NCBI RefSeq assembly: GCF_030295975.1 | Contig: NZ_AP027364.1 | Coordinates: forward strand, 3,968,001-4,032,000 | Source of the DNA: Thalassotalea atypica | Lineage (GTDB): Bacteria; Pseudomonadota; Gammaproteobacteria; Enterobacterales; Alteromonadaceae | Direction of reading: 5' to 3' | DNA: 64,000 bases | Part shown: piece after piece, positions 1 through 64,000 of the stretch | Layout: every line of letters begins with the position of its first letter | Numbering within the stretch: the first letter of the stretch is position 1 | The notes under the pieces: generated by a model | What the model was told of the DNA's origin: nothing | Database searches by the model: none | The model's input: only the letters and a program-made list of their open reading frames with translations | Position numbers and translations under genes: made by a program

Positions 1-540
1 CTTCTTCGCAATATGCTGAAAATCATTCTCAAGGTTCTCAAAATAGCCCACATAATCGATCGCCAATGTCTCGCCATCAAGGGTTAGATAATTAAATTGA
101 GGCATTAAAAAGAAATGTTCGTTTATTTTTTTGTGGGTACACCAATCTAAGACAAATTCTTCAAAAGACTCGATTTTGGCTATGTCAGACAATGGTCCGC
201 GCAAAACAGGGTGGGAAATTTTTTTTGCGTAGCAAAACGTGGAATAAAGCCTGTCCCACGGGTTTCTAACAAATGCAAATTTAAAGTACTGGTTGTATTT
301 CTCTTGGTCAAGCTCAGCATACAGCTTAATTGGGTGGTGCCAAGGTTGCTCTCCATATAAAGCCTGTGACACACTAGTACCGGCCGTTTTAGGAATATGA
401 ACAAAAATAGTTTCGCTCTCCTTAAACATAGGCAAATAGGCATTCTTAGGGTTCATTTCAGGGTAACGTAACCTTTCAATCGCATTTTTTAATACCATTG
501 GAATTACATTGTGATAAAGATATTGCACTACTTTTTTCAA
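1..540 (-). CDS. Sulfotransferase family protein (3' part outside window)
   Basis: Probable PAPS-dependent sulfotransferase modifying a carbohydrate. The frame contains the 5'-phosphosulfate loop PKTAGTS (about residues 50-56) and the 3'-phosphate motif FVRNPWDR (about 90-97), which define sulfotransferases of the carbohydrate type. The C-terminus lies beyond position 1, so the gene is partial. Start choice: a TTG at 540-538 overlaps the stop codon of the upstream flippase gene (TTGA overlap) and has a GAGAG stretch a suitable distance upstream. An ATG at 498 is also in frame but has no ribosome binding site. Context in a polysaccharide locus suggests sulfation of the exported glycan; that substrate is inferred. 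Confidence 0.82.
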   Translation of the reverse strand, partial: MKKVVQYLYHNVIPMVLKNAIERLRYPEMNPKNAYLPMFKESETIFVHIPKTAGTSVSQALYGEQPWHHPIKLYAELDQEKYNQYFKFAFVRNPWDRLYSTFCYAKKISHPVLRGPLSDIAKIESFEEFVLDWCTHKKINEHFFLMPQFNYLTLDGETLAIDYVGYFENLENDFQHIAKK

Positions 541-1784
541 ACTACTTCTCTCAGAACGCCTTGACGCATCACAAGTCCTAAAAATATCGAATTTTGAATT
601 ATAATTCCAGTGGCTGTTGCTATTGCCGCACCATTGATACCGAACAAGGGAACAAGTTGACTATTCAAAACGATATTTACGATTAGTGTACAAACGGTTC
701 CAACGAGCACTTTTCGTTCAACTCCTGTCATCGTTAACAACACACCTAAAGGACCGAACAGCACGTTGATAAATTGAGCCCCAGCCAAAATTAACAAAGA
801 AACTTTAGCAGTAATAAAACTTTCGCCCCACAAGTTTAAGAGCATGTCTGAAGCAAAAAAAATAAGAACCAATACAATAAATGCTGCACTAGAAGATATT
901 TTTATCACCGTAAACAATGATTGCTTTAATTGCACCACGTCCCCGTTTGCATACAATTGCGCAAATTTGTTCGCGACTAAACTTGTAGCAATCACCAAGC
1001 TAAACTGCACTAATGACGATAATTTTTGCGCAATATTGTAAAAGGCAACATCATTCAATGATAAATAATGATTTACCATTAGTGTATCTATACTCGTGTT
1101 TAAAGCCGTGGCTCCTGCAATTAACGAAAAAGGCAAGCCGCACTTCATGCTTCGAAACATTGAGAAATTGAATGTAGGATGTCTCAATTGTACCGTTGAA
1201 AGCACCTTTATCGCTATGACGGCAGCAGCTGCAAAACTAATAACACCATGTGAAATAATTGGGTACATCAAGTTTTGGCTTTGTTGTAAAAAAATTCCGC
1301 CTGTTATCAACGCTAAAAATAAAATACCATTGATGGGCAAGCTTTCATAAGCATTAGCAATTGTTACTCTATTTCGACTTCGAACAATAGCCACTAATAT
1401 TGCAATAAGCGCCCCACCTAATAACGAGAGCTGAAATGCTAAAAACATGGAAAATTGATTAACGCTACCGCCCATTGAAATAAGGTTGAGCGATATCAAC
1501 CCGGCAATCAGCAGGTTGGCCAACAGGCTCATTACAATGATAATTTTTAACGCGTTTAAGATTATGCCTGGTTGGCTAGTTTTTGAATGAGATAGAGCTT
1601 TTAATAGAAACCTGTCTTGACCGCATTTCACTACAATCAAAAATAAATTTAAGAGCGTTATATAAAGAACGTATATGCCTAACGTCTCTTCATTAAATAA
1701 GCGACTCAATAGTAAGCTAATAGCGACACCGAAAATAAGTGTAGAAGATTTTATTACTGCATTTACTAAGAACAACAGTCGCAC
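537..1784 (-). CDS. Wzx-type oligosaccharide flippase (polysaccharide biosynthesis protein)
   Basis: Polytopic membrane protein of 415 aa with about 12 hydrophobic segments and the N-terminal pattern of the MATE/MVF superfamily (short cytoplasmic start, SLLLSRLF, then LGIY). Wzx proteins move undecaprenyl-diphosphate-linked oligosaccharides across the inner membrane. It is cotranscribed with the downstream sulfotransferase, whose start overlaps its stop, and diverges from the heparinase-like gene across a 170-bp intergenic region. A second flippase gene at 17817 implies two separate glycan pathways in the window. The family is clear; the transported glycan is unknown. Confidence 0.85.
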   Translation of the reverse strand: MRLLFLVNAVIKSSTLIFGVAISLLLSRLFNEETLGIYVLYITLLNLFLIVVKCGQDRFLLKALSHSKTSQPGIILNALKIIIVMSLLANLLIAGLISLNLISMGGSVNQFSMFLAFQLSLLGGALIAILVAIVRSRNRVTIANAYESLPINGILFLALITGGIFLQQSQNLMYPIISHGVISFAAAAVIAIKVLSTVQLRHPTFNFSMFRSMKCGLPFSLIAGATALNTSIDTLMVNHYLSLNDVAFYNIAQKLSSLVQFSLVIATSLVANKFAQLYANGDVVQLKQSLFTVIKISSSAAFIVLVLIFFASDMLLNLWGESFITAKVSLLILAGAQFINVLFGPLGVLLTMTGVERKVLVGTVCTLIVNIVLNSQLVPLFGINGAAIATATGIIIQNSIFLGLVMRQGVLREVV

Positions 1785-1954
1785 TTTAGCAAGATCTTAT
1801 AGTTTTTATTATTGGGGCTAGCTTACCAACAATTTGTGACAATTCCTAAAGATATCAATTTATAGTAACCTTAAATTATTATTTCCATCGTTATACTTTC
1901 AGTAAATTATGTGTAACTATTGAGGCCAATTATTGTTGAACATTGTCGAACAAT

Positions 1955-3841
1955 ATGGATAACAACAAATCTAGTTTTTCTTCCTCTTTCCAAACATATA
2001 AACAACTAGGCTTTACTAATATTTTTTTTGTCGGAGTATATCGCTTGGCTTTAAAGCTGGAATACTTCAAAAAAAAACAGCCGGTGTGTTCATGGCATTA
2101 TGTACCGGATACACAATTTTTTGACGTCAATGGAAAAATCAGTAGTGAAGCAAACAAACGACCGGTAAAACCTAGAGCAATAAAGGCATTTGGATGGCTC
2201 AATGTTGATAATAAGCGCCCTCCCAACTGGTTAAAACCAGTCGACAATGACGCTGTGCTCGCTGACAACACCATGCACTGGAGTGAGTTTAACGAATTTT
2301 CCCTTAATATTGGCGACATTAAAACAGTTTGGGAATTGTCTCGATTTGATTGGCTAGTAAACTTCGCCGCTCAGTACTTGTCTACTAATGACAAGCAAAT
2401 TATCGAGAAAATGAATCTTTGGATAAATGACTGGTGTCAGCACAACCCTATCAACCAAGGCGTGAACTGGCGTTGCGGTCAAGAAGCATCAATTCGAGTG
2501 ATGCATGTTGTATCGGCTATTTATATGCTCGAGCAACAAGACACCATCTCGCAAGCCTTGTTCAATTTCCTCTTTCAGCATTTGATGCGTATTTCTCCAA
2601 CGCGATTTTACGCGGTGGCGCAAGATAACAATCACGGAACGAGTGAAGCTTGCGCTTTGTTTATTGGCGGTTTAGTCCTACAAAAATCATTAGATAATAA
2701 ACTACGTGCACAAGGCAGGGTATGGGAAAAACAAGGACGATTTTGGCTTGAAAATAGAGCAAAGCACTTAATCGCTGAAGATGGTTTATTTAGTCAATTT
2801 TCTGTTAATTATCATCGACTAATGCTTGACACTTTATCGTTAGCAGAGCAAATAAGAAAAAACATCTCAGCGCCTAAGTTTTCTAGTACCTTCTATAATA
2901 AAGCGAAATTAGCCTCTCTTTGGCTCTATTCATTGACCGATAAAACAACAGGTGACGTACCTAATATTGGCGCAAATGATGGGGCACAAATACTTGCCAT
3001 TACCACCTGTGATTACCGAGATTATCGGCCATCTGTTCAGTGGGCATTTAACCTATTCGTGTCATGCGATGCATACCCTCCCAACGGTATATACCAACAG
3101 TTGACTGACTTAATGTCCTCAACAAAATCGATTGATGTCGAGAAGAGCTTTTTTCAAACTGCAATTCCAGCACAAAGAGAACTAGCAAGCTATGTCGGGT
3201 TATCCACGCAAGTACACGCGCTTACTTGTCAGCATGCAAGAGTGTTTATAAAAACGCCATTACCAACCTTTAGAGCCTCAAGCTGCGATGCATTGCATGT
3301 CGATTTATGGCTCGGGAGTGTTAATTTATTATGTGACGCAGGCTCTTATAGCTACAACTGTGAGCCCGAGCTACAACATTATTTTTCTTCAACCCAAGCA
3401 CACAACACCGTGCAATTTGATGATAGGGAACAAATGCCCAAATTGTCTCGCTTTCTTTATTCAAATTGGATAGAGACAAAAGTATCGAAAGTCAATGAAA
3501 AAAGCTTAACAGCTAGCTATCAAGACTATAGACAGTGCCGTCATATGCGATCACTTCAGCTATCAACCAATAACTTAATAGTGATAGATGATGTAGCCAA
3601 TTTTGACGACGTGGCGATACTTAGATGGCGATTAGCCGCAAGTAACTGGCAACTTGATGGCGCGACATTAACTTCTGATTTGGGCGAGCTGACTATTGCA
3701 TCGGAAAATACAAAATTCACGTTGGCGCTTGTTGATGGGCTTGAGTCTCGTTACTATCTACAAAAGCGCACAATCCCTGTGCTTGAAGTTACTCTGCGTA
3801 AAGCAGGGACAATCACAACAATAATAAATTGGTCCCAATGA
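1955..3841 (+). CDS. Heparinase II/III family protein (polysaccharide lyase-like)
   Basis: Protein of about 628 aa with the layout of heparinase II/III-like lyases. An N-terminal alpha-helical toroid region carries the segments NWRCGQEASIR and NNHGTSEACALF, where the Asn-His pair is the usual substrate-binding or catalytic site. The C-terminal beta-sandwich half begins near residue 430 and contains LLCDAGSYSYN and AHNTVQFD. No clear signal peptide is visible. Such proteins are common in proteobacterial exopolysaccharide loci, where they are thought to trim or edit uronic-acid-containing polymer. An ATG at 1955 was preferred to an in-frame TTG at 1943; neither has a strong ribosome binding site. 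Its stop overlaps the next start (ATGA). Confidence 0.82.
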   Translation: MDNNKSSFSSSFQTYKQLGFTNIFFVGVYRLALKLEYFKKKQPVCSWHYVPDTQFFDVNGKISSEANKRPVKPRAIKAFGWLNVDNKRPPNWLKPVDNDAVLADNTMHWSEFNEFSLNIGDIKTVWELSRFDWLVNFAAQYLSTNDKQIIEKMNLWINDWCQHNPINQGVNWRCGQEASIRVMHVVSAIYMLEQQDTISQALFNFLFQHLMRISPTRFYAVAQDNNHGTSEACALFIGGLVLQKSLDNKLRAQGRVWEKQGRFWLENRAKHLIAEDGLFSQFSVNYHRLMLDTLSLAEQIRKNISAPKFSSTFYNKAKLASLWLYSLTDKTTGDVPNIGANDGAQILAITTCDYRDYRPSVQWAFNLFVSCDAYPPNGIYQQLTDLMSSTKSIDVEKSFFQTAIPAQRELASYVGLSTQVHALTCQHARVFIKTPLPTFRASSCDALHVDLWLGSVNLLCDAGSYSYNCEPELQHYFSSTQAHNTVQFDDREQMPKLSRFLYSNWIETKVSKVNEKSLTASYQDYRQCRHMRSLQLSTNNLIVIDDVANFDDVAILRWRLAASNWQLDGATLTSDLGELTIASENTKFTLALVDGLESRYYLQKRTIPVLEVTLRKAGTITTIINWSQ

Positions 3842-5076
3842 GAATACTGTATTTCCATCAACATTTTTCAACACCAAAAGGTGCAACCGGCATTCGCTCC
3901 TACGAAATGGCCAAAGCGTTGGTGGCCAAGGGACATCAAGTCACGATGGTGTGTGGGTCATACAAAGGCGGAAACACTGGCATAGCTGTACCGTTTAGCA
4001 ATGGCAAACGTCAAGGGCTTGTCGACGGTATTGAAGTGATCGAATTTGAACTTGATTATGCCAATGAACAAAGCTTTTTGAAGCGAACGACGACTTTCCT
4101 TTCTTTTGCATTCAAAAGTATAAAGGTCGCTTTGACCGCAAAATACGATCTTCTATTTGCCACAACGACACCGCTCACCGCCGCCTTACCAGGCATTTTT
4201 GCGAAGATACTTAGACGAAAGCCATTTGTGTTTGAAGTGAGAGATTTGTGGCCAGAGTTACCTAAAGCCATGGGCGTAATATCAAACCCCATTATTTTGG
4301 CTGCAATGGGGGCGCTAGAGTGGATTGCATACAAATTAGCGGATGCCCATATAGCGCTATCGCCTGGCATAGAACAAGGTATTGTTAGACACCTTAGTGC
4401 CACCTATCAATCCAGAAATGATATAGCTTTGATCCCTAATGGCTGCGACATTGATATTTTTTCTCAAGCAGAAGCGCATTGGCAACCCGAGCAAATTGAA
4501 AATGATGATTTTGTCGCGATTTTTTCAGGCACACACGGCATCGCCAACAACTTGAATAGTGTTTTAGATGTTGCCGCTAAGCTAAAAATAAATGACATTA
4601 AGCAGGTAAAAATCATTCTCATTGGTCAAGGTAAATTGAAAGAACAACTGAAAGCCCGTGCGGAAAACGAACATCTCGATAACGTTATTTTCCTTGAGCC
4701 AGTTAATAAACAAAAATTGGCGCAACTTATGAAAAGGGCTGATGTAGGTTTGCAAGTACTTGCTGACATCCCTGCATTTTATTATGGCACGTCACCTAAC
4801 AAGTTTTTTGATTATATTAGCGCTAGTTTACCCGTTATCAATAACTACCCAGGTTGGGTTGCTGATTTAATCAATTCGCACCATTGTGGTATTGCTGTAA
4901 AAGCAAATGACCCAGAATCTTTTGCCCAAGCACTGATTACATTGAGTGAAGATAGAGTTTTGCACAAAAAAATGTCTGACAATGCCTTTACACTTGCCAG
5001 TGCACAGTTTTCTCGATCACTTTTGGCCGAAAAATTTGTCGCCCAGTTAGAAAAGGTCGCCTATAAAAATGCTTAA
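3838..5076 (+). CDS. Glycosyltransferase family 4 (WbuB-like)
   Basis: Probable GT-B glycosyltransferase adding a sugar to a lipid-linked intermediate at the cytoplasmic face. The N-terminus MRILYFHQHFSTP with GIRSYEMAKAL is typical of WbuB-like GT4 enzymes. The C-terminal half has the nucleotide-sugar region (IFSGTHGIANNL, ILIGQGKLKEQL) and the GTSPNKFFDYISA segment with the usual PNKxFDY acceptor-loop signature. The ATG at 3838 overlaps the heparinase-like stop in ATGA, and the 3' end overlaps the pglC-like gene by 8 bp, so translation is probably coupled. Donor and acceptor cannot be read from sequence. Confidence 0.88.
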   Translation: MRILYFHQHFSTPKGATGIRSYEMAKALVAKGHQVTMVCGSYKGGNTGIAVPFSNGKRQGLVDGIEVIEFELDYANEQSFLKRTTTFLSFAFKSIKVALTAKYDLLFATTTPLTAALPGIFAKILRRKPFVFEVRDLWPELPKAMGVISNPIILAAMGALEWIAYKLADAHIALSPGIEQGIVRHLSATYQSRNDIALIPNGCDIDIFSQAEAHWQPEQIENDDFVAIFSGTHGIANNLNSVLDVAAKLKINDIKQVKIILIGQGKLKEQLKARAENEHLDNVIFLEPVNKQKLAQLMKRADVGLQVLADIPAFYYGTSPNKFFDYISASLPVINNYPGWVADLINSHHCGIAVKANDPESFAQALITLSEDRVLHKKMSDNAFTLASAQFSRSLLAEKFVAQLEKVAYKNA

Positions 5077-5662
5077 ACGATGCTTTGATTTTTTGGTTTC
5101 ACTTGTGAGTTTAATAATACTGCTCCCTATATTATTGGTACTGGCACTTTTAGTTAGAATCAATTTAGGTAGCCCAATTATTTTCAGCCAAGCTCGACCT
5201 GGTCTCAATGGCGAAGTTTTTAATATGTTCAAATTTAGATCGATGACCAGTGAATGCGATGCAACTGGTGAGCTGCTACCTGACGCAGTGCGTTTGACAA
5301 AATTTGGCAAGTTTTTACGTGCATCAAGCATGGACGAATTACCTGGCCTTTGGAATGTACTTATCGGAAAAATGAGCTTAGTGGGACCACGTCCATTACT
5401 CGTAGAGTATTTGCCGCTTTACAATAAACAGCAAGCGAGAAGGCACAAGGTTAAACCCGGTATTACAGGCTGGGCACAAGCTAATGGCAGAAACAACCTG
5501 TCGTGGGCTGAAAAATTTGACCTAGATGTGTGGTATGTTGAAAACCAATCTTTTGGGTTAGATATCAAAATCTTGTTTTTAACCGTATATAAAGTCGTCA
5601 AACGCAGCGACATCAGTGCGCAGGGTGAAGCAACCATGACAAAATTTACAGGTAACAACTAA
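5069..5662 (+). CDS. pglC: Small initiating sugar-phosphate transferase (PglC-like)
   Basis: Monotopic phosphoglycosyl transferase, 197 aa, the minimal PglC size. There is one N-terminal hydrophobic re-entrant helix (about 8-30) followed by the conserved ARPG (42-45), FKFRSM (54-59), the catalytic Asp-Glu pair in SMDELPG (D89, E90), VGPRPLL, and KPGITGWAQ. It transfers a sugar-1-phosphate to undecaprenyl phosphate, starting oligosaccharide assembly. With pglD-, pglE- and pglF-like genes immediately downstream the expected donor is UDP-N,N'-diacetylbacillosamine; this specificity is inferred from context. A larger WcaJ-type initiator occurs separately at 30120. Confidence 0.88.
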   Translation: MLKRCFDFLVSLVSLIILLPILLVLALLVRINLGSPIIFSQARPGLNGEVFNMFKFRSMTSECDATGELLPDAVRLTKFGKFLRASSMDELPGLWNVLIGKMSLVGPRPLLVEYLPLYNKQQARRHKVKPGITGWAQANGRNNLSWAEKFDLDVWYVENQSFGLDIKILFLTVYKVVKRSDISAQGEATMTKFTGNN

Positions 5663-6282
5663 TGAAAAGATTGGCTATCATCGGTGCTGGCGGACACGGA
5701 AAAGTGGTCGCAGACTGCGCAGAAAAAGCTGATGAATATGATGAAATATTCTTTATTGATGCAATCTACCCAAATACAACACAAGTACTACATTGGCATA
5801 TCAAAGCTAGTAGTGAAGATTGGCAAAAATATATCAACTCGGCAGATTTTGTCGTTGCGATTGGTAACAATGAGACTCGATTGCGATTAACGAAGGAATT
5901 AATTGAGCGAAATGCAAACGTAGTATCAATAATTCATCCGTCAGCACAAGTAAGTTCCTATAGCACCATTGGGCAAGGCACGGTCATTTTTGCTAATGCT
6001 GTCATAAATTGTTCAACGGAGCTTGGCATTGCCAACATCATCAACACAAGTGCAACCGTTGATCATGACTGCAAAATAGGTGATGGCAGCCATGTTTGCC
6101 CTGGCGCTCATATCGCGGGCGGCGTTAATCTCGGCAAACACTGCTGGGTTGGAATTGCCAGTGCGATTATCCAATGCGTTAATATCACCAATAACGTAAC
6201 AATCGGCGCACAAGCTTGTGTCCTTAACAATATCTCAGCGTCAGGCACATACGTCGGTACGCCTACTCAAAAAATTAAATAG
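5662..6282 (+). CDS. pglD: PglD/NeuD-type sugar N-acetyltransferase
   Basis: Acetyl-CoA-dependent acetyltransferase, 206 aa. The N-terminal Rossmann-like domain begins AIIGAGGHGKVVAD. The C-terminal left-handed beta-helix shows hexapeptide repeats (IGQGTVIFANAVIN, IGDGSHVCPGAHIAGGV). The probable catalytic His sits in TVDHDC, as in PglD. The role would be acetylation of the C4 amino group of UDP-4-amino-4,6-dideoxy-GlcNAc, completing UDP-diNAc-bacillosamine. The start codon overlaps the pglC stop (TAATG) and only 11 bp separate it from the aminotransferase. NeuD-type sialic acid O-acetyltransferase is an alternative, but no neu genes are nearby. Confidence 0.86.
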   Translation: MKRLAIIGAGGHGKVVADCAEKADEYDEIFFIDAIYPNTTQVLHWHIKASSEDWQKYINSADFVVAIGNNETRLRLTKELIERNANVVSIIHPSAQVSSYSTIGQGTVIFANAVINCSTELGIANIINTSATVDHDCKIGDGSHVCPGAHIAGGVNLGKHCWVGIASAIIQCVNITNNVTIGAQACVLNNISASGTYVGTPTQKIK

Positions 6283-6293
6283 AAGGTAATAAC

Positions 6294-7484
6294 GTGCTCA
6301 ATTCCCCCTTTTCGCCATGGCCTAGTTTTACAGATGAAGAAACGGCCGCTGTAACGCGCGTTCTACAATCAAATAAAGTGAATTATTGGACAGGACAAGA
6401 AGGTCGACAATTTGAACATGAATTTGCCAATTTCACCGACAGTAAACACGCTATTGCCGTCGCCAATGGCACACTAGCGTTAGATCTTGCCCTTAATGCT
6501 TTAGATATTGGTGCGGGAGATGAGGTCATAGTCACACCTAGAACCTTTATTGCGTCAATTAGTACCATCATTAATGCAGGGGCTATCCCTGTCTTTGCGG
6601 ATGTTGACCTAGTTAGTCAAAACATTACCGCAGACACAATAGCGCCCGTACTAACAGATAACACCAAAGCGATCATGTGCGTCCACCTAGCGGGCTGGCC
6701 CTGCGATATGGACTCTATAATGTCATTAGCAAATAAGCATAATTTATTAGTGATTGAAGATTGTGCTCAAGCTCATGGTGCTACATATAAGGGGCGTTCA
6801 GTAGGCAGTATCGGTCACGTCGGTTGCTGGTCTTTTTGCCAAGATAAAATCATCACCACCGGCGGTGAAGGAGGCATGCTGACCACTAATGATGAACAGT
6901 TATGGCGTAAAGCATGGGCCTTTAAAGATCATGGTAAGTCTTATGCTGCGGTGTATGAGAAACAACATCCCCCAGGTTACCGTTGGCTACACGAGTCTTT
7001 TGGTACAAACTGGCGATTAACAGAAATGCAATCAGCCATTGGCCGCATTCAAACGAAGCGGATGCCTCAATGGACCAAATTAAGAAACCAGTACGCTAGC
7101 CAAATTTTTGCTATCTGCGAGCAATTTGACTGGCTAGTGGTTGACACGCCAGCTTCCTATATTACCCATGCATATTACAAATGCTATGTGCGTGTCGCTG
7201 CAGATAAATTACCGAAACACTGGACGCGAGATACCGTAATTGATCAACTTACCAGCTTGGGTATTCCAAGTTTTTCTGGTAGCTGCTCCGAAGTCTATAG
7301 AGAAAATGCGTTTAACAATACGCCGTATCGACCGGCATACAGGCTGAAAAATGCAAAAGAGTTAGGTGAAACCAGTCTGATGTTTTTGGTGCACCCCACG
7401 TTAACCGAACAAGAAATCAGCAAAGTTTGTCGTGCGTTAACGCAAGTTGACGAAAAAGTCACTCAACTTATTGATACGATGTAA
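6294..7484 (+). CDS. pglE: PglE-like PLP-dependent sugar aminotransferase (DegT/DnrJ/EryC1/StrS)
   Basis: Aminotransferase of 396 aa. It shows the DegT-family landmarks NYWTGQEG near residue 30, AVANGTLALDLAL, the PLP-phosphate region VIEDCAQAHGA, and the Schiff-base Lys in SFCQDKIITTGGEGG (about K185). It should transfer an amino group from glutamate to the 4-keto sugar made by the PglF-like dehydratase. The start is GTG at 6294 with AAGG upstream. A 105-bp leader with inverted repeats separates it from the dehydratase gene, unlike the tight spacing of the three preceding genes. Confidence 0.87.
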   Translation: MLNSPFSPWPSFTDEETAAVTRVLQSNKVNYWTGQEGRQFEHEFANFTDSKHAIAVANGTLALDLALNALDIGAGDEVIVTPRTFIASISTIINAGAIPVFADVDLVSQNITADTIAPVLTDNTKAIMCVHLAGWPCDMDSIMSLANKHNLLVIEDCAQAHGATYKGRSVGSIGHVGCWSFCQDKIITTGGEGGMLTTNDEQLWRKAWAFKDHGKSYAAVYEKQHPPGYRWLHESFGTNWRLTEMQSAIGRIQTKRMPQWTKLRNQYASQIFAICEQFDWLVVDTPASYITHAYYKCYVRVAADKLPKHWTRDTVIDQLTSLGIPSFSGSCSEVYRENAFNNTPYRPAYRLKNAKELGETSLMFLVHPTLTEQEISKVCRALTQVDEKVTQLIDTM

Positions 7485-7492
7485 ATACAAAG

Positions 7493-7584
7493 GTGACAAT
7501 CGTAACAAAAGTTGTCACACTGAGGAGCAATAAAGGAATACACCCCGATACGGATATTAAAATAATAAAAAGCTAAAGGTGTAT
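7493..7584 (+). promoter_or_regulatory. Leader of the pglF-like gene with two inverted repeats
   Basis: The 105-bp gap holds two symmetrical elements. GTGACAA (7493-7499) and TTGTCAC (7512-7518) form a 7-bp inverted repeat with start points 19 bp apart, the geometry of a dimeric regulator operator. ATACACC (7538-7544) is complementary to GGTGTAT (7578-7584). The latter overlaps the probable ribosome binding site AAAGGTG (7575-7581) of the dehydratase gene, so pairing would hide it. Both roles are inferred; neither element matches a family I can name. Confidence 0.35.
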
Positions 7585-7589
7585 GACAT

Positions 7590-9518
7590 ATGATCAGACG
7601 AATTGATCTGATTCCGGCTCCGTTTAAGTTTGCTATAATCTTAGGTTACGACTTTAGTGCGCTATGTATCGCTTTTTTCCTGTCTTATTTTTTAAGGCTT
7701 GGAGGAGATATATATAGCTTTACACTTGCTGAACTTGCCGTTTTCACAACAACCACAATATTTACATTAGGTGCTTTTTACGTCACTGACGTTTACGCAT
7801 CTATTGTTCGATTTTTTAACGCAAAAGCCTCTATCAAAATCATCGCAATTTTGACTCTGTCGGCATGTGTTTGTTATTTGTCTGCGCAAGTATTTGACGC
7901 ATTTGTACCTCGCTCGGTTCCTTTTTCCTTTTTAGTTTTATCCGCCATCATGGTTGCTGGAGCACGTGCATTAGTTGGTTTTTCAATCGAAGAGCATTTA
8001 TTTGATGAGCGTGAAGGGGTTGTTATTTATGGAGCAGGAACAACTGGGCGTCAACTTTTAACATCTTTAACCACGGGCAATAAATATCAAGTACTTGCCG
8101 TAGTTGATCAAAAAGCCCGTTACCATGGTCGTTCTGTTTTCGGTGTTAAAATTTATTCTCCGGCTGAAATCAACCAGCTAATTGAAAAATATGGGCAGTT
8201 CAAAGTATTAATTGCGGTCAATCAAGTCAATCCTGCACGGATGAAGAATATTGTTGATTGCCTTGAGCCTTATGCTCTTGAGCTATTAACCGTCCCTTCA
8301 ATGTATGACATCGTATCAGGCAAAAGGACGATCGATGAACTTCGAGAAGTTTCAATAGACGAGCTGTTAGGCCGAGAACCGGTGGCTCCCGTTGATGAGT
8401 TGCTCAATGCTAACATAGAAGATAAGGTCGTTTTAGTCTCTGGGGCTGGTGGGTCAATCGGTAAAGAGCTATGTCGTCAAATTATTAAGCAAAAACCAAC
8501 TAAGTTAATCCTACTTGATGTCAGCGAAGCATTTTTATACGTTGTCAATCAGGAGATAGTTGAACTTCAAACTGAGTTTTCAAGCAACATTCCCGTCGTC
8601 CCACTCATTGGCAATGTGCAAAATGGCATGTTAATGACGCGAATTTTTAAAGCACATCAAGTGCAAACCATTTATCATGCAGCGGCGTATAAACACGTAC
8701 CAATGGTTGAAAACAATGTCATAGCCGGCATCACTAACAATGTATTGGGCACTTTTGAAATTGCCCAAGCAGCAGTATTTTGTGAGGTTGAAACCTTCGT
8801 CTTGATCTCTACAGATAAAGCGGTTCGGCCGACCAATGTTATGGGTGCCACGAAGCGACTTGCTGAGCTGATATTGCAAGGTCTCGCCCACAGAGATCAT
8901 GACACGCGCTTTGTTATGGTGCGCTTTGGTAATGTACTTGGGTCGTCTGGCTCTGTTGTTCCACTCTTTAAGAAACAAATTAAAAAGGGCGGTCCAATTA
9001 CAGTAACGCACCCCGACATTATTCGCTATTTTATGACCATTCCTGAAGCAGCTCAGCTAGTTATTCAAGCAGGCGCTATGGGTAAAGGCGGCGATGTTTT
9101 TGTGTTGGACATGGGGAAACCTGTTCGCATCGTTGATCTTGCAATTAAGATGACGCATTTAATGGGACTCACCGTGAAAGATGAATCGAATCCTAACGGA
9201 GATATTAGTATTGAATATAGCGGTTTACGCCCGGGCGAAAAGCTTTATGAGGAGCTCTTAATCGATGATCATGCAAAAGCGACCACACACCGACGTATTT
9301 TAACGGCAAGTGAACGATCAATCAGCTGGAGCGAAGTAATGAAGTTACTCAACCAATTGACCGACGCTATGGAAGAGGAGAATGTCTCGGCAATCAGACA
9401 ACTACTGATGGATGCGCCTCTTGGCTATGCACCAACGGATACTCAACCAGAAAAACAAGAACTTGAGAGCCAAAAAAGTGCCGAACTCAATTTAAAAAAA
9501 TTGGCATTCGCCACTTAA
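7590..9518 (+). CDS. pglF: PglF/WbpM-like UDP-GlcNAc 4,6-dehydratase (membrane-bound)
   Basis: Long SDR enzyme of 642 aa. The N-terminus has several membrane segments (about residues 15-125), then a CoA-binding-like Rossmann domain (VVIYGAGTTGRQLL) and a C-terminal dehydratase domain with NAD motif GAGGSIGKELC. The catalytic STDKAVRP ... NVMGATKR has Met in place of the usual SDR Tyr, as in the WbpM/PglF group. It converts UDP-GlcNAc to the 4-keto-6-deoxy sugar, the first step toward bacillosamine. It closes the pglCDEF-like cluster and faces the MltA-like gene convergently. Confidence 0.88.
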   Translation: MIRRIDLIPAPFKFAIILGYDFSALCIAFFLSYFLRLGGDIYSFTLAELAVFTTTTIFTLGAFYVTDVYASIVRFFNAKASIKIIAILTLSACVCYLSAQVFDAFVPRSVPFSFLVLSAIMVAGARALVGFSIEEHLFDEREGVVIYGAGTTGRQLLTSLTTGNKYQVLAVVDQKARYHGRSVFGVKIYSPAEINQLIEKYGQFKVLIAVNQVNPARMKNIVDCLEPYALELLTVPSMYDIVSGKRTIDELREVSIDELLGREPVAPVDELLNANIEDKVVLVSGAGGSIGKELCRQIIKQKPTKLILLDVSEAFLYVVNQEIVELQTEFSSNIPVVPLIGNVQNGMLMTRIFKAHQVQTIYHAAAYKHVPMVENNVIAGITNNVLGTFEIAQAAVFCEVETFVLISTDKAVRPTNVMGATKRLAELILQGLAHRDHDTRFVMVRFGNVLGSSGSVVPLFKKQIKKGGPITVTHPDIIRYFMTIPEAAQLVIQAGAMGKGGDVFVLDMGKPVRIVDLAIKMTHLMGLTVKDESNPNGDISIEYSGLRPGEKLYEELLIDDHAKATTHRRILTASERSISWSEVMKLLNQLTDAMEEENVSAIRQLLMDAPLGYAPTDTQPEKQELESQKSAELNLKKLAFAT

Positions 9519-9567
9519 AAGTACATTAGCCTCAAGGTAGGCATTCTGACTTCACTTTGATTAGCGA

Positions 9568-10692
9568 TTATTGTTTAAGTACCATAATCCAAGCACTTGC
9601 ATAATCAGACAAGTGCTTATTGGCTTGATGATAATCTTTCCATCCGTAATAACTATCAACCAGTAAGTCAAGTTGAAACAAGTTATCATCAAATGCACCG
9701 CCTTCATCAGCCAATATCGCCAGTCGGCTAACGTCTGCACCGTTAGTCTGATATTGAAGCAAGAATAGCTTACCTAGTCCGAGTTGTTTGATGTTACCAG
9801 CAACACTAACATGCGGCGCCAAGGCAATTTTTTCATCAATTTTTTGACCATAACCCATGATGCTAGGCACTTCAGCAAAATACCAATAACGCGCTTGTTC
9901 TCGCTTACCGATATGGTAGTCATAGGCGATACCATTATTACGATGTACATTGAAATAACGCGTTTGACCATTGACTTCAAGCACACCTGTTCCCTGTAAC
10001 AATACATCGTGCAATGCTTCTTCACTAATCCACACCAGTGGCTTTGCCAAGTTATTTTTTAACAGTGCGCCTTGTATCACCTGCTGTCTTGTATACCGAT
10101 ACCTAGTTAATGATGACTGGCGCTTGCTCGCTTCCTCAATAGAGACTCCTTGTTCATCAAACGGTAACGCATAAAGTGCTTGTGTGTACTTAGGCGTTTG
10201 CTGCTCACTTCCCTTTAACAGCTTTGTGTAATACTTTGTCAAAAATATTTGCTGCTCAGGAATATTACTCAGTAAGCGACGTTTGACTTGGTTGGTGCTC
10301 TTTTTCGCTACAGTATTCGCCTTTTCTTTATCAGGAAGCCAATGCACAAACTCAAAATTTTCCTTTAGAAATCGAGGGTCTGTTAATCGTGCAACGCGTC
10401 CCGTGACTAGATCTTCTTGAGCTGTCTTGCATATGAAAGCAAGGGTACGTTTAACACGTTCAAGGCTTATATTATTGTTAAGCATTTCCCCGCCATGCAC
10501 CGCGTAACGATCATTTTCATGGCGGTTAATATAGTCAAGCGTATTTCCCGCTACTTTACATAAAGCACCTGTATCAAAGGTTAAATTACCTGAAAATTCA
10601 GGTGGCAACACTTTGGTAAATTTTGGCTGGGCTATGCTTTGTGCGGTGAAGCTAATTGTTGCTAATAACAACAGCACTCTTATTGGTGTCAT
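9568..10692 (-). CDS. Secreted MltA-like (3D-domain) protein
   Basis: Protein of 374 aa with a signal peptide (first about 21 residues ending SIAQ). The C-terminal half resembles MltA lytic transglycosylases in order. LVWISEEALHDVLLQGTG corresponds to the MltA segment before its beta-barrel, NVHRNNGIAYD to the AGKNGxxY region, and ILADEGGAF followed by LDLLV to the DTGGAI..VDxF 3D motif with its aspartates. MltA cleaves the glycan strands of murein. The resemblance is distant and the N-terminal 130 residues are not recognised, so activity is uncertain. It stands alone, convergent with pglF. Confidence 0.55.
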   Translation of the reverse strand: MTPIRVLLLLATISFTAQSIAQPKFTKVLPPEFSGNLTFDTGALCKVAGNTLDYINRHENDRYAVHGGEMLNNNISLERVKRTLAFICKTAQEDLVTGRVARLTDPRFLKENFEFVHWLPDKEKANTVAKKSTNQVKRRLLSNIPEQQIFLTKYYTKLLKGSEQQTPKYTQALYALPFDEQGVSIEEASKRQSSLTRYRYTRQQVIQGALLKNNLAKPLVWISEEALHDVLLQGTGVLEVNGQTRYFNVHRNNGIAYDYHIGKREQARYWYFAEVPSIMGYGQKIDEKIALAPHVSVAGNIKQLGLGKLFLLQYQTNGADVSRLAILADEGGAFDDNLFQLDLLVDSYYGWKDYHQANKHLSDYASAWIMVLKQ

Positions 10693-10805
10693 ACGCGGAC
10701 CTTTTATTTGTTAATTACATTATGGAGGAATGTCCGAGGGATTAAGCCAATAATATCAAAAAAACCTTTATTCTATAATTGCTTAAGAAAAGAAAATTTC
10801 AGATT

Positions 10806-10833
10806 TTGACTTATACTTGAAATCATACATTAT
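10806..10833 (+). promoter_or_regulatory. Candidate sigma-70 promoter of the thioesterase gene
   Basis: TTGACT (10806-10811) and CATTAT (10828-10833) are separated by 16 bp, in front of the thioesterase gene. An AAGG ribosome binding site (10847-10850) lies 8 bp before its ATG. The -35 box is good and the -10 box is mediocre. Confidence 0.4.
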
Positions 10834-10858
10834 CTTTTAGTAAATAAAGGTTTTTTGA

Positions 10859-11338
10859 ATGCCACAAAATAATATTGTCGAGTTTCGTTTTTTAGCCGAG
10901 CCTACCGATGTCAATTTTGGCGGCAAAGTCCATGGCGGTATGGTGATGAAGTGGATTGACCAAGCGTCATACGCTTGTGCTGCCCAGTGGAGCAAACACT
11001 ACTGTGTCACGGTATCAGCCAATGCCATTCGATTCATTCGCCCCATTTTAGTGGGACAGCTTATTACAGTGGAAGCGCGCATTGTTCATACCGGTAAAAC
11101 AAGTATGCATATTTATGTTGTCGTTCGTGCTGTCGATCCTAAAGCTGAAAAGGCTGCTATTACAAACCGCTGCTTTATTACCTTTATGGCGGTTGATGAT
11201 GCTGGTTTTCCCGTATCTGTCCCTTCGTTTACCCCTGAAAATAAAGAAGATATCCAACTAGAACAAGTAGCGATACAAGGTAAAGAGTTTGCTCAACAAC
11301 TGGACAAAGATTTTGGAGAGAAGTTAGGGTGGAAATAG
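10859..11338 (+). CDS. Acyl-CoA thioesterase (hotdog fold, YciA/ACOT type)
   Basis: Hydrolyses acyl-CoA to free acid and CoA in the cytoplasm. The protein is 159 aa with the single-hotdog signature NFGGKVHGGMVMKWIDQ near residues 20-36; the Asp after the GGxxMKWI helix is the family's conserved catalytic residue. The strand segment FIRPILVGQLI also fits this family. It is a single-gene unit between two oppositely oriented genes, with no obvious tie to the flanking glycan genes. Substrate chain length cannot be told. Confidence 0.86.
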   Translation: MPQNNIVEFRFLAEPTDVNFGGKVHGGMVMKWIDQASYACAAQWSKHYCVTVSANAIRFIRPILVGQLITVEARIVHTGKTSMHIYVVVRAVDPKAEKAAITNRCFITFMAVDDAGFPVSVPSFTPENKEDIQLEQVAIQGKEFAQQLDKDFGEKLGWK

Positions 11339-11362
11339 GCGCTGGGGATATAAAATTTATTG

Positions 11363-11394
11363 GCCGCTCGGTTAGTTCTGATAGAAAGAGCGGC
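11363..11394. other. Hairpin between convergent thioesterase and OmpA-like genes
   Basis: GCCGCTC (11363-11369) pairs with GAGCGGC (11388-11394) over an 18-nt loop, just past the thioesterase stop. There is no real T-tract, so termination is uncertain. Confidence 0.3.
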
Positions 11395-11479
11395 ATTTGA
11401 GTACAGAAGTAGAACGGCTATTTAACCGTAAGTCACTCATAGGTTTTCTATCAAAAAACACATCGTTTGGACGTGCTAT

Positions 11480-11511
11480 CACCAGCTAACCTAATGTAAA
11501 ATTAGCTGGTG
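11480..11511. other. Perfect 10-bp hairpin after the OmpA-family gene
   Basis: CACCAGCTAA (11480-11489) and TTAGCTGGTG (11502-11511) form a perfect stem with a 12-nt loop, 21 bp beyond the stop of the OmpA-family gene. The lack of a T-run argues against an intrinsic terminator. It may be a 3'-end stabiliser or an operator. Confidence 0.35.
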
Positions 11512-11531
11512 GTGGTCTCTTATGTTACCTG

Positions 11532-12602
11532 TTAACGTTTAACAGGAACTCTCTTACTCACACTAATATTAGCCATCACTCTTCGATTTTGTGCATGCGC
11601 TGCTTGAGTATTTTCAGGATTGATCAATTGCTCCTCCCCATACCCTAAAACTGATAATTGCCCTGCTTTTACGCTATGAGTTGAAATTAAGCGCTTAACA
11701 ATAGCATTAGCACGTTTTAAAGATAGCGCCTTATTATACTCAGCGCTACCAAGGCTAGACGTATGCCCCTCAATGACTAAAGCAATATTTTTGTTGGCAT
11801 TTAAGAAGTCAGCCATTGCTGCGACTTCTGCATAAAACTCAGGTTTAATAATATCTTTGTCATGATCAAATTTGACCAATAATTCAATACTTGTTTTATC
11901 ATCCACAAATATTGTACAACCTGCGGCATCAACTTTATCCACCATCGGCGTACCGGGACATCGGTCTCGGTTGTCAACAACACCATCCTTGTCTGAGTCG
12001 CTCGCAGCGACAACTTTCTTATTCTGTTTTACACGGGCTGTTTGCTCATTGCTTCCAAAAAAGTGAATAAAGCCAACTTGAGTGGTTAATTCATCATAAC
12101 GTTCAGAAAATTGATAATTTGCTTTCGACTCGATATAAAACGCATTATTTTGCGAAAAATAGTGTCGATACCCCGCACCGAGATTACCGGAAATTTGTGA
12201 TTGACCAATATCTAAATTATTGACACCACCGATCACATAGAAATTTTTCTCTGTAGGAAAGAATAAAACATCCATTGCTAGTGTCGCGCCATCGGGTTCA
12301 TTAAATCCTTTATGGGCACTGTCTAAGTCAAATTGACCGTAGGAAAGCCTTAGCTCTGTTGAAGGGAGCCAACGATAGCCGATTTCGCCGCCAACGCCAT
12401 TACCTTGATCCATATATGAGCGGGGGTCTTCAGTCAACGTGCGCTCATTATCCGTTTGGATATTCATCAAATGAATACCACCAAAGTATTGGCCGACAAG
12501 GTCGGCCCCTAACGGTTGCTCTGCTGCACTTATGCTTAGGCTAGTTACAAGCAAAGATGATGAAAGTAACGCCGTTAGTCTATTTTTTTTTGTTATTCCC
12601 AT
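11532..12602 (-). CDS. OmpA/OprF-family outer membrane protein
   Basis: Protein of 356 aa with a signal peptide (ending near SISAAEQ) and an N-terminal eight-stranded barrel-like region (GEIGYRW, LRLSYGQFDL, GAGYRHYFS). A thrombospondin type 3/calcium-like linker follows (SDKDGVVDNRDRCPGTP), then a C-terminal OmpA peptidoglycan-binding domain with VIEGHTSSLGSAEYN and LSLKRANAI, ending in NRRVMANI. It likely tethers the outer membrane to murein. The ATG at 12602 was chosen because AAGGACC precedes it and a signal peptide follows directly; a longer frame starting at 12671 would begin inside a hairpin. Confidence 0.88.
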   Translation of the reverse strand: MGITKKNRLTALLSSSLLVTSLSISAAEQPLGADLVGQYFGGIHLMNIQTDNERTLTEDPRSYMDQGNGVGGEIGYRWLPSTELRLSYGQFDLDSAHKGFNEPDGATLAMDVLFFPTEKNFYVIGGVNNLDIGQSQISGNLGAGYRHYFSQNNAFYIESKANYQFSERYDELTTQVGFIHFFGSNEQTARVKQNKKVVAASDSDKDGVVDNRDRCPGTPMVDKVDAAGCTIFVDDKTSIELLVKFDHDKDIIKPEFYAEVAAMADFLNANKNIALVIEGHTSSLGSAEYNKALSLKRANAIVKRLISTHSVKAGQLSVLGYGEEQLINPENTQAAHAQNRRVMANISVSKRVPVKR

Positions 12603-12643
12603 GAATAAATGGTCCTTTATCCTTAATAATTTTATCGGTAACT

Positions 12644-12677
12644 GGCTGATTGAAAATAGGTCCTTTTTCAATCAGCC
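12644..12677 (-). promoter_or_regulatory. Perfect 13-bp hairpin in the OmpA-family 5' leader
   Basis: GGCTGATTGAAAA (12644-12656) and TTTTCAATCAGCC (12665-12677) form an uninterrupted 13-bp stem with an 8-nt loop, about 40 nt upstream of the ATG. No T-tract follows on either strand. The loop on the minus strand contains AGGACC, echoing the AAGGACC ribosome binding site downstream. It could protect the mRNA 5' end, as in enterobacterial ompA, or act as a regulator site. Confidence 0.5.
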
Positions 12678-12761
12678 ATTTTGAATTTTTGTTCTCTCTT
12701 AACTGTTTTCTAATAAAAACCAATTCTTTATATAATACGAAAGTGTTTCATATCTATATCT

Positions 12762-14150
12762 CTAATGATTGCCTTGTTTGCTTGTAAATGCATAACGGCT
12801 TTGCCAACCAAGCGTTAAGATTAAAACAAAATAGACGGCATTGGCCGGTGCTTGTAAATTAAAGTCCACCGTCATGTGAATTAACATACCGATGATTGCC
12901 ATCATGCAACCAAAAGCTGTCCCTTTCATTAATGTGTGCCTGCGGTGTCTAATCGCGTAAAAGCAATGCCATAAACTGCTCAGCACCATAACCGCCAATA
13001 CGACAACGGCAGGAATACCGTATTCAATGGTGAACTGTAGATAGTCATTATGAGCATGATCATAGAAATATGAGATCTCTTTGCTTTGCACCGAAGGAAA
13101 TATGGTGTAAAAACTTCCCGCCCCGCTACCAGTGACTGGGAACTTTTCGATGAGTGCTAACCCTTCAATATTTACTTCGTCTCTGGTTTCTTGGCTCAAA
13201 TTGGTCTGCTCTATCCTATCTTTAACTTTGTCGATACCAAACCACGCACCAAGAATAAAAGTATCAATAACAAGTAGGCTAACCAATAAATAAGTTAAAC
13301 CTTTACTCCGGTTTTTAAAATAAAAAAATGCGATAGAGCCTGTAAATGTCATAGAGATAAAAAAAGCGGCATTTCCCATTCTAGATTTCGACATAACCAA
13401 ACCAATTACCATAAGCGCTAGTGCGATTCGCAATACGGCTTTGCCTTGCAATAACGCGGCAACAGCTTGTCGAAGTTTGGCCTTATTATTTTCCACACGG
13501 TGTTTCGCAAGGTTGGCGACTAGTAAGCCAATTCCGATAGATAAAGACAATAAGAGAAAATTGGCGAAGTGATTTTTATAAATAAAACTCCCGGTTGCAA
13601 TAGCGCTATTGGAGGCTTGAACCACCCATGAAACAGCATTACCAGATTGAGCTTGCAATGTACCGTATACCGCTTGAAACATGCCTGAAAGCACCATGAC
13701 AACGAGGAGTGTTTTCATTCTTTTTTCTGATGTCACCAAAAAAAGGCATAAGAGCATCAGGCAAAAATAAGAGGCACTTTTAAGTAATTCAACGTAAGTT
13801 TCGCTAGCATCAACAGACAATGTTTGCAGGTGATCAGGAGAATAACTAAAAACATCCTTTAAATTGGGGCTAAGAAAAGCGAGCACACTTTGCGGTAATG
13901 GCAGTATTTGAAATAAGAGCCATAACAAAACAGAGACGTACATGATGAGTAAAGGAAGGTACTCTCTTATTTTCTTAGTAATATTTTTTCTCTGTTTGAT
14001 TGCTAAAAACATATGCAATGCTAGTAATGAAAAAGCAACAATTTCAATAATCGCCCATGCCCATGGACGATTGGAGCCAAGTGGAATAGGCACCCAGAAA
14101 ATCAGCAATAAAAAACAATAAAATTGTGCTCTGTCCAGTTTCTCTATCAT
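12762..14150 (-). CDS. O-antigen ligase family membrane protein (WaaL/Wzy_C type)
   Basis: Polytopic protein of 462 aa with about 12 hydrophobic segments. It carries the periplasmic-loop signature HAHNDYLQFTIEYGIP of the Wzy_C family, whose His and neighbouring Arg residues act in glycan transfer from undecaprenyl diphosphate. Members ligate or polymerise glycans. Lying between an OmpA-like gene and a small secreted protein gene, and outside the two glycosyltransferase clusters, it could be a ligase for lipid A-core, for a protein acceptor, or a polymerase; the sequence does not decide. Confidence 0.8.
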   Translation of the reverse strand: MIEKLDRAQFYCFLLLIFWVPIPLGSNRPWAWAIIEIVAFSLLALHMFLAIKQRKNITKKIREYLPLLIMYVSVLLWLLFQILPLPQSVLAFLSPNLKDVFSYSPDHLQTLSVDASETYVELLKSASYFCLMLLCLFLVTSEKRMKTLLVVMVLSGMFQAVYGTLQAQSGNAVSWVVQASNSAIATGSFIYKNHFANFLLLSLSIGIGLLVANLAKHRVENNKAKLRQAVAALLQGKAVLRIALALMVIGLVMSKSRMGNAAFFISMTFTGSIAFFYFKNRSKGLTYLLVSLLVIDTFILGAWFGIDKVKDRIEQTNLSQETRDEVNIEGLALIEKFPVTGSGAGSFYTIFPSVQSKEISYFYDHAHNDYLQFTIEYGIPAVVVLAVMVLSSLWHCFYAIRHRRHTLMKGTAFGCMMAIIGMLIHMTVDFNLQAPANAVYFVLILTLGWQSRYAFTSKQGNH

Positions 14151-14224
14151 TAGTATTAGCGTAGTAAGTTCATGACTATTGGTATTATTTAAATTTCATT
14201 ACATGTTAATTAATGCAGACATTA

Positions 14225-14248
14225 AAAAGACCCTAAAAAGGGCCTTTT
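14225..14248 (-). terminator. Rho-independent terminator
   Basis: Minus-strand stem AAAAGGCCCT / AGGGTCTTTT with one G-U pair and a TTTT loop, ending in a T-run. It follows the small secreted protein gene by about 20 bp and would separate it from the ligase-like gene. Confidence 0.75.
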
Positions 14249-14269
14249 CAAAAGTCTGAATATGTCATT

Positions 14270-14749
14270 CTAGTTATTTGATGCGGTATTGCCATCTGTT
14301 TCAGAGGCACCTGTGCCACCGTTTCGACCACCAATAATTGGCGGAGCTGTCGCTCCTGACGGGGGAACAATTGACAAATTACCTGCTGCTGTAGGCTCTG
14401 ATAGTGTAGCAGGATCGCCTCCGCCAGCAATGGCCGCAATTAAAATATCAGCTGGCTGCATTACCCCGGTTTCAGAGGCAAATTGCATTAAATTTTGATG
14501 TTGATCCGATGGCGTTAATGAAATCATCGTCTCAATAATTTGATCACCAAACGTTGGGCAACTAATGAGTAGATTTGATAATGTTGTAGCTATATCAGGT
14601 GATTGTGAATTAACTTCATTTGCTAAAACAGCTGCGAAATCATTACAATTGGCGCTCGCTGTACTTGACGTTGTCGCTTGCTCCGCAAACGCCGCCATAC
14701 TGGTACTACCTAAAATCAATGTAGTTAATACTACTTTCTTTATATCCAT
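14270..14749 (-). CDS. Small secreted protein of unknown function
   Basis: 159 aa with a clear signal peptide (positive start, then LTTLILGSTSMAAFAEQ). The mature part is helical, with two cysteines (SANCND and LLISCPTFG) that could form a disulfide. The last 55 residues are a Gly/Pro/Ser/Thr-rich, disordered-looking tail containing APPIIGGRNGGTG. I do not recognise the family. AGAG precedes the ATG at 14749. The gene is flanked by its own terminator and lies between lapD and the ligase-like gene, so a role in surface glycan or adhesion is only a guess from position. Confidence 0.7.
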   Translation of the reverse strand: MDIKKVVLTTLILGSTSMAAFAEQATTSSTASANCNDFAAVLANEVNSQSPDIATTLSNLLISCPTFGDQIIETMISLTPSDQHQNLMQFASETGVMQPADILIAAIAGGGDPATLSEPTAAGNLSIVPPSGATAPPIIGGRNGGTGASETDGNTASNN

Positions 14750-14878
14750 TTTTAACTCTCCAGTTTGGCTCTTTTTTCAAAGAACATATAGCCTAAATTC
14801 TAGGCAAAAACGCTTAAAATATCAACGACATTTTAGTGTCAACTTCCTTTACACTATTCACATGACGTATTATTCAGT

Positions 14879-16840
14879 TCAAAACCATGGAGTAGGTTTG
14901 GAAATGCCAAAACCCTGGAAATTATCAACAAAAAGCGATTTAAGGTGATCTTTTTGACTCTCTGTCTCAATTAACTCACCGATAACGCTAATATGTAAGC
15001 TGTGAGCTATATTAACTAACGATTGAACAAACAACTGGTTTTCAGATGATGTTTCAATTTGTTGGCTATAGCTACCATCAATTTTGACAAAATCAGGTTT
15101 GACTCGCATCAGTTGGGCGAATGAAGCCGTACTTAAGCCAAAGTGCTCTAACGTAATTCTACATCCTAATGATTTTAGTTTTTGGCATAAATTGAATACA
15201 TTTTCAGCGTACAAATTCAGGCTTTGCTCACTTATTTCGAAAGTGATAAATCGGGTTAAATGAGGGTACCTATTTAACTCATCAATAAGCCATACACAAA
15301 AACTTTTCGTTCGTATAGAACCAGAGCTTAAATTGATAGCAATATTTTCGGGCGCTTTAGTTAGGCATTCTAATGCTTTGCTGATGACTAGCTCATCAAA
15401 TTTAGCGGTCATATTGAGACGTTGTGCAACAGACATTAATTGCCCCATAGGTATTGGTGTATTGTCTTCAGCATGTTTAAAGCGGGCATAGAGCTCTTTG
15501 TATAAAGGAGTGTTATCTTTATCCATTACCGATTGAACAGCAAAGTCGACTTCTTTTTTAGCGAGTAACTTATCAAGTTGCTCTTTCCAAAGTGTATTGC
15601 CTTTGGGTAAAGGGATTTGATCGGTCACGCTCCAGCTATTTGAATCATGCCGAGCGTTGACTAACGCATTATCTGCGAAAGCCAAAATATCACTTAATGA
15701 CTCTTTAGCAGCAAAAGGTGTTATCCCAATATGGGCAAAACTTTTGGGTTGTAAAACCTTATCAATATCTTCATTTATTAAAGAAAGTGATTCATTAAAT
15801 TTTGCCATCAATTTATTAACAATGTCTTCACATCGTTGTTTGGTTTCTTCTTGTATGGTCACGGCAAAATCAGCGCCTGCAATTCTATATGCTTTGTGCG
15901 AATGGCTTTGCTCAATGTTATTGACTACAGAATTGATTATACTGGCCGCTTTGAGGACATAGTTATCCCCTGCCAAATAACCACTGGATTTATTGATATG
16001 ATCTAAACTAGAAAGCCTGATAATAAGCAAGTATCCCGAACTTTCGTGCTCTTGGTTATTTAATATTGAGTCAAACTGATTAATAAAAGAACGTCGATTT
16101 GGGAATTGAGTCAACTCATCCATAAACGCAAACTGCTGATATTTTTCTGTTTGCTGAGTCAGTTCTTTGAACATGTTTTGTAAGATACGCGACATACGAT
16201 TCATCGCATTAACAAACAAATTGAGCTCTACCGGCTTAGGAATATCATTAACTTGTACAAAATTTCCCTGGCAAATCTGATCCGCTTGAAGTGCCGCTCT
16301 TTTGATGGGCTGGGTAATCGTTTTGAGAACCAAATAAACTAACGTGCCGGCAACGATAAAAAGCCCGAATATCATCCAAAAACTGTTAGTAGCGCTATGC
16401 CAAAGCTTTAAATAACCAAAGCCAGGATGACTGGTTATCGCTAATGTTTTTGGCTTAACCCAACCATCGAACACTTCGGTTGACGCTTTAGGTGGGCTAA
16501 GTGGAAACAGGCGCACAAACCATAACGGCACACCGTCAATTTTTTTAGGGTTATGCTTTTCCAGCAGTACTTCTCCACTATTGCTGGTTAAAATGACATG
16601 TTGATAATAGCCATTATCAAAAATCGCATTGACCATTGCATCAACCGTAGGCAAATCTTCACTACTACTAATAAACGGCGTAATCGACAAGCCTAAAGAG
16701 GTTGCAGTGTCCTGAGCATGAGACTTCAGCTGCTTTTCAATAAAGTTGCTGGTGTTAACAACATTGATCCACACCGTGCCAATGAAGACGAGTGTAAGGA
16801 TTAGCATTAACCCCAAATAAAGTCGTTTAGATAAACTCAT
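14879..16840 (-). CDS. lapD: LapD-like c-di-GMP receptor (degenerate GGDEF-EAL)
   Basis: Inner-membrane receptor of 653 aa. TM1 (about 8-28) is followed by a periplasmic LapD/MoxY-type domain, TM2 (about 150-170), a HAMP region (TQPIKRAALQADQI), a GGDEF-like and an EAL-like domain. Both enzymatic domains are degenerate: AGADF stands where GGDEF should be, ELYAR replaces EALLR, EHFGLS replaces DDFGTG, and the late segment reads GELIE. This is the LapD pattern: c-di-GMP binding without turnover, sequestering LapG. It lies 26 bp downstream of lapG in the same operon. Confidence 0.88.
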   Translation of the reverse strand: MSLSKRLYLGLMLILTLVFIGTVWINVVNTSNFIEKQLKSHAQDTATSLGLSITPFISSSEDLPTVDAMVNAIFDNGYYQHVILTSNSGEVLLEKHNPKKIDGVPLWFVRLFPLSPPKASTEVFDGWVKPKTLAITSHPGFGYLKLWHSATNSFWMIFGLFIVAGTLVYLVLKTITQPIKRAALQADQICQGNFVQVNDIPKPVELNLFVNAMNRMSRILQNMFKELTQQTEKYQQFAFMDELTQFPNRRSFINQFDSILNNQEHESSGYLLIIRLSSLDHINKSSGYLAGDNYVLKAASIINSVVNNIEQSHSHKAYRIAGADFAVTIQEETKQRCEDIVNKLMAKFNESLSLINEDIDKVLQPKSFAHIGITPFAAKESLSDILAFADNALVNARHDSNSWSVTDQIPLPKGNTLWKEQLDKLLAKKEVDFAVQSVMDKDNTPLYKELYARFKHAEDNTPIPMGQLMSVAQRLNMTAKFDELVISKALECLTKAPENIAINLSSGSIRTKSFCVWLIDELNRYPHLTRFITFEISEQSLNLYAENVFNLCQKLKSLGCRITLEHFGLSTASFAQLMRVKPDFVKIDGSYSQQIETSSENQLFVQSLVNIAHSLHISVIGELIETESQKDHLKSLFVDNFQGFGISKPTPWF

Positions 16841-16866
16841 ATTTTTCTTCTTTTATCTGACATAAG

Positions 16867-17532
16867 TTATTGGCCATGTTCAATTCGAGTAATAATATCT
16901 TGCCATGAACTATGGCTTCCCTTTTCTTTAATTTTTCTACCACGCCCTTGGGCTTTTGCCGCCCACAAGCCATCAGCATTAAAACTGTATATTGGTTTTA
17001 GATCTTTACGGTAATTTGCGGGGAGGATTTTTTTGTTGATATTATCCAATACAAGCGGCATCGCATCAGGACTTTCAAAATAAGCTAATACCATATGAGA
17101 TTGGTTAATACGCAGTGCTCGAACATACATTAGGCGGAGCTTCTCGGCAGGCACCCCCAGTGCTCTTAATGTAAAATACTTTGCAATAGTGAAATCTTCA
17201 CAATCACCAGCATTGCGACCTAAAAATTCAACAGGGGTCGCCCAATAATCTTCTTGTTGCCATACACGCATGTCATCAACAAAGCGTACTCTGTTAAAAA
17301 AACGATTTACGCGGGTTAATTGCTCTTTTTCAGAATCACCGCCAGCATCTTTAACTAGTGCTTGCCAATCTTCAATGCGTTCTTTGGCATCTTCTCCATA
17401 ATCGGTTTCTACACGCTTTAATAACTCAACTGGAAACAAGTCGATAGGGATATCGGCATGTATGATTAACAACGGTATTATACTCAGCAGTACAATACAC
17501 TGTTTTAGCCATTTGAATGGGTGATAAATCAC
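16867..17532 (-). CDS. lapG: LapG-like periplasmic cysteine protease (BTLCP/DUF920)
   Basis: Calcium-dependent periplasmic protease that releases LapA-type adhesins by N-terminal cleavage. 221 aa with an N-terminal hydrophobic segment (about 10-27). The transglutaminase-like triad is visible: Cys in NAGDCEDF, His in INQSHMVLAY and Asp in LVLDNI. The conserved WQ and YWATPVEFL segments fit LapG. The start is GTG at 17532 with AGGAT upstream. It is the first gene of a lapG-lapD operon, divergent from the second polysaccharide locus. No LapA-like substrate or LapBCE secretion system is present in the window. Confidence 0.9.
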   Translation of the reverse strand: MIYHPFKWLKQCIVLLSIIPLLIIHADIPIDLFPVELLKRVETDYGEDAKERIEDWQALVKDAGGDSEKEQLTRVNRFFNRVRFVDDMRVWQQEDYWATPVEFLGRNAGDCEDFTIAKYFTLRALGVPAEKLRLMYVRALRINQSHMVLAYFESPDAMPLVLDNINKKILPANYRKDLKPIYSFNADGLWAAKAQGRGRKIKEKGSHSSWQDIITRIEHGQ

Positions 17533-17816
17533 AAATTGTTAATCCTGATCCCTATAAAGCTTATACAAGACAAATACCTTTTAATTACAACGTATTTGGT
17601 AAGATACAATGTTAAAATATAACTTCATGAATATATAGGCTTTTTAGTTAATTGTTTCACGTGTAATCATCTGGTAGATTATCAACTAATTGCGCCAAAA
17701 CAAATAACTATTTAAATTAGTCGTTGTACAACAAACGAATTCAGGGACATGAAATTTTGCTTATTAATGTTATGACAGGTTTAAGTAAACATGTATTGCT
17801 CAACAGAACTAAGTAA

Positions 17817-19118
17817 ATGACATTAGTCCAAAATAAATCGAGTATACTTAAAAAAGCTTTCGTGAGTTCGTTAGTCTCGAAAGTGGTGAGCTTTTCCTTT
17901 CAAATATTTTCGGTGCCTATCTTAATTACCTTTCTCGGTACTGCTGGGTTTGGTTTGTACTCTACCTTGATAACCATTTTCGGCTGGGTATTTTTGATTT
18001 CTGGCGGTATAAACCCTGGCGTAACAAGGGTAGTTGCTAGAAAAGGGATTACTCCAAATGCCCTTAAAACCATAGACATTGCAAAGCGTATTAGTCTACT
18101 TTTTATCTTCTTGATTTTAGTTTGCGTTCTTATTGCAAAACTAACCTCGTCATCTAATAATATTTATTTATTTGACGCACAACACGTTCTTCTTCTGTTT
18201 TGCTTATCAGCACCCATTATTTACTTGTCTCTGACAGATTCCATTAGACAAGGCATGAATGAGCAACACTACAATAACCTTTGGGCTACCGCTGCCACCT
18301 TCATTAGCGTTGTTTTTATTGCATTTTTACCCTTTTGGGAACTTGAACAACACCAAGCAATAGCGTGTGTTATTTTAATTATGTATTCACCATTAGTGCT
18401 AACTAAGCTTGCTAATACATGGCAACTTAGTCACCGAGACAGTAAGTTGTCTTTGTTTACATTAATGCCTAAAAGTAGGTCGAACCAACGCCTTTTCAAA
18501 GCTCTAATTGCTGTAGCAACAGCCAATTTAATAATTCAATTGTCAGTCACAATTAACAAAAGCGCTGTAATGGTTTTCTTGGCCAACACAGACTTGAATG
18601 AAGCCGCGAAACTTGAAATTGCTTTTCGCTATTTTCTGATTGCAGGTACCTTTTTTGCGACGATTCAGCAACCTTTGTGGCCGTTAATTATTCAAGCAAT
18701 TAAAAACAGGGAAATTAGCTGGATGCAAAAAGTAAAAAAGAAAATTTTTGCATTCTATGTTGCTTATAGCATTGCACTAATGATTATTCTTCAGTTCTTT
18801 GGTGTTCAAATTTTTAATATATGGTCTAACAACAATTTAGCGTTCTCACTATTTGAACTGCAATTAATCGGTGCCTATTTTATAACCATTGCAATTAATC
18901 AGGCGAGTATTGTTTTACTGATGGGGTATAGTGCATTCGCTTTTATTGGCAAAGCACTTATTGTCGAGTCGTTGGTTTTAGTGATGCTTTTAATATCGCC
19001 TCTGTTTGAAAGTACCTTTGCAGATGTGCTGACCGCGCTGTTATTGGCAAGATTTTTTACCTCTTCCATTATTTTGTGGCTAGGTGTTAACAAAAGAGAA
19101 GCTAAATATGTTGGGTGA
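17817..19118 (+). CDS. Wzx-type flippase of the second polysaccharide locus
   Basis: 433-aa polytopic protein with about 12 membrane segments and the family opening VSKVVSFSFQIFSVPILITFLG followed by GLYSTLITIFGW. It would flip the fucose-containing lipid-linked repeat unit proposed for this locus. It is the first gene of a long run of plus-strand glycan genes, and its 3' end overlaps the next gene by 11 bp. Sequence similarity to the flippase at 537-1784 is low by eye, so this is not a recent duplication. Confidence 0.87.
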   Translation: MTLVQNKSSILKKAFVSSLVSKVVSFSFQIFSVPILITFLGTAGFGLYSTLITIFGWVFLISGGINPGVTRVVARKGITPNALKTIDIAKRISLLFIFLILVCVLIAKLTSSSNNIYLFDAQHVLLLFCLSAPIIYLSLTDSIRQGMNEQHYNNLWATAATFISVVFIAFLPFWELEQHQAIACVILIMYSPLVLTKLANTWQLSHRDSKLSLFTLMPKSRSNQRLFKALIAVATANLIIQLSVTINKSAVMVFLANTDLNEAAKLEIAFRYFLIAGTFFATIQQPLWPLIIQAIKNREISWMQKVKKKIFAFYVAYSIALMIILQFFGVQIFNIWSNNNLAFSLFELQLIGAYFITIAINQASIVLLMGYSAFAFIGKALIVESLVLVMLLISPLFESTFADVLTALLLARFFTSSIILWLGVNKREAKYVG

Positions 19119-19887
19119 TATTCATTTTGTTAGCTATGCCGCAGGTCAGTTTAGGCAGAATATTGAAAAAAACCTATGGTTTGTAAATACCTTTATTAAA
19201 CCAAAATCAAGCCATGTCTTTACTGATGACGACTTAAAAAAAAGTGAGTTTTATCACAAAAACAAAGTACTTCTAGACGAACCAAGAGGTGCTGGTTACT
19301 GGGCATGGAAACCATACTTTATATTGCAACAGCTACAGAAAATACCTCGTGAAGACATACTTATTTATCAAGATTGTGGCGTTGGTTACCGTTATAAAAA
19401 TTTTATAACGCCTACTTGGCTCATCGCGTTTGCAAAAAAACATAGTTTCATACCCGGCATTTATATCCCCGAAAGAGGAATAAATAAGCGTTGGACGAAA
19501 AGAAGCGTTTTAACCGCCTTAAATTGCGACAGTGAATTGTATTGGAACACACCACAGGTTCAAGCAACTCTCTCTTTTTGGAAACACGACGATAAGTCGA
19601 TTGCTTTTTTAACTGAGTGGTTATCACTTTGTCGCCAAAAACAGTTAATTGATGACAGTGCTGACGACGCTATTACTAATTATGATGAGTTTATAGAGCA
19701 CCGCCATGACCAGTCTTTACTGACATTATTGGCTGTTAAGCACCATGCAGCAGTCCCTAATAATGCAGATGAAACAGTAATGGTAAATAAATCTATATCA
19801 ATGATAGAATTACATTTTAGAGCTAAAAAGTCGTTTTTTTATCGCCTTTATTTATCCGCTTTATTGTTTATACAAAAACTAAAATAA
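19108..19887 (+). CDS. Probable glycosyltransferase-like protein of unassigned family
   Basis: 259 aa, cytoplasmic by appearance until a weak C-terminal hydrophobic stretch. It shows GAGYWAWKPYFIL followed by ILIYQDCG; a WxWKP block with a downstream hydrophobic strand ending in Asp is seen in several uncharacterised glycosyltransferase-like proteins in capsule loci. A late HRHDQSLLTLL fits an acceptor-helix region of the same group. The ATG at 19108 has AGAGAAG upstream and sits inside the end of the flippase gene. Activity, donor and acceptor are unknown; the assignment rests on these short motifs and on position. Confidence 0.55.
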   Translation: MLGDIHFVSYAAGQFRQNIEKNLWFVNTFIKPKSSHVFTDDDLKKSEFYHKNKVLLDEPRGAGYWAWKPYFILQQLQKIPREDILIYQDCGVGYRYKNFITPTWLIAFAKKHSFIPGIYIPERGINKRWTKRSVLTALNCDSELYWNTPQVQATLSFWKHDDKSIAFLTEWLSLCRQKQLIDDSADDAITNYDEFIEHRHDQSLLTLLAVKHHAAVPNNADETVMVNKSISMIELHFRAKKSFFYRLYLSALLFIQKLK

Positions 19888-19916
19888 TAAAATTAACAAT
19901 AGGAAATTGTTTGTAG

Positions 19917-21071
19917 ATGGCTTCTCAGCATATGAATGTGACATTAGTAGAGCAATACTCTACAGGCCATCATACTGAATACCTGCTCCACGTTATTAGT
20001 GAGTTTAAAGGCAGCAATGTGTCGATTCATTTTGTTGGCTGCCCACAGTTATGTCACTTACTTAAAGGCAAAGTAGCCTCGGCCTCCCCTGTAACACTTG
20101 ATAGCCAAGGTCACTTTATTCAGCGTGAATATAATAAAGTTAAGTTTATCAAAGAAGTATTCTCATTGGCTAAGCAACAAAAAAGTGATCTTGTACATTT
20201 TGTCTATATCGACCGTTTAATACGCGCATTATATTGCATGAAACACAACTGTAATGTTCCGGTTGTTGCCACGCTTCATTGGGCATACATGTTATCTGAA
20301 TTCAACACTTCGATTGGTCGAAAATTATCGGGGAAAGTCGAACGCTTTTTGCTTAACCGGCTGTTTAAAAAAGGGCTAAAACTTATTACGCATTCACCCA
20401 AAGTGGCTAAAGCGTTTAATCAGTTAAAGGCATATAGTGCTTATGCGCTAAATTACCCCATTGCACATCATTACACATACACAGAGCAAGGTCGGCAGAA
20501 AGTGCGACAAGCACTTAATATTAATAAAAACGATAAGTTGTTGTTGTGTTTTGGTGGTACGCGTGCAGATAAAGGGGCTGATGTTGCTGTTGAAGCGTTA
20601 AATCAATTGCCCGATGAATACCATTTATTAATCGCAGGCCAAGAGCAAGACTATAGTTATGATTATTTAAATAATATTGCTTGCCTCGGCCAAAAAGAAC
20701 AACAGCTTCATTTTGTAAAAGAATTTATTCCCGATGAAGAAGTGGCAAATATATTTTCAGCGGCAGATATTGTATTGCTACCTTACAAAGAAAATTTTGC
20801 CGGACAAAGTGGCCCTTTAACCATTGCCGCTTCTATAGGGGTGCCTTTACTGTCGAGTGACGTAGGTGTTTTAAGAGAAACAATTGACAAGTATCACTTA
20901 GGGGTTTGTGTGAGTCATTTTCGTGCTCATGAAATGATGACTGCATTGAATTCTTTAGATATTAAGCTCAAATATAGGGACAATACCTTTTTGACTGAAA
21001 GCAGTGTTCACTCTTTTAGCATGAAAACAGTAAAAGTTTACAACGCTTGCTTAGTTAATAGTGAAAATTGA
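19917..21071 (+). CDS. Glycosyltransferase family 4
   Basis: 384-aa GT-B enzyme. The N-terminal domain starts VTLVEQYSTGHHTEYL. The C-terminal nucleotide-sugar domain contains LLLCFGGTRADKGADVAVEA, ADIVLLPYKENFAGQSGP and a late ASIGVPLLSSDVG segment, the usual GT4 order. It acts at the cytoplasmic membrane face in repeat-unit assembly. The start is the ATG at 19917; another in-frame ATG is five codons later. Its end overlaps the polymerase-like gene if that one starts at its GTG. Confidence 0.85.
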   Translation: MASQHMNVTLVEQYSTGHHTEYLLHVISEFKGSNVSIHFVGCPQLCHLLKGKVASASPVTLDSQGHFIQREYNKVKFIKEVFSLAKQQKSDLVHFVYIDRLIRALYCMKHNCNVPVVATLHWAYMLSEFNTSIGRKLSGKVERFLLNRLFKKGLKLITHSPKVAKAFNQLKAYSAYALNYPIAHHYTYTEQGRQKVRQALNINKNDKLLLCFGGTRADKGADVAVEALNQLPDEYHLLIAGQEQDYSYDYLNNIACLGQKEQQLHFVKEFIPDEEVANIFSAADIVLLPYKENFAGQSGPLTIAASIGVPLLSSDVGVLRETIDKYHLGVCVSHFRAHEMMTALNSLDIKLKYRDNTFLTESSVHSFSMKTVKVYNACLVNSEN

Positions 21072-22275
21072 AATGCACTTTAATTATTATTTCAATAAGC
21101 TAGTTGCTCCATTTGTTCTTGCTCTGATCTTCTCTCCAATAGCCGTGTTTAAGTTACTCAATTTTGGCGGAAGTTATTTTCCTGAGATTGGCTTGGTGTT
21201 TATGGTCTTTTTCTTTTCTATCAAGAAAAAGACCATGAATGACTTTACTGAAAGCCGTGCGCTGTTGTGCTTGATGCTGATTATAGTTTTGGGAGTTATT
21301 GGTCTACTTTTCGGTAATAACATACTGCATATATATTCTGAAGGAAGGTGTATTCTTGCATTAGTGCTATCTTATCTTTATATATCGAATGCGAAAAATG
21401 AGAGTGAATATATCGAAAAGCTTGAATTTAGCTTGTATTTCACTTTGTTCATTTTTGCCTTTTATATCATTAATTACATTTTTTTATTAGATACGCCAAG
21501 CGTTAAAAAATATTTTCCTATGATTGGGATTTGGGTTGCTTTACTCGCCGCCAAAAAGTTTGGCTACAATAATATTCTAATTGGATTCCTTTGTATTGTA
21601 TCTCTGGCTGCTGCGTATTCACTCTATCGCTCTAATATTTTAATTATAGTGTTCGCATTTTTGTGGTTCATATCATTCATATTTGATTCAATAACAATTA
21701 AACGGCTAGCAACCGGTTTAGTATCTATTGTTGTAATAATAATGGCGGGAATTATTCTATTGCCGAGTATTTTAGACTATTACAATAGTAGCGAAAGTCA
21801 CATGATTCATGGCTTATCAAAATGGTTGGATCTGGCTAACTTTATTCGACATAGGGAAATGACAGATGTCGAATCCGTTAGGCTTAGCTACTATAGCTAT
21901 ATACTAAACAACTATTTGATTCTTTTCTCTCCAAGTGGCTTTGGTTACTATAAATTGGCAGATATTGAGTTTTGCCATGCTTTCATCGAATGTATAGATG
22001 GAAGTATAAGAGACAACTCGTTATTTTACTTGGTGATAACCATTGGTAGTGTAGGAACACTATTTATTCTTTCATTCATATGCAAGTTGTTCTTCAATGC
22101 TTCACAAAAATTAGTCTTAATTGAAAAGCTTAGACTATTAGTAATATTTGTATCTTTTCTCTTTTTTGTAAACATAACAGCTGCAACTTTTGGTGAACTT
22201 TCTACCGCCATTCTTACTGGTTTACTAATGGGAATTATAAAAAGTTACCATACTTTTCTAAGGGTAAAGGTTTAG
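21061..22275 (+). CDS. Wzy-like polysaccharide polymerase (polytopic membrane protein)
   Basis: About 404 aa, strongly hydrophobic, with roughly ten membrane segments and a large hydrophilic loop around residues 240-300 (EMTDVESVRLSYYSYIL, then FSPSGFGYYKLA). Wzy proteins are poorly conserved, so the call rests on topology, on a loop with Arg and Gly residues, and on its place between glycosyltransferase genes in a Wzx-containing cluster. Start is ambiguous: a GTG at 21061 overlaps the upstream gene, while an ATG at 21073 lies just after that stop. Confidence 0.7.
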   Translation: MKIEMHFNYYFNKLVAPFVLALIFSPIAVFKLLNFGGSYFPEIGLVFMVFFFSIKKKTMNDFTESRALLCLMLIIVLGVIGLLFGNNILHIYSEGRCILALVLSYLYISNAKNESEYIEKLEFSLYFTLFIFAFYIINYIFLLDTPSVKKYFPMIGIWVALLAAKKFGYNNILIGFLCIVSLAAAYSLYRSNILIIVFAFLWFISFIFDSITIKRLATGLVSIVVIIMAGIILLPSILDYYNSSESHMIHGLSKWLDLANFIRHREMTDVESVRLSYYSYILNNYLILFSPSGFGYYKLADIEFCHAFIECIDGSIRDNSLFYLVITIGSVGTLFILSFICKLFFNASQKLVLIEKLRLLVIFVSFLFFVNITAATFGELSTAILTGLLMGIIKSYHTFLRVKV

Positions 22276-22276
22276 A

Positions 22277-23416
22277 ATGAAACATAGAACAATTAACAAC
22301 AAAAGCCTCGTTGTATATCACTATGTTCCCCACTATAGAAAGGCAGTCTTTGAGGCGATGATAAACGAAGGTAGCTTTTATGTTGCAGCTGGCGAGACCA
22401 CGAACAATGACATTAAAGTGGAAGTGTTTGATGAGAAGAGCCAATTCACTCACTCATTAACTAACATTTGGCTGTTTAAAGGGTTGTTGTGGCAACGAAA
22501 ATTGCTTTCTCTTGTATTAAAGGAGCAATATCAGAATGTTATTTTTCTAGCAAGCCCGTACTTTATATCTACATGGGTGGCCGTATTACTGGTAAAAATT
22601 AGAGGCGGTAAGGTTTTATTCTGGACCCATGGTTTTGTAAGAGACAACTCTTTCAAGGAACGGCTAAAGTTACGTTTTTTAAAATTAGCTGACTGCATTT
22701 TGCTTTATGGAGATAAGGCGAAGAAAAACCTAATCCACAACGGTATTGAGCCCAGAAAGTTACACGCCATTTATAATTCTCTTGATTACGATGCTCAAAA
22801 AGTATTAAGAGAACAAATCACACCTTCTCAACTTTCCGCCACTAAATCTTCGTTATTTATAAAGCCGAACTGTATTCAGGTGCTATTTATTGGCCGACTG
22901 ACAGCCCATAAGAAGCTTCATGAACTGATTTTAATGCTAGCTAAATTACGTGATGAGAATTTAAGCGCCAATCTACTTTTTGTTGGTGACGGAGCAGAGA
23001 GACTTAACTTAGAACAACTAGTACATAAGCATGCTTTGGAAAAACATGTTACGTTCTATGGTGCTTGTCATGATGAAAACGAACTAGCATGTTTGATTTG
23101 TAGCAGTGATGTATGTATATCACCAGGTGAGATTGGCTTAACTGCGATGCACAGCTTAGCGTACGGTGTCCCTGTTATAACTCATGATGATGAAAGATGT
23201 CAGATGCCAGAGTTTGAAGCAGTAATTCACGGGAAAACAGGTTGGCTATTTGAGCATGGTTCTTTTTGCTCTTTAGTTGAGACAATGCGTAAATTTATAA
23301 GCGAGCCGATCCCACAAGTGCGACAAAACTGCATTGAAGAAATAGAGAGCCGGTATACACCCGATAAGCAATTATATTTTATTAAGAAAGCAATAAAGGC
23401 GACTTATGAAAGTTAA
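22277..23416 (+). CDS. Glycosyltransferase family 4
   Basis: 379-aa GT-B enzyme. The acceptor half has [17 protein letters not shown] and [11 protein letters not shown]. The donor half has [31 protein letters not shown] and [19 protein letters not shown], where the Glu of the EIGLTAMH block occupies the EX7E position. It starts 2 bp after the polymerase stop and overlaps the acetyltransferase gene by 11 bp. The specific linkage is unknown. Confidence 0.87.
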
Positions 23417-23945
23417 ATTGTTTTTAAGGAGATGTCGTAACCTGTTGCAATTAATGCCACGCAAGCTGTTTAAAATAGATGCGACCAGTGATGTGAAGTT
23501 TGGCAGTGATATAGCTTCAGATTTAACCATGGGTACGTATGGATACATTGGCAGAGGTGCATCCATTTGTCCAAAAGTTTCGATCGGTAACTATGTGATG
23601 TTGGCGACAAATGTTTCAATTGTTGGTACTGATCATTTATTTGAACAGGTTGGATGTCCTATTGTTTTTTCTGGACGCCCAACAATAGAATCGACCAATA
23701 TAGGACATGATGTTTGGATTGGTCATAATGCGACTATTATGGCTGGTATTAATATTGGCGTAGGTGCCATTATTGCAACAGGCAGTGTGGTCACTAAAGA
23801 TGTTCCTTCTTGTGCAATTGTTGGTGGGGTTCCGGCCAAACTAATTAAATACCGTTTTGAAGACAACGAGAGCATTCAAAATCACGTTAAGGCCATGAAA
23901 GAATACTCGCTAGCAGGTTTACCGCCGTCTAAAAATAGAAAGTAG
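23406..23945 (+). CDS. Hexapeptide acyltransferase (LbH/XAT type)
   Basis: 179-aa left-handed beta-helix acyltransferase. Hexapeptide repeats run from about residue 45 ([20 protein letters not shown]) to the end of the helix ([22 protein letters not shown]), with the conserved [12 protein letters not shown] and the active-site His in GTDHLFEQ. The end [14 protein letters not shown] is typical of sugar O- or N-acetyltransferases. It probably acetylates a sugar of the repeat unit. Tight overlap with the preceding glycosyltransferase gene indicates one operon. Confidence 0.83.
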
Positions 23946-23972
23946 CGAATTACACAGTAAAGGTATTGAAAA

Positions 23973-24530
23973 TTGACCAAAGTGAATTTAGGTGTAAAGC
24001 AAAAGAACTGGAGCACAAGAATTAAAATAGCTCGTGTACTATGGTTGGCTTGCCAATTCATTTATTGGCCCATTTTTCCGAAAATGTTTAGCCCTGTTCG
24101 TATTTTTGTTGCCCGTCTGTTTGGCGCTGAAATAGGTAAAGGTTGCCTCATTAGTAAAGGCGTAAAAATATGGATGCCTTGGCATTTGAAAATGGGCGAT
24201 TATGCGTCATTAGGTGTTAATGTTGAGGTTTATAATTTTGCAAAAGTTACCATTGGAAGTCATTCATGTGTTTCACAATATAGCTATTTATGCTCCGCTA
24301 GCCACGATTATACGAATTCAATTCATCCACTTATTTACAAAAATATTCATATAGAAGATCAGTGTTGGATTGCAGCAGGCGCTTTTATAGGGCCGGGGGT
24401 TACGATTAACTCTGGCTGTGTGATTGGTGCTAGAGCTGTAGTTACTAAAAATACTGATGCATGGTTTGTTTATGCAGGGAATCCCGCGGTAAAAATAAAA
24501 CCAAGACAAATAAGTGATGCCCCCGTTTAA
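23973..24530 (+). CDS. WcaF-like putative colanic-acid-type acetyltransferase
   Basis: 185-aa hexapeptide-repeat protein resembling WcaF: an N-terminal helical region with IYWPIFPKMFSPVRIFVARLF (a membrane-associating segment), then helix coils including IGKGCLISKGVKIWMPWHL and SHDYTNSIHPLI, with the His used by the family. It ends in GNPAVKIKPR. It likely adds an acetyl group to a repeat-unit sugar, giving the locus a second acetyltransferase. The start is TTG at 23973; no ATG fits the conserved N-terminus. Confidence 0.82.
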   Translation: MTKVNLGVKQKNWSTRIKIARVLWLACQFIYWPIFPKMFSPVRIFVARLFGAEIGKGCLISKGVKIWMPWHLKMGDYASLGVNVEVYNFAKVTIGSHSCVSQYSYLCSASHDYTNSIHPLIYKNIHIEDQCWIAAGAFIGPGVTINSGCVIGARAVVTKNTDAWFVYAGNPAVKIKPRQISDAPV

Positions 24531-24581
24531 TTTATTATTAGTTGTTACCTCTACTATAGGTTGGCTGTTTAAGGATGAATA

Positions 24582-25502
24582 TTGAAAGATAATTCTTTAA
24601 GTGTAGTTATTCTGACGTTTAACGAAGAGTTACATATCAAACGCTGTTTAAGCTCACTTCTTAACGTGACAAATCAAATATTTGTTGTTGACAGTTTCTC
24701 TACTGACAAAACGTTAGAAATTTGCGCATCATTAGGTGTGCAAGTATATCAGCGCCCATGGAAAAATTACGCGGACCAGTTTCAGTGGGGACTTGATAAT
24801 TGCCCCATCCAAACCACTTGGGTCATGCGAATGGATGCAGATGAATATATAGAGCCAGATCTTATCGAAGAACTACCTCGAGTGTTATCTCAAGAACAAA
24901 ATGTCGATGGTTTCTATCTTCGTCGCAAATATCACTTTTTAGGTAAGTGGATTAAAAAAGGCGCGGTTTATCCCTTAAATTTATTAAGAATTTGGCGGCA
25001 TGGTCACGGAAATATAGAAAATAGATGGATGGATGAACATATAGTTCTAAAGGGTGATGGAACTACTCAGCAGCTACTAGGCCATGTTGTCGATGATAAT
25101 TTAAATAATACGCGCTGGTGGATAGACAAGCATAATAAATACGCCGACCGAGAAATGATAGATATTCTGGATAGAAAGTATCATTTATTCGAAAAAGATG
25201 AACAATTAAAAGCTGAAAATACTCATTCACAGGCAAAAATAAAGAGAATTGTTAAAGAGCATATTTATAACCGTCTTCCTATTTTTATTAGGCCAGTATT
25301 TTACTTCTTCTACCGATACATTTTAAGGCTAGGTTTCCTTGATGGGAGGAGAGGTTTTGCATTTCATTTTTTTCAGGGACTTTGGTATCGAGCCCTTGTA
25401 GATCTCCGTGTTTATGAAGCAGAACAAAAATTAAAACATTGCCATTCCACAAGTGAAAAAATTGCCACATTAGAAAATTTAACTGGTCTAAAACTAAAGT
25501 GA
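24582..25502 (+). CDS. Glycosyltransferase family 2 (WaaE/KdtX-like)
   Basis: 306-aa GT-A enzyme. LSVVILTFNEELHIKRCL opens the domain, with VDSFSTDKTLEI and the metal-binding DADEYIEPDL (DxD-like DAD). Its length and the central KYHFLGKWIKKGAVYP segment recall the WaaE/KdtX subgroup, which adds glucose or a similar sugar in lipopolysaccharide core or capsule synthesis. The start is TTG at 24582 following AAGGATG. Its stop overlaps the next start (GTGA). Substrates are inferred only. Confidence 0.83.
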   Translation: MKDNSLSVVILTFNEELHIKRCLSSLLNVTNQIFVVDSFSTDKTLEICASLGVQVYQRPWKNYADQFQWGLDNCPIQTTWVMRMDADEYIEPDLIEELPRVLSQEQNVDGFYLRRKYHFLGKWIKKGAVYPLNLLRIWRHGHGNIENRWMDEHIVLKGDGTTQQLLGHVVDDNLNNTRWWIDKHNKYADREMIDILDRKYHLFEKDEQLKAENTHSQAKIKRIVKEHIYNRLPIFIRPVFYFFYRYILRLGFLDGRRGFAFHFFQGLWYRALVDLRVYEAEQKLKHCHSTSEKIATLENLTGLKLK

Positions 25503-26710
25503 AATATTTAATTTATAGCATTAATTATGCGCCAGAGCTGACAGGTATAGGTAAATACAACGGCGAATTCGCACAATATTTGAGTAGTAAGCATATCGAC
25601 GTGAACGTACTAACCGCTCAGCCCTATTACCCGGAATGGTCGCTACATGACGATTATGAAAATAATTGGGCAACAGAGGTTGTTGGCAATATCAGTGTAT
25701 TTCGATGTCCGCTATATATTCCCAAAAAGTTGACCACATTTAAGCGCATCATTCATTTGTTTAGCTTTGCATTTAGCTCTGCTCTGCGTTTATTCAGTTT
25801 ATTTCGATTGAAACCCGATGTGATTTTCATTGTCCAGCCAACTTTATTTTGTGTCCCCGCCGCCCTTATATATTCAAAATTAGTGGGGGCTAAGAGTGTA
25901 TTACACATTCAAGATTATGAAATTGACGCAATGTTCGGTCTTAAAATGGGCACCGGCGGTTTTTTGAATCGAATAGCATGTAAAGTAGAGTCTTGGTTGA
26001 TGAAACGGTTCACCAAAGTATCATCGATATCGAACGCCATGTTGGAAAAAGCAAAACATAAAGGTGTTGAGTCAAACCGGCTAGTCTACTTTCCTAACTG
26101 GACAGACATAAACTTTGTCTCACCTGAAAAAGTGAGCACAACTTATAAAGCTCGACTGGGTTTTGAGCCTATGGATAAGATAATTTTATATTCAGGTAAC
26201 TTAGGCTTGAAACAAGGATTAGATATCATATTGGAAGCTGCAAAAGAAATTAGTGCTAATAGCGTTAAGTTTCTTATTGTTGGCAGCGGAGCATATGAAC
26301 TTGAGCTAAAGCAAAATGCCAATAAAATGGGATTAAGCAACGTTATATTTTTACCAATTCAACCTTGGGAAGATATGCCCTATTTGCTTACGATGGCAGA
26401 TATTCATTTGGTTGTTCAAAAAAAGGGCGCTGCCGACTCAGTATTACCATCAAAGCTAATCAACATTTTATCTGCTGGAGGACACGCAATAATTACAGCA
26501 GAAGAAAACACTGAATTAGCAAACATAAGCAAAGCTAACCCAGGAATTTATCACTGCATAGATCCTGAAGAGCCCTGTCTGTTGATACAAACTATAGAGG
26601 CACTGCTAAACGTTGATACACAAAAGTGCAATGAAATAGCCCGTCATTATGCGGAAGTTAATTTTGGGCAACAGCATATAATTGACAATTTTATTGCTAC
26701 AATACAATAA
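25499..26710 (+). CDS. WcaI-like GT4 glycosyltransferase (fucosyltransferase candidate)
   Basis: 403-aa GT-B enzyme with the WcaI opening YSINYAPELTGIGKYNGEFA and LTAQPYYPEW. Further marks are VLHIQDYEIDAMFGL and the donor-domain segments YSGNLGLKQGLDIILEA and VLPSKLINILSAGG. WcaI of the colanic acid pathway is a predicted fucosyltransferase; the presence of gmd and fcl nearby fits a fucose donor, but this is an inference. The start is GTG at 25499 overlapping the upstream stop. It ends the main run of assembly genes. Confidence 0.85.
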   Translation: MKYLIYSINYAPELTGIGKYNGEFAQYLSSKHIDVNVLTAQPYYPEWSLHDDYENNWATEVVGNISVFRCPLYIPKKLTTFKRIIHLFSFAFSSALRLFSLFRLKPDVIFIVQPTLFCVPAALIYSKLVGAKSVLHIQDYEIDAMFGLKMGTGGFLNRIACKVESWLMKRFTKVSSISNAMLEKAKHKGVESNRLVYFPNWTDINFVSPEKVSTTYKARLGFEPMDKIILYSGNLGLKQGLDIILEAAKEISANSVKFLIVGSGAYELELKQNANKMGLSNVIFLPIQPWEDMPYLLTMADIHLVVQKKGAADSVLPSKLINILSAGGHAIITAEENTELANISKANPGIYHCIDPEEPCLLIQTIEALLNVDTQKCNEIARHYAEVNFGQQHIIDNFIATIQ

Positions 26711-26901
26711 GATACAAGCTTTACAGGCCACTGTTATTTTGTGTCAGCTTTTTTTACATTCACGTATTTTTTAGCATTGACATTCCATAGCAGGATTCTA
26801 ATAGATTGATTCTAAAGAACTTATTTGCCATGGCTTGATTTGTGCATATAGTTACATCGAGATAATATGTTGTCCAAAGTTATGAAAAGGTAGTAGTAAA
26901 A

Positions 26902-27663
26902 ATGAAAATGATTAAACGACTTTTGGTTTTGTCTGGTTTTATTTTTTCGATAAATGCAAATGCTAACTTATTGGTTAATGGTAATTTTGATGAAGTTGGT
27001 AATGTAGGTGAATATGCAGGTGAAGTTATTTACGCTGCTCAAAACCCGAACCCAACACTTGATAAATTGAATGCTGATAGTTTTTTTAATTGGGGACTTT
27101 TTTCTGAGATCCCTAGCTGGCAAACACTGCCTCTTTCAGATCATGACGGCTTGGTTGAAGTTTTACATACAGGTGCAAATGTAGGTGTAGTAGCTCATTC
27201 TGGTGATTTATTTTTAGAGTTCGATTTAGATGATGATGGGTTTCAATACAATGGTGCTATTGGCCAAACAGTTATGGGTTTAACTGTTGGGAATTCATAT
27301 AGATTATCATTTTACTATCAACCAAGAACAGATACGGCCGGTGATAATGATGTCAATATTCATGCGTTTGAAGGCGATTTAAGTGGATTTGATGCGACAC
27401 AAAATATCGTGACTTCTGCGAGTTCAGATAGAGTAGCTTGGCAAAATGTAGAAGGCAAAGATGCAAATGGTTGGAAGCAATACTCAGTAAAATTTACGGC
27501 AACTAGCGATACTATGTCAATTGCGTTTGCTGGTGCCGGCAATGTAAATGGTCAAGGCGGTTTCATTGATTCAGCTGATCTTACGCAAATTCCTGAGCCT
27601 GCTTATATATTTGCTTTAGGTTTGGCCATTATGGGAATGAGTCGTTTACGCAAACAAAAATAA
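26902..27663 (+). CDS. PEP-CTERM sorting domain protein
   Basis: 253-aa secreted protein. It has a signal peptide (KRLLVLSGFIFSINANA), a beta-rich domain starting NLLVNGNFDEVG that resembles carbohydrate-binding-like extracellular modules, and a C-terminal sorting signal: IPEPAYIFALG, hydrophobic helix, then basic RLRKQK. PEP-CTERM tails are processed by exosortases in exopolysaccharide-producing bacteria. None of the neighbours is an exosortase. It has its own 190-bp upstream region and a strong terminator, so it is a single-gene unit inside the locus, probably a surface or matrix protein. Confidence 0.86.
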   Translation: MKMIKRLLVLSGFIFSINANANLLVNGNFDEVGNVGEYAGEVIYAAQNPNPTLDKLNADSFFNWGLFSEIPSWQTLPLSDHDGLVEVLHTGANVGVVAHSGDLFLEFDLDDDGFQYNGAIGQTVMGLTVGNSYRLSFYYQPRTDTAGDNDVNIHAFEGDLSGFDATQNIVTSASSDRVAWQNVEGKDANGWKQYSVKFTATSDTMSIAFAGAGNVNGQGGFIDSADLTQIPEPAYIFALGLAIMGMSRLRKQK

Positions 27664-27978
27664 ATTTAACTTAAAGTCATCTAAAAAAGACCATATATTT
27701 GGTCTTTTTCTGTTATATGCACTCTTTAAACCACTAAATTCTTGGTTTTCAATAATGACTTACCTTCGCTGTTTGTTATCAAATACATTCATATGTTGCT
27801 TCAAATAAGTGTTTGAATTAACTTAACTCGATAAGCACTCATTATATAGATGTTAATCCCTAGTGCTATGAATTTTTCTGAACGATACAGACTGGTAAAA
27901 GTTTATATTATCTATACCTTTTGGTAACTTAGCTTAATCTAGTTCATTATTCCTAATTGAAATTAATTTGAGATTACT
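27664..27978. other. Intergenic region PEP-CTERM gene to gmd
   Basis: 315 bp without a gene. The first 46 bp carry the terminator of the PEP-CTERM gene. The remaining AT-rich stretch must hold the gmd promoter, but I see no convincing -35/-10 pair, operator or hairpin in it. Confidence 0.5.
27684..27709 (+). terminator. Rho-independent terminator after the PEP-CTERM gene
   Basis: AAAAAGACCA (27684-27693) and TGGTCTTTTT (27700-27709) form a 10-bp stem with a 6-nt loop and a T-run, 20 bp after the stop codon. Confidence 0.85.
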
Positions 27979-29103
27979 ATGACAAATAAAGTAGCCCTAG
28001 TGACTGGTATTACTGGTCAAGATGGTTCATACCTTGCTGAGTTTTTATTAGCCAAAGGCTATGAAGTACATGGCATAAAACGACGTGCGTCTTCATTTAA
28101 TACCGAACGTATAGATCATATCTATCAAGATCTACACAGTGAAAGCCCGAACCTGTTTCTTCATTATGGTGACCTTACAGATACCTCCAATCTAACCCGA
28201 CTATTGGCAAAAATTCAGCCTGATGAAGTTTATAATTTAGGTGCACAAAGCCATGTTGCTGTGTCGTTTGAATGCCCTGAGTATACTGCCGATGTAGACG
28301 GCATAGGCACATTACGCCTATTAGAAGCCATTCGTTTTTTAGGTTTAGAGAAAAAGACTCGTTTTTATCAAGCATCTACCTCAGAGCTATATGGTGATGT
28401 CAGGGAAAGCCCACAAACAGAGCAGACTCCTTTTTACCCCCGTTCACCATATGGCGTAGCGAAAATGTATGCCTACTGGATGGTAGTAAATTATCGTGAG
28501 GCGTACGGCCTTCATGCTAGTAACGGCATATTGTTTAATCATGAATCTCCTCGTCGAGGTGAAACTTTCGTGACTCGAAAAATTACACGAGCACTGGCAA
28601 ATATATCACAAGGTCTAGACAGCTGTTTGTATTTAGGCAACATGGATGCGCTGCGAGATTGGGGTCATGCAAGAGATTACGTTAAAATGCAATGGTTGAT
28701 GCTCCAACAAGACAATCCAGACGACTTTGTCATTGCCACGGGTCAGCAGTACTCGGTAAGACAATTTGTCGAGCATGCGGCTAATGAGCTGGGTATTAAA
28801 CTACAATGGCAAGGAGAAGGAGTAGAGGAAAAAGGTATTGTTGCTGAAGTAAGTGGTGAGCATGCAACAGAAGTTCAAGTTGGTGATATCATTGTTTCTG
28901 TTGACGAAAAATACTTTAGGCCTGCTGAAGTTGAAACGCTATTAGGCGACCCAAGTAAAGCAAAAAAATTACTCGGTTGGCAGCCAGAAACCAGCTTTGA
29001 GCAGTTGGTAACAGAAATGGTTCAGCATGACCTAAACATTGCGAAAAAGAATGCTCTATTGCAATCTCATGGCTATGACGTAGCCGTAAGTAACGAGAGT
29101 TAA
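27979..29103 (+). CDS. gmd: GDP-mannose 4,6-dehydratase
   Basis: Converts GDP-D-mannose to GDP-4-keto-6-deoxymannose with bound NADP, the first step to GDP-L-fucose. 374 aa, close to the enterobacterial length. The NADP motif is [14 protein letters not shown]; catalytic residues are seen in STSELYG and [12 protein letters not shown] (Tyr, Lys). [11 protein letters not shown] and the [17 protein letters not shown] end are diagnostic, as is the VEEKGIV insertion shared with E. coli Gmd. fcl starts 2 bp after the stop, giving a two-gene operon. Confidence 0.96.
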
Positions 29104-29104
29104 C

Positions 29105-30067
29105 ATGACAACACAACGTGTTTTTATTGCAGGTCATAATGGCATGGTAGGCTCTTCAATTGTTCGCCAACTAGAGGAGCAGGCGGGTATAGAGTTAATC
29201 CTAAGAAACAGAAGTGAGCTTGATCTTACTAACCAAGCTGAGGTTGTTAATTTTTTTCAAACGGAAGATATTGACCAAGTATATATCGCTGCTGCTAAGG
29301 TAGGAGGTATTGTCGCAAATAACACGTATCCGGCGGACTTTATCTATCAAAACCTGATGATGCAATGCAACTTGATACATGCCTCTCATATGGCAGATAT
29401 TAACAATCTTTTGTTTCTTGGCTCATCTTGTATCTATCCAAAACTTGCGAACCAACCGATCAAAGAATCTGAATTACTCACTGGTACATTGGAACCAACA
29501 AACGAACCTTATGCCATCGCCAAAATTGCAGGTATAAAATTATGTGAGTCTTATAATAGGCAATACGGCAGAAATTATCGTTCGATAATGCCAACAAATT
29601 TATATGGTGAACACGATAATTTTCATCCGACAAACTCACATGTAATTCCCGCACTGATCCAGCGTTTTCATCAGGCCAAAATAGAAAATTTGCCAAAGGT
29701 AGTCGCATGGGGCTCAGGTAAGCCTAAAAGAGAATTTCTTCATGTTGATGACATGGCCAGTGCAGCAATTTTTGTAATGAATTTAGCGTCAGAAAAATAC
29801 CAAGAGAATACCCATGAGATGCTAAGTCATCTTAATGTCGGCACTGGCGTCGACTGCACTATTAAAGAGTTAGTTGAAACTGTTGCTAAAGTTGTCGGCT
29901 ATAAAGGGGCTATCGTATTCGATAGTACCAAGCCTGACGGCGCACCAAGAAAGTTATTAGATGTGACCCAACTAAGTAATTTAGGCTGGCAGTATCACAT
30001 AGACTTACCAGAAGGGCTCAACAGAACATATCAATGGTACCTATCACAAGAACAGGTACGGCAATAG
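29105..30067 (+). CDS. fcl: GDP-L-fucose synthase (epimerase/reductase)
   Basis: NADPH-dependent 3,5-epimerase and 4-reductase giving GDP-L-fucose from the Gmd product. 320 aa. Features are the Rossmann motif [33 protein letters not shown], the catalytic Ser in GSSCIYPK, Tyr and Lys in [10 protein letters not shown], and [19 protein letters not shown], all characteristic of GMER. It ends the plus-strand run and meets the wcaJ-like gene convergently. With gmd it supplies fucose for the exopolysaccharide. Confidence 0.95.
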
Positions 30068-30119
30068 CTGATAAATAAGTTAGCTGTCATCAAAGTACTT
30101 ATGTTTTAAGTAGGCTTTA

Positions 30120-31523
30120 TTAATATGCGTTTTTATTAACAAAGCCTTTAAAAATAGTAAGCACAATTATTTTTAAATCAAAAAGTAGCGACCAACGATG
30201 AATATAAGCTAAATCAAATTCAATTCTTTTTTCCATTTTTTCCAGAGTATCCGTCTCGCCTCGCCAACCATTTATTTGCGCCCAACCCGTAATACCTGGT
30301 TTTACTTTATGCCTAAGCATGTATCCATCAATAAGTTGTCTATATTCTTCATTATGGACAATAGCATGAGGTCTCGGCCCAACAATAGACATACTACCTT
30401 GTAATACATTAAAAAATTGAGGCAGTTCATCTAGAGAAGTACGCCTTAAAAATGCTCCAACGGGAGTGATTCTGGCGTCAAATTTAGTTGCTTGTTTGAC
30501 TTTATCAACCTCCTTTTGCACAAGTGCCATTGAGCGAAATTTATAAATTTTAATTTCCCTACCGTCTAATCCATAGCGTTTTTGCTTGAATAAGACAGGC
30601 CCTTTTGAAGTTAACTTCACTAGTATTGCGATAAAAAACATAGGAATAAGAATTAAAGATAAAATGACGATGCTCAACACAATATCCTCCACGCGTTTAA
30701 TCGTGACATTAAACCCTTCAAAAGGTGAGTCATAAACACTCAACGTTTCCATGTTTCCTATTTGTTGCCATTTTGCATGAAGTAGATTGTAAATAAGAAA
30801 ATCAGGAACAATGTGCACGGTAGCTGTTGAGTCTCGAAGCTCACTTAAAATTTCAGTAATTCGCTCTTCTGCTTTTAGCGGCATCGCAACAAAAACCTGA
30901 TTCACTTCATGTTTTGACTTAATTAACGCCAGAGCATCTTTGATATTTCCTTTCTTAGAGTTTTGCAATTCTAAGGGCAGGCGAGAGGCTTCCCGATCAT
31001 CATATACTCCTTCAATGGTTAACCCTAACTGCGGATTATTCTGAATTTGTTGGGCTAATTTCAAACCTGAAGATGTAGCGCCTATAATAACTACAGACCT
31101 AGTGTTTGCTCCGGATTTTCGAAAATAAAAGAGTAATTCCCTGAAAAATATTCGCCAAATTACTAAGCCAAAGGAAGTAACTACAAACCAAGTACCAATT
31201 GCGAGTCGAGAATAGACAACACCCAATTTAGTAAAATAAGCTAAAGTGATTAACACGACGCAGCTCAAGGCCCAAGTTAACACTGCATAAGACACCATGG
31301 CTAACGTAGTTGATGTTCGCCATGAACGATATAAATCTACCGTTTGCCCAAAAAATAAGAAGCAGGTTAAGCTGATAAGTAATACTAATTGATAGTGGAT
31401 AGTGACAGGGACTTGATACCAAAACAGACACGCAAAAAACGTGAAGCCAATAACGACTAAGTCAATGACTCGATAAAGCGATGAAAAACTACTTTGAATG
31501 GTATTAAGTAAACCACTAGACAT
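30120..31523 (-). CDS. wcaJ: WcaJ-type undecaprenyl-phosphate sugar phosphotransferase
   Basis: Polyprenyl phosphate:hexose-1-phosphate transferase that starts repeat-unit synthesis. 467 aa: four to five N-terminal membrane segments (about 10-130), a CoA-binding-like Rossmann domain (VVIIGATSSGLKLAQ), a re-entrant hydrophobic helix (about 280-305) and the catalytic bacterial sugar transferase domain with KQKRYGLDGREI, YKFRSM, SLDELPQFFNV, VGPRPHA and KPGITGWAQINGW. It is on the opposite strand, divergent from the export operon across a 375-bp region. The sugar is probably glucose or galactose; not proven. Confidence 0.9.
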   Translation of the reverse strand: MSSGLLNTIQSSFSSLYRVIDLVVIGFTFFACLFWYQVPVTIHYQLVLLISLTCFLFFGQTVDLYRSWRTSTTLAMVSYAVLTWALSCVVLITLAYFTKLGVVYSRLAIGTWFVVTSFGLVIWRIFFRELLFYFRKSGANTRSVVIIGATSSGLKLAQQIQNNPQLGLTIEGVYDDREASRLPLELQNSKKGNIKDALALIKSKHEVNQVFVAMPLKAEERITEILSELRDSTATVHIVPDFLIYNLLHAKWQQIGNMETLSVYDSPFEGFNVTIKRVEDIVLSIVILSLILIPMFFIAILVKLTSKGPVLFKQKRYGLDGREIKIYKFRSMALVQKEVDKVKQATKFDARITPVGAFLRRTSLDELPQFFNVLQGSMSIVGPRPHAIVHNEEYRQLIDGYMLRHKVKPGITGWAQINGWRGETDTLEKMEKRIEFDLAYIHRWSLLFDLKIIVLTIFKGFVNKNAY

Positions 31524-31898
31524 CGTTTGTTAATGTTCCACAATTATATGACGCTTTTAAGTCTAACCTTATATTTACTAAGAAAAAAGAAATCAATGCC
31601 ACAAGCAATTACATATTGTTTCAAATGCCTACGAAATTTAGTTACAATCTTCAAAATTAATATGGTGGTAACTACTAAATTAATTGGTTTTTAGAGCTCA
31701 ATTGTTTAGTATTCAATCATTATTTGTAAACATTAATTACGTACTTGTTCTTTAACTGTAAAAATAACAAAAATGCTATTTCACGAGCAGAGACGATGAT
31801 TAATGCTCTCCAATGTAGTTTATGTCGGCTTGTTAGGTGAAACTCTCCTTTCTAACTTCGTAAGCAGCTAAAAATATAATTATTTGAAAGGAAGCTTC
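31524..31898. other. Divergent promoter region of wcaJ and the export operon
   Basis: 375 bp of AT-rich sequence with no credible ORF. It must contain divergent promoters. Just before the barrel gene there is a good ribosome binding site, AAAGGAAG (31887-31894). I see no ops/JUMPstart element, no recognisable riboswitch and no strong inverted repeat. Confidence 0.5.
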
Positions 31899-33185
31899 AT
31901 GCGCTTTACAACTAGTGCTGTACTATTAACTTTATGTGTCGCACATGCAGGAAATGCATCATCGTTTAACGAAGATGAAAGGGATGATCAGAGTATACCT
32001 ATCGCTGGCGGTATGTTATTAACTCCTTTTCTTAATATTCAACAACGTTACGACAGTAATGTTGCATCCACCAATATCGAAGATATTAATTCGTGGCTAA
32101 CCATTTTCCAACCTAACGTTAAATTGACACGGGAATTTGGTGAGTTCGGTAAGCATAATTTTGAAATAGATTGGATCTTCACCCATGGTGCATACCATGC
32201 AGCTCAAGATGATAGCTACAACGATCATGATATCTCAGGAAAGTTAAACTACGAGATTAATCAGCGTCATAGACTGATGTTTCAAGGTGGTTATATTGAC
32301 AGCCATGAAGAGCGCGGCAGTCGATTCTCAATTGGTACCGGTGGTTTGCTTGAAGAGCCTGATACATACGAACAAATATATGGTGGTGTTCAATATACTT
32401 TTGGCGCATTGGAAGCAGATATGCGCTTAGAAGTGGAAGTAGGTTATTTTGACAATGACTATCGTAGTGTTTTTACTGAAAGTATTGTTACAGGAGAGCC
32501 ATTTGATAGCACCGCAGCTCGAGATAGAACAACCGAAGAATTTGGTGGAACCTTCTATTACAAAATTGGGGCTGCGACTGATTTAACAATTGAAGCTTGG
32601 TCAACAGAGTACGATTATGACTATACTCCAACACCTGCAGAAGAGCTGTCGAGTAATGAAAGCCGCGTATTTGTTGGTGCAAAGTGGGAGGCTACGGCGC
32701 TAACAACAGGCTTTGCCAAGGTCGGTTATAAAGAAAAAGAGTTTGATAACCCACTTTTTGAAAATTTCTATAATGTTGAATGGGAAGCTGAAATTGATTG
32801 GGCGCCTAAAACGTATTCTCATTTTACATTTAAGACAGGTCGTCGAATAGAAGAAACAAATGGTGAAGGCTTCTTCATCGAGTCTGCCATAGGGAATGGC
32901 TATGTAATTAATAGCACCCAGCACTCAGCAGATTGGCGTCATGAATGGAGAGATCGCATTAGTAGCGAGGTAGTTTATGCCGAAAATAAAGATGTTTATA
33001 CCGGCTTAACGGGGAAAATACGCGAAGATAATAATACTTCAGTGAAGCTCGCGCTGTATTATGACATGTCTTATTGGGTGAGCTTTTCGTTAGCATATGA
33101 TTACATAGATCGAGACAGTACGAGAGAGCTGCTCAATTATGATCGAGAATTAGTAACCCTAGGCGTACGTCTTGCATTATATTAA
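31899..33185 (+). CDS. Outer-membrane beta-barrel exopolysaccharide protein (BBP2 / VpsM-EpsL-like)
   Basis: 428-aa secreted beta-barrel. Signal peptide MRFTTSAVLLTLCVAHAGNA, then LTPFLNIQQRYDSNV, the typical start of the exopolysaccharide barrel family. Many alternating amphipathic strands follow, ending in the aromatic-free but barrel-like LVTLGVRLALY with a C-terminal Tyr. Such barrels pair with short OPX proteins that lack their own outer-membrane helix, giving the export pore. The ATG at 31899 was chosen for its AAGGAAG site and signal peptide. It is followed by the OPX gene after 51 bp. Confidence 0.82.
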   Translation: MRFTTSAVLLTLCVAHAGNASSFNEDERDDQSIPIAGGMLLTPFLNIQQRYDSNVASTNIEDINSWLTIFQPNVKLTREFGEFGKHNFEIDWIFTHGAYHAAQDDSYNDHDISGKLNYEINQRHRLMFQGGYIDSHEERGSRFSIGTGGLLEEPDTYEQIYGGVQYTFGALEADMRLEVEVGYFDNDYRSVFTESIVTGEPFDSTAARDRTTEEFGGTFYYKIGAATDLTIEAWSTEYDYDYTPTPAEELSSNESRVFVGAKWEATALTTGFAKVGYKEKEFDNPLFENFYNVEWEAEIDWAPKTYSHFTFKTGRRIEETNGEGFFIESAIGNGYVINSTQHSADWRHEWRDRISSEVVYAENKDVYTGLTGKIREDNNTSVKLALYYDMSYWVSFSLAYDYIDRDSTRELLNYDRELVTLGVRLALY

Positions 33186-33236
33186 TTAACATTGAAAGCT
33201 AGTACGCTATATATTGGTAACTTTAAAGAAGTCATT

Positions 33237-33779
33237 ATGTTTAAAAATAGTCATTTCATCTACATAGTGGTAGCCATTGTACTTTTGGCTATACAGGCGA
33301 ACGCCAATGCCCGAGATCAAAAAGATTATCGATTAGGGGCTGGAGACGTTATAAAAATTACCGTTTTTGGCCAAGATGATCTATCTATAGAAACCATGCT
33401 AAATGATAATGGTAAAATTGATTATCCATTTTTAGGGCAACTACAAGCATCTGGAAAAACACTAGAAGAGTTTCAACAGCAAATACTAAATGGGCTAAAG
33501 GGAGACTATTTGATTCACCCGAATGTCTCTGTCAGTGTCATTCAATACCGTCCATTTTTTATTGATGGCGAAGTGAAAACACCTGGTGGCTACCCTTTTC
33601 AGCCTGGGCTTACGATCAATAAAGCCGTAGCACTAGCTGGTGGTTATACTGAACGAGCATCACTGTCAAAAATTTTTATTATTCGAAGCAGTGATCCTGA
33701 ACAAAAATCTATCAATGTTGATGGCAATGAATTGCTTCAACCAGGTGACATCATCACCGTTAAACAAAGTTACTTTTAA
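33237..33779 (+). CDS. wza: Short Wza-type polysaccharide export (OPX) protein
   Basis: About 180 aa, half the size of E. coli Wza. It has a hydrophobic signal (IYIVVAIVLLAIQANA) with no lipobox Cys, then the PES domain (DYRLGAGDVIKITVFGQDDLS) and one SLBB domain (FFIDGEVKTPGGYPFQPG, then INKAVALAGGYTERA). It lacks the extra repeats and the C-terminal amphipathic helix that forms the Wza pore, so it likely relies on the preceding barrel for outer-membrane passage. The ATG at 33237 has AAAGAAG upstream; a TTG at 33192 is less likely. Confidence 0.88.
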   Translation: MFKNSHFIYIVVAIVLLAIQANANARDQKDYRLGAGDVIKITVFGQDDLSIETMLNDNGKIDYPFLGQLQASGKTLEEFQQQILNGLKGDYLIHPNVSVSVIQYRPFFIDGEVKTPGGYPFQPGLTINKAVALAGGYTERASLSKIFIIRSSDPEQKSINVDGNELLQPGDIITVKQSYF

Positions 33780-33790
33780 GAGTTGAGTGA

Positions 33791-36031
33791 ATGAGCATTG
33801 CCCTAATAGAGTCAAATAAACAACCAGCTACTGGTGATGAAACCATCGATCTACAAACTTATTTTAAAGTTATCTACAGAGCGAAATGGAGCATTCTCAG
33901 TCTAGCGTTTGCAATAACTATATTGGCCACCGTCATTGTATTCTCAACGACTCCTAAATATACCGCTACGGCCACACTTCTTATCCAAGCCGAACAAGCT
34001 AACGTTGTATCCATTGAGCAAGTCTATGGAATAGATTCAGGCCAAGATGAGTATCTTTTTACCCAGTTTGAAATTTTAAAATCTAAACATTTGGCTCAAC
34101 GGGTTATTGATAAACTTAATTTAGTCTCACATCCAGAGTTTGATCCTGATAGAAAAAAAGAGAATTTTGATATTGTCGGAATGATCAAATCATTTTTACC
34201 TTTTTTACCTCAAGAAAAATATACTTATACTGAAAGCCAAAGGTTAAGCATAAAAAATAGAGTAGTTGCCAATGAATTTATTAGACGGCTGTCAATATCA
34301 CCCATCAGAAAAACTCAACTAGCAAAAATTTCGTTTGTTTCTGAATCACCTGATCTTGCGGCTAGCATTGTCAATACTTTGGCCGAGGTTTACATAGAAA
34401 GTCATTTAGAATCTAAACTTGAAATGACTGAAAAAGCATCTACTTGGCTTAATGATAGACTCAGTACGTTAAAAAATAAGCTAGACGAATCTGAAAGAGT
34501 GCTACGGGATTATCAAAATAAAGAGCAGTTAATAGATATAGATGGCGTAAAAAGTTTAGAAGCAAAAGAGCTTCAAGAGCTCAACCAACGCCTATCAGCC
34601 GCAAGACAACAACTTAAGCAAAATGAACAACTCTATCAGCTAATTGAAGAAAAAAAAGGCGATATCTCTGCATTAATTGCGCTTCCTGAAGTGTTAAATC
34701 ATGCATCTATACAAAGTGTCAACGAATCCCTTCAGGCAGTAAGAACTAAAGTTTCAGAGCTTCAAGGCGTGTTTGGTCCAAAGCATCCAACGATGATTGC
34801 GGCCATATCTGAACTTAGATCAGTTAACGAAAATATGAACAATCAGGTTCAGGTACTTATTTCAGGCATTAACAACGAATACAAATCGGCCAAAGCGCAA
34901 GAGAGTGGCCTTGCAAAAGCAGTTCAATCTAAAGGTCAACGCTTTCGAGAGTTATCCGTTTTAGACTCAAAACAACAAGAGTTAAAAAGAGAAGTAGAGA
35001 GCAATCAATACCTTTATAACGCTTTTTTTACACGCTTAAAAGAAACAAAAGAGGTTGGAGAGTTTGAATCTGCTAACGCCCGTTTGGTTGATCGTGCACA
35101 GCCTCCACTTGCTCCGTCAAACCCAAAGAAAAAACTGATTATCGGCTTATCAATGATCATTAGCCTTGTCTTTGGCGCGGTTTTAGCGTTTATTTCAGAG
35201 TTACTTAATGACGGGATTCGTTCCGTTGATGATATTGAGAATAAACTACTGCAACGCATGTTAGGGTTGGTTCCACTGCAAAAAGTTGCACGTGGTGAAA
35301 GACTGCCATCAAAAATATTTTTTGATTCAAAAGAGCATGCGTTTAGTGAGTCCATTAGAACATTGCGCACCAGTTTATTATTGCTAAATATTGAACATGA
35401 AGCGAAAGTTATTTCAGTCACATCGTCTATACCACAAGAAGGTAAAACTACGGTTTCTACAAACCTATCATTTGCCTTGGCTCAGCTTGAAAAAGTATTG
35501 TTGATCGATGCTGATATGCGCCGCCCTGCAGTAGGTAAGGTGTTTGACTTACCTGCATTTCAACCGGGTTTATCAAATATCATTTCTGGAACCCATACGC
35601 TTTCTGAGTGCTTAGTGCGAGATGAACAATCAGGTATCGATATCATTGCCGCAGGAACACTTCCTCCTAACCCACAAGAATTGCTTGCGTCGAAAAAATT
35701 CACACAATTGATTGAATCGGTGAAAGAGAAATATGATCGCATCATCATTGATACCGCACCGACACAAGCAGTAAGTGACGCGATACTAATCGCTCAGCAA
35801 AGCGACTCATTAGTCTACATTGTCAAAGCAGATAGTACACGCGAGAAAGTGATTAAGTCTGGTTTAAGCCGTTTAATGGAAGCGGGTGCCAGAATTGACG
35901 GCATCGTACTCAATCAAGTTGATTTGAAGCAGGCGGGTAAGTATGGCGAGTACACAGGTTATTATGACCAGTACGGTTACAATGCTTCCGTATCCTCATC
36001 CGCTGAAGAGCAAAACAAGGCACCTGTCTAG
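33791..36031 (+). CDS. wzc: Wzc-type BY-kinase / polysaccharide copolymerase
   Basis: 746-aa inner-membrane tyrosine autokinase controlling chain length. The N-terminal Wzz domain starts near IDLQTYFKVIYRAKWSIL with TM1 (about 37-56); long periplasmic coiled coils follow (about 200-400), then PSNPKKKLIIGLSMIISLVFG (TM2, about 450). The kinase domain has Walker A SSIPQEGKTTVS (about 540), Walker A' VLLIDADMRRP and Walker B IIIDTAP. The tail carries a Tyr cluster (YGEYTGYYDQYGY) for autophosphorylation. It starts 11 bp after wza and 2 bp before the phosphatase gene. Confidence 0.93.
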   Translation: MSIALIESNKQPATGDETIDLQTYFKVIYRAKWSILSLAFAITILATVIVFSTTPKYTATATLLIQAEQANVVSIEQVYGIDSGQDEYLFTQFEILKSKHLAQRVIDKLNLVSHPEFDPDRKKENFDIVGMIKSFLPFLPQEKYTYTESQRLSIKNRVVANEFIRRLSISPIRKTQLAKISFVSESPDLAASIVNTLAEVYIESHLESKLEMTEKASTWLNDRLSTLKNKLDESERVLRDYQNKEQLIDIDGVKSLEAKELQELNQRLSAARQQLKQNEQLYQLIEEKKGDISALIALPEVLNHASIQSVNESLQAVRTKVSELQGVFGPKHPTMIAAISELRSVNENMNNQVQVLISGINNEYKSAKAQESGLAKAVQSKGQRFRELSVLDSKQQELKREVESNQYLYNAFFTRLKETKEVGEFESANARLVDRAQPPLAPSNPKKKLIIGLSMIISLVFGAVLAFISELLNDGIRSVDDIENKLLQRMLGLVPLQKVARGERLPSKIFFDSKEHAFSESIRTLRTSLLLLNIEHEAKVISVTSSIPQEGKTTVSTNLSFALAQLEKVLLIDADMRRPAVGKVFDLPAFQPGLSNIISGTHTLSECLVRDEQSGIDIIAAGTLPPNPQELLASKKFTQLIESVKEKYDRIIIDTAPTQAVSDAILIAQQSDSLVYIVKADSTREKVIKSGLSRLMEAGARIDGIVLNQVDLKQAGKYGEYTGYYDQYGYNASVSSSAEEQNKAPV

Positions 36032-36033
36032 CA

Positions 36034-36759
36034 ATGATAGACTTACATTGTCATATCCTTCCAAATATTGACGATGGTGCTGTTGACCTGACTGAAAGTA
36101 TCGCACTGATAGACGCCGCTATAGCAAACGGTATCACCCATATGGTTTGCACTCCTCATATTCAATTGGGGCGATTTGATAACACGATGAGGCAAATTTC
36201 GGCATCGTTTGACGACTTGCAAAGCGTAGTAAACGAACGGGGAATGGCTATTCAATTAGCATTTGCGGCAGAAGTCAGAATTTGTCCAGAAATCATGCTG
36301 CTAGCAAAGCAAAATACCTTGCCCTTTATTGGTCATTGGAATGAATATCAGGTTTTATTGTTAGAGCTCCCTCATAGCCATATACCAGCTGGTACAGAGC
36401 AACTCATCAAGTGGCTAAAAAACGAAAATATTCTACCCATGATCGCCCACCCTGAACGAAACAGAGACATTTTAGCAGATTACACAAAATTCAATCAGTT
36501 AGAGCGTGCGGGGTGTCTGTTTCAAATAACCGCATCGTCACTTTGTGGTGATTTTGGAGCTGAACCCCAGAAGTTAGCAGAATACCTATTAAAAAAGAAT
36601 TTCGTAGATATAATCGCTACCGATACTCACAACATAAAGCGGAGACCTCCTAAATTACGTGAAGGAAAAACTCTTGCAGCAAAAATTGTTGGAGAGGCTC
36701 GAGCACAAGAATTAGTCTATAAAACGCCATTAAAAATAAGTGCTAATAAGTTCTTTTAA
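36034..36759 (+). CDS. CpsB/YwqE-type tyrosine phosphatase (PHP family)
   Basis: Metal-dependent tyrosine phosphatase of 241 aa that would dephosphorylate the BY-kinase tail. PHP-fold metal ligands appear in order: DLHCHILPNIDDGA, CTPHI, AAEVRI, IAHPERNRDI and IATDTHN. This is the CpsB type more often described in Gram-positive bacteria, in place of the low-molecular-weight Wzb phosphatase. It is directly downstream of wzc (2-bp gap), which supports the pairing. Confidence 0.9.
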   Translation: MIDLHCHILPNIDDGAVDLTESIALIDAAIANGITHMVCTPHIQLGRFDNTMRQISASFDDLQSVVNERGMAIQLAFAAEVRICPEIMLLAKQNTLPFIGHWNEYQVLLLELPHSHIPAGTEQLIKWLKNENILPMIAHPERNRDILADYTKFNQLERAGCLFQITASSLCGDFGAEPQKLAEYLLKKNFVDIIATDTHNIKRRPPKLREGKTLAAKIVGEARAQELVYKTPLKISANKFF

Positions 36760-36792
36760 ATACAAACTCCTTTCTTGCACAGGACTGACGTT

Positions 36793-37533
36793 GTGAAATT
36801 CAAATTAGCCAGCTTTACCAATGTTCAACCGATAATATTAGTAGTACTCACGCTTTTGTGTTTATTTGGCATTGTACAAGCGGCAAAAATGGGAAAGGCA
36901 AACTTAGACTTTTATCGCGTTCATCAAACGTTAGAATATTGGCGAGATAACCAACAAATAACAAACGATGAAGAATTGAACCAAACACTAACCATCATAC
37001 ATAGAGCCAACAATACCCATCCAAATAACCCACAATATTTAATTACTCTCGGCCTTGTTTATGAATGGGGTGGTCTCCACGCCGCCGAGCAGGCCGATAA
37101 AATGCACTACTTTAACGAAGCAAGAAAGTACTACAGTAGAGCAACTGAATTAAGGCCAACTTGGCCCGGCACATGGGCGACGTTAGCTACATTAAAATGG
37201 CGTTTGAATGAAATCGACCAACAACTAGTTGAATACCTCTTTCTGGCCGACAAATTTGGTGAAAATAGCGATCAAGTACATGAAGCCTGGCTTGAAGTCG
37301 GCTTTTATTTATACAAATCAAAAAGCGTTTTTTCAGCAAAAATAATTAAAGGATTAAGAAAGCACTTACAACTCATGGTCGAAGACCCAAGAAATAAAAT
37401 TAATGCCTTAGCGCTAACAATTGTAAAAAGGCACAACGTCGAACAGCTAGCATGCAATTGGGTAACTAATTTCAATATTGAAGATGAAGTTAAAAAAGAG
37501 AAGTTTTGTCAGACTACGTCAAGTCGCTCTTAA
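36793..37533 (+). CDS. VpsP-like polysaccharide biosynthesis protein
   Basis: About 246 aa with one N-terminal membrane segment (PIILVVLTLLCLFGIVQAA) and a helical, TPR-like domain facing the periplasm: ANNTHPNNPQYLITLGLVYEW, then ARKYYSRATELRPTWPGTW. This layout matches VpsP-type proteins encoded after the BY-kinase in Vibrio-like exopolysaccharide loci; their biochemical role is not established. A GTG at 36793 preceded by AGGA (36781-36784) is preferred to an in-frame TTG at 36775. Last gene of the export operon. Confidence 0.72.
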   Translation: MKFKLASFTNVQPIILVVLTLLCLFGIVQAAKMGKANLDFYRVHQTLEYWRDNQQITNDEELNQTLTIIHRANNTHPNNPQYLITLGLVYEWGGLHAAEQADKMHYFNEARKYYSRATELRPTWPGTWATLATLKWRLNEIDQQLVEYLFLADKFGENSDQVHEAWLEVGFYLYKSKSVFSAKIIKGLRKHLQLMVEDPRNKINALALTIVKRHNVEQLACNWVTNFNIEDEVKKEKFCQTTSSRS

Positions 37534-37738
37534 CCTGTTCGTTATACTTTTCTTATGCTAAGTTCAAAGTCATATCATAATACTTAAATGTAAAAGTTGC
37601 TTCGTTCCATCTGTCGACTAGTTGCTTAAAACGCCCTATTGATTCATTAAAAAAGGCTATGGTATTCAACAAGCTCCTAACAGGTTTCATTTCTCCAAAA
37701 AAATCAAAACAAGAACTTAAAGTTGAAATATTTCAGAA

Positions 37739-37752
37739 TGTAACATAATGTT
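37739..37752 (-). promoter_or_regulatory. Weak RstA-type box before the S9 peptidase gene
   Basis: The minus strand reads AACATTATGTTACA, matching 10 of the 12 fixed positions of the E. coli RstA box TACATNTNGTTACA, including the complete GTTACA half. It lies about 50 bp before the peptidase gene. Matches of this quality are expected a few times by chance in a window this long, so only its position makes it notable. Confidence 0.3.
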
Positions 37753-37805
37753 TCAAAGGGAATAAAAAATCAAATCAGGGAAGAGCAATTAAAGCTATTT
37801 ATGTT

Positions 37806-39725
37806 ATGTGCTTATTATTGGCACTTGGAAGTACCAATATTTATGCAAATGATTGGGAGCATCTTTTTCAGCGCGCTAAATATCAGGATGTAAAAATTTC
37901 TCCTGATGGTCAGTACCTAGCAATTATAGTGGACTCGCACGGCCAAAGAGCATTGGCATTCCTGTCCCGTGAAACCATGGAAACGATAGGTACTACAAAG
38001 CTTCCAGACATCAATGAAGTGGGCAATTTTCATTGGGTCAATAATGAGCGTGTGGTCTTGAAAATTATTCAACGAAAACCGTGGCAAGAAGAGCCATTAT
38101 ATTATGGTGAACTATTTGCGGTAAACGTAGATGGTAGTCAAACTGAATTAATCTATGGCTATCGAAACGGTGGAAACGGAAAGCGCTCTCGGCTTAAGAA
38201 AAAAAAGAAGACTAACGGTTGGGCTGAACTCGTAAATAGATTAGATGATGATGAAGAAAATATTTTAATCATGTCTACTCTCTGGGACGAGAAAGGCTCT
38301 CGGCTACCTAGCCTATACAAGTTAAATGTTTACACTGGAAAACTGAAGAAACAACTAATTAGTTCACCAGTGCCCTACGCTGATTTTATTACCGACAGTT
38401 CAGGTAACGTTAAAGTTGTTACTGGCATAAACGAAAACAATGAACGTGAAGTACACATTAGAAAAAATAGGAAATGGCATCAATTGCCGCCCCATAACTA
38501 TGGTCAAGATTTTCAAGCGCTAACAATAGACGAAACGGGTAAAAATTTATTTGTTATCGATAATTTTGGCCAAGACAAATCTGGATTATTCAAGCTGAAT
38601 TTAAATACTGGTAAATTAAAGAAGATCATCACAGATAAAAAAGTTGATATCAGCCAAGTAAAATACACCAGCGATGGCAACAATATTTATGCTCTAGGCG
38701 TTGACGATGGTTTTCCAAGCTATTATGTGCTGAATAAAGCACTTAAAGAAGCACAAGTGTTTAAGGTGTTGATTTCCGCATTTCCAGGTCAGTCAGTTGA
38801 TATCACCAGTAAAACCGATGACGGAAATGTATACATTGTGAAGGTATCTTCCGATATAGAAGCTGGCAAATTCTACCTCTATGATCAACAAGAAAATAAA
38901 CTACGTGGACTGTTCAAATATTACCCTGATATAAATAGCAATGAACTTGCTTATACCGATCCAATTGAATTCACTTCTTCTGACGGCCTAAGAATAAGTG
39001 GCTATTTTACAGAAGCAAAGCATCAGAAGGAAAATGCAATAGCCCCTCTTGTTGTTCTAGTTCACGGCGGGCCACACAGCCGGGATTACTGGAAGTATTC
39101 CTCAGAGGTACAATTTTTAGCACTCAATGGCTACTCAGTTTTACAAGTTAACTTTAGAGGCTCTGACGGTTTTGGTTATAATTTTGAAGCCGCGGGATAT
39201 AAAAACTGGGGTAGCCTGATTCAGCGTGATATCTTCGAAGCATTTCAATGGGCTGTACAAAGTGGTTTAGCCGACAAAGACAAAGCCTGCATTATGGGCG
39301 CAAGTTTTGGCGGATACTCCGCGATTCAAAGCGCAATTAAGTACCCAGACACATACCAATGCGCCATAGCTTATGCAGGGGTTTACGATCTGGATTTGAT
39401 GTATGAAAAAGGCAATATTCAAAACTTAGGATTTGGTAAAGCGTATATCAATCAAACCTTAGGCACAGACGCAGCCGTTCGCAAGAAAATGTCTCCTGTA
39501 CATAACGTTGAGCCTATAAATATTCCATTATTGTTAGCTCACGGTGAAGAAGATGAACAAGTGCCATTTGAACATGCGGTTCGACTTAAATCATCGCTCG
39601 ATGCCGCCAAAAAACCCTATGAATGGCATACCTTTGGAAAAGAGTCACATGGATTTTTTGACCCGGATAATCAAAAAAAATACATGAAACATGTATTGGC
39701 ATTTCTAAGCAAGCACACTTCTTAG
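37806..39725 (+). CDS. Prolyl oligopeptidase family (S9) serine peptidase, secreted
   Basis: About 640 aa. An N-terminal beta-propeller-like region is followed by an alpha/beta hydrolase domain with VHGGPHSRDYW (oxyanion region), the nucleophile Ser in MGASFGGYSA, Asp in AHGEEDEQVP and His in KESHGFF. It is likely periplasmic: the N-terminus is hydrophobic and ends NIYAND. Start is unclear. The ATG at 37806 gives a signal peptide without basic residues and no ribosome binding site. An in-frame ATT at 37788, preceded by AGGGAAG, would give a better signal peptide beginning IKAIYV. It faces the rstA-like gene convergently. Confidence 0.85.
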   Translation: MCLLLALGSTNIYANDWEHLFQRAKYQDVKISPDGQYLAIIVDSHGQRALAFLSRETMETIGTTKLPDINEVGNFHWVNNERVVLKIIQRKPWQEEPLYYGELFAVNVDGSQTELIYGYRNGGNGKRSRLKKKKKTNGWAELVNRLDDDEENILIMSTLWDEKGSRLPSLYKLNVYTGKLKKQLISSPVPYADFITDSSGNVKVVTGINENNEREVHIRKNRKWHQLPPHNYGQDFQALTIDETGKNLFVIDNFGQDKSGLFKLNLNTGKLKKIITDKKVDISQVKYTSDGNNIYALGVDDGFPSYYVLNKALKEAQVFKVLISAFPGQSVDITSKTDDGNVYIVKVSSDIEAGKFYLYDQQENKLRGLFKYYPDINSNELAYTDPIEFTSSDGLRISGYFTEAKHQKENAIAPLVVLVHGGPHSRDYWKYSSEVQFLALNGYSVLQVNFRGSDGFGYNFEAAGYKNWGSLIQRDIFEAFQWAVQSGLADKDKACIMGASFGGYSAIQSAIKYPDTYQCAIAYAGVYDLDLMYEKGNIQNLGFGKAYINQTLGTDAAVRKKMSPVHNVEPINIPLLLAHGEEDEQVPFEHAVRLKSSLDAAKKPYEWHTFGKESHGFFDPDNQKKYMKHVLAFLSKHTS

Positions 39726-39757
39726 AACGACAATTTACAATATTTAGAAATGTGGGA

Positions 39758-39792
39758 AAACGGCCTTAAAACAATTGATTTTGAGGCCGTTT
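39758..39792. terminator. Bidirectional terminator between S9 peptidase and rstA-like gene
   Basis: AAACGGCCTTAAAA (39758-39771) pairs with TTTTGAGGCCGTTT (39779-39792), one G-U pair and a 7-nt loop. Short T-runs on both sides fit shared termination of the convergent genes. Confidence 0.7.
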
Positions 39793-39803
39793 GAGTATGC
39801 ATG

Positions 39804-40499
39804 TTAAGTCGCTAGTTGATAACCGACATTTCGTACGGTTTTGATAATGCTAGGTACTTTGGGGTCATCGCTTAGTTTTTTTCTAATACGTGATATGCGT
39901 AAATCTATAGATCTGTCTATACCATCATAAGGCAATCTAAAAATAGCCTCATGTAATGCCTCCCTTTTCACAATATGACCGACCTTTTGAGCCAAGAGCC
40001 ACAACAAATCAAATTCAGCACTAGATAATGAAATAACTTGCTCATCCATTAACACCGAGCGATTACCCGCATCAAGCTTAATCCTACCTTCAAAACATTG
40101 AATACAAGATTCAACAACAGTTTGCTGTAATGTCGATTGACGACGAATTTGAGCGCGAATATGCGCCAGCAGCACTCTTGGTTTCACCGGTTTTGCTAGG
40201 TAGTCGTCGGCACCAACTTCTAATCCTGTGACTTCATCAATGTCATCGCCTAATGCGGTTAACATAATGATGGCACCATTAAATGAAGAACGAATATTCT
40301 TGCATATGGTTAGCCCGTCAATTGCGGGCAACATAAGATCAAGGATAATAACATCGGGTTTATGCAATTCGAGTTGCTGATTAATGTTACTCCCATCATG
40401 ATAAGCAAATACGGTGAGGCCATTTGTCGACAGGTATTGGCTAATGAGTTGTGTTAGCTCAACGTCATCATCGATAATTAGCACCGTGTTATTACTCAT
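39804..40499 (-). CDS. RstA-like response regulator (OmpR family)
   Basis: 231 aa. The receiver domain (1-120) has the acidic pair in LIIDDDVEL, phospho-acceptor Asp in IILDLMLP, Thr in MLTALGDD and Lys in LAKPVKP. The C-terminal winged helix (about 135-230) has LSSAEFDLLWLLA and the recognition region GIDRSIDLRISRIRKKL. Features such as MLPAIDGLTICKNIR resemble RstA. It is the last gene of a minus-strand operon started by an RstB-like kinase; RstA-type boxes lie in front of the kinase gene and of the DUF3019 gene, indicating autoregulation. Confidence 0.88.
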   Translation of the reverse strand: MSNNTVLIIDDDVELTQLISQYLSTNGLTVFAYHDGSNINQQLELHKPDVIILDLMLPAIDGLTICKNIRSSFNGAIIMLTALGDDIDEVTGLEVGADDYLAKPVKPRVLLAHIRAQIRRQSTLQQTVVESCIQCFEGRIKLDAGNRSVLMDEQVISLSSAEFDLLWLLAQKVGHIVKREALHEAIFRLPYDGIDRSIDLRISRIRKKLSDDPKVPSIIKTVRNVGYQLAT

Positions 40500-40544
40500 C
40501 TATAGCTCTCTGTCTGTGAATTAATTTGCTGAAATCGTTTTAGT

Positions 40545-40847
40545 CTAAAGCGATAGTTTATTCATTAACGTCAACTCTGTTGTTTTAGACGGTAGTTCGA
40601 AACTAAGCCAAATCTTATGGGGCATTCTTCGACACTTATCCAGTTTCGTCCTTAACACTAGCATTGATCCCTTTTTAAACCGAAGTTCAAACGCATCATT
40701 ATTAGTGCACCCCGTTGACGTTACTTGAATTTTAACCTTGTTATCATCAAGTTCAATGCCATGAATAACTGCCTGTTTTTCAGTTTGGGCGAGAGATGAT
40801 GACGTCATCATAACTAGGGATATTACAAATACAACTAACTGTTTCAT
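40545..40847 (-). CDS. DUF3019 family secreted protein
   Basis: 100 aa with a signal peptide (VVFVISLVMMTSSSLAQ). The mature part has two Cys (STGCTNNDAFELRF, DKCRRMP) probably joined by a disulfide, and KIWLSFELPSK. It resembles DUF3019 proteins, which in Shewanella and relatives often sit beside two-component genes; no function is known to me. The ATG at 40847 was chosen for its AGAGAAG ribosome binding site. An RstA-type box lies about 80 bp upstream, so this gene and the regulator can be transcribed separately from the kinase. Confidence 0.65.
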   Translation of the reverse strand: MKQLVVFVISLVMMTSSSLAQTEKQAVIHGIELDDNKVKIQVTSTGCTNNDAFELRFKKGSMLVLRTKLDKCRRMPHKIWLSFELPSKTTELTLMNKLSL

Positions 40848-40916
40848 GTTGCTTCTCTTACTCTTCAACGTCACTCTATTTAATCGAATCAAGGCTATCG
40901 CTAACAGTGGCGCTAT

Positions 40917-40941
40917 GTAGCGTATTGTATCGAAATGTAGC
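40917..40941 (-). promoter_or_regulatory. RstA-type box upstream of the DUF3019-rstA genes
   Basis: Plus-strand GTAGC, GTATC and GTAGC start at 40917, 40927 and 40937, exactly 10 bp apart. The minus strand at 40939-40926 reads TACATTTCGATACA, one mismatch from the E. coli RstA box TACATNTNGTTACA at fixed positions. The same spacing and mismatch recur at 44580-44604. Confidence 0.7.
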
Positions 40942-40963
40942 TAATGGAATTAAGAACAGCACA

Positions 40964-42301
40964 TTAAAAACGATAAACTAACGACACTTCCAGTCGCTGC
41001 CATTCATCTTCACCAAAGCCAAGCTCAATAGTATTCTTTGAGTAATGACCATTTATGCTGAAACTTAAGTGATCGGTTACATGATACTTAGCACCAAAGG
41101 CTATAGAGTTTTTATCTTCTTTCGCCCAAGACACTAATTCAGGGTCGTCAACACTGTACTTAAGTTGGTAATGATTAAAGGTTAGGTAGGCACTCACATC
41201 GGTAAACGGGTAATAATAAAGCCCTGCATAAGCATTTAACCGATCATAAGATAAGAAGCTATCATTGGCTCTCAGCTGTTTATATTTTACGCCAACTGTT
41301 GTTCTAAATTTATCAGACAGTAAATAGCCGTATTCAAGCCATGGCATGCTGGTTTTGGAATTACTTTCAGACAATGTTGATTGATAATGTTTTTGTGAAA
41401 TATCGAGCGCAAATTTAAATTTGTGTTGTTTATGGGGAATAGAGAATGAAATACGCTCTCTGGTATCAGTCAGTAATTTATTGCCGTCATTGTAGTGAAC
41501 ACTTACTTTACCATTTAGCTCAACTAACCATTGATTGACTCGCAATAAGTACAATGATGTATTTACGCTGTATCGGCTATATTTGTTTTTTGCTTCATCA
41601 TCAATCTGCCTAAACTCTGCCGAGAAATCATTGTCCCATATGAAATAGGTAGGACTAACGAATCCATCCAGCGGCTCAAATGGTCGATACCGGTAATTCA
41701 CATTGATAAACTCACTTAAGTAGCTAGATTCCTGTCTTTCTACTTCATCTTCTCGCGCAACAATGTCGTAGCCATCTACATATTCAAAGTCACCAAAGTC
41801 TGCGTCTTCCCATAGCTGATCAAGTAAGTCATCACCTAACAAGGCACTGTCTTCACTTTGGTAATCCTCAATAATTAATACAGGAAAAGTGTTATTTACA
41901 ACGTCATAACCGACTGATGCACCAGCATCAACTATCCAACGATGAGCGGAAATAGGTTTTCTCATGCGACGTATTAAGATGTTCTTTAGCTTCTCAAGTT
42001 TTTGTTGCTCTAATTCATTGAGTGTTAATGACTCTAGATGCAAAAGTATAGACTCAGCACGATCGTATTGCCGTAATTGAATAAAATTGAGTACGAGTTC
42101 AAGGTTTATTCTTTTATGCCCTATATGACGCTCTCTTAACTTAAACAAGAGTTCAACAGCCTTCCAGTGTTCCCCTGCTTTGCGCTTGTCAATTGCACTA
42201 TTCAACCAAGTCCTGCTTTTTGACGGCTCTGCCGCCTTTGCAGTAGTACAAAGCAACAACGTTAATGAACACGCCGTCCATAAATATTTAATCATGACCA
42301 T
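40964..42301 (-). CDS. TPR plus outer-membrane beta-barrel protein (Slam-like layout)
   Basis: 445 aa. Signal peptide (about 1-24, ending TTAKAAE), then a helical TPR-like domain of about 110 residues (AGEHWKAVELLFKLRERHIG, LRQYDRAESILLHLESL), then about 300 residues of amphipathic beta strands ending VSLVYRF with a terminal Phe, the outer-membrane barrel signature. This order resembles Slam (DUF560) surface-lipoprotein translocators, but an acidic insert (DADFGDFEYVDGYD) and the lack of a clear family motif leave the function open. An ATG two codons later (42295) is also possible. It overlaps the preceding gene by 14 bp. Confidence 0.62.
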   Translation of the reverse strand: MVMIKYLWTACSLTLLLCTTAKAAEPSKSRTWLNSAIDKRKAGEHWKAVELLFKLRERHIGHKRINLELVLNFIQLRQYDRAESILLHLESLTLNELEQQKLEKLKNILIRRMRKPISAHRWIVDAGASVGYDVVNNTFPVLIIEDYQSEDSALLGDDLLDQLWEDADFGDFEYVDGYDIVAREDEVERQESSYLSEFINVNYRYRPFEPLDGFVSPTYFIWDNDFSAEFRQIDDEAKNKYSRYSVNTSLYLLRVNQWLVELNGKVSVHYNDGNKLLTDTRERISFSIPHKQHKFKFALDISQKHYQSTLSESNSKTSMPWLEYGYLLSDKFRTTVGVKYKQLRANDSFLSYDRLNAYAGLYYYPFTDVSAYLTFNHYQLKYSVDDPELVSWAKEDKNSIAFGAKYHVTDHLSFSINGHYSKNTIELGFGEDEWQRLEVSLVYRF

Positions 42302-42890
42302 TTATACCATCGTCATCATCAAGCACTTTTAAATCATCACGCCAAATTTCAATATCTTTTTCAAAGTCCATTAAATCACTGTTATCCAATTTGTTTATTA
42401 ATGCTTCTTCTTTGCCTTTAATGCCAACACTTTTTTTCTCTAGTTGCTTAGCTTTTTCTTTAGTGTTTTTGGTATTGTCTTCATCTAGCAATTCTTCATT
42501 CAATAAATCAATTTCAGCATCTAAGAAATCAAATCCTTCATCGACAAAGTCTTCGTCGATAAGCTCTGCTTCATCAAACTCTTTATCGAGTTCTCCACGA
42601 AGTGAGTGAGCATCAAATAAGGCTTCTTCTTGAAGTAGATCCTGACTAAACTCCCTTTTATTTAGCTGCTTTTTATCATGCTGTTGTAATCGCTCCATTT
42701 CAAGAAAGTCAGAATTATTATCCAACGCTTCGATAGATTGTAGGATTTTCGCTTCCCTTTCTTGCTCCTTAAGGAATAAAGCCGCCTGATCAACCGCTTG
42801 TAGCTCAAGGAGTTCTTCATCGGTTGTATTCCAATTGCCCAACGCCGGCACGGAATGGATTAAAAAAATGAGTAAAGTAAGAATTTTCAT
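42288..42890 (-). CDS. Highly acidic secreted protein of unknown function
   Basis: 200 aa with a signal peptide (MKILTLLIFLIHSVPALG). The mature chain is dominated by Glu, Asp and Leu in heptad-like order (ELQAVDQAALFLKEQEREAK; FDEAELIDEDFVDEGFDF), suggesting acidic coiled coils, and lacks Cys. No family recognised. It is translationally coupled on both sides: its ATG overlaps the kinase stop (ATGA) and its 3' end overlaps the TPR-barrel gene. The coupling suggests a periplasmic partner of the kinase sensor or of the barrel, possibly a metal- or peptide-binding ligand presenter; this is conjecture. Confidence 0.65.
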   Translation of the reverse strand: MKILTLLIFLIHSVPALGNWNTTDEELLELQAVDQAALFLKEQEREAKILQSIEALDNNSDFLEMERLQQHDKKQLNKREFSQDLLQEEALFDAHSLRGELDKEFDEAELIDEDFVDEGFDFLDAEIDLLNEELLDEDNTKNTKEKAKQLEKKSVGIKGKEEALINKLDNSDLMDFEKDIEIWRDDLKVLDDDDGINGHD

Positions 42891-44485
42891 GACGCTAGAA
42901 CCGAACTTTGCTCAATGTCTTTCGGCCAAGCGATGCTTACTTTAGCGCCGCCCCATGTGCCCTGTTCTATATTGACATTGCCTTGGTGCCAGCGGGCAAT
43001 TTGTTCTACGATCGCCAAACCAAGTCCGTAGCCACCCGTGCGGCGATCTCGGCTTTCGTCAACACGGGTAAATGCCGATAACACTTCATGTCGATTAACT
43101 TCAGGAATGCCTGGCCCATCATCCTCTACCCAAAGTAAATATTCGCTGTTTCGAATTTCAAAACCAACTTTCACACGTTTTTTTGCATATTTATAAGCGT
43201 TTAACAACAAATTACTTAACGCTCTATTCATGTATTTAGCATCTACGGTAATGTCAGTAGAAATTGGCAAGTAAAGGGAAACCTCTAATTTATCTGCCGC
43301 TTGCTGATGGTGGATAACAATATCGTTAATGAATGAGTCAACAGTTAGTTGTTCCAATTGTAATTCTGGCTGTTCTCTCTTTAATTTAGAAAAAGTAAGG
43401 ACTTCATCTATGAGAGTTTCTAATTCTTCAAGATTTCGCTCGACACCGTTAACAACTTCATCTTCATTTACGCCCTGTTCTAATACCGCTAATTGAAAAC
43501 GTACTCGAGTGATCGGTGCCCTTAACTCATGTGAAATTGCTCTAACCATGTCATTTTGAGCGTTAATCAGTTTATGAATACGAGTTGCCATGTGTTTAAC
43601 TGTATTAGACAGCTTACTTATTGCATCAAAACCTCTTTGTGGCGTTACCGTAATGTCTTTATCTTTAGCTATTTGCTCTATTTGGGCGTCAACATTTTCC
43701 AATCGATGTTCTAATGGCCTGACGAGGTAGAAGCTTGCTGCCGCCATTAAAACAAGAATAATTAACACGATTGCGATTATCAGTGATAACGGAAACCAAT
43801 CAAAAAATGGAATACTGCCGAGCACCAAGGTATAAGGGCTATTACCCAGTGGCGCATAGGCCATAACCGTTGGTGTGCTTGTACCCGACACATTTAACAC
43901 TACTGCTATGTCACCTTTTTTTACGGTACGAATGTGAGTAGTAGAAATAGTTAATTCTGCCAGCTTCTTTAACTGGATTGGGTAATCAAACATTGCCCGC
44001 AGCTTCGTTAAAGCGGTGAGACGATCCTCACCTTTGTGCCGCCCAAGTTCATTGAGCATCAAAAATGCACTGATTCGAATTAACGATGTGCCATAGTCGT
44101 TCAGCTCAACCGACAAGTAAGCCTGCTCTTCAGGCAATAAGATGTACACTTGACTAGAAGATAAATTGCTATTTACTTGATACAGGAATTTATCATTTAA
44201 TAAACGACCAACTTGTCGCTCCGTCAGTCGCTGTTCATCAAAATAATGCTGTTCAAAATGCAGATCACTTAAACGCTCAATCGCAGACAACCATTGCGCT
44301 CTATTGGCACCTTTATGTCTGGCCACGCCTTCACCTATTAAATGAAACGTACCGCTATAATTATGATAAATATGCTCAGTAATACGGTGTTGGCTTAAGT
44401 AATAAGTACAGAACATCACGAGCAATGCGATCAACATAACTGCCGATAACATGCCCATATAAATTCTAAAAAAAATGCTCTGCAT
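42887..44485 (-). CDS. RstB-like sensor histidine kinase
   Basis: 532 aa. TM1 (about 8-28), a long periplasmic sensor domain (about 30-235), TM2 (about 240-262), HAMP, then the dimerisation domain with phospho-acceptor His in AISHELRAPITRVR, N box ALSNLLLNAYKYA, G1 WVEDDGPGIP and G2 TGGYGLGLAI. The H-box neighbourhood and HAMP match the RstB group. It opens the five-gene minus-strand operon and has an RstA-type box about 95 bp upstream. The sensor domain is larger than in E. coli RstB (433 aa total), suggesting a different signal. Confidence 0.88.
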   Translation of the reverse strand: MQSIFFRIYMGMLSAVMLIALLVMFCTYYLSQHRITEHIYHNYSGTFHLIGEGVARHKGANRAQWLSAIERLSDLHFEQHYFDEQRLTERQVGRLLNDKFLYQVNSNLSSSQVYILLPEEQAYLSVELNDYGTSLIRISAFLMLNELGRHKGEDRLTALTKLRAMFDYPIQLKKLAELTISTTHIRTVKKGDIAVVLNVSGTSTPTVMAYAPLGNSPYTLVLGSIPFFDWFPLSLIIAIVLIILVLMAAASFYLVRPLEHRLENVDAQIEQIAKDKDITVTPQRGFDAISKLSNTVKHMATRIHKLINAQNDMVRAISHELRAPITRVRFQLAVLEQGVNEDEVVNGVERNLEELETLIDEVLTFSKLKREQPELQLEQLTVDSFINDIVIHHQQAADKLEVSLYLPISTDITVDAKYMNRALSNLLLNAYKYAKKRVKVGFEIRNSEYLLWVEDDGPGIPEVNRHEVLSAFTRVDESRDRRTGGYGLGLAIVEQIARWHQGNVNIEQGTWGGAKVSIAWPKDIEQSSVLAS

Positions 44486-44579
44486 TAAATAACCTTCGCC
44501 ATCAATTTAATTCGTTAATTACCCAGCATTATTGTCGTACTTAGTGGCAAACAACACCAGAATAATTATTAAGCGCTAA

Positions 44580-44604
44580 GTATCCCTTTGTATCCAAATG
44601 TAGC
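44580..44604 (-). promoter_or_regulatory. RstA-type box upstream of the kinase operon
   Basis: Plus-strand GTATC, GTATC and GTAGC start at 44580, 44590 and 44600, a strict 10-bp repeat. The minus strand at 44602-44589 reads TACATTTGGATACA, one mismatch from the E. coli RstA consensus. It fits OmpR-family head-to-tail dimers and autoregulation of the operon. Confidence 0.7.
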
Positions 44605-44693
44605 AAGCTTTGACCAAATAAACGATTGCATCAAACTCACCTAACTCCTATCAAATCACACAATTAGTCAGCTGAATTCGTTAAACGCAAACG

Positions 44694-44707
44694 TACATGG
44701 CGATACA
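44694..44707 (+). promoter_or_regulatory. RstA-like box facing the trypsin-like protease gene
   Basis: TACATGGCGATACA on the plus strand differs from TACATNTNGTTACA at two fixed positions and repeats TAC at 10 bp. It lies 114 bp upstream of the protease ATG and points toward it, opposite to the box at 44580-44604. Confidence 0.45.
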
Positions 44708-44820
44708 TAACGACGAATTTTGCTACTACTTTAATGCCCCTCCCGATTGAATAATGCAATGGCTTAAACGCAAACCAGACATCACTGAAAACTTATTCAA
44801 GAACAAAAGAGGTATCAACT

Positions 44821-46077
44821 ATGTTAAAGCACTCAATGTTAGCCACAGCAATCTTATTAAGTCTATCTGCTCAGGCCGCACAACCAACACCAAAAATTAA
44901 AACACTTAACTTATCTGAATCTGCACGTATAGTCGGAGGCGAAGCGTCCACTGAAAACGCTCGACCGTATCAAGTGTCAGTGCAAAGCGCCGACGGTTAT
45001 CACTTTTGTGGCGGTTCTATTGTTGCTCAAGACTTAGTACTAACTGCAGCACACTGTATGGAAGGTGTTGATGGTGAATCACCAGAAATGCAGGTGCGTG
45101 TTGGAACAACGTCATTATCAGGTAATTCAGGTGAAACAATTAACGTCGCCAAAACATACACTAACCAAGAGTACCCGAACCTTTCAAAAGACGTTGCGAT
45201 ATTAAAACTTGAAAAAAATATTACCCACGCAAACGCCAAACCCGTGAAACTTGTCGATCAAAGCTTTGTCGATGCCAATATCAGCGCTGGAACGTCATTA
45301 GTCGTTTCAGGCTGGGGAACCCTTAGCTCTGGTGGTCAATCTCCAGATAAACTGATGGAAGTTACCGTGCCATTTGTGACCAATGACGTATGTAACAGCA
45401 ATGAAGCTTATGGTGGCCAAGTTCAAGATACTGAAATGTGTGCAGGACTGAAACAAGGCGGTAAAGATTCTTGCCAAGGCGATAGCGGTGGGCCATTGGT
45501 ATTTGAAAAGAATAATGAATATTACCAAGTTGGTGTTGTTAGCTGGGGCGAAGGCTGTGCTGCAGCCGATAAATACGGCGTATACGGTGATGTAGCAAAA
45601 CTACGTGGTTGGATAGACAGCGCCATGTCGGGCAATGAGCCAGTATCTGGTTTACCAAGTGATGGCTCAGGCGGTGACTCTGAAGATGGAGATTACTCAG
45701 ATGAAACCTTTATCGCTTTTCAGGAAAAAATTAGCTACACCGTAGGAGAAGAACAACTGCAATTTGTGTTAGACGTACCTGAAGGCATCAACGTAATTTA
45801 CATTGCAACAACAGGTGGCGAAGGTGATGTTGATATTACTGCTGAACGCGTGCCAACAGAAGAAAACCAGGATGTTGAAAGCGATGGTTGGGATGATAAT
45901 GACAATTGGGACGATTGGGGTGACTACTGGGATACGCCAGTCAGCTTTTATGCCTCGGAAACTCCAGGAAATGATGAAATGCTAATGATTGAAGTGCCTG
46001 AGTCAGGCGAATGGATAATTTCATTCAGTAACTTTAGTGACTTTAGCGACGTAGAGCTAACCGTGTTTGTTCACTAA
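44821..46077 (+). CDS. Secreted trypsin-like serine protease (S1A) with C-terminal domain
   Basis: 418 aa. Signal peptide (1-20), a short propeptide and the activation site RIVGG (36-40), as in trypsin zymogens. The triad is His78 (TAAHC), Asp124 (KDVAIL) and Ser222 (CQGDSGGP), with Asp216 at the bottom of the specificity pocket, so cleavage after Arg or Lys is expected. Cys pairs (HFCGG/AAHC and others) match animal-type trypsins. After about residue 270 comes a Gly/Ser/Asp linker and a PPC-like beta domain containing a Trp/Asp-rich run (DGWDDNDNWDDWGDYWD). Divergent from the RstB-like operon. Confidence 0.9.
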   Translation: MLKHSMLATAILLSLSAQAAQPTPKIKTLNLSESARIVGGEASTENARPYQVSVQSADGYHFCGGSIVAQDLVLTAAHCMEGVDGESPEMQVRVGTTSLSGNSGETINVAKTYTNQEYPNLSKDVAILKLEKNITHANAKPVKLVDQSFVDANISAGTSLVVSGWGTLSSGGQSPDKLMEVTVPFVTNDVCNSNEAYGGQVQDTEMCAGLKQGGKDSCQGDSGGPLVFEKNNEYYQVGVVSWGEGCAAADKYGVYGDVAKLRGWIDSAMSGNEPVSGLPSDGSGGDSEDGDYSDETFIAFQEKISYTVGEEQLQFVLDVPEGINVIYIATTGGEGDVDITAERVPTEENQDVESDGWDDNDNWDDWGDYWDTPVSFYASETPGNDEMLMIEVPESGEWIISFSNFSDFSDVELTVFVH

Positions 46078-46097
46078 ACGCATTTAAATTTAAAACA

Positions 46098-46130
46098 CTA
46101 GGGCGTTGAAATATCCCCTTCACGCCCTAG
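46098..46130 (+). terminator. Probable terminator of the trypsin-like protease gene
   Basis: CTAGGGCGTTGAA pairs with TTCACGCCCTAG with one bulged base, followed by a moderately T-rich stretch, 20 bp after the stop codon. Confidence 0.6.
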
Positions 46131-46138
46131 CTGTTTGT

Positions 46139-46171
46139 TTATTCGATATTCTGGATCTGCTCACGCATTTC
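46139..46171 (-). pseudogene. Remnant of a second yicC 3' end (last ten codons plus stop)
   Basis: The minus strand encodes EMREQIQNIE and a stop, the same last nine residues as yicC at 46981. Over 32 bp (46139-46170 against 46981-47012) 27 bases are identical and the five differences are all synonymous third-position changes. It starts 8 bp after the yceH stop and similarity ends there. This is a coding relic, not chance; it marks a recombination or integration junction at the yicC 3' end with yceH in between. Confidence 0.8.
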
Positions 46172-46178
46172 CCATCTG

Positions 46179-46850
46179 TTACTTATCTTCAATTAGCTCA
46201 GTTAAGCACTGGACTTGTTCAGTTAAGGCTGCAACTTGCTTTTCTAACTCTGATACTCTTTGTACTAACTGAGGTTGTTGCTCAGCGCTGGTATTTTCCG
46301 CTTGTATTACATTAGTGCTAGCTAAATCGAGCTCATTGATATCGGTAAATAAGTGTACATAACGTGAATCGCGTTTACCTGGTTCTCGTGCCAGTTTCTT
46401 AACGAGTACATCGCCTTTTAAGTCTTGTAATTGCTGCAAGGTAGCTTCAACTTCATTTACATCTGCAAAGTCAGCTAGACGGCTCGTGCGCGTTCTTAAT
46501 TCACCAGGAGTTTGTGGCCCTCTTAGCAGTAACACGCAAATAATAGCTCTTTGCTGAGAGGTAAAATTTAAGTGTCCAAATTCAGTATTACAAAAGCGAT
46601 GGAAATACTTATTTACTCGAACAGACGCTTTGCGGTCTATCATTAATTGATTCATGTCCACCAATTCATCAATTAGATTTTGTACATCACTTTCAGAAAA
46701 ACTGGTTACTGGCTCTCGATTGCTTTTTTGATTGCAGCCAATAGTAAGGCCATTTAAAGAGAGTGGGTATTGTTCTGGTGTGGTAATTTCTTTTTCCAAC
46801 ATCACGCCAATAACGCGGCATTGGTCAGCGGATAATGTGATCATTTGCAA
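46179..46850 (-). CDS. yceH: YceH family protein (DUF480)
   Basis: 223 aa cytoplasmic protein with two tandem winged-helix-like domains: VIGVMLEKEITTPEQYPLSLN, then CNQKSNREPVTSF, and RAIICVLLLRGPQTPGELR, all diagnostic of YceH/DUF480. A C-terminal coiled coil (VSELEKQVAALTEQVQCL) ends it. No biochemical function is established. It is enclosed between the intact yicC 3' end and a yicC 3'-end remnant, so its position may be the result of an integration or recombination event. Confidence 0.92.
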   Translation of the reverse strand: MQMITLSADQCRVIGVMLEKEITTPEQYPLSLNGLTIGCNQKSNREPVTSFSESDVQNLIDELVDMNQLMIDRKASVRVNKYFHRFCNTEFGHLNFTSQQRAIICVLLLRGPQTPGELRTRTSRLADFADVNEVEATLQQLQDLKGDVLVKKLAREPGKRDSRYVHLFTDINELDLASTNVIQAENTSAEQQPQLVQRVSELEKQVAALTEQVQCLTELIEDK

Positions 46851-46927
46851 TTGCTCTCTATAAAATATCTATCGCTGTTATATCAAGTGACACTTATTTT
46901 TACTACGCTAAAGAGATAATTATCGAA

Positions 46928-46957
46928 AAAAAAGCCATAGCAAACTATGGCTTTTTT
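46928..46957 (-). terminator. Rho-independent terminator after yicC
   Basis: AAAAAAGCCATAG / CTATGGCTTTTTT, 13-bp perfect stem with a 4-nt loop, and T-runs on both strands. It is 24 bp after the yicC stop. Confidence 0.88.
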
Positions 46958-46980
46958 CAATCATAAAATTCTGTAAGCTA

Positions 46981-47844
46981 TTATTCAATATTTTGAATTT
47001 GCTCGCGCATTTGCTCAATCAATACTTTCAATTCCACGGCAGCGTTGGTGATATCAGCATTGATTGACTTTGACCCTAAGGTATTAGCTTCACGGTTGAA
47101 TTCTTGCATCATGAAATCTAAACGGCGACCTTGTGGTCCACCCTTTTTCAATGTAGCTCGGGTTTCTTTAACGTGACTAAATAAACGGTCGATCTCTTCA
47201 TCAACGTCCATTTTTTGCGCCAGCAAAACAAGCTCTTGTTCAACACGACCAGAGTCCGGCTCTAAACCTGCGTCGTTAAATTTTTCGATGATTCGGTTAC
47301 GTTGCCATTCAATAATTTCTGGCATGTGGGCTTTAACCTTTTCAGACTCTGCGACAATGCCGTCTAAGCGCTGTTCGATAAGCACTTTCATGTTATCGCC
47401 TTCGCGCCCTCTCGCTTCTTTAAAGTCAGCTAAGGCTTGGTCAAAACCTGCTAATAAGTCCGCTTGAACAGCATTCATGTCAGTTTCTTCAGTTTCCATC
47501 ACGCCAGGCCAGCGCATCACTTCAAGCGGGTTGATTTGGCTATTGAGTGTTTGTTCATTAACCCAATTGGCATGCTGAATTAACTGCTCAGCTAAGTTTT
47601 TGTTGATGGATAAGTTGCCTTTGGCGGCAGGGTTTGCATTAAAGCGAAGGTTGCATTCTACTTTGCCTCGGTTAAGCGCTTTTCTAAAACGCTCACGTAG
47701 TACCGGTTCAATACCTCTAAATTGCTCGGGTAATCTGAAATAAGTTTCTAAAAATCGTTGATTAACCGAGCGAATTTCCCAAACGGCGTTGCCCCACTCA
47801 CCTTTAATTTCTTGGCGAGCAAATGCGGTCATACTATGGATCAT
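46981..47844 (-). CDS. yicC: YicC family endoribonuclease
   Basis: 287 aa with the family start MIHSMTAFARQE and WEIRSVNQRFLE, and the C-terminal domain LDFMMQEFNREANTLGSKS followed by VELKVLIEQMREQIQNIE, the most conserved part. YicC proteins are RNA endonucleases. Full length and intact. Its 3' end is duplicated as a remnant at 46139, and in vibrios the yicC 3' end is a known integration site for mobilisable genomic islands, which bears on the origin of that remnant. Confidence 0.95.
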   Translation of the reverse strand: MIHSMTAFARQEIKGEWGNAVWEIRSVNQRFLETYFRLPEQFRGIEPVLRERFRKALNRGKVECNLRFNANPAAKGNLSINKNLAEQLIQHANWVNEQTLNSQINPLEVMRWPGVMETEETDMNAVQADLLAGFDQALADFKEARGREGDNMKVLIEQRLDGIVAESEKVKAHMPEIIEWQRNRIIEKFNDAGLEPDSGRVEQELVLLAQKMDVDEEIDRLFSHVKETRATLKKGGPQGRRLDFMMQEFNREANTLGSKSINADITNAAVELKVLIEQMREQIQNIE

Positions 47845-47923
47845 GGTCTTTCCTATTAACTAGTTTTATAAGAATGAATCGCCATAGATTATGCCTGAGC
47901 CCGTACCCCTATACCAGTAACAA

Positions 47924-48853
47924 TTAGGGGGTGAATGTGAGGCTGCCAAAATCAGCACTAAATTCTACGCACCAAACACTCAATGAGTTAATGTTGTCTA
48001 AGGTTTTTCCTTCCGGCAATTTGATCAGTAAATTAGCATTATCAAAGACTGTGCCGTCTAACCTATCACCTAAAGCAAACGAGCCGTCACCAACAAATTC
48101 TTGGCTCGATGACGCATAGAAAAACACTTCTGGCCCTTGTCCATCATAGGTGAAGTTGGTGATTTCTATTGTGCAGTTATCGATGAATGTCGCCGTACCT
48201 GCTACGTTATGTGCTCGGGTTTGAAAAGTGCCAGAATAACCTACTTTTGGGTGATCGGCAGCGCATTCGTTCTCAAGGTTGTAACCAATATTCGCTAATG
48301 TTTGATTAAAATGAAAGCGTGCTTGGTCTGCCGACACGAGTTTCGTATGAACTATGCCTAGCGTTGCAATATAGTCATTCGCTTTTTGCTCAAAATCATC
48401 ACTGGAAAAGTCGAAAAATATATCTGTAGTTAAGTCATGTACTTGCTCAGCTATTTCAATACCATTTAACGGCTCACCGTCGGCATCAAGTGACTGCAGT
48501 AATCTAATCGCATTTATCACACGAATGTCATCAATATTTTTGACTAAAAACAGCTCTAGCGGTGTCATTAGTTCAGCCGCCGCTACTTGTGGAAAGTTAA
48601 TACTCCCGATGGAAAACGTGATCACTTCGCCTTGCTGATAAGTAAATTCACCTGCTTCGTTAGTTAAGCCACTTTCGGTAGCTGTCTCAAACGCCAAGCC
48701 CTGAACTGCCGAGTCGACAAAGCTGCCGGTGTAGATGGTAGGCGTGGGTGGCGGCGCTGGTTGCTCAGCGATTGTAGATGAGCCTGACGAGCCCCCTCCA
48801 CCACAGCCATACAAAAATACAGCAGATAACAATACACTAGCAAATCTCATCAT
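47924..48853 (-). CDS. Lipoprotein with C-terminal DM13 domain
   Basis: 309 aa. Lipoprotein signal with lipobox LYGC at about residues 14-17 followed by a Gly/Ser run. The N-terminal domain begins YTGSFVDSAVQGLAFETA and AGEFTYQQGEVITFSIG, common in marine bacterial surface lipoproteins. The C-terminal 110 residues look like DM13: YSGTFQTRAHNVAGTATF, then FYASSSQEF, and the end LSVWCVEFSADFG with the family's Cys. DM13 is a proposed redox module. It stands 89 bp from the GMC oxidoreductase on the same strand, so a joint redox role is possible. Confidence 0.75.
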   Translation of the reverse strand: MMRFASVLLSAVFLYGCGGGGSSGSSTIAEQPAPPPTPTIYTGSFVDSAVQGLAFETATESGLTNEAGEFTYQQGEVITFSIGSINFPQVAAAELMTPLELFLVKNIDDIRVINAIRLLQSLDADGEPLNGIEIAEQVHDLTTDIFFDFSSDDFEQKANDYIATLGIVHTKLVSADQARFHFNQTLANIGYNLENECAADHPKVGYSGTFQTRAHNVAGTATFIDNCTIEITNFTYDGQGPEVFFYASSSQEFVGDGSFALGDRLDGTVFDNANLLIKLPEGKTLDNINSLSVWCVEFSADFGSLTFTP

Positions 48854-48942
48854 ATCGGTTCCTAACAGACAGTTTTAACTACTATGAGCATTTAACTGCC
48901 TTTAATCCTCACAAAAGTATAACAATTGACTATTAGTCTAAA

Positions 48943-50646
48943 TTAACTACTCAACCAGCGTTGTTTGATATGCTCGGCAACCCTAAACGCATTGGCATAT
49001 ATCGTATAGGTGTATGGCACACTACCGCCTGTAGGCATAAAAGAACCGTCAGTCACATAAAGGTTGTCTACTTCATGCGCTTGACAGTTTTTATTTAATA
49101 CCGACGTTTTGGGGTCGTCACCAAACCGACAACCACCTGCCATTAGGTTTGTCGGTGGGTAACCACTTACTGACGAGTAAACATTCTTGGCGCCGAGTTT
49201 TCGTAACACTGTTTCGGCTTTAGCAGACAAATACTCACCCACTTTAAGGTCATGATCATGGTAGCCAATACGTACTTTGGCTACAGGGTCGCCCCACTTA
49301 TCGTTCACTTCATCATCTAACGCAACAAAACAATCATCAGTGGGTAACCAATCATTAAACACTTCAAAGCGTAATGTTTTATAGGTGGTAAATTCTGTTT
49401 TTAGGTTTTGCTTTAATTGCTCGCCCCAAACTAAGTCATCATTTTCGTCATATTGGCTACCCATGGCCCGTGCAATTGGGTTTTGATGAAAAAGAAAGTC
49501 AATAGTGCCCCCTTTAGCTTTACCCGATGGGTTCGCTCCGTCAAAAGTTTTGTCATCAATTTGATACCAATCTTGTAAAGCGCGATTAATAAACGGACCC
49601 ACTTGTTTTAGCTGAGCGACTTGCTCTTTGGTCATCTCATCAAAATAAAAGTCACCACTGCCTGTACCGCCGGCACTAAATACTAAGTTTTTACCCACTT
49701 GACCATTATTGTTAGCAAGACCGTTCGGGAATTTTTCACCTTTTGATGCCAGCAATAGACGTGAAGTTTCAACGGCTTGGCATGCAACAACGTAGATAGA
49801 TGCTTTAGCGACCTGCTCTTTACCCTGCTTGTTGTAATAGTGAATACCGGTAATTTCACCTTTTTCATCAGTCGCAATATTAAATACTTTCGATTCAGGC
49901 CTAATGGTTAAGTTACCCGTCGCCACGGCATGATTTAACAATGCCGCCCTGCCACTTCCTTTTGCGCCAGACGCACAACCATAGCTGCTGCAATAACCAG
50001 AATATTCACAGCTATTTCTTCCCATAGCAGGACGAGACAATACTGCGCGAGGTACAGGGATAGGATGATAACCTAGATCAGTGGCAGCTTTGTCTATCCA
50101 TGAGGACACTGCGTGCTCAGCAATTGGCGGCTGCAAAAAGCCTTTCGATCTTGGCTCTTGGTGAGGGTGTTCAACAACTCGACCTGAAACGCCCACTTGC
50201 TCGTCGACCATGGTATAGAAAGGCTCTAACTCATCGTAGCTAATTGGCCAATCTTCCACATTGGCCCCTTTGATTTCACCAAATTCTGACTTAAGGCGAA
50301 AATCGACGGGCTTCAAACGATGAAAGTACCCACTCATGAAATTTGATGAGCCACCAACAACAGTGCCATTCCAAAAACTCCAACCAGAATCACTGGTTGA
50401 CTCACCTTGCCAGTAACTGCTGCCGTCTTCACGTTCGTACTCTTCTTCGATAACGTGACGTTCGTCTTCAAGTTTGGGGTTGTATGCATTGCGCAAACTG
50501 ATGGCGAGTTCATCTTTATAAAATTCTTCTTCGGTCAACCATGGGCCTTTTTCAAGCACCAGTACTTTTGCGCCGGCCTTGGCAAGGGTATAGGCCACAG
50601 GAGACGCGCCTGCGCCGCTTCCCACAATACAAATATCATACTTCAT
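48943..50646 (-). CDS. GMC family oxidoreductase (FAD-dependent)
   Basis: 567 aa flavoenzyme. FAD motif DICIVGSGAGASPVAYTLA at the N-terminus, GTVVGGSSNFMSGYF in the GMC signature area, CSYGCASGAKGSGRAALLN and the C-terminal LYVTDGSFMPTGGSVP. In relatives the late block reads H-x-x-GTCRMG; here it is TNLMAGGCRFGDDP, lacking that His. GMC enzymes paired with a subunit-3 protein oxidise sugars or polyols in the periplasm and pass electrons to cytochromes. It overlaps its subunit-3-like partner by 4 bp (ATGA). Confidence 0.88.
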   Translation of the reverse strand: MKYDICIVGSGAGASPVAYTLAKAGAKVLVLEKGPWLTEEEFYKDELAISLRNAYNPKLEDERHVIEEEYEREDGSSYWQGESTSDSGWSFWNGTVVGGSSNFMSGYFHRLKPVDFRLKSEFGEIKGANVEDWPISYDELEPFYTMVDEQVGVSGRVVEHPHQEPRSKGFLQPPIAEHAVSSWIDKAATDLGYHPIPVPRAVLSRPAMGRNSCEYSGYCSSYGCASGAKGSGRAALLNHAVATGNLTIRPESKVFNIATDEKGEITGIHYYNKQGKEQVAKASIYVVACQAVETSRLLLASKGEKFPNGLANNNGQVGKNLVFSAGGTGSGDFYFDEMTKEQVAQLKQVGPFINRALQDWYQIDDKTFDGANPSGKAKGGTIDFLFHQNPIARAMGSQYDENDDLVWGEQLKQNLKTEFTTYKTLRFEVFNDWLPTDDCFVALDDEVNDKWGDPVAKVRIGYHDHDLKVGEYLSAKAETVLRKLGAKNVYSSVSGYPPTNLMAGGCRFGDDPKTSVLNKNCQAHEVDNLYVTDGSFMPTGGSVPYTYTIYANAFRVAEHIKQRWLSS

Positions 50647-51290
50647 GCTTTTCTTTTGGCCTCTACAGTCAGGTTTTTTATGGAGATTTGATGGTTACCC
50701 GGCAATTCAAAGTAACGTTTACCAACTGGCGGTAAGGGAAAGCCAGCCTGATGCTCAAGCCATTGCCAGCCAATGCCATCTGGGTTTCCACCATAAGAAG
50801 GTGGCGATAACATGGCTTCAAACAGATAATTAATTAGCGTGTTTAACCAATTACTCCCTGCGCGAGAGCCACTGATGCCCCTTAGCATGGTTTCTCTTTC
50901 GGCATCGTTTAGTGCGATAAATGATTTTTTCAGTTGGCTTTCACTATAGCCGTTTAACCAGCCAACACCTTTTAAGATGAATGTTTTCTCTTCTTGGTCA
51001 ATTGTTTGTTCGGTGACCACATTGTAAAGATATAACGTCGCGTTTAATTCATTGGCGCCCGGCCCTGAAGCTGAACTAGGCAGTAAATGTGCTAACACTG
51101 CATCAAGCGTTAACCAAGGGTTTTTGGCTAAATCAGACTGAAATTTACTGACCGTTGATTGAGCAATAACAAGGCTTGGCATGGCTGCAATAGTACCAGC
51201 GCCTGCTGCTGATTTAAGTAACTTACGTCGAGACAGTTTTTTACTCATCCATCGAGGGGTTTGATATTTTTTATCAAAAAATGACATCAA
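50643..51290 (-). CDS. Gluconate 2-dehydrogenase subunit 3-like Tat-exported protein
   Basis: 215 aa with a twin-arginine signal (LSRRKLLKSAAGAGTIAAMP). The mature domain has LTLDAVLAHLLPSSASGPGANE and GVGWLNGYSESQLKKSF-like features, typical of gluconate 2-dehydrogenase subunit 3. It is the small partner that escorts the GMC flavoprotein through Tat and anchors it in the complex. Located between a thioredoxin-like gene and the GMC gene in one minus-strand operon. No cytochrome c subunit is adjacent, unlike classical three-subunit dehydrogenases. Confidence 0.8.
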   Translation of the reverse strand: MMSFFDKKYQTPRWMSKKLSRRKLLKSAAGAGTIAAMPSLVIAQSTVSKFQSDLAKNPWLTLDAVLAHLLPSSASGPGANELNATLYLYNVVTEQTIDQEEKTFILKGVGWLNGYSESQLKKSFIALNDAERETMLRGISGSRAGSNWLNTLINYLFEAMLSPPSYGGNPDGIGWQWLEHQAGFPLPPVGKRYFELPGNHQISIKNLTVEAKRKA

Positions 51291-51307
51291 TAAATCCTGT
51301 ATATAAA

Positions 51308-51838
51308 TTATAAGGCGGTAGTGCTTGAAACAATGTTATCTTCTTTCTCAGGCTTCCATTTATCTATAAAAGACAACCAGTTTGATTTTGAGTATTGACC
51401 ATTTTCTTGCAGCTCTGCGGTGTCTTTTGACAATACCATCTTGCCAGCATTAGTCGACACATACATATGAGGATACCCCAGTACAGGCGGTAAGCCTTTC
51501 ATGAAGGCTTCGTTTTCATTGCTGTCACTAACATTTACTTTTAAGACGACAAATTCAGTGTGTAGCGCGTAATATACATCAGGATTTTTGTCGAGGAAGG
51601 CGTCCATTTTATGACACCATGTGCACCAGTTTCCGCCAATTTCAATTAGCACATTGCGGTTGGTTTTTTTAGCGAGTTCAATTGCTGCTACCGCATCTTT
51701 AAAAGGATCGCGCTTATCATCATAAATTTTGCTGAAAAGCGGTAATGATTCAGCCACTTTCTGAGCATGACTCTCTGGTGTTGAAGCAAAAAGTTGCCCG
51801 CTTAAAAAGACCAATAAGAAGCAATAAGTTTTATACAT
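51308..51838 (-). CDS. Secreted thioredoxin-family protein
   Basis: About 176 aa with a signal peptide (YCFLLVFLSGQLFAS) and a thioredoxin-like domain with the redox motif GGNWCTWCHKM (CxxC). VLIEIG precedes it, and the cis-Pro region is LGYPHMYV. It resembles the DsbD C-terminal type. The ATG at 51838 has AGGG upstream; a longer version would start at 51853. First gene of the operon with the Tat-exported subunit and the GMC enzyme; probably assists disulfide or cofactor maturation of that complex, by inference. Confidence 0.78.
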   Translation of the reverse strand: MYKTYCFLLVFLSGQLFASTPESHAQKVAESLPLFSKIYDDKRDPFKDAVAAIELAKKTNRNVLIEIGGNWCTWCHKMDAFLDKNPDVYYALHTEFVVLKVNVSDSNENEAFMKGLPPVLGYPHMYVSTNAGKMVLSKDTAELQENGQYSKSNWLSFIDKWKPEKEDNIVSSTTAL

Positions 51839-51927
51839 AACAAGCCCTAACATAAACGATATTGAAATTGACCTGACCTAGCTTAACTAACTTTCAACAA
51901 ATATTTCAAAAAGTTTGCCGAGTGATT

Positions 51928-51957
51928 ATGTCAAAAAACGTGCTGAGCTATTATAAT
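51928..51957 (+). promoter_or_regulatory. Sigma-70 promoter of rph-pyrE
   Basis: ATGTCA (51928-51933), 18 bp, then consensus TATAAT (51952-51957), about 31 bp before the rph start codon. Confidence 0.6.
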
Positions 51958-51988
51958 GCTCCACAATTAACCCAGTTTAGGACAAATT

Positions 51989-52705
51989 ATGCGACCAAGC
52001 GGTAGAACGCTAGGGCAAATACGCCCAGTAACCATCACTCGCCAATTTACAGCTCACGCTGAAGGCTCAATTCTGATTGAATTTGGCGACACAAAAGTCA
52101 TTTGTACCGCAACCGTTGAAGAAGGTGTGCCACGTTTTTTAAAGGGACAAGGTAAAGGTTGGATAACCGCTGAATATGGCATGTTGCCGCGTTCAACTCA
52201 TACCCGTATGCGCCGCGAAGCCGCACAAGGTAAGCAAAGTGGCCGCACCTTAGAAATTTCACGCCTAATTGCTCGCTCATTACGTGCAGCGGTTGATTTA
52301 GTTGCTTTAGGTGAAAACACCATTACCGTTGATTGTGATGTGATTCAAGCCGATGGCGGAACGCGTACGGCGTCAATTACTGGTGCATGTGTCGCTCTTG
52401 TTGACGCGATTAATTATATGCGCGCCAAAGAGATCATCAAAACTAACCCACTTAAACATATGATTGCTGCTGTATCGGTTGGTATTTATCAGGGACAACC
52501 AATCGCTGATTTAGAATATGTTGAAGATGCCGCCGCTGAAACTGACATGAATGTTGTTATGACAGAAACGGGTAAGTTAATCGAAGTACAAGGCACTGCA
52601 GAAGAAGAGCCTTTTAGTTTCGATGAAATGCAAGAAATGATGCAATTAGCTAAACACGGCATAAACGAACTATTTGATGTTCAAAAAGCCGCTTTGAATT
52701 CATAA
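51989..52705 (+). CDS. rph: Ribonuclease PH
   Basis: Phosphorolytic 3'-5' exoribonuclease that trims tRNA 3' ends. 238 aa, full family length, starting MRPSGRT with [11 protein letters not shown]. It has the phosphate-binding arginines in [14 protein letters not shown] and the active-site region [14 protein letters not shown]. Followed by pyrE in the conserved rph-pyrE order; 20 bp separate them and no attenuator hairpin is seen between, in contrast to E. coli. Confidence 0.96.
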
Positions 52706-52725
52706 CTTATTTGAAAGGTAGACAA

Positions 52726-53367
52726 GTGAAAGATTATCAACGTGAATTTATCGAGTTTGCTTTAAGTAAACAAGTGCTGCGCTTTGGCGAGTTTACTTTA
52801 AAATCAGGCCGCACCAGCCCTTATTTTTTTAATGCAGGATTATTCAATACTGGTGGTGATTTGGCGCGTCTTGGCCGCTTCTATGCTGCCGCGCTTGCTG
52901 ACTCAGGCATTGAGTTTGATTTGTTGTTTGGCCCAGCTTATAAGGGTATCCCTATTGCAACAACAACGGCTGTCGCACTGGCCGATCATCACAATATGGA
53001 CATGCCTTATTGCTTTAACCGTAAAGAAGCCAAAAAACACGGCGAAGGCGGTAGTCTTGTTGGCTCTGAACTAGCGGGTAAAGTGATGCTAGTCGATGAT
53101 GTGATCACTGCGGGCACTGCAATTCGCGAATCAATGGAAATCATCAAAGCGCATGGCGCACAATTATCCGGTGTATTGATTGCACTTGATCGTCAAGAAA
53201 AAGGTCAAGGCGAGCTGTCGGCAATTCAAGAGGTAGAACGAGATTTCGGTACTAACGTTATCTCTATTGTCAGTTTAAGTGATGTAATTACCTACTTGGA
53301 AGACAAGCCAGACATGCACGACTCGCTTAAGAGCATTAAGCAATATCGAGAAGATTACGGTATCTAA
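52726..53367 (+). CDS. pyrE: Orotate phosphoribosyltransferase
   Basis: Forms OMP from orotate and PRPP in pyrimidine synthesis. 213 aa, identical in length to the E. coli enzyme when started at the GTG at 52726, which has AAGGTAG upstream and gives the typical [17 protein letters not shown]. The PRPP loop is [13 protein letters not shown] and the orotate/PRPP site is FGPAYKGIP. Cotranscribed with rph. Confidence 0.96.
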
Positions 53368-53408
53368 ATGGCGAGCAATCATGACGTTAACTGTCATTAA
53401 CACTCATG

Positions 53409-53441
53409 AAAAAAGGCGCTTAAAATTAAGCGCCTTTTTTT
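53409..53441. terminator. Bidirectional terminator between pyrE and hemE
   Basis: AAAAAAGGCGCTTA pairs with TAAGCGCCTTTTTT around a 4-nt loop. T-runs flank both sides and serve both convergent genes. Confidence 0.9.
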
Positions 53442-53475
53442 GTACCTATTCAAAAGCTAACATCTGCCGTCATGC

Positions 53476-54546
53476 TTATTTTTGATGATAAGGCTTACTT
53501 AAGCGGTGCACAGATTCAATGAAATGACCAGCGTGATCAGGGTTCACGTCTGGGTGGATACCATGGCCTAAGTTAAATACGTGACCGGTACCACCTTCAC
53601 CAAAGCCAGCAAGAATTTTACTCACTTCCTGCTCAATGCGCTCGAAAGGTGCGTATAACATTGAAGGGTCCATGTTGCCTTGCAAGGCCACTTTGTCGCC
53701 TACGCGTGCTTTAGCGTTTTCAATATCGATGGTCCAATCAAGACCTACCGCATCACAACCTGTTGCAGCGATATCTTCTAACCACATGCCGCCATTCTTA
53801 GTGAATAATGTAACAGGTACTTTTCTGCCATCATTGTGACGAGTTAAACCATCAACAATTTTTGCCATATACTGCAAAGAAAAATCTTTATAGTCACGAG
53901 GAGATAACACGCCACCCCAAGTATCAAATACCATAACAGATTGTGCACCCGCAGCAATTTGTGCATTTAAGTAGCTAATTACAGAATCAGCTAACTTGTC
54001 TAATAACAAGTGCAAGGTTTGTGGATCAGAAAACGCCATCTTCTTGATTTTAGTGAATGCTTTACTACTTCCACCTTCAACCATGTAAGTCGCTAGTGTC
54101 CATGGGCTACCCGAGAAACCAATAAGCGGCACTTCACCTTTCAATTCTTTACGAATGGTGCGCACAGCATTCATTACATACTGAAGTTCACCTTCAGGAT
54201 CTGGGTGACCAATCTTATCTACATCAGCTTTACAAGTAATAGGACGTTCAAATTTCGGACCTTCACCTGTTTCAAAGTAAAGACCTAATCCCATCGCATC
54301 AGGGATTGTTAAAATATCACTGAATAAAATAGCTGCATCTAGCGGAAAACGGCGAAGGGGTTGAATTGTTACTTCACACGCTAATTCAGCATTTCGGCAC
54401 AACGACATAAAGTCACCTGCTTGACCACGCACTTCACGATATTCAGGAAGGTAACGACCGGCCTGTCTCATCATCCAAATTGGCGTGTAATCAGTTGGTT
54501 GGCGTAATAGGGCGCGTAAGTAATTGTCGTTCTTTAATGTAGTCAT
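53476..54546 (-). CDS. hemE: Uroporphyrinogen decarboxylase
   Basis: Decarboxylates the four acetate side chains of uroporphyrinogen III to give coproporphyrinogen III in haem synthesis. 356 aa. Signatures: [17 protein letters not shown] near the N-terminus, [12 protein letters not shown] with the catalytic Asp, [17 protein letters not shown], and the C-terminal [15 protein letters not shown]. Single-gene unit with a terminator shared with pyrE. Confidence 0.97.
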
Positions 54547-54694
54547 TTAACTGGTTCCATTTCTAATATGCGCGCTATTCTACCTTGGCTTTGCTCGAAA
54601 GACTATGAGTGAAATCAAAGAATATTAATAATTGGATAGCAACTAAATCCTGTCAAGATTAAAGCTATTGCTCTATTAAAGTTCAGTAAATCTG

Positions 54695-54723
54695 TTGCAT
54701 TCAGGAAAACCCTTTGTTATAAA
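54695..54723 (+). promoter_or_regulatory. Sigma-70 promoter of a candidate small RNA
   Basis: TTGCAT (54695-54700), an exact 17-bp spacer and TATAAA (54718-54723). It predicts transcription starting near 54730 on the plus strand, with no ORF downstream before a strong terminator. Confidence 0.6.
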
Positions 54724-54729
54724 ATGTCA

Positions 54730-54819
54730 CGCGCTAGTTAAGAAATAATTAAAAAGAAGCTTGAATACAACAAGACCATACAGCGAGCATTTCAAGCCTT
54801 ACTTCGGTAAGGCTTTTTT
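54730..54819 (+). ncRNA. Candidate small RNA of about 90 nt
   Basis: A promoter-terminator unit with no coding frame between them. The start is predicted from the promoter at 54695-54723 and the end by a strong terminator at 54794-54819. GCTTGAA (about 54755-54761) can pair with TTCAAGC (54791-54797), which overlaps the terminator stem, so two exclusive folds exist. The unpaired middle (ACAACAAGACCATACAGC) is a plausible target-pairing segment. It lies between divergent hemE and the plus-strand protease gene, 145 bp before the latter, and no known sRNA family was recognised. Alternatively it is a leader with transcription attenuation for the protease gene. Confidence 0.5.
54794..54819 (+). 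terminator. Strong terminator with TTCG tetraloop
   Basis: AAGCCTTAC (54794-54802), loop TTCG, GTAAGGCTT (54807-54815), then a T-run to 54819. No gene ends upstream on this strand, so it must terminate a non-coding transcript. Confidence 0.85.
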
Positions 54820-54963
54820 ATTGCCTGAAAATCAGTAATACATAGTATTTTCCGTACAAATAAATCTAAACAAGTCTATTGAAATCAGTTCTAACAATAA
54901 ATGTTGATGACAAAGTTGTTTTCTTTGGCACAATAGAGGTTGAGATATACACAAGGATATTTA

Positions 54964-56217
54964 ATGAAACGCCTGTTCACTTTAGTTTTGCTGCTATGTT
55001 GTCAGCCAGTAATGGCCAACGAGCAAGCAGAAGAAATATTTAAGCAGCTTGCTCCTTCTCTTTACCAAATTCGTTTAATTGACAATGCCAGTGGCGAAAA
55101 GTCTTCGATTGGCTCAGGCTTTCAAATTACCAGCGATGGCCTAATTGCAACTAACTATCATGTCATTTCAGGTTACGCGCTGTTCCCCCACAAATATAAA
55201 ATTGAATATTTAAATCATAAAGGCGAAAAAGGCATATTGTCTTTGAAAAGCGTTGATGTGATTAATGACCTTGCCATCGTCAAGCGAGTGGTCACTGACG
55301 AAATGCCCTATTTTTCTTTAGCTAAATCAACGCCAATTAAAGGTGAAGAGTTATTTTCATTAGGTAACCCGCATGATTTAGGCATGATAGTCGTACCAGG
55401 CACCTATAACGGCCTGAAGAAAGAGTCATTTAATGACAAGATTCATTTTACTGGCTCGGTAAACTCAGGCATGAGCGGTGGTCCTGTGGTTAATGCCAAT
55501 GCAGAGGTGGTTGGTATTAATGTTGCTACTTCTGGTAATCAAATTGGTTTTTTGGTTCCACACGAAAAATTGGTTCGCCTATTTGAGGCTTTAAAAATAG
55601 AGGCTCCTGAATCCATTGAGGCACAAATGTCAGAGCAACTATCAGCGAATCAGCAGAAACTGATCGATGCGCTACTGTCTGCTAAATGGCAGGGTAAAGG
55701 GCTAGCACAAGCGATAATTCCAACTATTGATGTCCCATTTATTCGTTGTTGGGGTAATTCAAATGCAGAAAAACCCGATGCACTTATTTTAAGTGCGGTG
55801 GCCAATTGTTCATTAGACGAAAGTACCTTCATCAGTGGGCATTTTTTTACAGGAAGTATTGAAATGGAATTTCGTTACATGGATGCGAAAAAGCTCAATC
55901 CATTAAAGTTTTATCATTTATATGAGCAACAGATTAAACGAGCAGGTCCAGGCAATAAAGCTCGTAAAGAAGATGTCACCGAATTTCAATGTCACCACGA
56001 TATTGTAAGACCTGCAAACAGTACAATTAATAGTAAAAGTATCTTGTGTACACGCAACTATAAAAAGTTTCCACAACTGTATGATGTGATGTATCTGAGT
56101 AACTCCGTTGATAAAGATAAACAAGCATTGATCAGTCACTTCACCTTAGCAGGCGTTGAAAAACAATCGGCGATGGCCTTTACCAAGAAGTTCATGGAGT
56201 CGACCGCATGGAAGTAA
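54964..56217 (+). CDS. Secreted trypsin-like serine protease (S1C/HtrA-like fold)
   Basis: 417 aa. Signal peptide MKRLFTLVLLLCCQPVMA, then a chymotrypsin-fold domain with His66 (ATNYHV), Asp102 (VINDLAIVK) and Ser171 (NSGMSGGPVV), the order of the HtrA/S1C group. There is no PDZ domain. Instead about 200 C-terminal residues from about 220 to 417 form an unrecognised domain with two Cys (FIRCWGN, VANCSLDE) and two further Cys (FQCHHD, ILCTRNY). It overlaps the FHA-domain gene by 10 bp, so the two are translated together. An upstream in-frame ATG at 54940 lacks a ribosome binding site. Confidence 0.85.
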   Translation: MKRLFTLVLLLCCQPVMANEQAEEIFKQLAPSLYQIRLIDNASGEKSSIGSGFQITSDGLIATNYHVISGYALFPHKYKIEYLNHKGEKGILSLKSVDVINDLAIVKRVVTDEMPYFSLAKSTPIKGEELFSLGNPHDLGMIVVPGTYNGLKKESFNDKIHFTGSVNSGMSGGPVVNANAEVVGINVATSGNQIGFLVPHEKLVRLFEALKIEAPESIEAQMSEQLSANQQKLIDALLSAKWQGKGLAQAIIPTIDVPFIRCWGNSNAEKPDALILSAVANCSLDESTFISGHFFTGSIEMEFRYMDAKKLNPLKFYHLYEQQIKRAGPGNKARKEDVTEFQCHHDIVRPANSTINSKSILCTRNYKKFPQLYDVMYLSNSVDKDKQALISHFTLAGVEKQSAMAFTKKFMESTAWK

Positions 56218-57182
56218 TTATTGAACAATTAACACGCGGCCATAAATTAATTGGTTGCCATAAGTTTTCTCAACCTGACATCACCATTGGACGAGCGTAT
56301 AGTAGCGACCTTATTGTGAGTGACCCCCATGTCTGTCCAAAGCATTTACAGTTGCATTTTGACGGTGAGCAGTGGTTGATTGATGATCAGTCAAGTATCA
56401 ACGGCAGCTACCTAGAACAAAGTAAAGCACCTGTTAAGCAATATGCAGTGCAGTCAGGGGACGTAATTTGTTTCGGTAAAAGCATGGTGCGAATCGTGTT
56501 TCCTGAACACCCCATCGCAGAGACTATTGAATTTAGTCCGTTTGAGCAACTGGTCGACTTTGCGCGTCAACCCATCGTTTTAATAACAAATATTGCACTG
56601 TTTGTCTTAGTTGCAGCATGGATTTTCTACATCAATAAACCCATGGAAGTGAATTTTACACAATTGGCTGTTCCTGCCATTGGTATGGCATTAGGGTTTT
56701 CAATGTGGCCAGCCATGGTCGCTTTAGTGTCACACTTCACTAAAAATGACGCGCGCGTACTGCACCAGTTTGGCATTTGTTTCATGTTTTTTAACCTGAT
56801 GTGGTTAAGTGATAGTTTTGAATCAATAGTTCATTTTAACACTTCGGCAAACATGAGTATTACCGGCGTTGTCGCAATATTGCCGATCGCTATTGCTTTT
56901 TGCATGTTTTGGTTAAATTGCTACGTTGGTTTTCACATGAGCGCGCAACGCAGAGCTATCGCCGCTGTATGCCTCACAACATTACTTTTTGGTGGTAGCA
57001 TGTTAGTTCAGATCAGCAAAGAGCCCGAGTTTTCGCCCTTACCTCATTATGATTCAACGCTCATGACACCGAGCTTTCTGTTCTCTAGCAGTAGTGATGT
57101 TGATACCTTTATTCGTGATAGTGAACGATTATTCGACGCAACCAGAAAAGCAGCTGAAAATGATACTGCCAGCGATAATTAA
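56208..57182 (+). CDS. FHA-domain integral membrane protein
   Basis: 324 aa. Residues about 1-100 form an FHA domain: DITIGRAYSSDLIVSDPHVCPKHLQL with the phosphothreonine-binding GR, S and H, then DDQSSINGSYLE (the NGS/T motif). Five hydrophobic segments follow (about 120-270). FHA domains bind phosphothreonine, so this links a cytoplasmic sensor to the membrane. Overlap with the secreted protease gene suggests the protein regulates or assembles with that protease. No Ser/Thr kinase or phosphatase gene is in the window. Confidence 0.82.
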   Translation: MEVIIEQLTRGHKLIGCHKFSQPDITIGRAYSSDLIVSDPHVCPKHLQLHFDGEQWLIDDQSSINGSYLEQSKAPVKQYAVQSGDVICFGKSMVRIVFPEHPIAETIEFSPFEQLVDFARQPIVLITNIALFVLVAAWIFYINKPMEVNFTQLAVPAIGMALGFSMWPAMVALVSHFTKNDARVLHQFGICFMFFNLMWLSDSFESIVHFNTSANMSITGVVAILPIAIAFCMFWLNCYVGFHMSAQRRAIAAVCLTTLLFGGSMLVQISKEPEFSPLPHYDSTLMTPSFLFSSSSDVDTFIRDSERLFDATRKAAENDTASDN

Positions 57183-57225
57183 CCAAAACCTTCTCCCGTT
57201 ATAGGATAGGGCTATACAGACAAGA

Positions 57226-57251
57226 AAAGCGCCTATAGGCGCTTTTTTTTA
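57226..57251. terminator. Bidirectional terminator between FHA gene and trpS
   Basis: AAAAGCGCCTA / TAGGCGCTTTT is a perfect palindrome followed by a T-run on the plus strand and a shorter one on the minus strand. Confidence 0.85.
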
Positions 57252-57267
57252 ATTCGCTCAATCAATT

Positions 57268-58272
57268 TTACGGTTTAGCAATAAAGCCGATTGAGTCATA
57301 TACCTTAGCTAATACTTCACTCGCATGGGCTGACGCTTTCTCAGCACCTTGTCTCATCACTTGCTCTAAGAATGCTTGGTCTTCTCGATATTGATGGTAA
57401 CGCTGTTGAATAGGCTCAAGTAAAGCAACGACCGCTTCTGCAACATCACCTTTCAAATGACCATACATTTTGTCTTCATAGTGTGGCACTATGCTTTCAA
57501 TGCTATTACCAGTTGCGCAAGACAGTAATGAAAGTAAATTCGATACGCCTGGCTTTTCTGCAACATCATAATAGATATTAGCCTGCTCATCTGAATCAGT
57601 AACAGCACGTTTTATTTTCTTGGTTATTTTCTTGGTATCTTCTAATAAGCCAATAAAATTGTTGGCATTATCATCAGATTTCGACATCTTTTTAAGCGGA
57701 TCTTGTAAGCTCATCACGCGCGCACCATGCTCAGGGATATAAGGATCCGGTACAGTGAAGACGTCGCCATAAAGGTTGTTGAAACGCGTAGCGATATCAC
57801 GCGCTAATTCTAAATGCTGCTTCTGATCTTCACCTACTGGCACTCTATCTGCGCGGTACAACAAAATATCTGCCGCCATTAAGACAGGATAAGTAAATAA
57901 ACCAGAGTTCATGTTTTGCTCTGATTTTTGTGACTTATCTTTAAACTGAGTCATACGATTAAGCTCACCCATCTGAGTATAACAATTTAGTACCCAGCTC
58001 AGCTGTGCGTGCTCTGGCACATGAGACTGAATGAATATTGTGCTTTTTTCAGGGTCAACTCCACAGGCAAGGTAGAGTGCTAGTCCATCTAAAGTTGCTT
58101 TTCTTAATGCAGCAGGATCTGGACGTACGGTAATAGCATGTTGATCGACTAGCATGTAGTAACAATCATGATCGTCTTGCATGTTGACCCATTGTTTCAA
58201 TGCACCCAAATAGTTGCCAATAGTTAACTCGCCTGATGGCTGACAGCCACTTAATACAATAGGTTTACTCAT
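57268..58272 (-). CDS. trpS: Tryptophanyl-tRNA synthetase
   Basis: Class I aminoacyl-tRNA synthetase charging tRNA-Trp. 334 aa, the usual bacterial length. [18 protein letters not shown] contains the HIGH-equivalent (TIGN), and KKMSKSD is the KMSKS loop. [10 protein letters not shown] and [12 protein letters not shown] belong to the C-terminal helical domain. It is 21 bp downstream of rpe; the gph gene that separates the two in E. coli is absent here. Confidence 0.97.
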
Positions 58273-58293
58273 GTTGATCCTTTAATTTCTAAT

Positions 58294-58965
58294 CTATTTA
58301 ACGCTTGCAAGCTCTGCACGCATTTTTTCAATAACGACCTGATAATCAGGTTGGGAAAATATTGCTGATCCAGCAACAAACATATCTGCGCCAGCCGCAG
58401 CAATTTCAGCGATGTTATCAACTTTAACGCCACCATCAACTTCTAGACGGATATCAAAGCCACTGTCATCAATAAGTTGGCGAACCGCTCTTAACTTATC
58501 CAGTGTGCTAGGGATAAATGATTGACCACCAAAACCAGGGTTCACCGACATAAGTAGGATAACATCAAGTTTATCCATTACATGGTCTAAATAATGTAAC
58601 GATGTTGCAGGGTTTAATACCAGACCTGCTTTACAGCCACTTTCTTTGATTAGTTGCAATGTACGGTCTACGTGTTCACTCGCCTCAGGGTGAAACGTAA
58701 TAATGTCAGCTCCCGCTTGTGCAAATGCAGGTACTAAATTGTCAACTGGCTTAACCATTAAATGCACATCGATTGGTGCGGTAATACCGTAATCACGAAG
58801 TGATTTACACACCATAGGGCCGAACGTTAAGTTTGGAACATAGTGGTTATCCATGACATCAAAATGAACAACATCAGCACCTGCAGCTAGTACCCTAGCC
58901 GTATCTTCACCTAAACGAGCAAAATCAGCAGACAATATCGATGGAGCAATTAAAAACGAAGACAT
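58294..58965 (-). CDS. rpe: Ribulose-phosphate 3-epimerase
   Basis: Interconverts ribulose 5-phosphate and xylulose 5-phosphate in the pentose phosphate pathway. 223 aa TIM barrel: [30 protein letters not shown] with metal-binding His and catalytic Asp, [12 protein letters not shown] and EVDGGV. Part of the dam-rpe-trpS neighbourhood, but here separated from dam by three plus-strand genes. Confidence 0.96.
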
Positions 58966-59230
58966 ATTTTCACCCTTTGTTAAAACAGCGCTACTTTACC
59001 TAATCATCGTAGATAATTGAAGCAGTAAACTAGTTTAGGTGACATTTTACTCTACTTTAGAAACAAAAGTTATATTCATCAGTCTAATTAAAACCTTTCT
59101 CAATAAACCTTTTCTAACACATGTAACAATTTTGTAGCTTGAATCGCAATAAGAACTATTCTAGACTCCGTTCTCATTAAAAAATAAAAACAATATAACC
59201 TTATGTTTTTAAAGGTTTTAAAGGGAAGTT

Positions 59231-61213
59231 ATGAAGTTAAAGAATACGTTACTTGTCACATTTGTTGTCATTGGGTTATTACCAACTTTGTTAACAAGTT
59301 TGATATCAAACATGCTCGCCAGCAATGCAATCGAAACTCAAGCATTTAACCAGCTTATCTCTGTAAGAGAAAATAAACGAGCGCAAATAGAAGATTACTA
59401 TCAACAACGTGAGCACGATATTTCGTTACTTGCCGCCACAACACAAAAAATACTAACATCACAAAATATCGCTTCGCTCACTGAAAGTGCCCATGACAAC
59501 CATGATTACTTTAAGCAATATATTGAAACTTATGGCTATTACGACTTCTTTGTTATCGATAATCACGGACAAATAGTTTATACAGTGACCAAGGAGGCGG
59601 ACTACCAAACCAACCTTCTTAATGGTGCTTATCAAAGCTCAGGTCTTGCCGCTCTATATAGACGGGTACAACAAAGTAAAGTCATTGGCATTTCAGATTT
59701 CAGTCGCTATGCACCAAGCAATAATGAGCCTGCTGGCTTTATCGCACATCAGGTTAAAATAGATAGTGGCACCAATTTTACTATCGCACTGCAATTGTCA
59801 TTGGATAAAATTAATGACCTTATGAAGGAACGCGCAGGCATGGGTGAGACAGGGGAGAGCTACCTTATTGGTCCTGATTTGCTAATGCGCTCTGATTCAT
59901 TCTTAGATCCTACAGGTCACTCTGTGATCGCATCTTTTGCAGGGAATGTTAAAAATAATGGTGTAGATACTGAAGCAGCAAGGCTTGCTTTAAATGGTAA
60001 GACAGGTAGCAAAATAATAATAGATTACAATGGGAACCCTGTGCTTTCTGCTTACACTTCTGTTGATATAGATGGCACACGCTGGGGTCTACTGTCAGAA
60101 ATAGATGTGGCAGAGGCCTTTCAGCCAGTAACAACTCTACAATGGACTATTTTTACTCTGCTATTAATTTGTGCGCTCATTATCGTTGCTGCTGCATTGA
60201 TTTGTTCAAAATCTGTATTAAAGCCCCTTGGTGGTGAGCCAAACGATATGCAGGAAATCACCGAAACCATTGCCGAAGGAAATTTAACCGTTGCCTTTGA
60301 TCATAAGCATGCTAATGCTAGTGTCTATGGTGCAATGAAGCGTATGACTAGCCAATTGCAAGTGATGGTAGGTGAAATTATTAGCAATAGTCATCATCTA
60401 GCAAGTGTTTCTGAGCAAACCAGTGCGTTAAGTTTACAATCATCAACAAGCTTAAAGGAACAACAATCAAACATTGAGCAAGCGGCAACAGCCATCGAAG
60501 AAATGTCGATGACAATCAACGAAGTGGCTCACAATGCAGCAAATGTATCAAGCTCATCTCAATCAGCTAAAGCAGCATCAATCAATGCCAGCCAAATGTT
60601 AACATCAACTGTTGACGACTTAGAGCAACTTGACGATGAAATCACTAAAACAAGTCTAGTTATAGAGTCGTTGGAAGCTGGTTCAAACGAAATTGGCAGT
60701 GTCTTGGAGGTGATACGCGGCATCGCTGAGCAAACAAATTTACTTGCCCTAAATGCAGCTATAGAAGCGGCCCGAGCAGGCGAGCAAGGTCGAGGCTTTG
60801 CAGTGGTAGCCGACGAAGTGAGAACATTGGCATCTAAAACACAAGAGTCTACCTCTAATATAGAATCGATGATCGAAAACCTACAAAACTCTTCCAATGA
60901 GGCAGTTGCGGCTATGTCTTCTAGTCGTTCAATCTGCGAGCACACAAAGACTAACGCTGAAACAACCTCTCAAGCCATCAAACAAATGAGCGTTGAAATT
61001 GATCATATTTCAGAAATGACCGAACTCATTGCAACTTCCGTCGAAGAGCAATCTTGTGTCTCAACTGAAATTAGCCAAAACGTCACACAAATTAATGACG
61101 CAGCCAATGAAAACTCAGCCAGCGCAGAACAAGTCACAACGGCAAGCGAACATATCAATGCCATTGCAGAATCATTAAATCAACTAACGCTCAAGTTCAA
61201 AATAGCGAGTTAA
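59231..61213 (+). CDS. Methyl-accepting chemotaxis protein (dCache-type sensor)
   Basis: 660-aa transmembrane chemoreceptor. TM1 (about 7-28), a double-Cache-like periplasmic domain (about 35-290, with [16 protein letters not shown] and [12 protein letters not shown]), TM2 (about 305-328), then HAMP ([12 protein letters not shown]) and the cytoplasmic signalling hairpin with tip [20 protein letters not shown] and [15 protein letters not shown]. It signals to CheA through CheW. No other chemotaxis gene is in the window, so it is a stand-alone receptor. Ligand unknown. AAGGGAAG precedes the ATG. Confidence 0.93.
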
Positions 61214-61396
61214 TTATATTGTGACCCCTCTTGCACCGAAATTGAACACAATGCGAGAAATGTTGCACAAAAAAAGTACTGTAGTGAGGCAGTGGCTCTT
61301 AATAACAACCATAAGTAACTGTTATTATAATATTTATTAATATAGGCATTGTGTTTGCACTTTTGATTACAACAATAAAAAACTGAGAATTAAAAT

Positions 61397-62089
61397 ATGA
61401 ACAAAGCACTTTTAAAATTAACACTAGCTTCTACTTTATTGAGTACGTCGCTGATATCAACGCACGCTTTGGCTGTCGAGGGCCTTTCTGCCAACGTCGG
61501 TCTATCAAGCAACTATTTATGGCGTAACGTTTCTCAAAGCGATGATGGTGCAGCAATTTCAGGCGGTATTGATTATGCGTCTGAGTCTGGTTTTTATGCA
61601 GGTACTTGGGCATCAAACATCGACTTTGGTGATGACGCAAGTTACGAACTAGATCTATATTTTGGATTTGGTGGCGACATTGGCGATACCGGTTTCGGTT
61701 ATGATGTTGGTTACATTTATTACGCTTATCCTGATTCAGCAGAATCTGATAGTGATAATGAATACAACTTTGGTGAAATATACGGCGGTCTATCGTATTC
61801 ATACTTTAGCATTTCAGCCAATTACGGTATTCACAATGATGACGGTGCCAAATGGAATGATAGTGCACTATATATCAGTGGTGATGCGGCATTCGAAGTA
61901 GCAGATGGTTTAGAGCTTGCTTTCCATGTTGGTAATTATTCTTTCGATGATGATTATGATGATGGTGATTACACCGATTACGGTGTTAGCTTAAGCAAGA
62001 ATGGTTTTACCTTAGCATTGTCAGATACTGACATCGACAATGATGATATGAAAGTCGTGGTTTCTTATAGTATTGATATTGACCTGTAA
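61397..62089 (+). CDS. TorF family putative porin
   Basis: 230 aa outer-membrane protein with a signal peptide (LLSTSLISTHALA). The typical TorF opening is LSANVGLSSNYLWRNVSQSD, and amphipathic strands run to YSIDIDL. The chain is strikingly rich in Asp and Tyr and low in basic residues (FDDDYDDGDYTDYG). TorF proteins are small barrels common in marine gammaproteobacteria with an unproven transport role. Monocistronic, with its own terminator. Confidence 0.85.
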   Translation: MNKALLKLTLASTLLSTSLISTHALAVEGLSANVGLSSNYLWRNVSQSDDGAAISGGIDYASESGFYAGTWASNIDFGDDASYELDLYFGFGGDIGDTGFGYDVGYIYYAYPDSAESDSDNEYNFGEIYGGLSYSYFSISANYGIHNDDGAKWNDSALYISGDAAFEVADGLELAFHVGNYSFDDDYDDGDYTDYGVSLSKNGFTLALSDTDIDNDDMKVVVSYSIDIDL

Positions 62090-62116
62090 TACACCTTAAT
62101 CAAGAATCAAGATACT

Positions 62117-62142
62117 AAAGCCTGAACTACTCAGGCTTTTTT
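62117..62142 (+). terminator. Rho-independent terminator of the TorF-like gene
   Basis: AAAGCCTGA / TCAGGCTTT with a 5-nt loop, followed by a T-run, 28 bp after the stop. Confidence 0.88.
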
Positions 62143-62210
62143 ATGCCATTGCATCTTTGTTGACTTGTTTGCATACTGAACCTTATCTATTTAAATCATT
62201 AAGTGACGAA

Positions 62211-62402
62211 ATGGCTAAATACACAATAGTAAATACCATAAAAAGTATCGGCGCAGCAGCGCTTGGTGTTCAAAGCGATAAAAATAGAGCGCATGATTTT
62301 AGTGAAGGTAAGAGCAGCCACTTTATTATTGGTGGGATTATTGGTGTTGTGATTTTTGTACTAACACTGATATTGATTGTTTCAGCGGTGATGCCGAGTT
62401 AA
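62211..62402 (+). CDS. DUF2970 family small membrane protein
   Basis: 63 aa: MAKYTIVNTIKSIGAAALGVQ followed by SDKNRAHDF, then one membrane helix (FIIGGIIGVVIFVLTLILIV). The GVQSxKNRxxDF segment and single C-terminal helix are typical of DUF2970. Function unknown. The ATG at 62211 was chosen because the longer frame to 62157 would start next to the preceding terminator. The ribosome binding site is weak. Confidence 0.78.
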   Translation: MAKYTIVNTIKSIGAAALGVQSDKNRAHDFSEGKSSHFIIGGIIGVVIFVLTLILIVSAVMPS

Positions 62403-62437
62403 CACTGTTTTACTCAGCTGAAATAGCGGCTTAACTG

Positions 62438-63259
62438 CTATTTGTACATCGCTAGTAATTCACCCACTTTTTTACGACCATTCCCTTTCTGACTGATAGT
62501 TCGCGCCACTTGTAGTTTTTTAATTCGCTTTGCATGCTCGTAAATTTTACGGGTCCAAATGGTGTCATGATTGCTGATCAAGACAGAGGTTTTTTCTATA
62601 TTTTCAACGGTTTCTTCGGCGGCATTTGCCAAGTCTGCTTGCTCATCAAGGCCAAAACCATTGCCCGCATAGCTGGTGAAGCTAGCGGTTTTACTTAATG
62701 GCACATAGGGAGGATCACAATATATGACATCACCAGAAGTTGCCCTCATAAAGGTATCACGATAGTTTTCACAGACAAAGGTCGCACGTTGTGCTTTTTC
62801 AGCGAAGAAATTCAGTTCTTTTTCAGGGAAATATGGGCGCTTGTATTTGCCAAAAGGAACGTTATAGCCGCCAGATTTGTTATATCGACATAAACCATTA
62901 TAGCCATGACGGTTCATATATAAAAACAATAGTGAGCGCTGGTAAACGTCAACAGTTTCATTGAAGGCTTTTCTATATTCATAATAAGCTTCAGCAACAT
63001 TATTCTGTTCGTTAAATATCGCCCTAGCATCACGAATAAATTGCTCAGGTTTGTGCTGCAGTATTTTATAGAGCTCAATTAAGTCTTTGTTGATGTCGTT
63101 CAGGATATAACGTTTGTAATTAGTATTTAAGAATACAGAGCCAGCACCAACAAAAGGTTCGATCAAACAATCACCTTGGGGAAGCATTTTATTAATAACA
63201 TCGCACAGGGTATATTTTCCACCGGCCCATTTTAGAAAAGCTCTGTTTTTATTGGTCAT
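62438..63259 (-). CDS. dam: DNA adenine methylase (GATC)
   Basis: N6-adenine methyltransferase of 273 aa, close to E. coli Dam. Motifs: FLKWAGGKYTL at the N-terminus, SAM-binding FVGAGSVFLN, LNDINKDLI and catalytic DPPYVPLS (DPPY). The RYNKSGGYNVPFGKYKRPYF segment matches the target recognition region of Dam proteins. It lies just downstream of a damX-like gene, as in E. coli and vibrios; it would methylate GATC sites for mismatch repair and replication control. Confidence 0.96.
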   Translation of the reverse strand: MTNKNRAFLKWAGGKYTLCDVINKMLPQGDCLIEPFVGAGSVFLNTNYKRYILNDINKDLIELYKILQHKPEQFIRDARAIFNEQNNVAEAYYEYRKAFNETVDVYQRSLLFLYMNRHGYNGLCRYNKSGGYNVPFGKYKRPYFPEKELNFFAEKAQRATFVCENYRDTFMRATSGDVIYCDPPYVPLSKTASFTSYAGNGFGLDEQADLANAAEETVENIEKTSVLISNHDTIWTRKIYEHAKRIKKLQVARTISQKGNGRKKVGELLAMYK

Positions 63260-63318
63260 GCCACCAAATTAACCTACATTAAACGACTGAATTTATCGAC
63301 TGAGGATTGTAGCCTGAT

Positions 63319-64000
63319 TTAGTCGTTATTGGGAGCGTTAAACGCAGCTATTTCAGTTTTAACTTGGTCAACACTTTTGATCCACGGACCGTGTTGTGCC
63401 AATGGCCTAGGTAAAGTTTTTAACTCTGCCGTTGCTAGCTCTCTTTCGGTAAAAAACTCTGAGGTAATCACGAGTATTTTTTTATCATTAATTAGACGTT
63501 GATAAGATTTAAAGCGAAAGTTCTCATAGGGTGCAGCAAATGCTTCAACTAGTTTACTTATGTCTTGCTCACTCTGATATCCAATAGTGATATATTGAAT
63601 GACATAACCAAAGTCCAATTCCTTATAATAAGCCTCATTCGACGAGTAATCTATCTCTTGTTCAATAAATTCGAAGTCATTTAACGGTTCATTATTAACT
63701 TCTAATGCTAAAACATCATCGCTCACTAGAGTGGCCAATGCTTCAATAATGTCGGTAGTTGTTGCTAATTCTTCTTTTAACACCAAAGGTTCGGTTTTAT
63801 CAACAATAGCGCTTAAAATATCAACATTATTAGCTGGCACATTAACGTGGTCACTACCTCTAGAGGATGAAGCATCATGCTCAGTATCATTTATCTTAGT
63901 ATCATTTATCTTAGTATCAGTGGCGACTATACCGTCACTCAAAGCTGTTACAAAGCCCTGAGTAATGTTTTCGTCTATCACTTGTGCCGTATTAGAATTT
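63319..64000 (-). CDS. damX: DamX-like SPOR-domain protein (C-terminal part)
   Basis: The frame stays open to the end of the window, so the gene is partial at its 5' end. The last about 90 residues, from FGYVIQYITIGYQSEQDISKL to LPRPLAQHGPWIKSV, have the beta-alpha-beta layout of a SPOR domain, which binds denuded peptidoglycan at the division site. The preceding region is acidic and low complexity. Position directly before dam supports damX. A 15-bp tandem repeat at 63883-63920 lies in the linker. Confidence 0.8.
   Translation of the reverse strand, partial: NSNTAQVIDENITQGFVTALSDGIVATDTKINDTKINDTEHDASSSRGSDHVNVPANNVDILSAIVDKTEPLVLKEELATTTDIIEALATLVSDDVLALEVNNEPLNDFEFIEQEIDYSSNEAYYKELDFGYVIQYITIGYQSEQDISKLVEAFAAPYENFRFKSYQRLINDKKILVITSEFFTERELATAELKTLPRPLAQHGPWIKSVDQVKTEIAAFNAPNND
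63883..63920. repeat. 15-bp in-frame tandem repeat in the damX linker
   Basis: AGTATCATTTATCTT occurs twice in tandem (63883-63897, 63898-63912), and a third partial copy follows. On the minus strand it encodes repeated TKIND, so length changes would stay in frame. Confidence 0.8.

Follow-up and report, generated by a model that had tools for sequence, protein, structure and literature searches.

A yceH gene between two yicC ends in Thalassotalea atypica: a probable integrase-less relic of island traffic at yicC

In Thalassotalea atypica the gene yceH stands directly behind yicC and is itself followed by a second copy of the yicC 3' end, which raises the question of how one gene came to lie between two ends of the same target gene. 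The locus was examined within a window of 64,000 nucleotides, the whole stretch of DNA analysed here, and compared with genomes of the same family. Its features are as follows.

44821..46077, plus strand: trypsin-like protease gene, which adjoins yicC in the congener G001
46098..46130, no strand assigned: putative hairpin in the gap separating the displaced end and the trypsin gene, seen by eye in the sequence
46139..46171, minus strand: displaced yicC 3' end, right repeat copy (putative attR position), from alignment and weight matrix
46172..46178, minus strand: junction of 7 bases from the yceH stop to the yicC-end copy, from the sequence
46179..46844, minus strand: yceH (DUF480), acquired horizontally; Pfam PF04337, 1.8e-55
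46928..46957, minus strand: terminator-like inverted repeat between yicC and yceH (inverted repeat I4)
46981..47013, minus strand: intact yicC 3' end, left repeat copy (putative attL position), CAAATTCAA form
46981..47844, minus strand: yicC, intact, mostly of the host-genus (g1) type, an ORF of 287 aa

The displaced yicC 3' end at 46139-46171 (minus strand) is GAAATGCGTGAGCAGATCCAGAATATCGAATAA and encodes EMREQIQNIE-stop, and the intact end at 46981-47013 (minus strand) encodes QMREQIQNIE-stop. The two are identical at 27/33 bases and share their last nine residues; the runner-up ungapped match to the yicC end, on both strands of the 64-kb window, reached 23/33. A weight matrix built from the last 24 nt of 74 yicC ends, that of T. 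atypica included, gave the displaced end 40.3 bits and the intact T. atypica end 33.9 bits, with a median of 37.4 (range 25.2-41.0) for native ends and a maximum of 10.2 for the reverse-strand control across loci. By the same matrix no further displaced yicC end was found in the 64-kb window, where the third-best site scored 1.5 bits. A second yicC end on this strand had been recognised in a previous sequence-only reading of the locus, and alignment and matrix both bear it out. Its 27 matching bases stand, over an aligned length of 33 and not 32, and the five silent changes that it described hold within the nine codons MREQIQNIE, while a sixth change, at the first base, turns Q into E.

The two ends lie 842 bp apart in the same orientation, which suggests that attL and attR of one site have been retained. 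As the same reading had stated, yceH alone lies between them: Pfam assigns it to DUF480, and it is the sole ORF of at least 60 aa on its strand in the interval, starting at an ATG at 46844 with a TTG upstream at 46850 likewise open. A hairpin resembling the yicC-yceH terminator was also read by eye in the sequences of G047, G090, G149, G186, G069 and G013, and at the matching junction G047 has 10 bases, partly alike, and then AATGCGTGA. The six congeners carry CAGATCCA at the yicC end, compared with CAAATTCAA in the intact end of T. atypica.

The congener G001 shows what the site looks like when empty. Its yicC adjoins the same trypsin gene (77% protein identity with T. atypica across residues 16-418) and has one yicC end and no yceH, as had been expected of a relative lacking the gene at this identical junction. 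The trypsin gene lies 61 nt from the displaced stop in T. atypica and 67 nt from the yicC stop in G001; the non-coding stretch before it has diverged between the two, except close to trypsin. The single yicC end and the shared neighbour in G001 thus indicate that the insertion took place at the 3' end of yicC. No match to yceH was found in any of the six congeners, and the gene is present in 98/246 family genomes. We compared 74 yicC loci, that of T. atypica and those of 73 relatives, taken from the 246 genomes by a yicC identity of 76% or more (G078, whose yicC is a fragment, omitted); several of these loci end early at contig ends, five of them less than 2 kb behind yicC. In 12/74 loci yceH is codirectional with yicC and starts less than 200 nt beyond the yicC stop (T. 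atypica, G047, G090, G149, G186, G069, G153, G250, G073, G194, G252 and G013); in others it lies about 1 to 30 kb behind yicC, and in many elsewhere in the genome. With yceH in 98 of the 246 genomes and behind yicC in 12 of the 74 loci, the data do not show a layout fixed across the order with vertically inherited yceH.

The trees place yceH and its host in different company. The host's genus is denoted g1, and g42 and g64 are two other genera, g42 the larger. In the yceH tree the T. atypica protein clusters with those of six genomes, five from g42 and one from g64 (support 100/97). In the RpoB tree, which covers 28/30 genomes (G005 and G069 gave none), T. atypica belongs to g1 (98/97) as its basal member (87/95) and g42 falls inside another clade; constraining T. 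atypica with g42 was rejected (p 0.00061). With these two missing, the comparison does not extend to g64. This conflict indicates that yceH came from outside the host genus by horizontal acquisition. T. atypica and G047 are 82.8% identical in yceH and 81.2% in yicC, a residual that is the second-largest among 276 pairs, which are not independent of each other; between G047 and four genomes of its genus, yceH is 76.0-85.1% and yicC 90.9-93.7% identical. Nesting of the T. atypica gene inside g42 received 96/89 in one tree, was not reproduced in a second, and its placement outside g42 was not rejected by the AU test (p 0.31); the claim is therefore limited to the grouping with g42 plus g64. The sequence-only reading had proposed comparing yceH with core genes in phylogeny and codon usage, and the conflict with RpoB answers the first of these. 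Composition proved uninformative as a transfer signal: the GC content of yceH (39.6%) is close to that of the window (39.4%) and its GC3 (31.5%) is close to those of five neighbour genes (32.6-41.0), so the gene looks ordinary on both counts.

We then consider the site itself, which relatives use for integration. A profile built from 16 candidate integrases detected a yicC-type tyrosine recombinase frame, whole or broken, within 700 nt behind the yicC stop at 21/74 loci, compared with 2/74 for an earlier regular expression. Displaced yicC ends scoring more than 11.5 bits, one or more per locus, occur at 17/74 loci, counting those of T. atypica and G250 and the decayed end of G047. In a Pfam scan the integrase candidates had the arm-binding and central domains in 9/9 cases and the catalytic domain in 8/9; the one lacking it, from G119, is the first piece of an integrase gene broken by stops. 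The yicC islands of the relatives carry a tyrosine integrase of about 400 aa adjoining yicC, and in G004, G206, G168, G237, G161, G123, G147 and G190 the integrase stands at the yicC side with a displaced end at the far side. This is the island layout that had been suggested as worth searching for, and three congeners (G002, G004 and G006) have such an integrase. These results mark the 3' end of yicC as a crowded integration site in the family. In G168, G206 and G237, yceH begins 128, 159 and 176 nt, respectively, behind the displaced end; this order of yicC, integrase island, yicC end and yceH implies that islands probably split yicC from yceH, and it may represent a composite carrier. Segments with two yicC ends and no integrase by profile were found in G250 (0.8 kb), G239 (2.2 kb) and G176 (4.2 kb), with larger ones in G229 (14.6 kb) and G069 (17.6 kb); an integrase frame opens 138 nt behind the displaced end in G239 and 167 nt behind it in G176.

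Several further observations were made at these sites. In G239 (locus L132), the 2.2-kb segment, at 0-2245 nt behind the yicC stop, holds a 533-aa ORF and is followed by the integrase, and is perhaps a second small passenger at yicC. The displaced ends of L094, L132, L149, L032, L144 and L118 form a second class with ATTCAGATCC or similar (IQIQNIE) where the others carry AAGCAGATCC or GAGCAGATCC, which suggests that the integrases acting on this one target differ in their attP arms. The yicC islands of L120 (G119) and L118 (G062) have fragmented integrase genes, with displaced yicC ends still present. In G014, yicC lies near the start of contig C19 (229-1089), and a further yicC end (88% across 41 codons) lies at 2-124, the start of contig C3, perhaps an island broken by assembly.

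At the T. atypica unit, the profile found no yicC-type integrase in the 7 kb searched behind yicC, in keeping with the earlier statement that none is left, and the 842-bp interval holds no yicC-specific tyrosine integrase. Searched against the T. atypica genome, the G002 integrase gave three matches of 25-28% identity, all elsewhere. The unit has counterparts in the clade from which yceH appears to derive. A decayed yicC end lies directly behind the yceH stop in G047 (score 50), G186 (33) and G069 (25), that is, in 3/6 genomes grouping with T. atypica yceH; of 40,000 random stretches, genuine yicC ends included, 39, 95 and 178 reached these respective scores. In a relic scan of 31 loci, four stood out besides T. 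atypica (G047, G069, G250 and G186) and 26 did not. Among about 300 background stretches, those as good or better amounted to 0 for G047, 0 for G069, 0.3% for G250 (stretch taken at the end of the yceH frame) and 0.7% for G186. In the same 31-locus scan a yicC end behind yceH was not recognisable in G090, G149, G168 and G237. A scan of 80 loci, partly from the same genomes, additionally returned Ca. Colwellia aromaticivorans (28) and NORP29 (32), which are suggestive only, given 80 tries. Across 17 bases, AGATCCAGAATATCGAA, the displaced T. atypica copy is identical to the G047 relic.

The same order of yicC, yceH and yicC end also occurs in another genus, in G250 (L147), at 143-823 nt behind the yicC stop. 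Here the yceH frame runs into the displaced yicC end and closes within it (EQVRKQIQNIE-stop), so that the end of the target gene supplies the yceH stop codon. A match to the post-yicC sequence of G128 starts in the yicC end of G250 and runs about 70 nt past it (75.7% over 107 nt in all). The decayed ends behind yceH in half of the source-clade genomes suggest that yceH probably travelled as an att-bounded unit. As this order is already found, decayed, in part of that clade, the unit probably came in small, rather than as a large island decaying in T. atypica. None of the 74 loci, several of which end early at contig ends, showed an island in which one pair of ends encloses both an integrase and yceH. 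The sequence-only reading had offered a decayed island or a swap by homologous recombination; a small unit recombining at yicC agrees with these data, and decay of a large island in place probably does not.

Taken together, we read the 842-bp unit, composed of a yicC end, a terminator, yceH and a second yicC end, as an integrase-less, att-bounded, CIME-like relic of yicC island traffic, with a probability of about 65%. An integrase specific for yicC, encoded by a neighbouring island or by a helper in the donor, would have excised a circle or composite with yceH between two yicC ends. The excised DNA would have entered the T. atypica lineage and integrated at its only yicC end; an integrase island that came along, if there was one, would have left later by recombination of its bounding ends, the end product being yicC, yceH and a yicC end. 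Since the last residues encoded are the same at both ends, yicC could have remained intact at every step. The integrase route for the import is what we infer; put most cautiously, the recipient's one yicC end recombined with a unit that had a yicC end on either side.

This reading has to be weighed against three others. That the copy is a chance likeness, or that the yicC end was duplicated in tandem long ago without transfer, is extremely improbable: only the shortness of the copy speaks for either, against a score of 40.3 bits where the control maximum is 10.2, the empty site in G001, the displaced ends accompanied by integrases in relatives, and the conflict between the yceH and RpoB trees. 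A different history, compatible with entry by integrase or by RecA, would start from an older transfer that gave the ancestor of the genus the arrangement of yicC, yceH, yicC end and trypsin gene, the other congeners having deleted yceH between the two yicC ends and kept one end, as in G001. Since T. atypica branches first in its genus by RpoB (87/95), the gene may have been gained on its own branch, or earlier, in the ancestor of the genus, and lost afterwards, and deletion between direct repeats would yield the G001 junction. We nevertheless consider such loss unlikely, since the end copy must then have stayed intact in T. atypica while decaying in g42 and g64, and the transfer shown by the trees would still be required.

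The main rival to the integrase route is RecA-mediated exchange with a yicC-yceH donor that already had the second yicC end, homology being provided by yicC and the 33-bp end; we regard it as a real possibility, short of probable. In its favour, part of the source clade has an end copy behind yceH, and the displaced copy is identical to the G047 relic along AGATCCAGAATATCGAA, as would be expected had the copy arrived with donor DNA. The difference between the two ends inside CAGATC points the same way. This motif is common to several island end pairs and is not identical in the left end, CAAATTCAA, and the right end, CAGATCCAG, of T. atypica, so an integrase would need to have crossed over in GAGCA or in AATAT/GAATAA. 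Nucleotide identity along yicC was discarded as a tract signal, being saturated at 72.7-77.1% to all 20 sequences compared; we turned for that reason to the positions that distinguish g1 from g42, which give a mixed picture. At 25 such amino-acid sites the T. atypica protein is g1-like at 14, g42-like at 6 and neither at 5, and at 59 nucleotide sites the gene is g1-like at 35 and g42-like at 19. The g42-like nucleotides, which include nt 544-547, 556 and 822, lie inside yicC and so may mark donor tracts of the kind that homologous recombination leaves. Against RecA, most separating sites are g1-like, including the last three (nt 850, 851 and 858; the preceding one, 822, is g42-like), and the site is one occupied by integrases. 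RecA would have little to work with in 33 bp of imperfectly matching sequence. The g1-like last sites of yicC and the 17-base identity with G047 give a hint of an exchange near the yicC stop codon, and an exchange in GAGCA fits too. Conservation of an att core at the DNA level was not a usable criterion: codons 280-285 have a synonymous entropy of 0.54 (mean 0.73 over 184 codons), only the sixth-lowest window, with lower ones at codons 10-18 and 115-127.

Integrase-free elements bounded by att sites have been described as CIMEs, which keep attL and attR of one site and have lost the integration and transfer genes, derive from an ICE or IME by deletion, and move by accretion with an element at the same site (as set out in PMC5704250). 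The T. atypica unit resembles them in sitting at a gene's 3' end with an apparent att-like end on either side, in having no integrase or transfer genes, and in lying at a site that gathers integrase elements, some in tandem. It differs in its size of about 842 bp with one gene and in having no integrase island beside it in T. atypica; a larger ICE or IME is a hypothetical ancestor. Layouts with neighbouring elements at yicC were seen in G168, G237, G239 and G176, and the integrase-free yicC segments of the relatives resemble the CIMEs in tandem with integrative elements that PMC5704250 describes.

MGIVflInd1-type islands reportedly restore the last yicC codons upon integration. They have an excisionase gene and an oriT that mimics that of SXT/R391. 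As for published yicC-specific islands, PMC8409611 describes the MGIVflInd1 group and SGI1-like yicC elements, PMC5704250 also names MGIVflInd1, and PMC8978831 reports GISpuPO1, GISspANA3 and GIPspSM9913; two Shewanella islands are reported to have 21-bp att sites (PMC8409611 / PMC8978831). The T. atypica unit shares their target, the yicC 3' end, and differs in lacking an integrase and carrying yceH as its sole cargo; the integration site and the integrase domains of the relatives' islands are what would link this locus to the MGIVflInd1 type. In Dehalococcoides, repeats of the target end bound segments at ssrA, some of them integrase-free and described as possible cis-mobilisable elements (PMC3146451). 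The likeness lies in integrase-free segments bounded by repeats of the target gene's end, and the difference in the target, ssrA and not yicC, and in a serine rather than a tyrosine recombinase. Within the literature searched, no paper mentions both yceH and yicC. Islands at yicC are thus well known, and T. atypica presents a new and very small case of that kind.

A bolder interpretation, which we hold to be rather unlikely, is that yceH and its flanking yicC ends form a self-contained passenger. This would be a mobile unit of 842 bp with one gene and no recombinase, through which foreign yicC integrases move one ordinary chromosomal gene between genera, apparently with two separate landings, in T. 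atypica and in G250. The locus suggests that attachment-site traffic can carry single core-like genes and leave almost no trace; with so little left behind, such transfers would be missed when genomes are screened for integrases or for long islands. Footprints of this kind can be sought cheaply by scanning for displaced ends of known target genes, and at a site used as heavily in the family as yicC the many displaced ends could serve to order insertions. Elsewhere in the window, at 1943-37533, an apparent large polysaccharide gene cluster was noted by eye, with glycosyltransferases, nucleotide-sugar epimerases and a chain-length/kinase-like protein.
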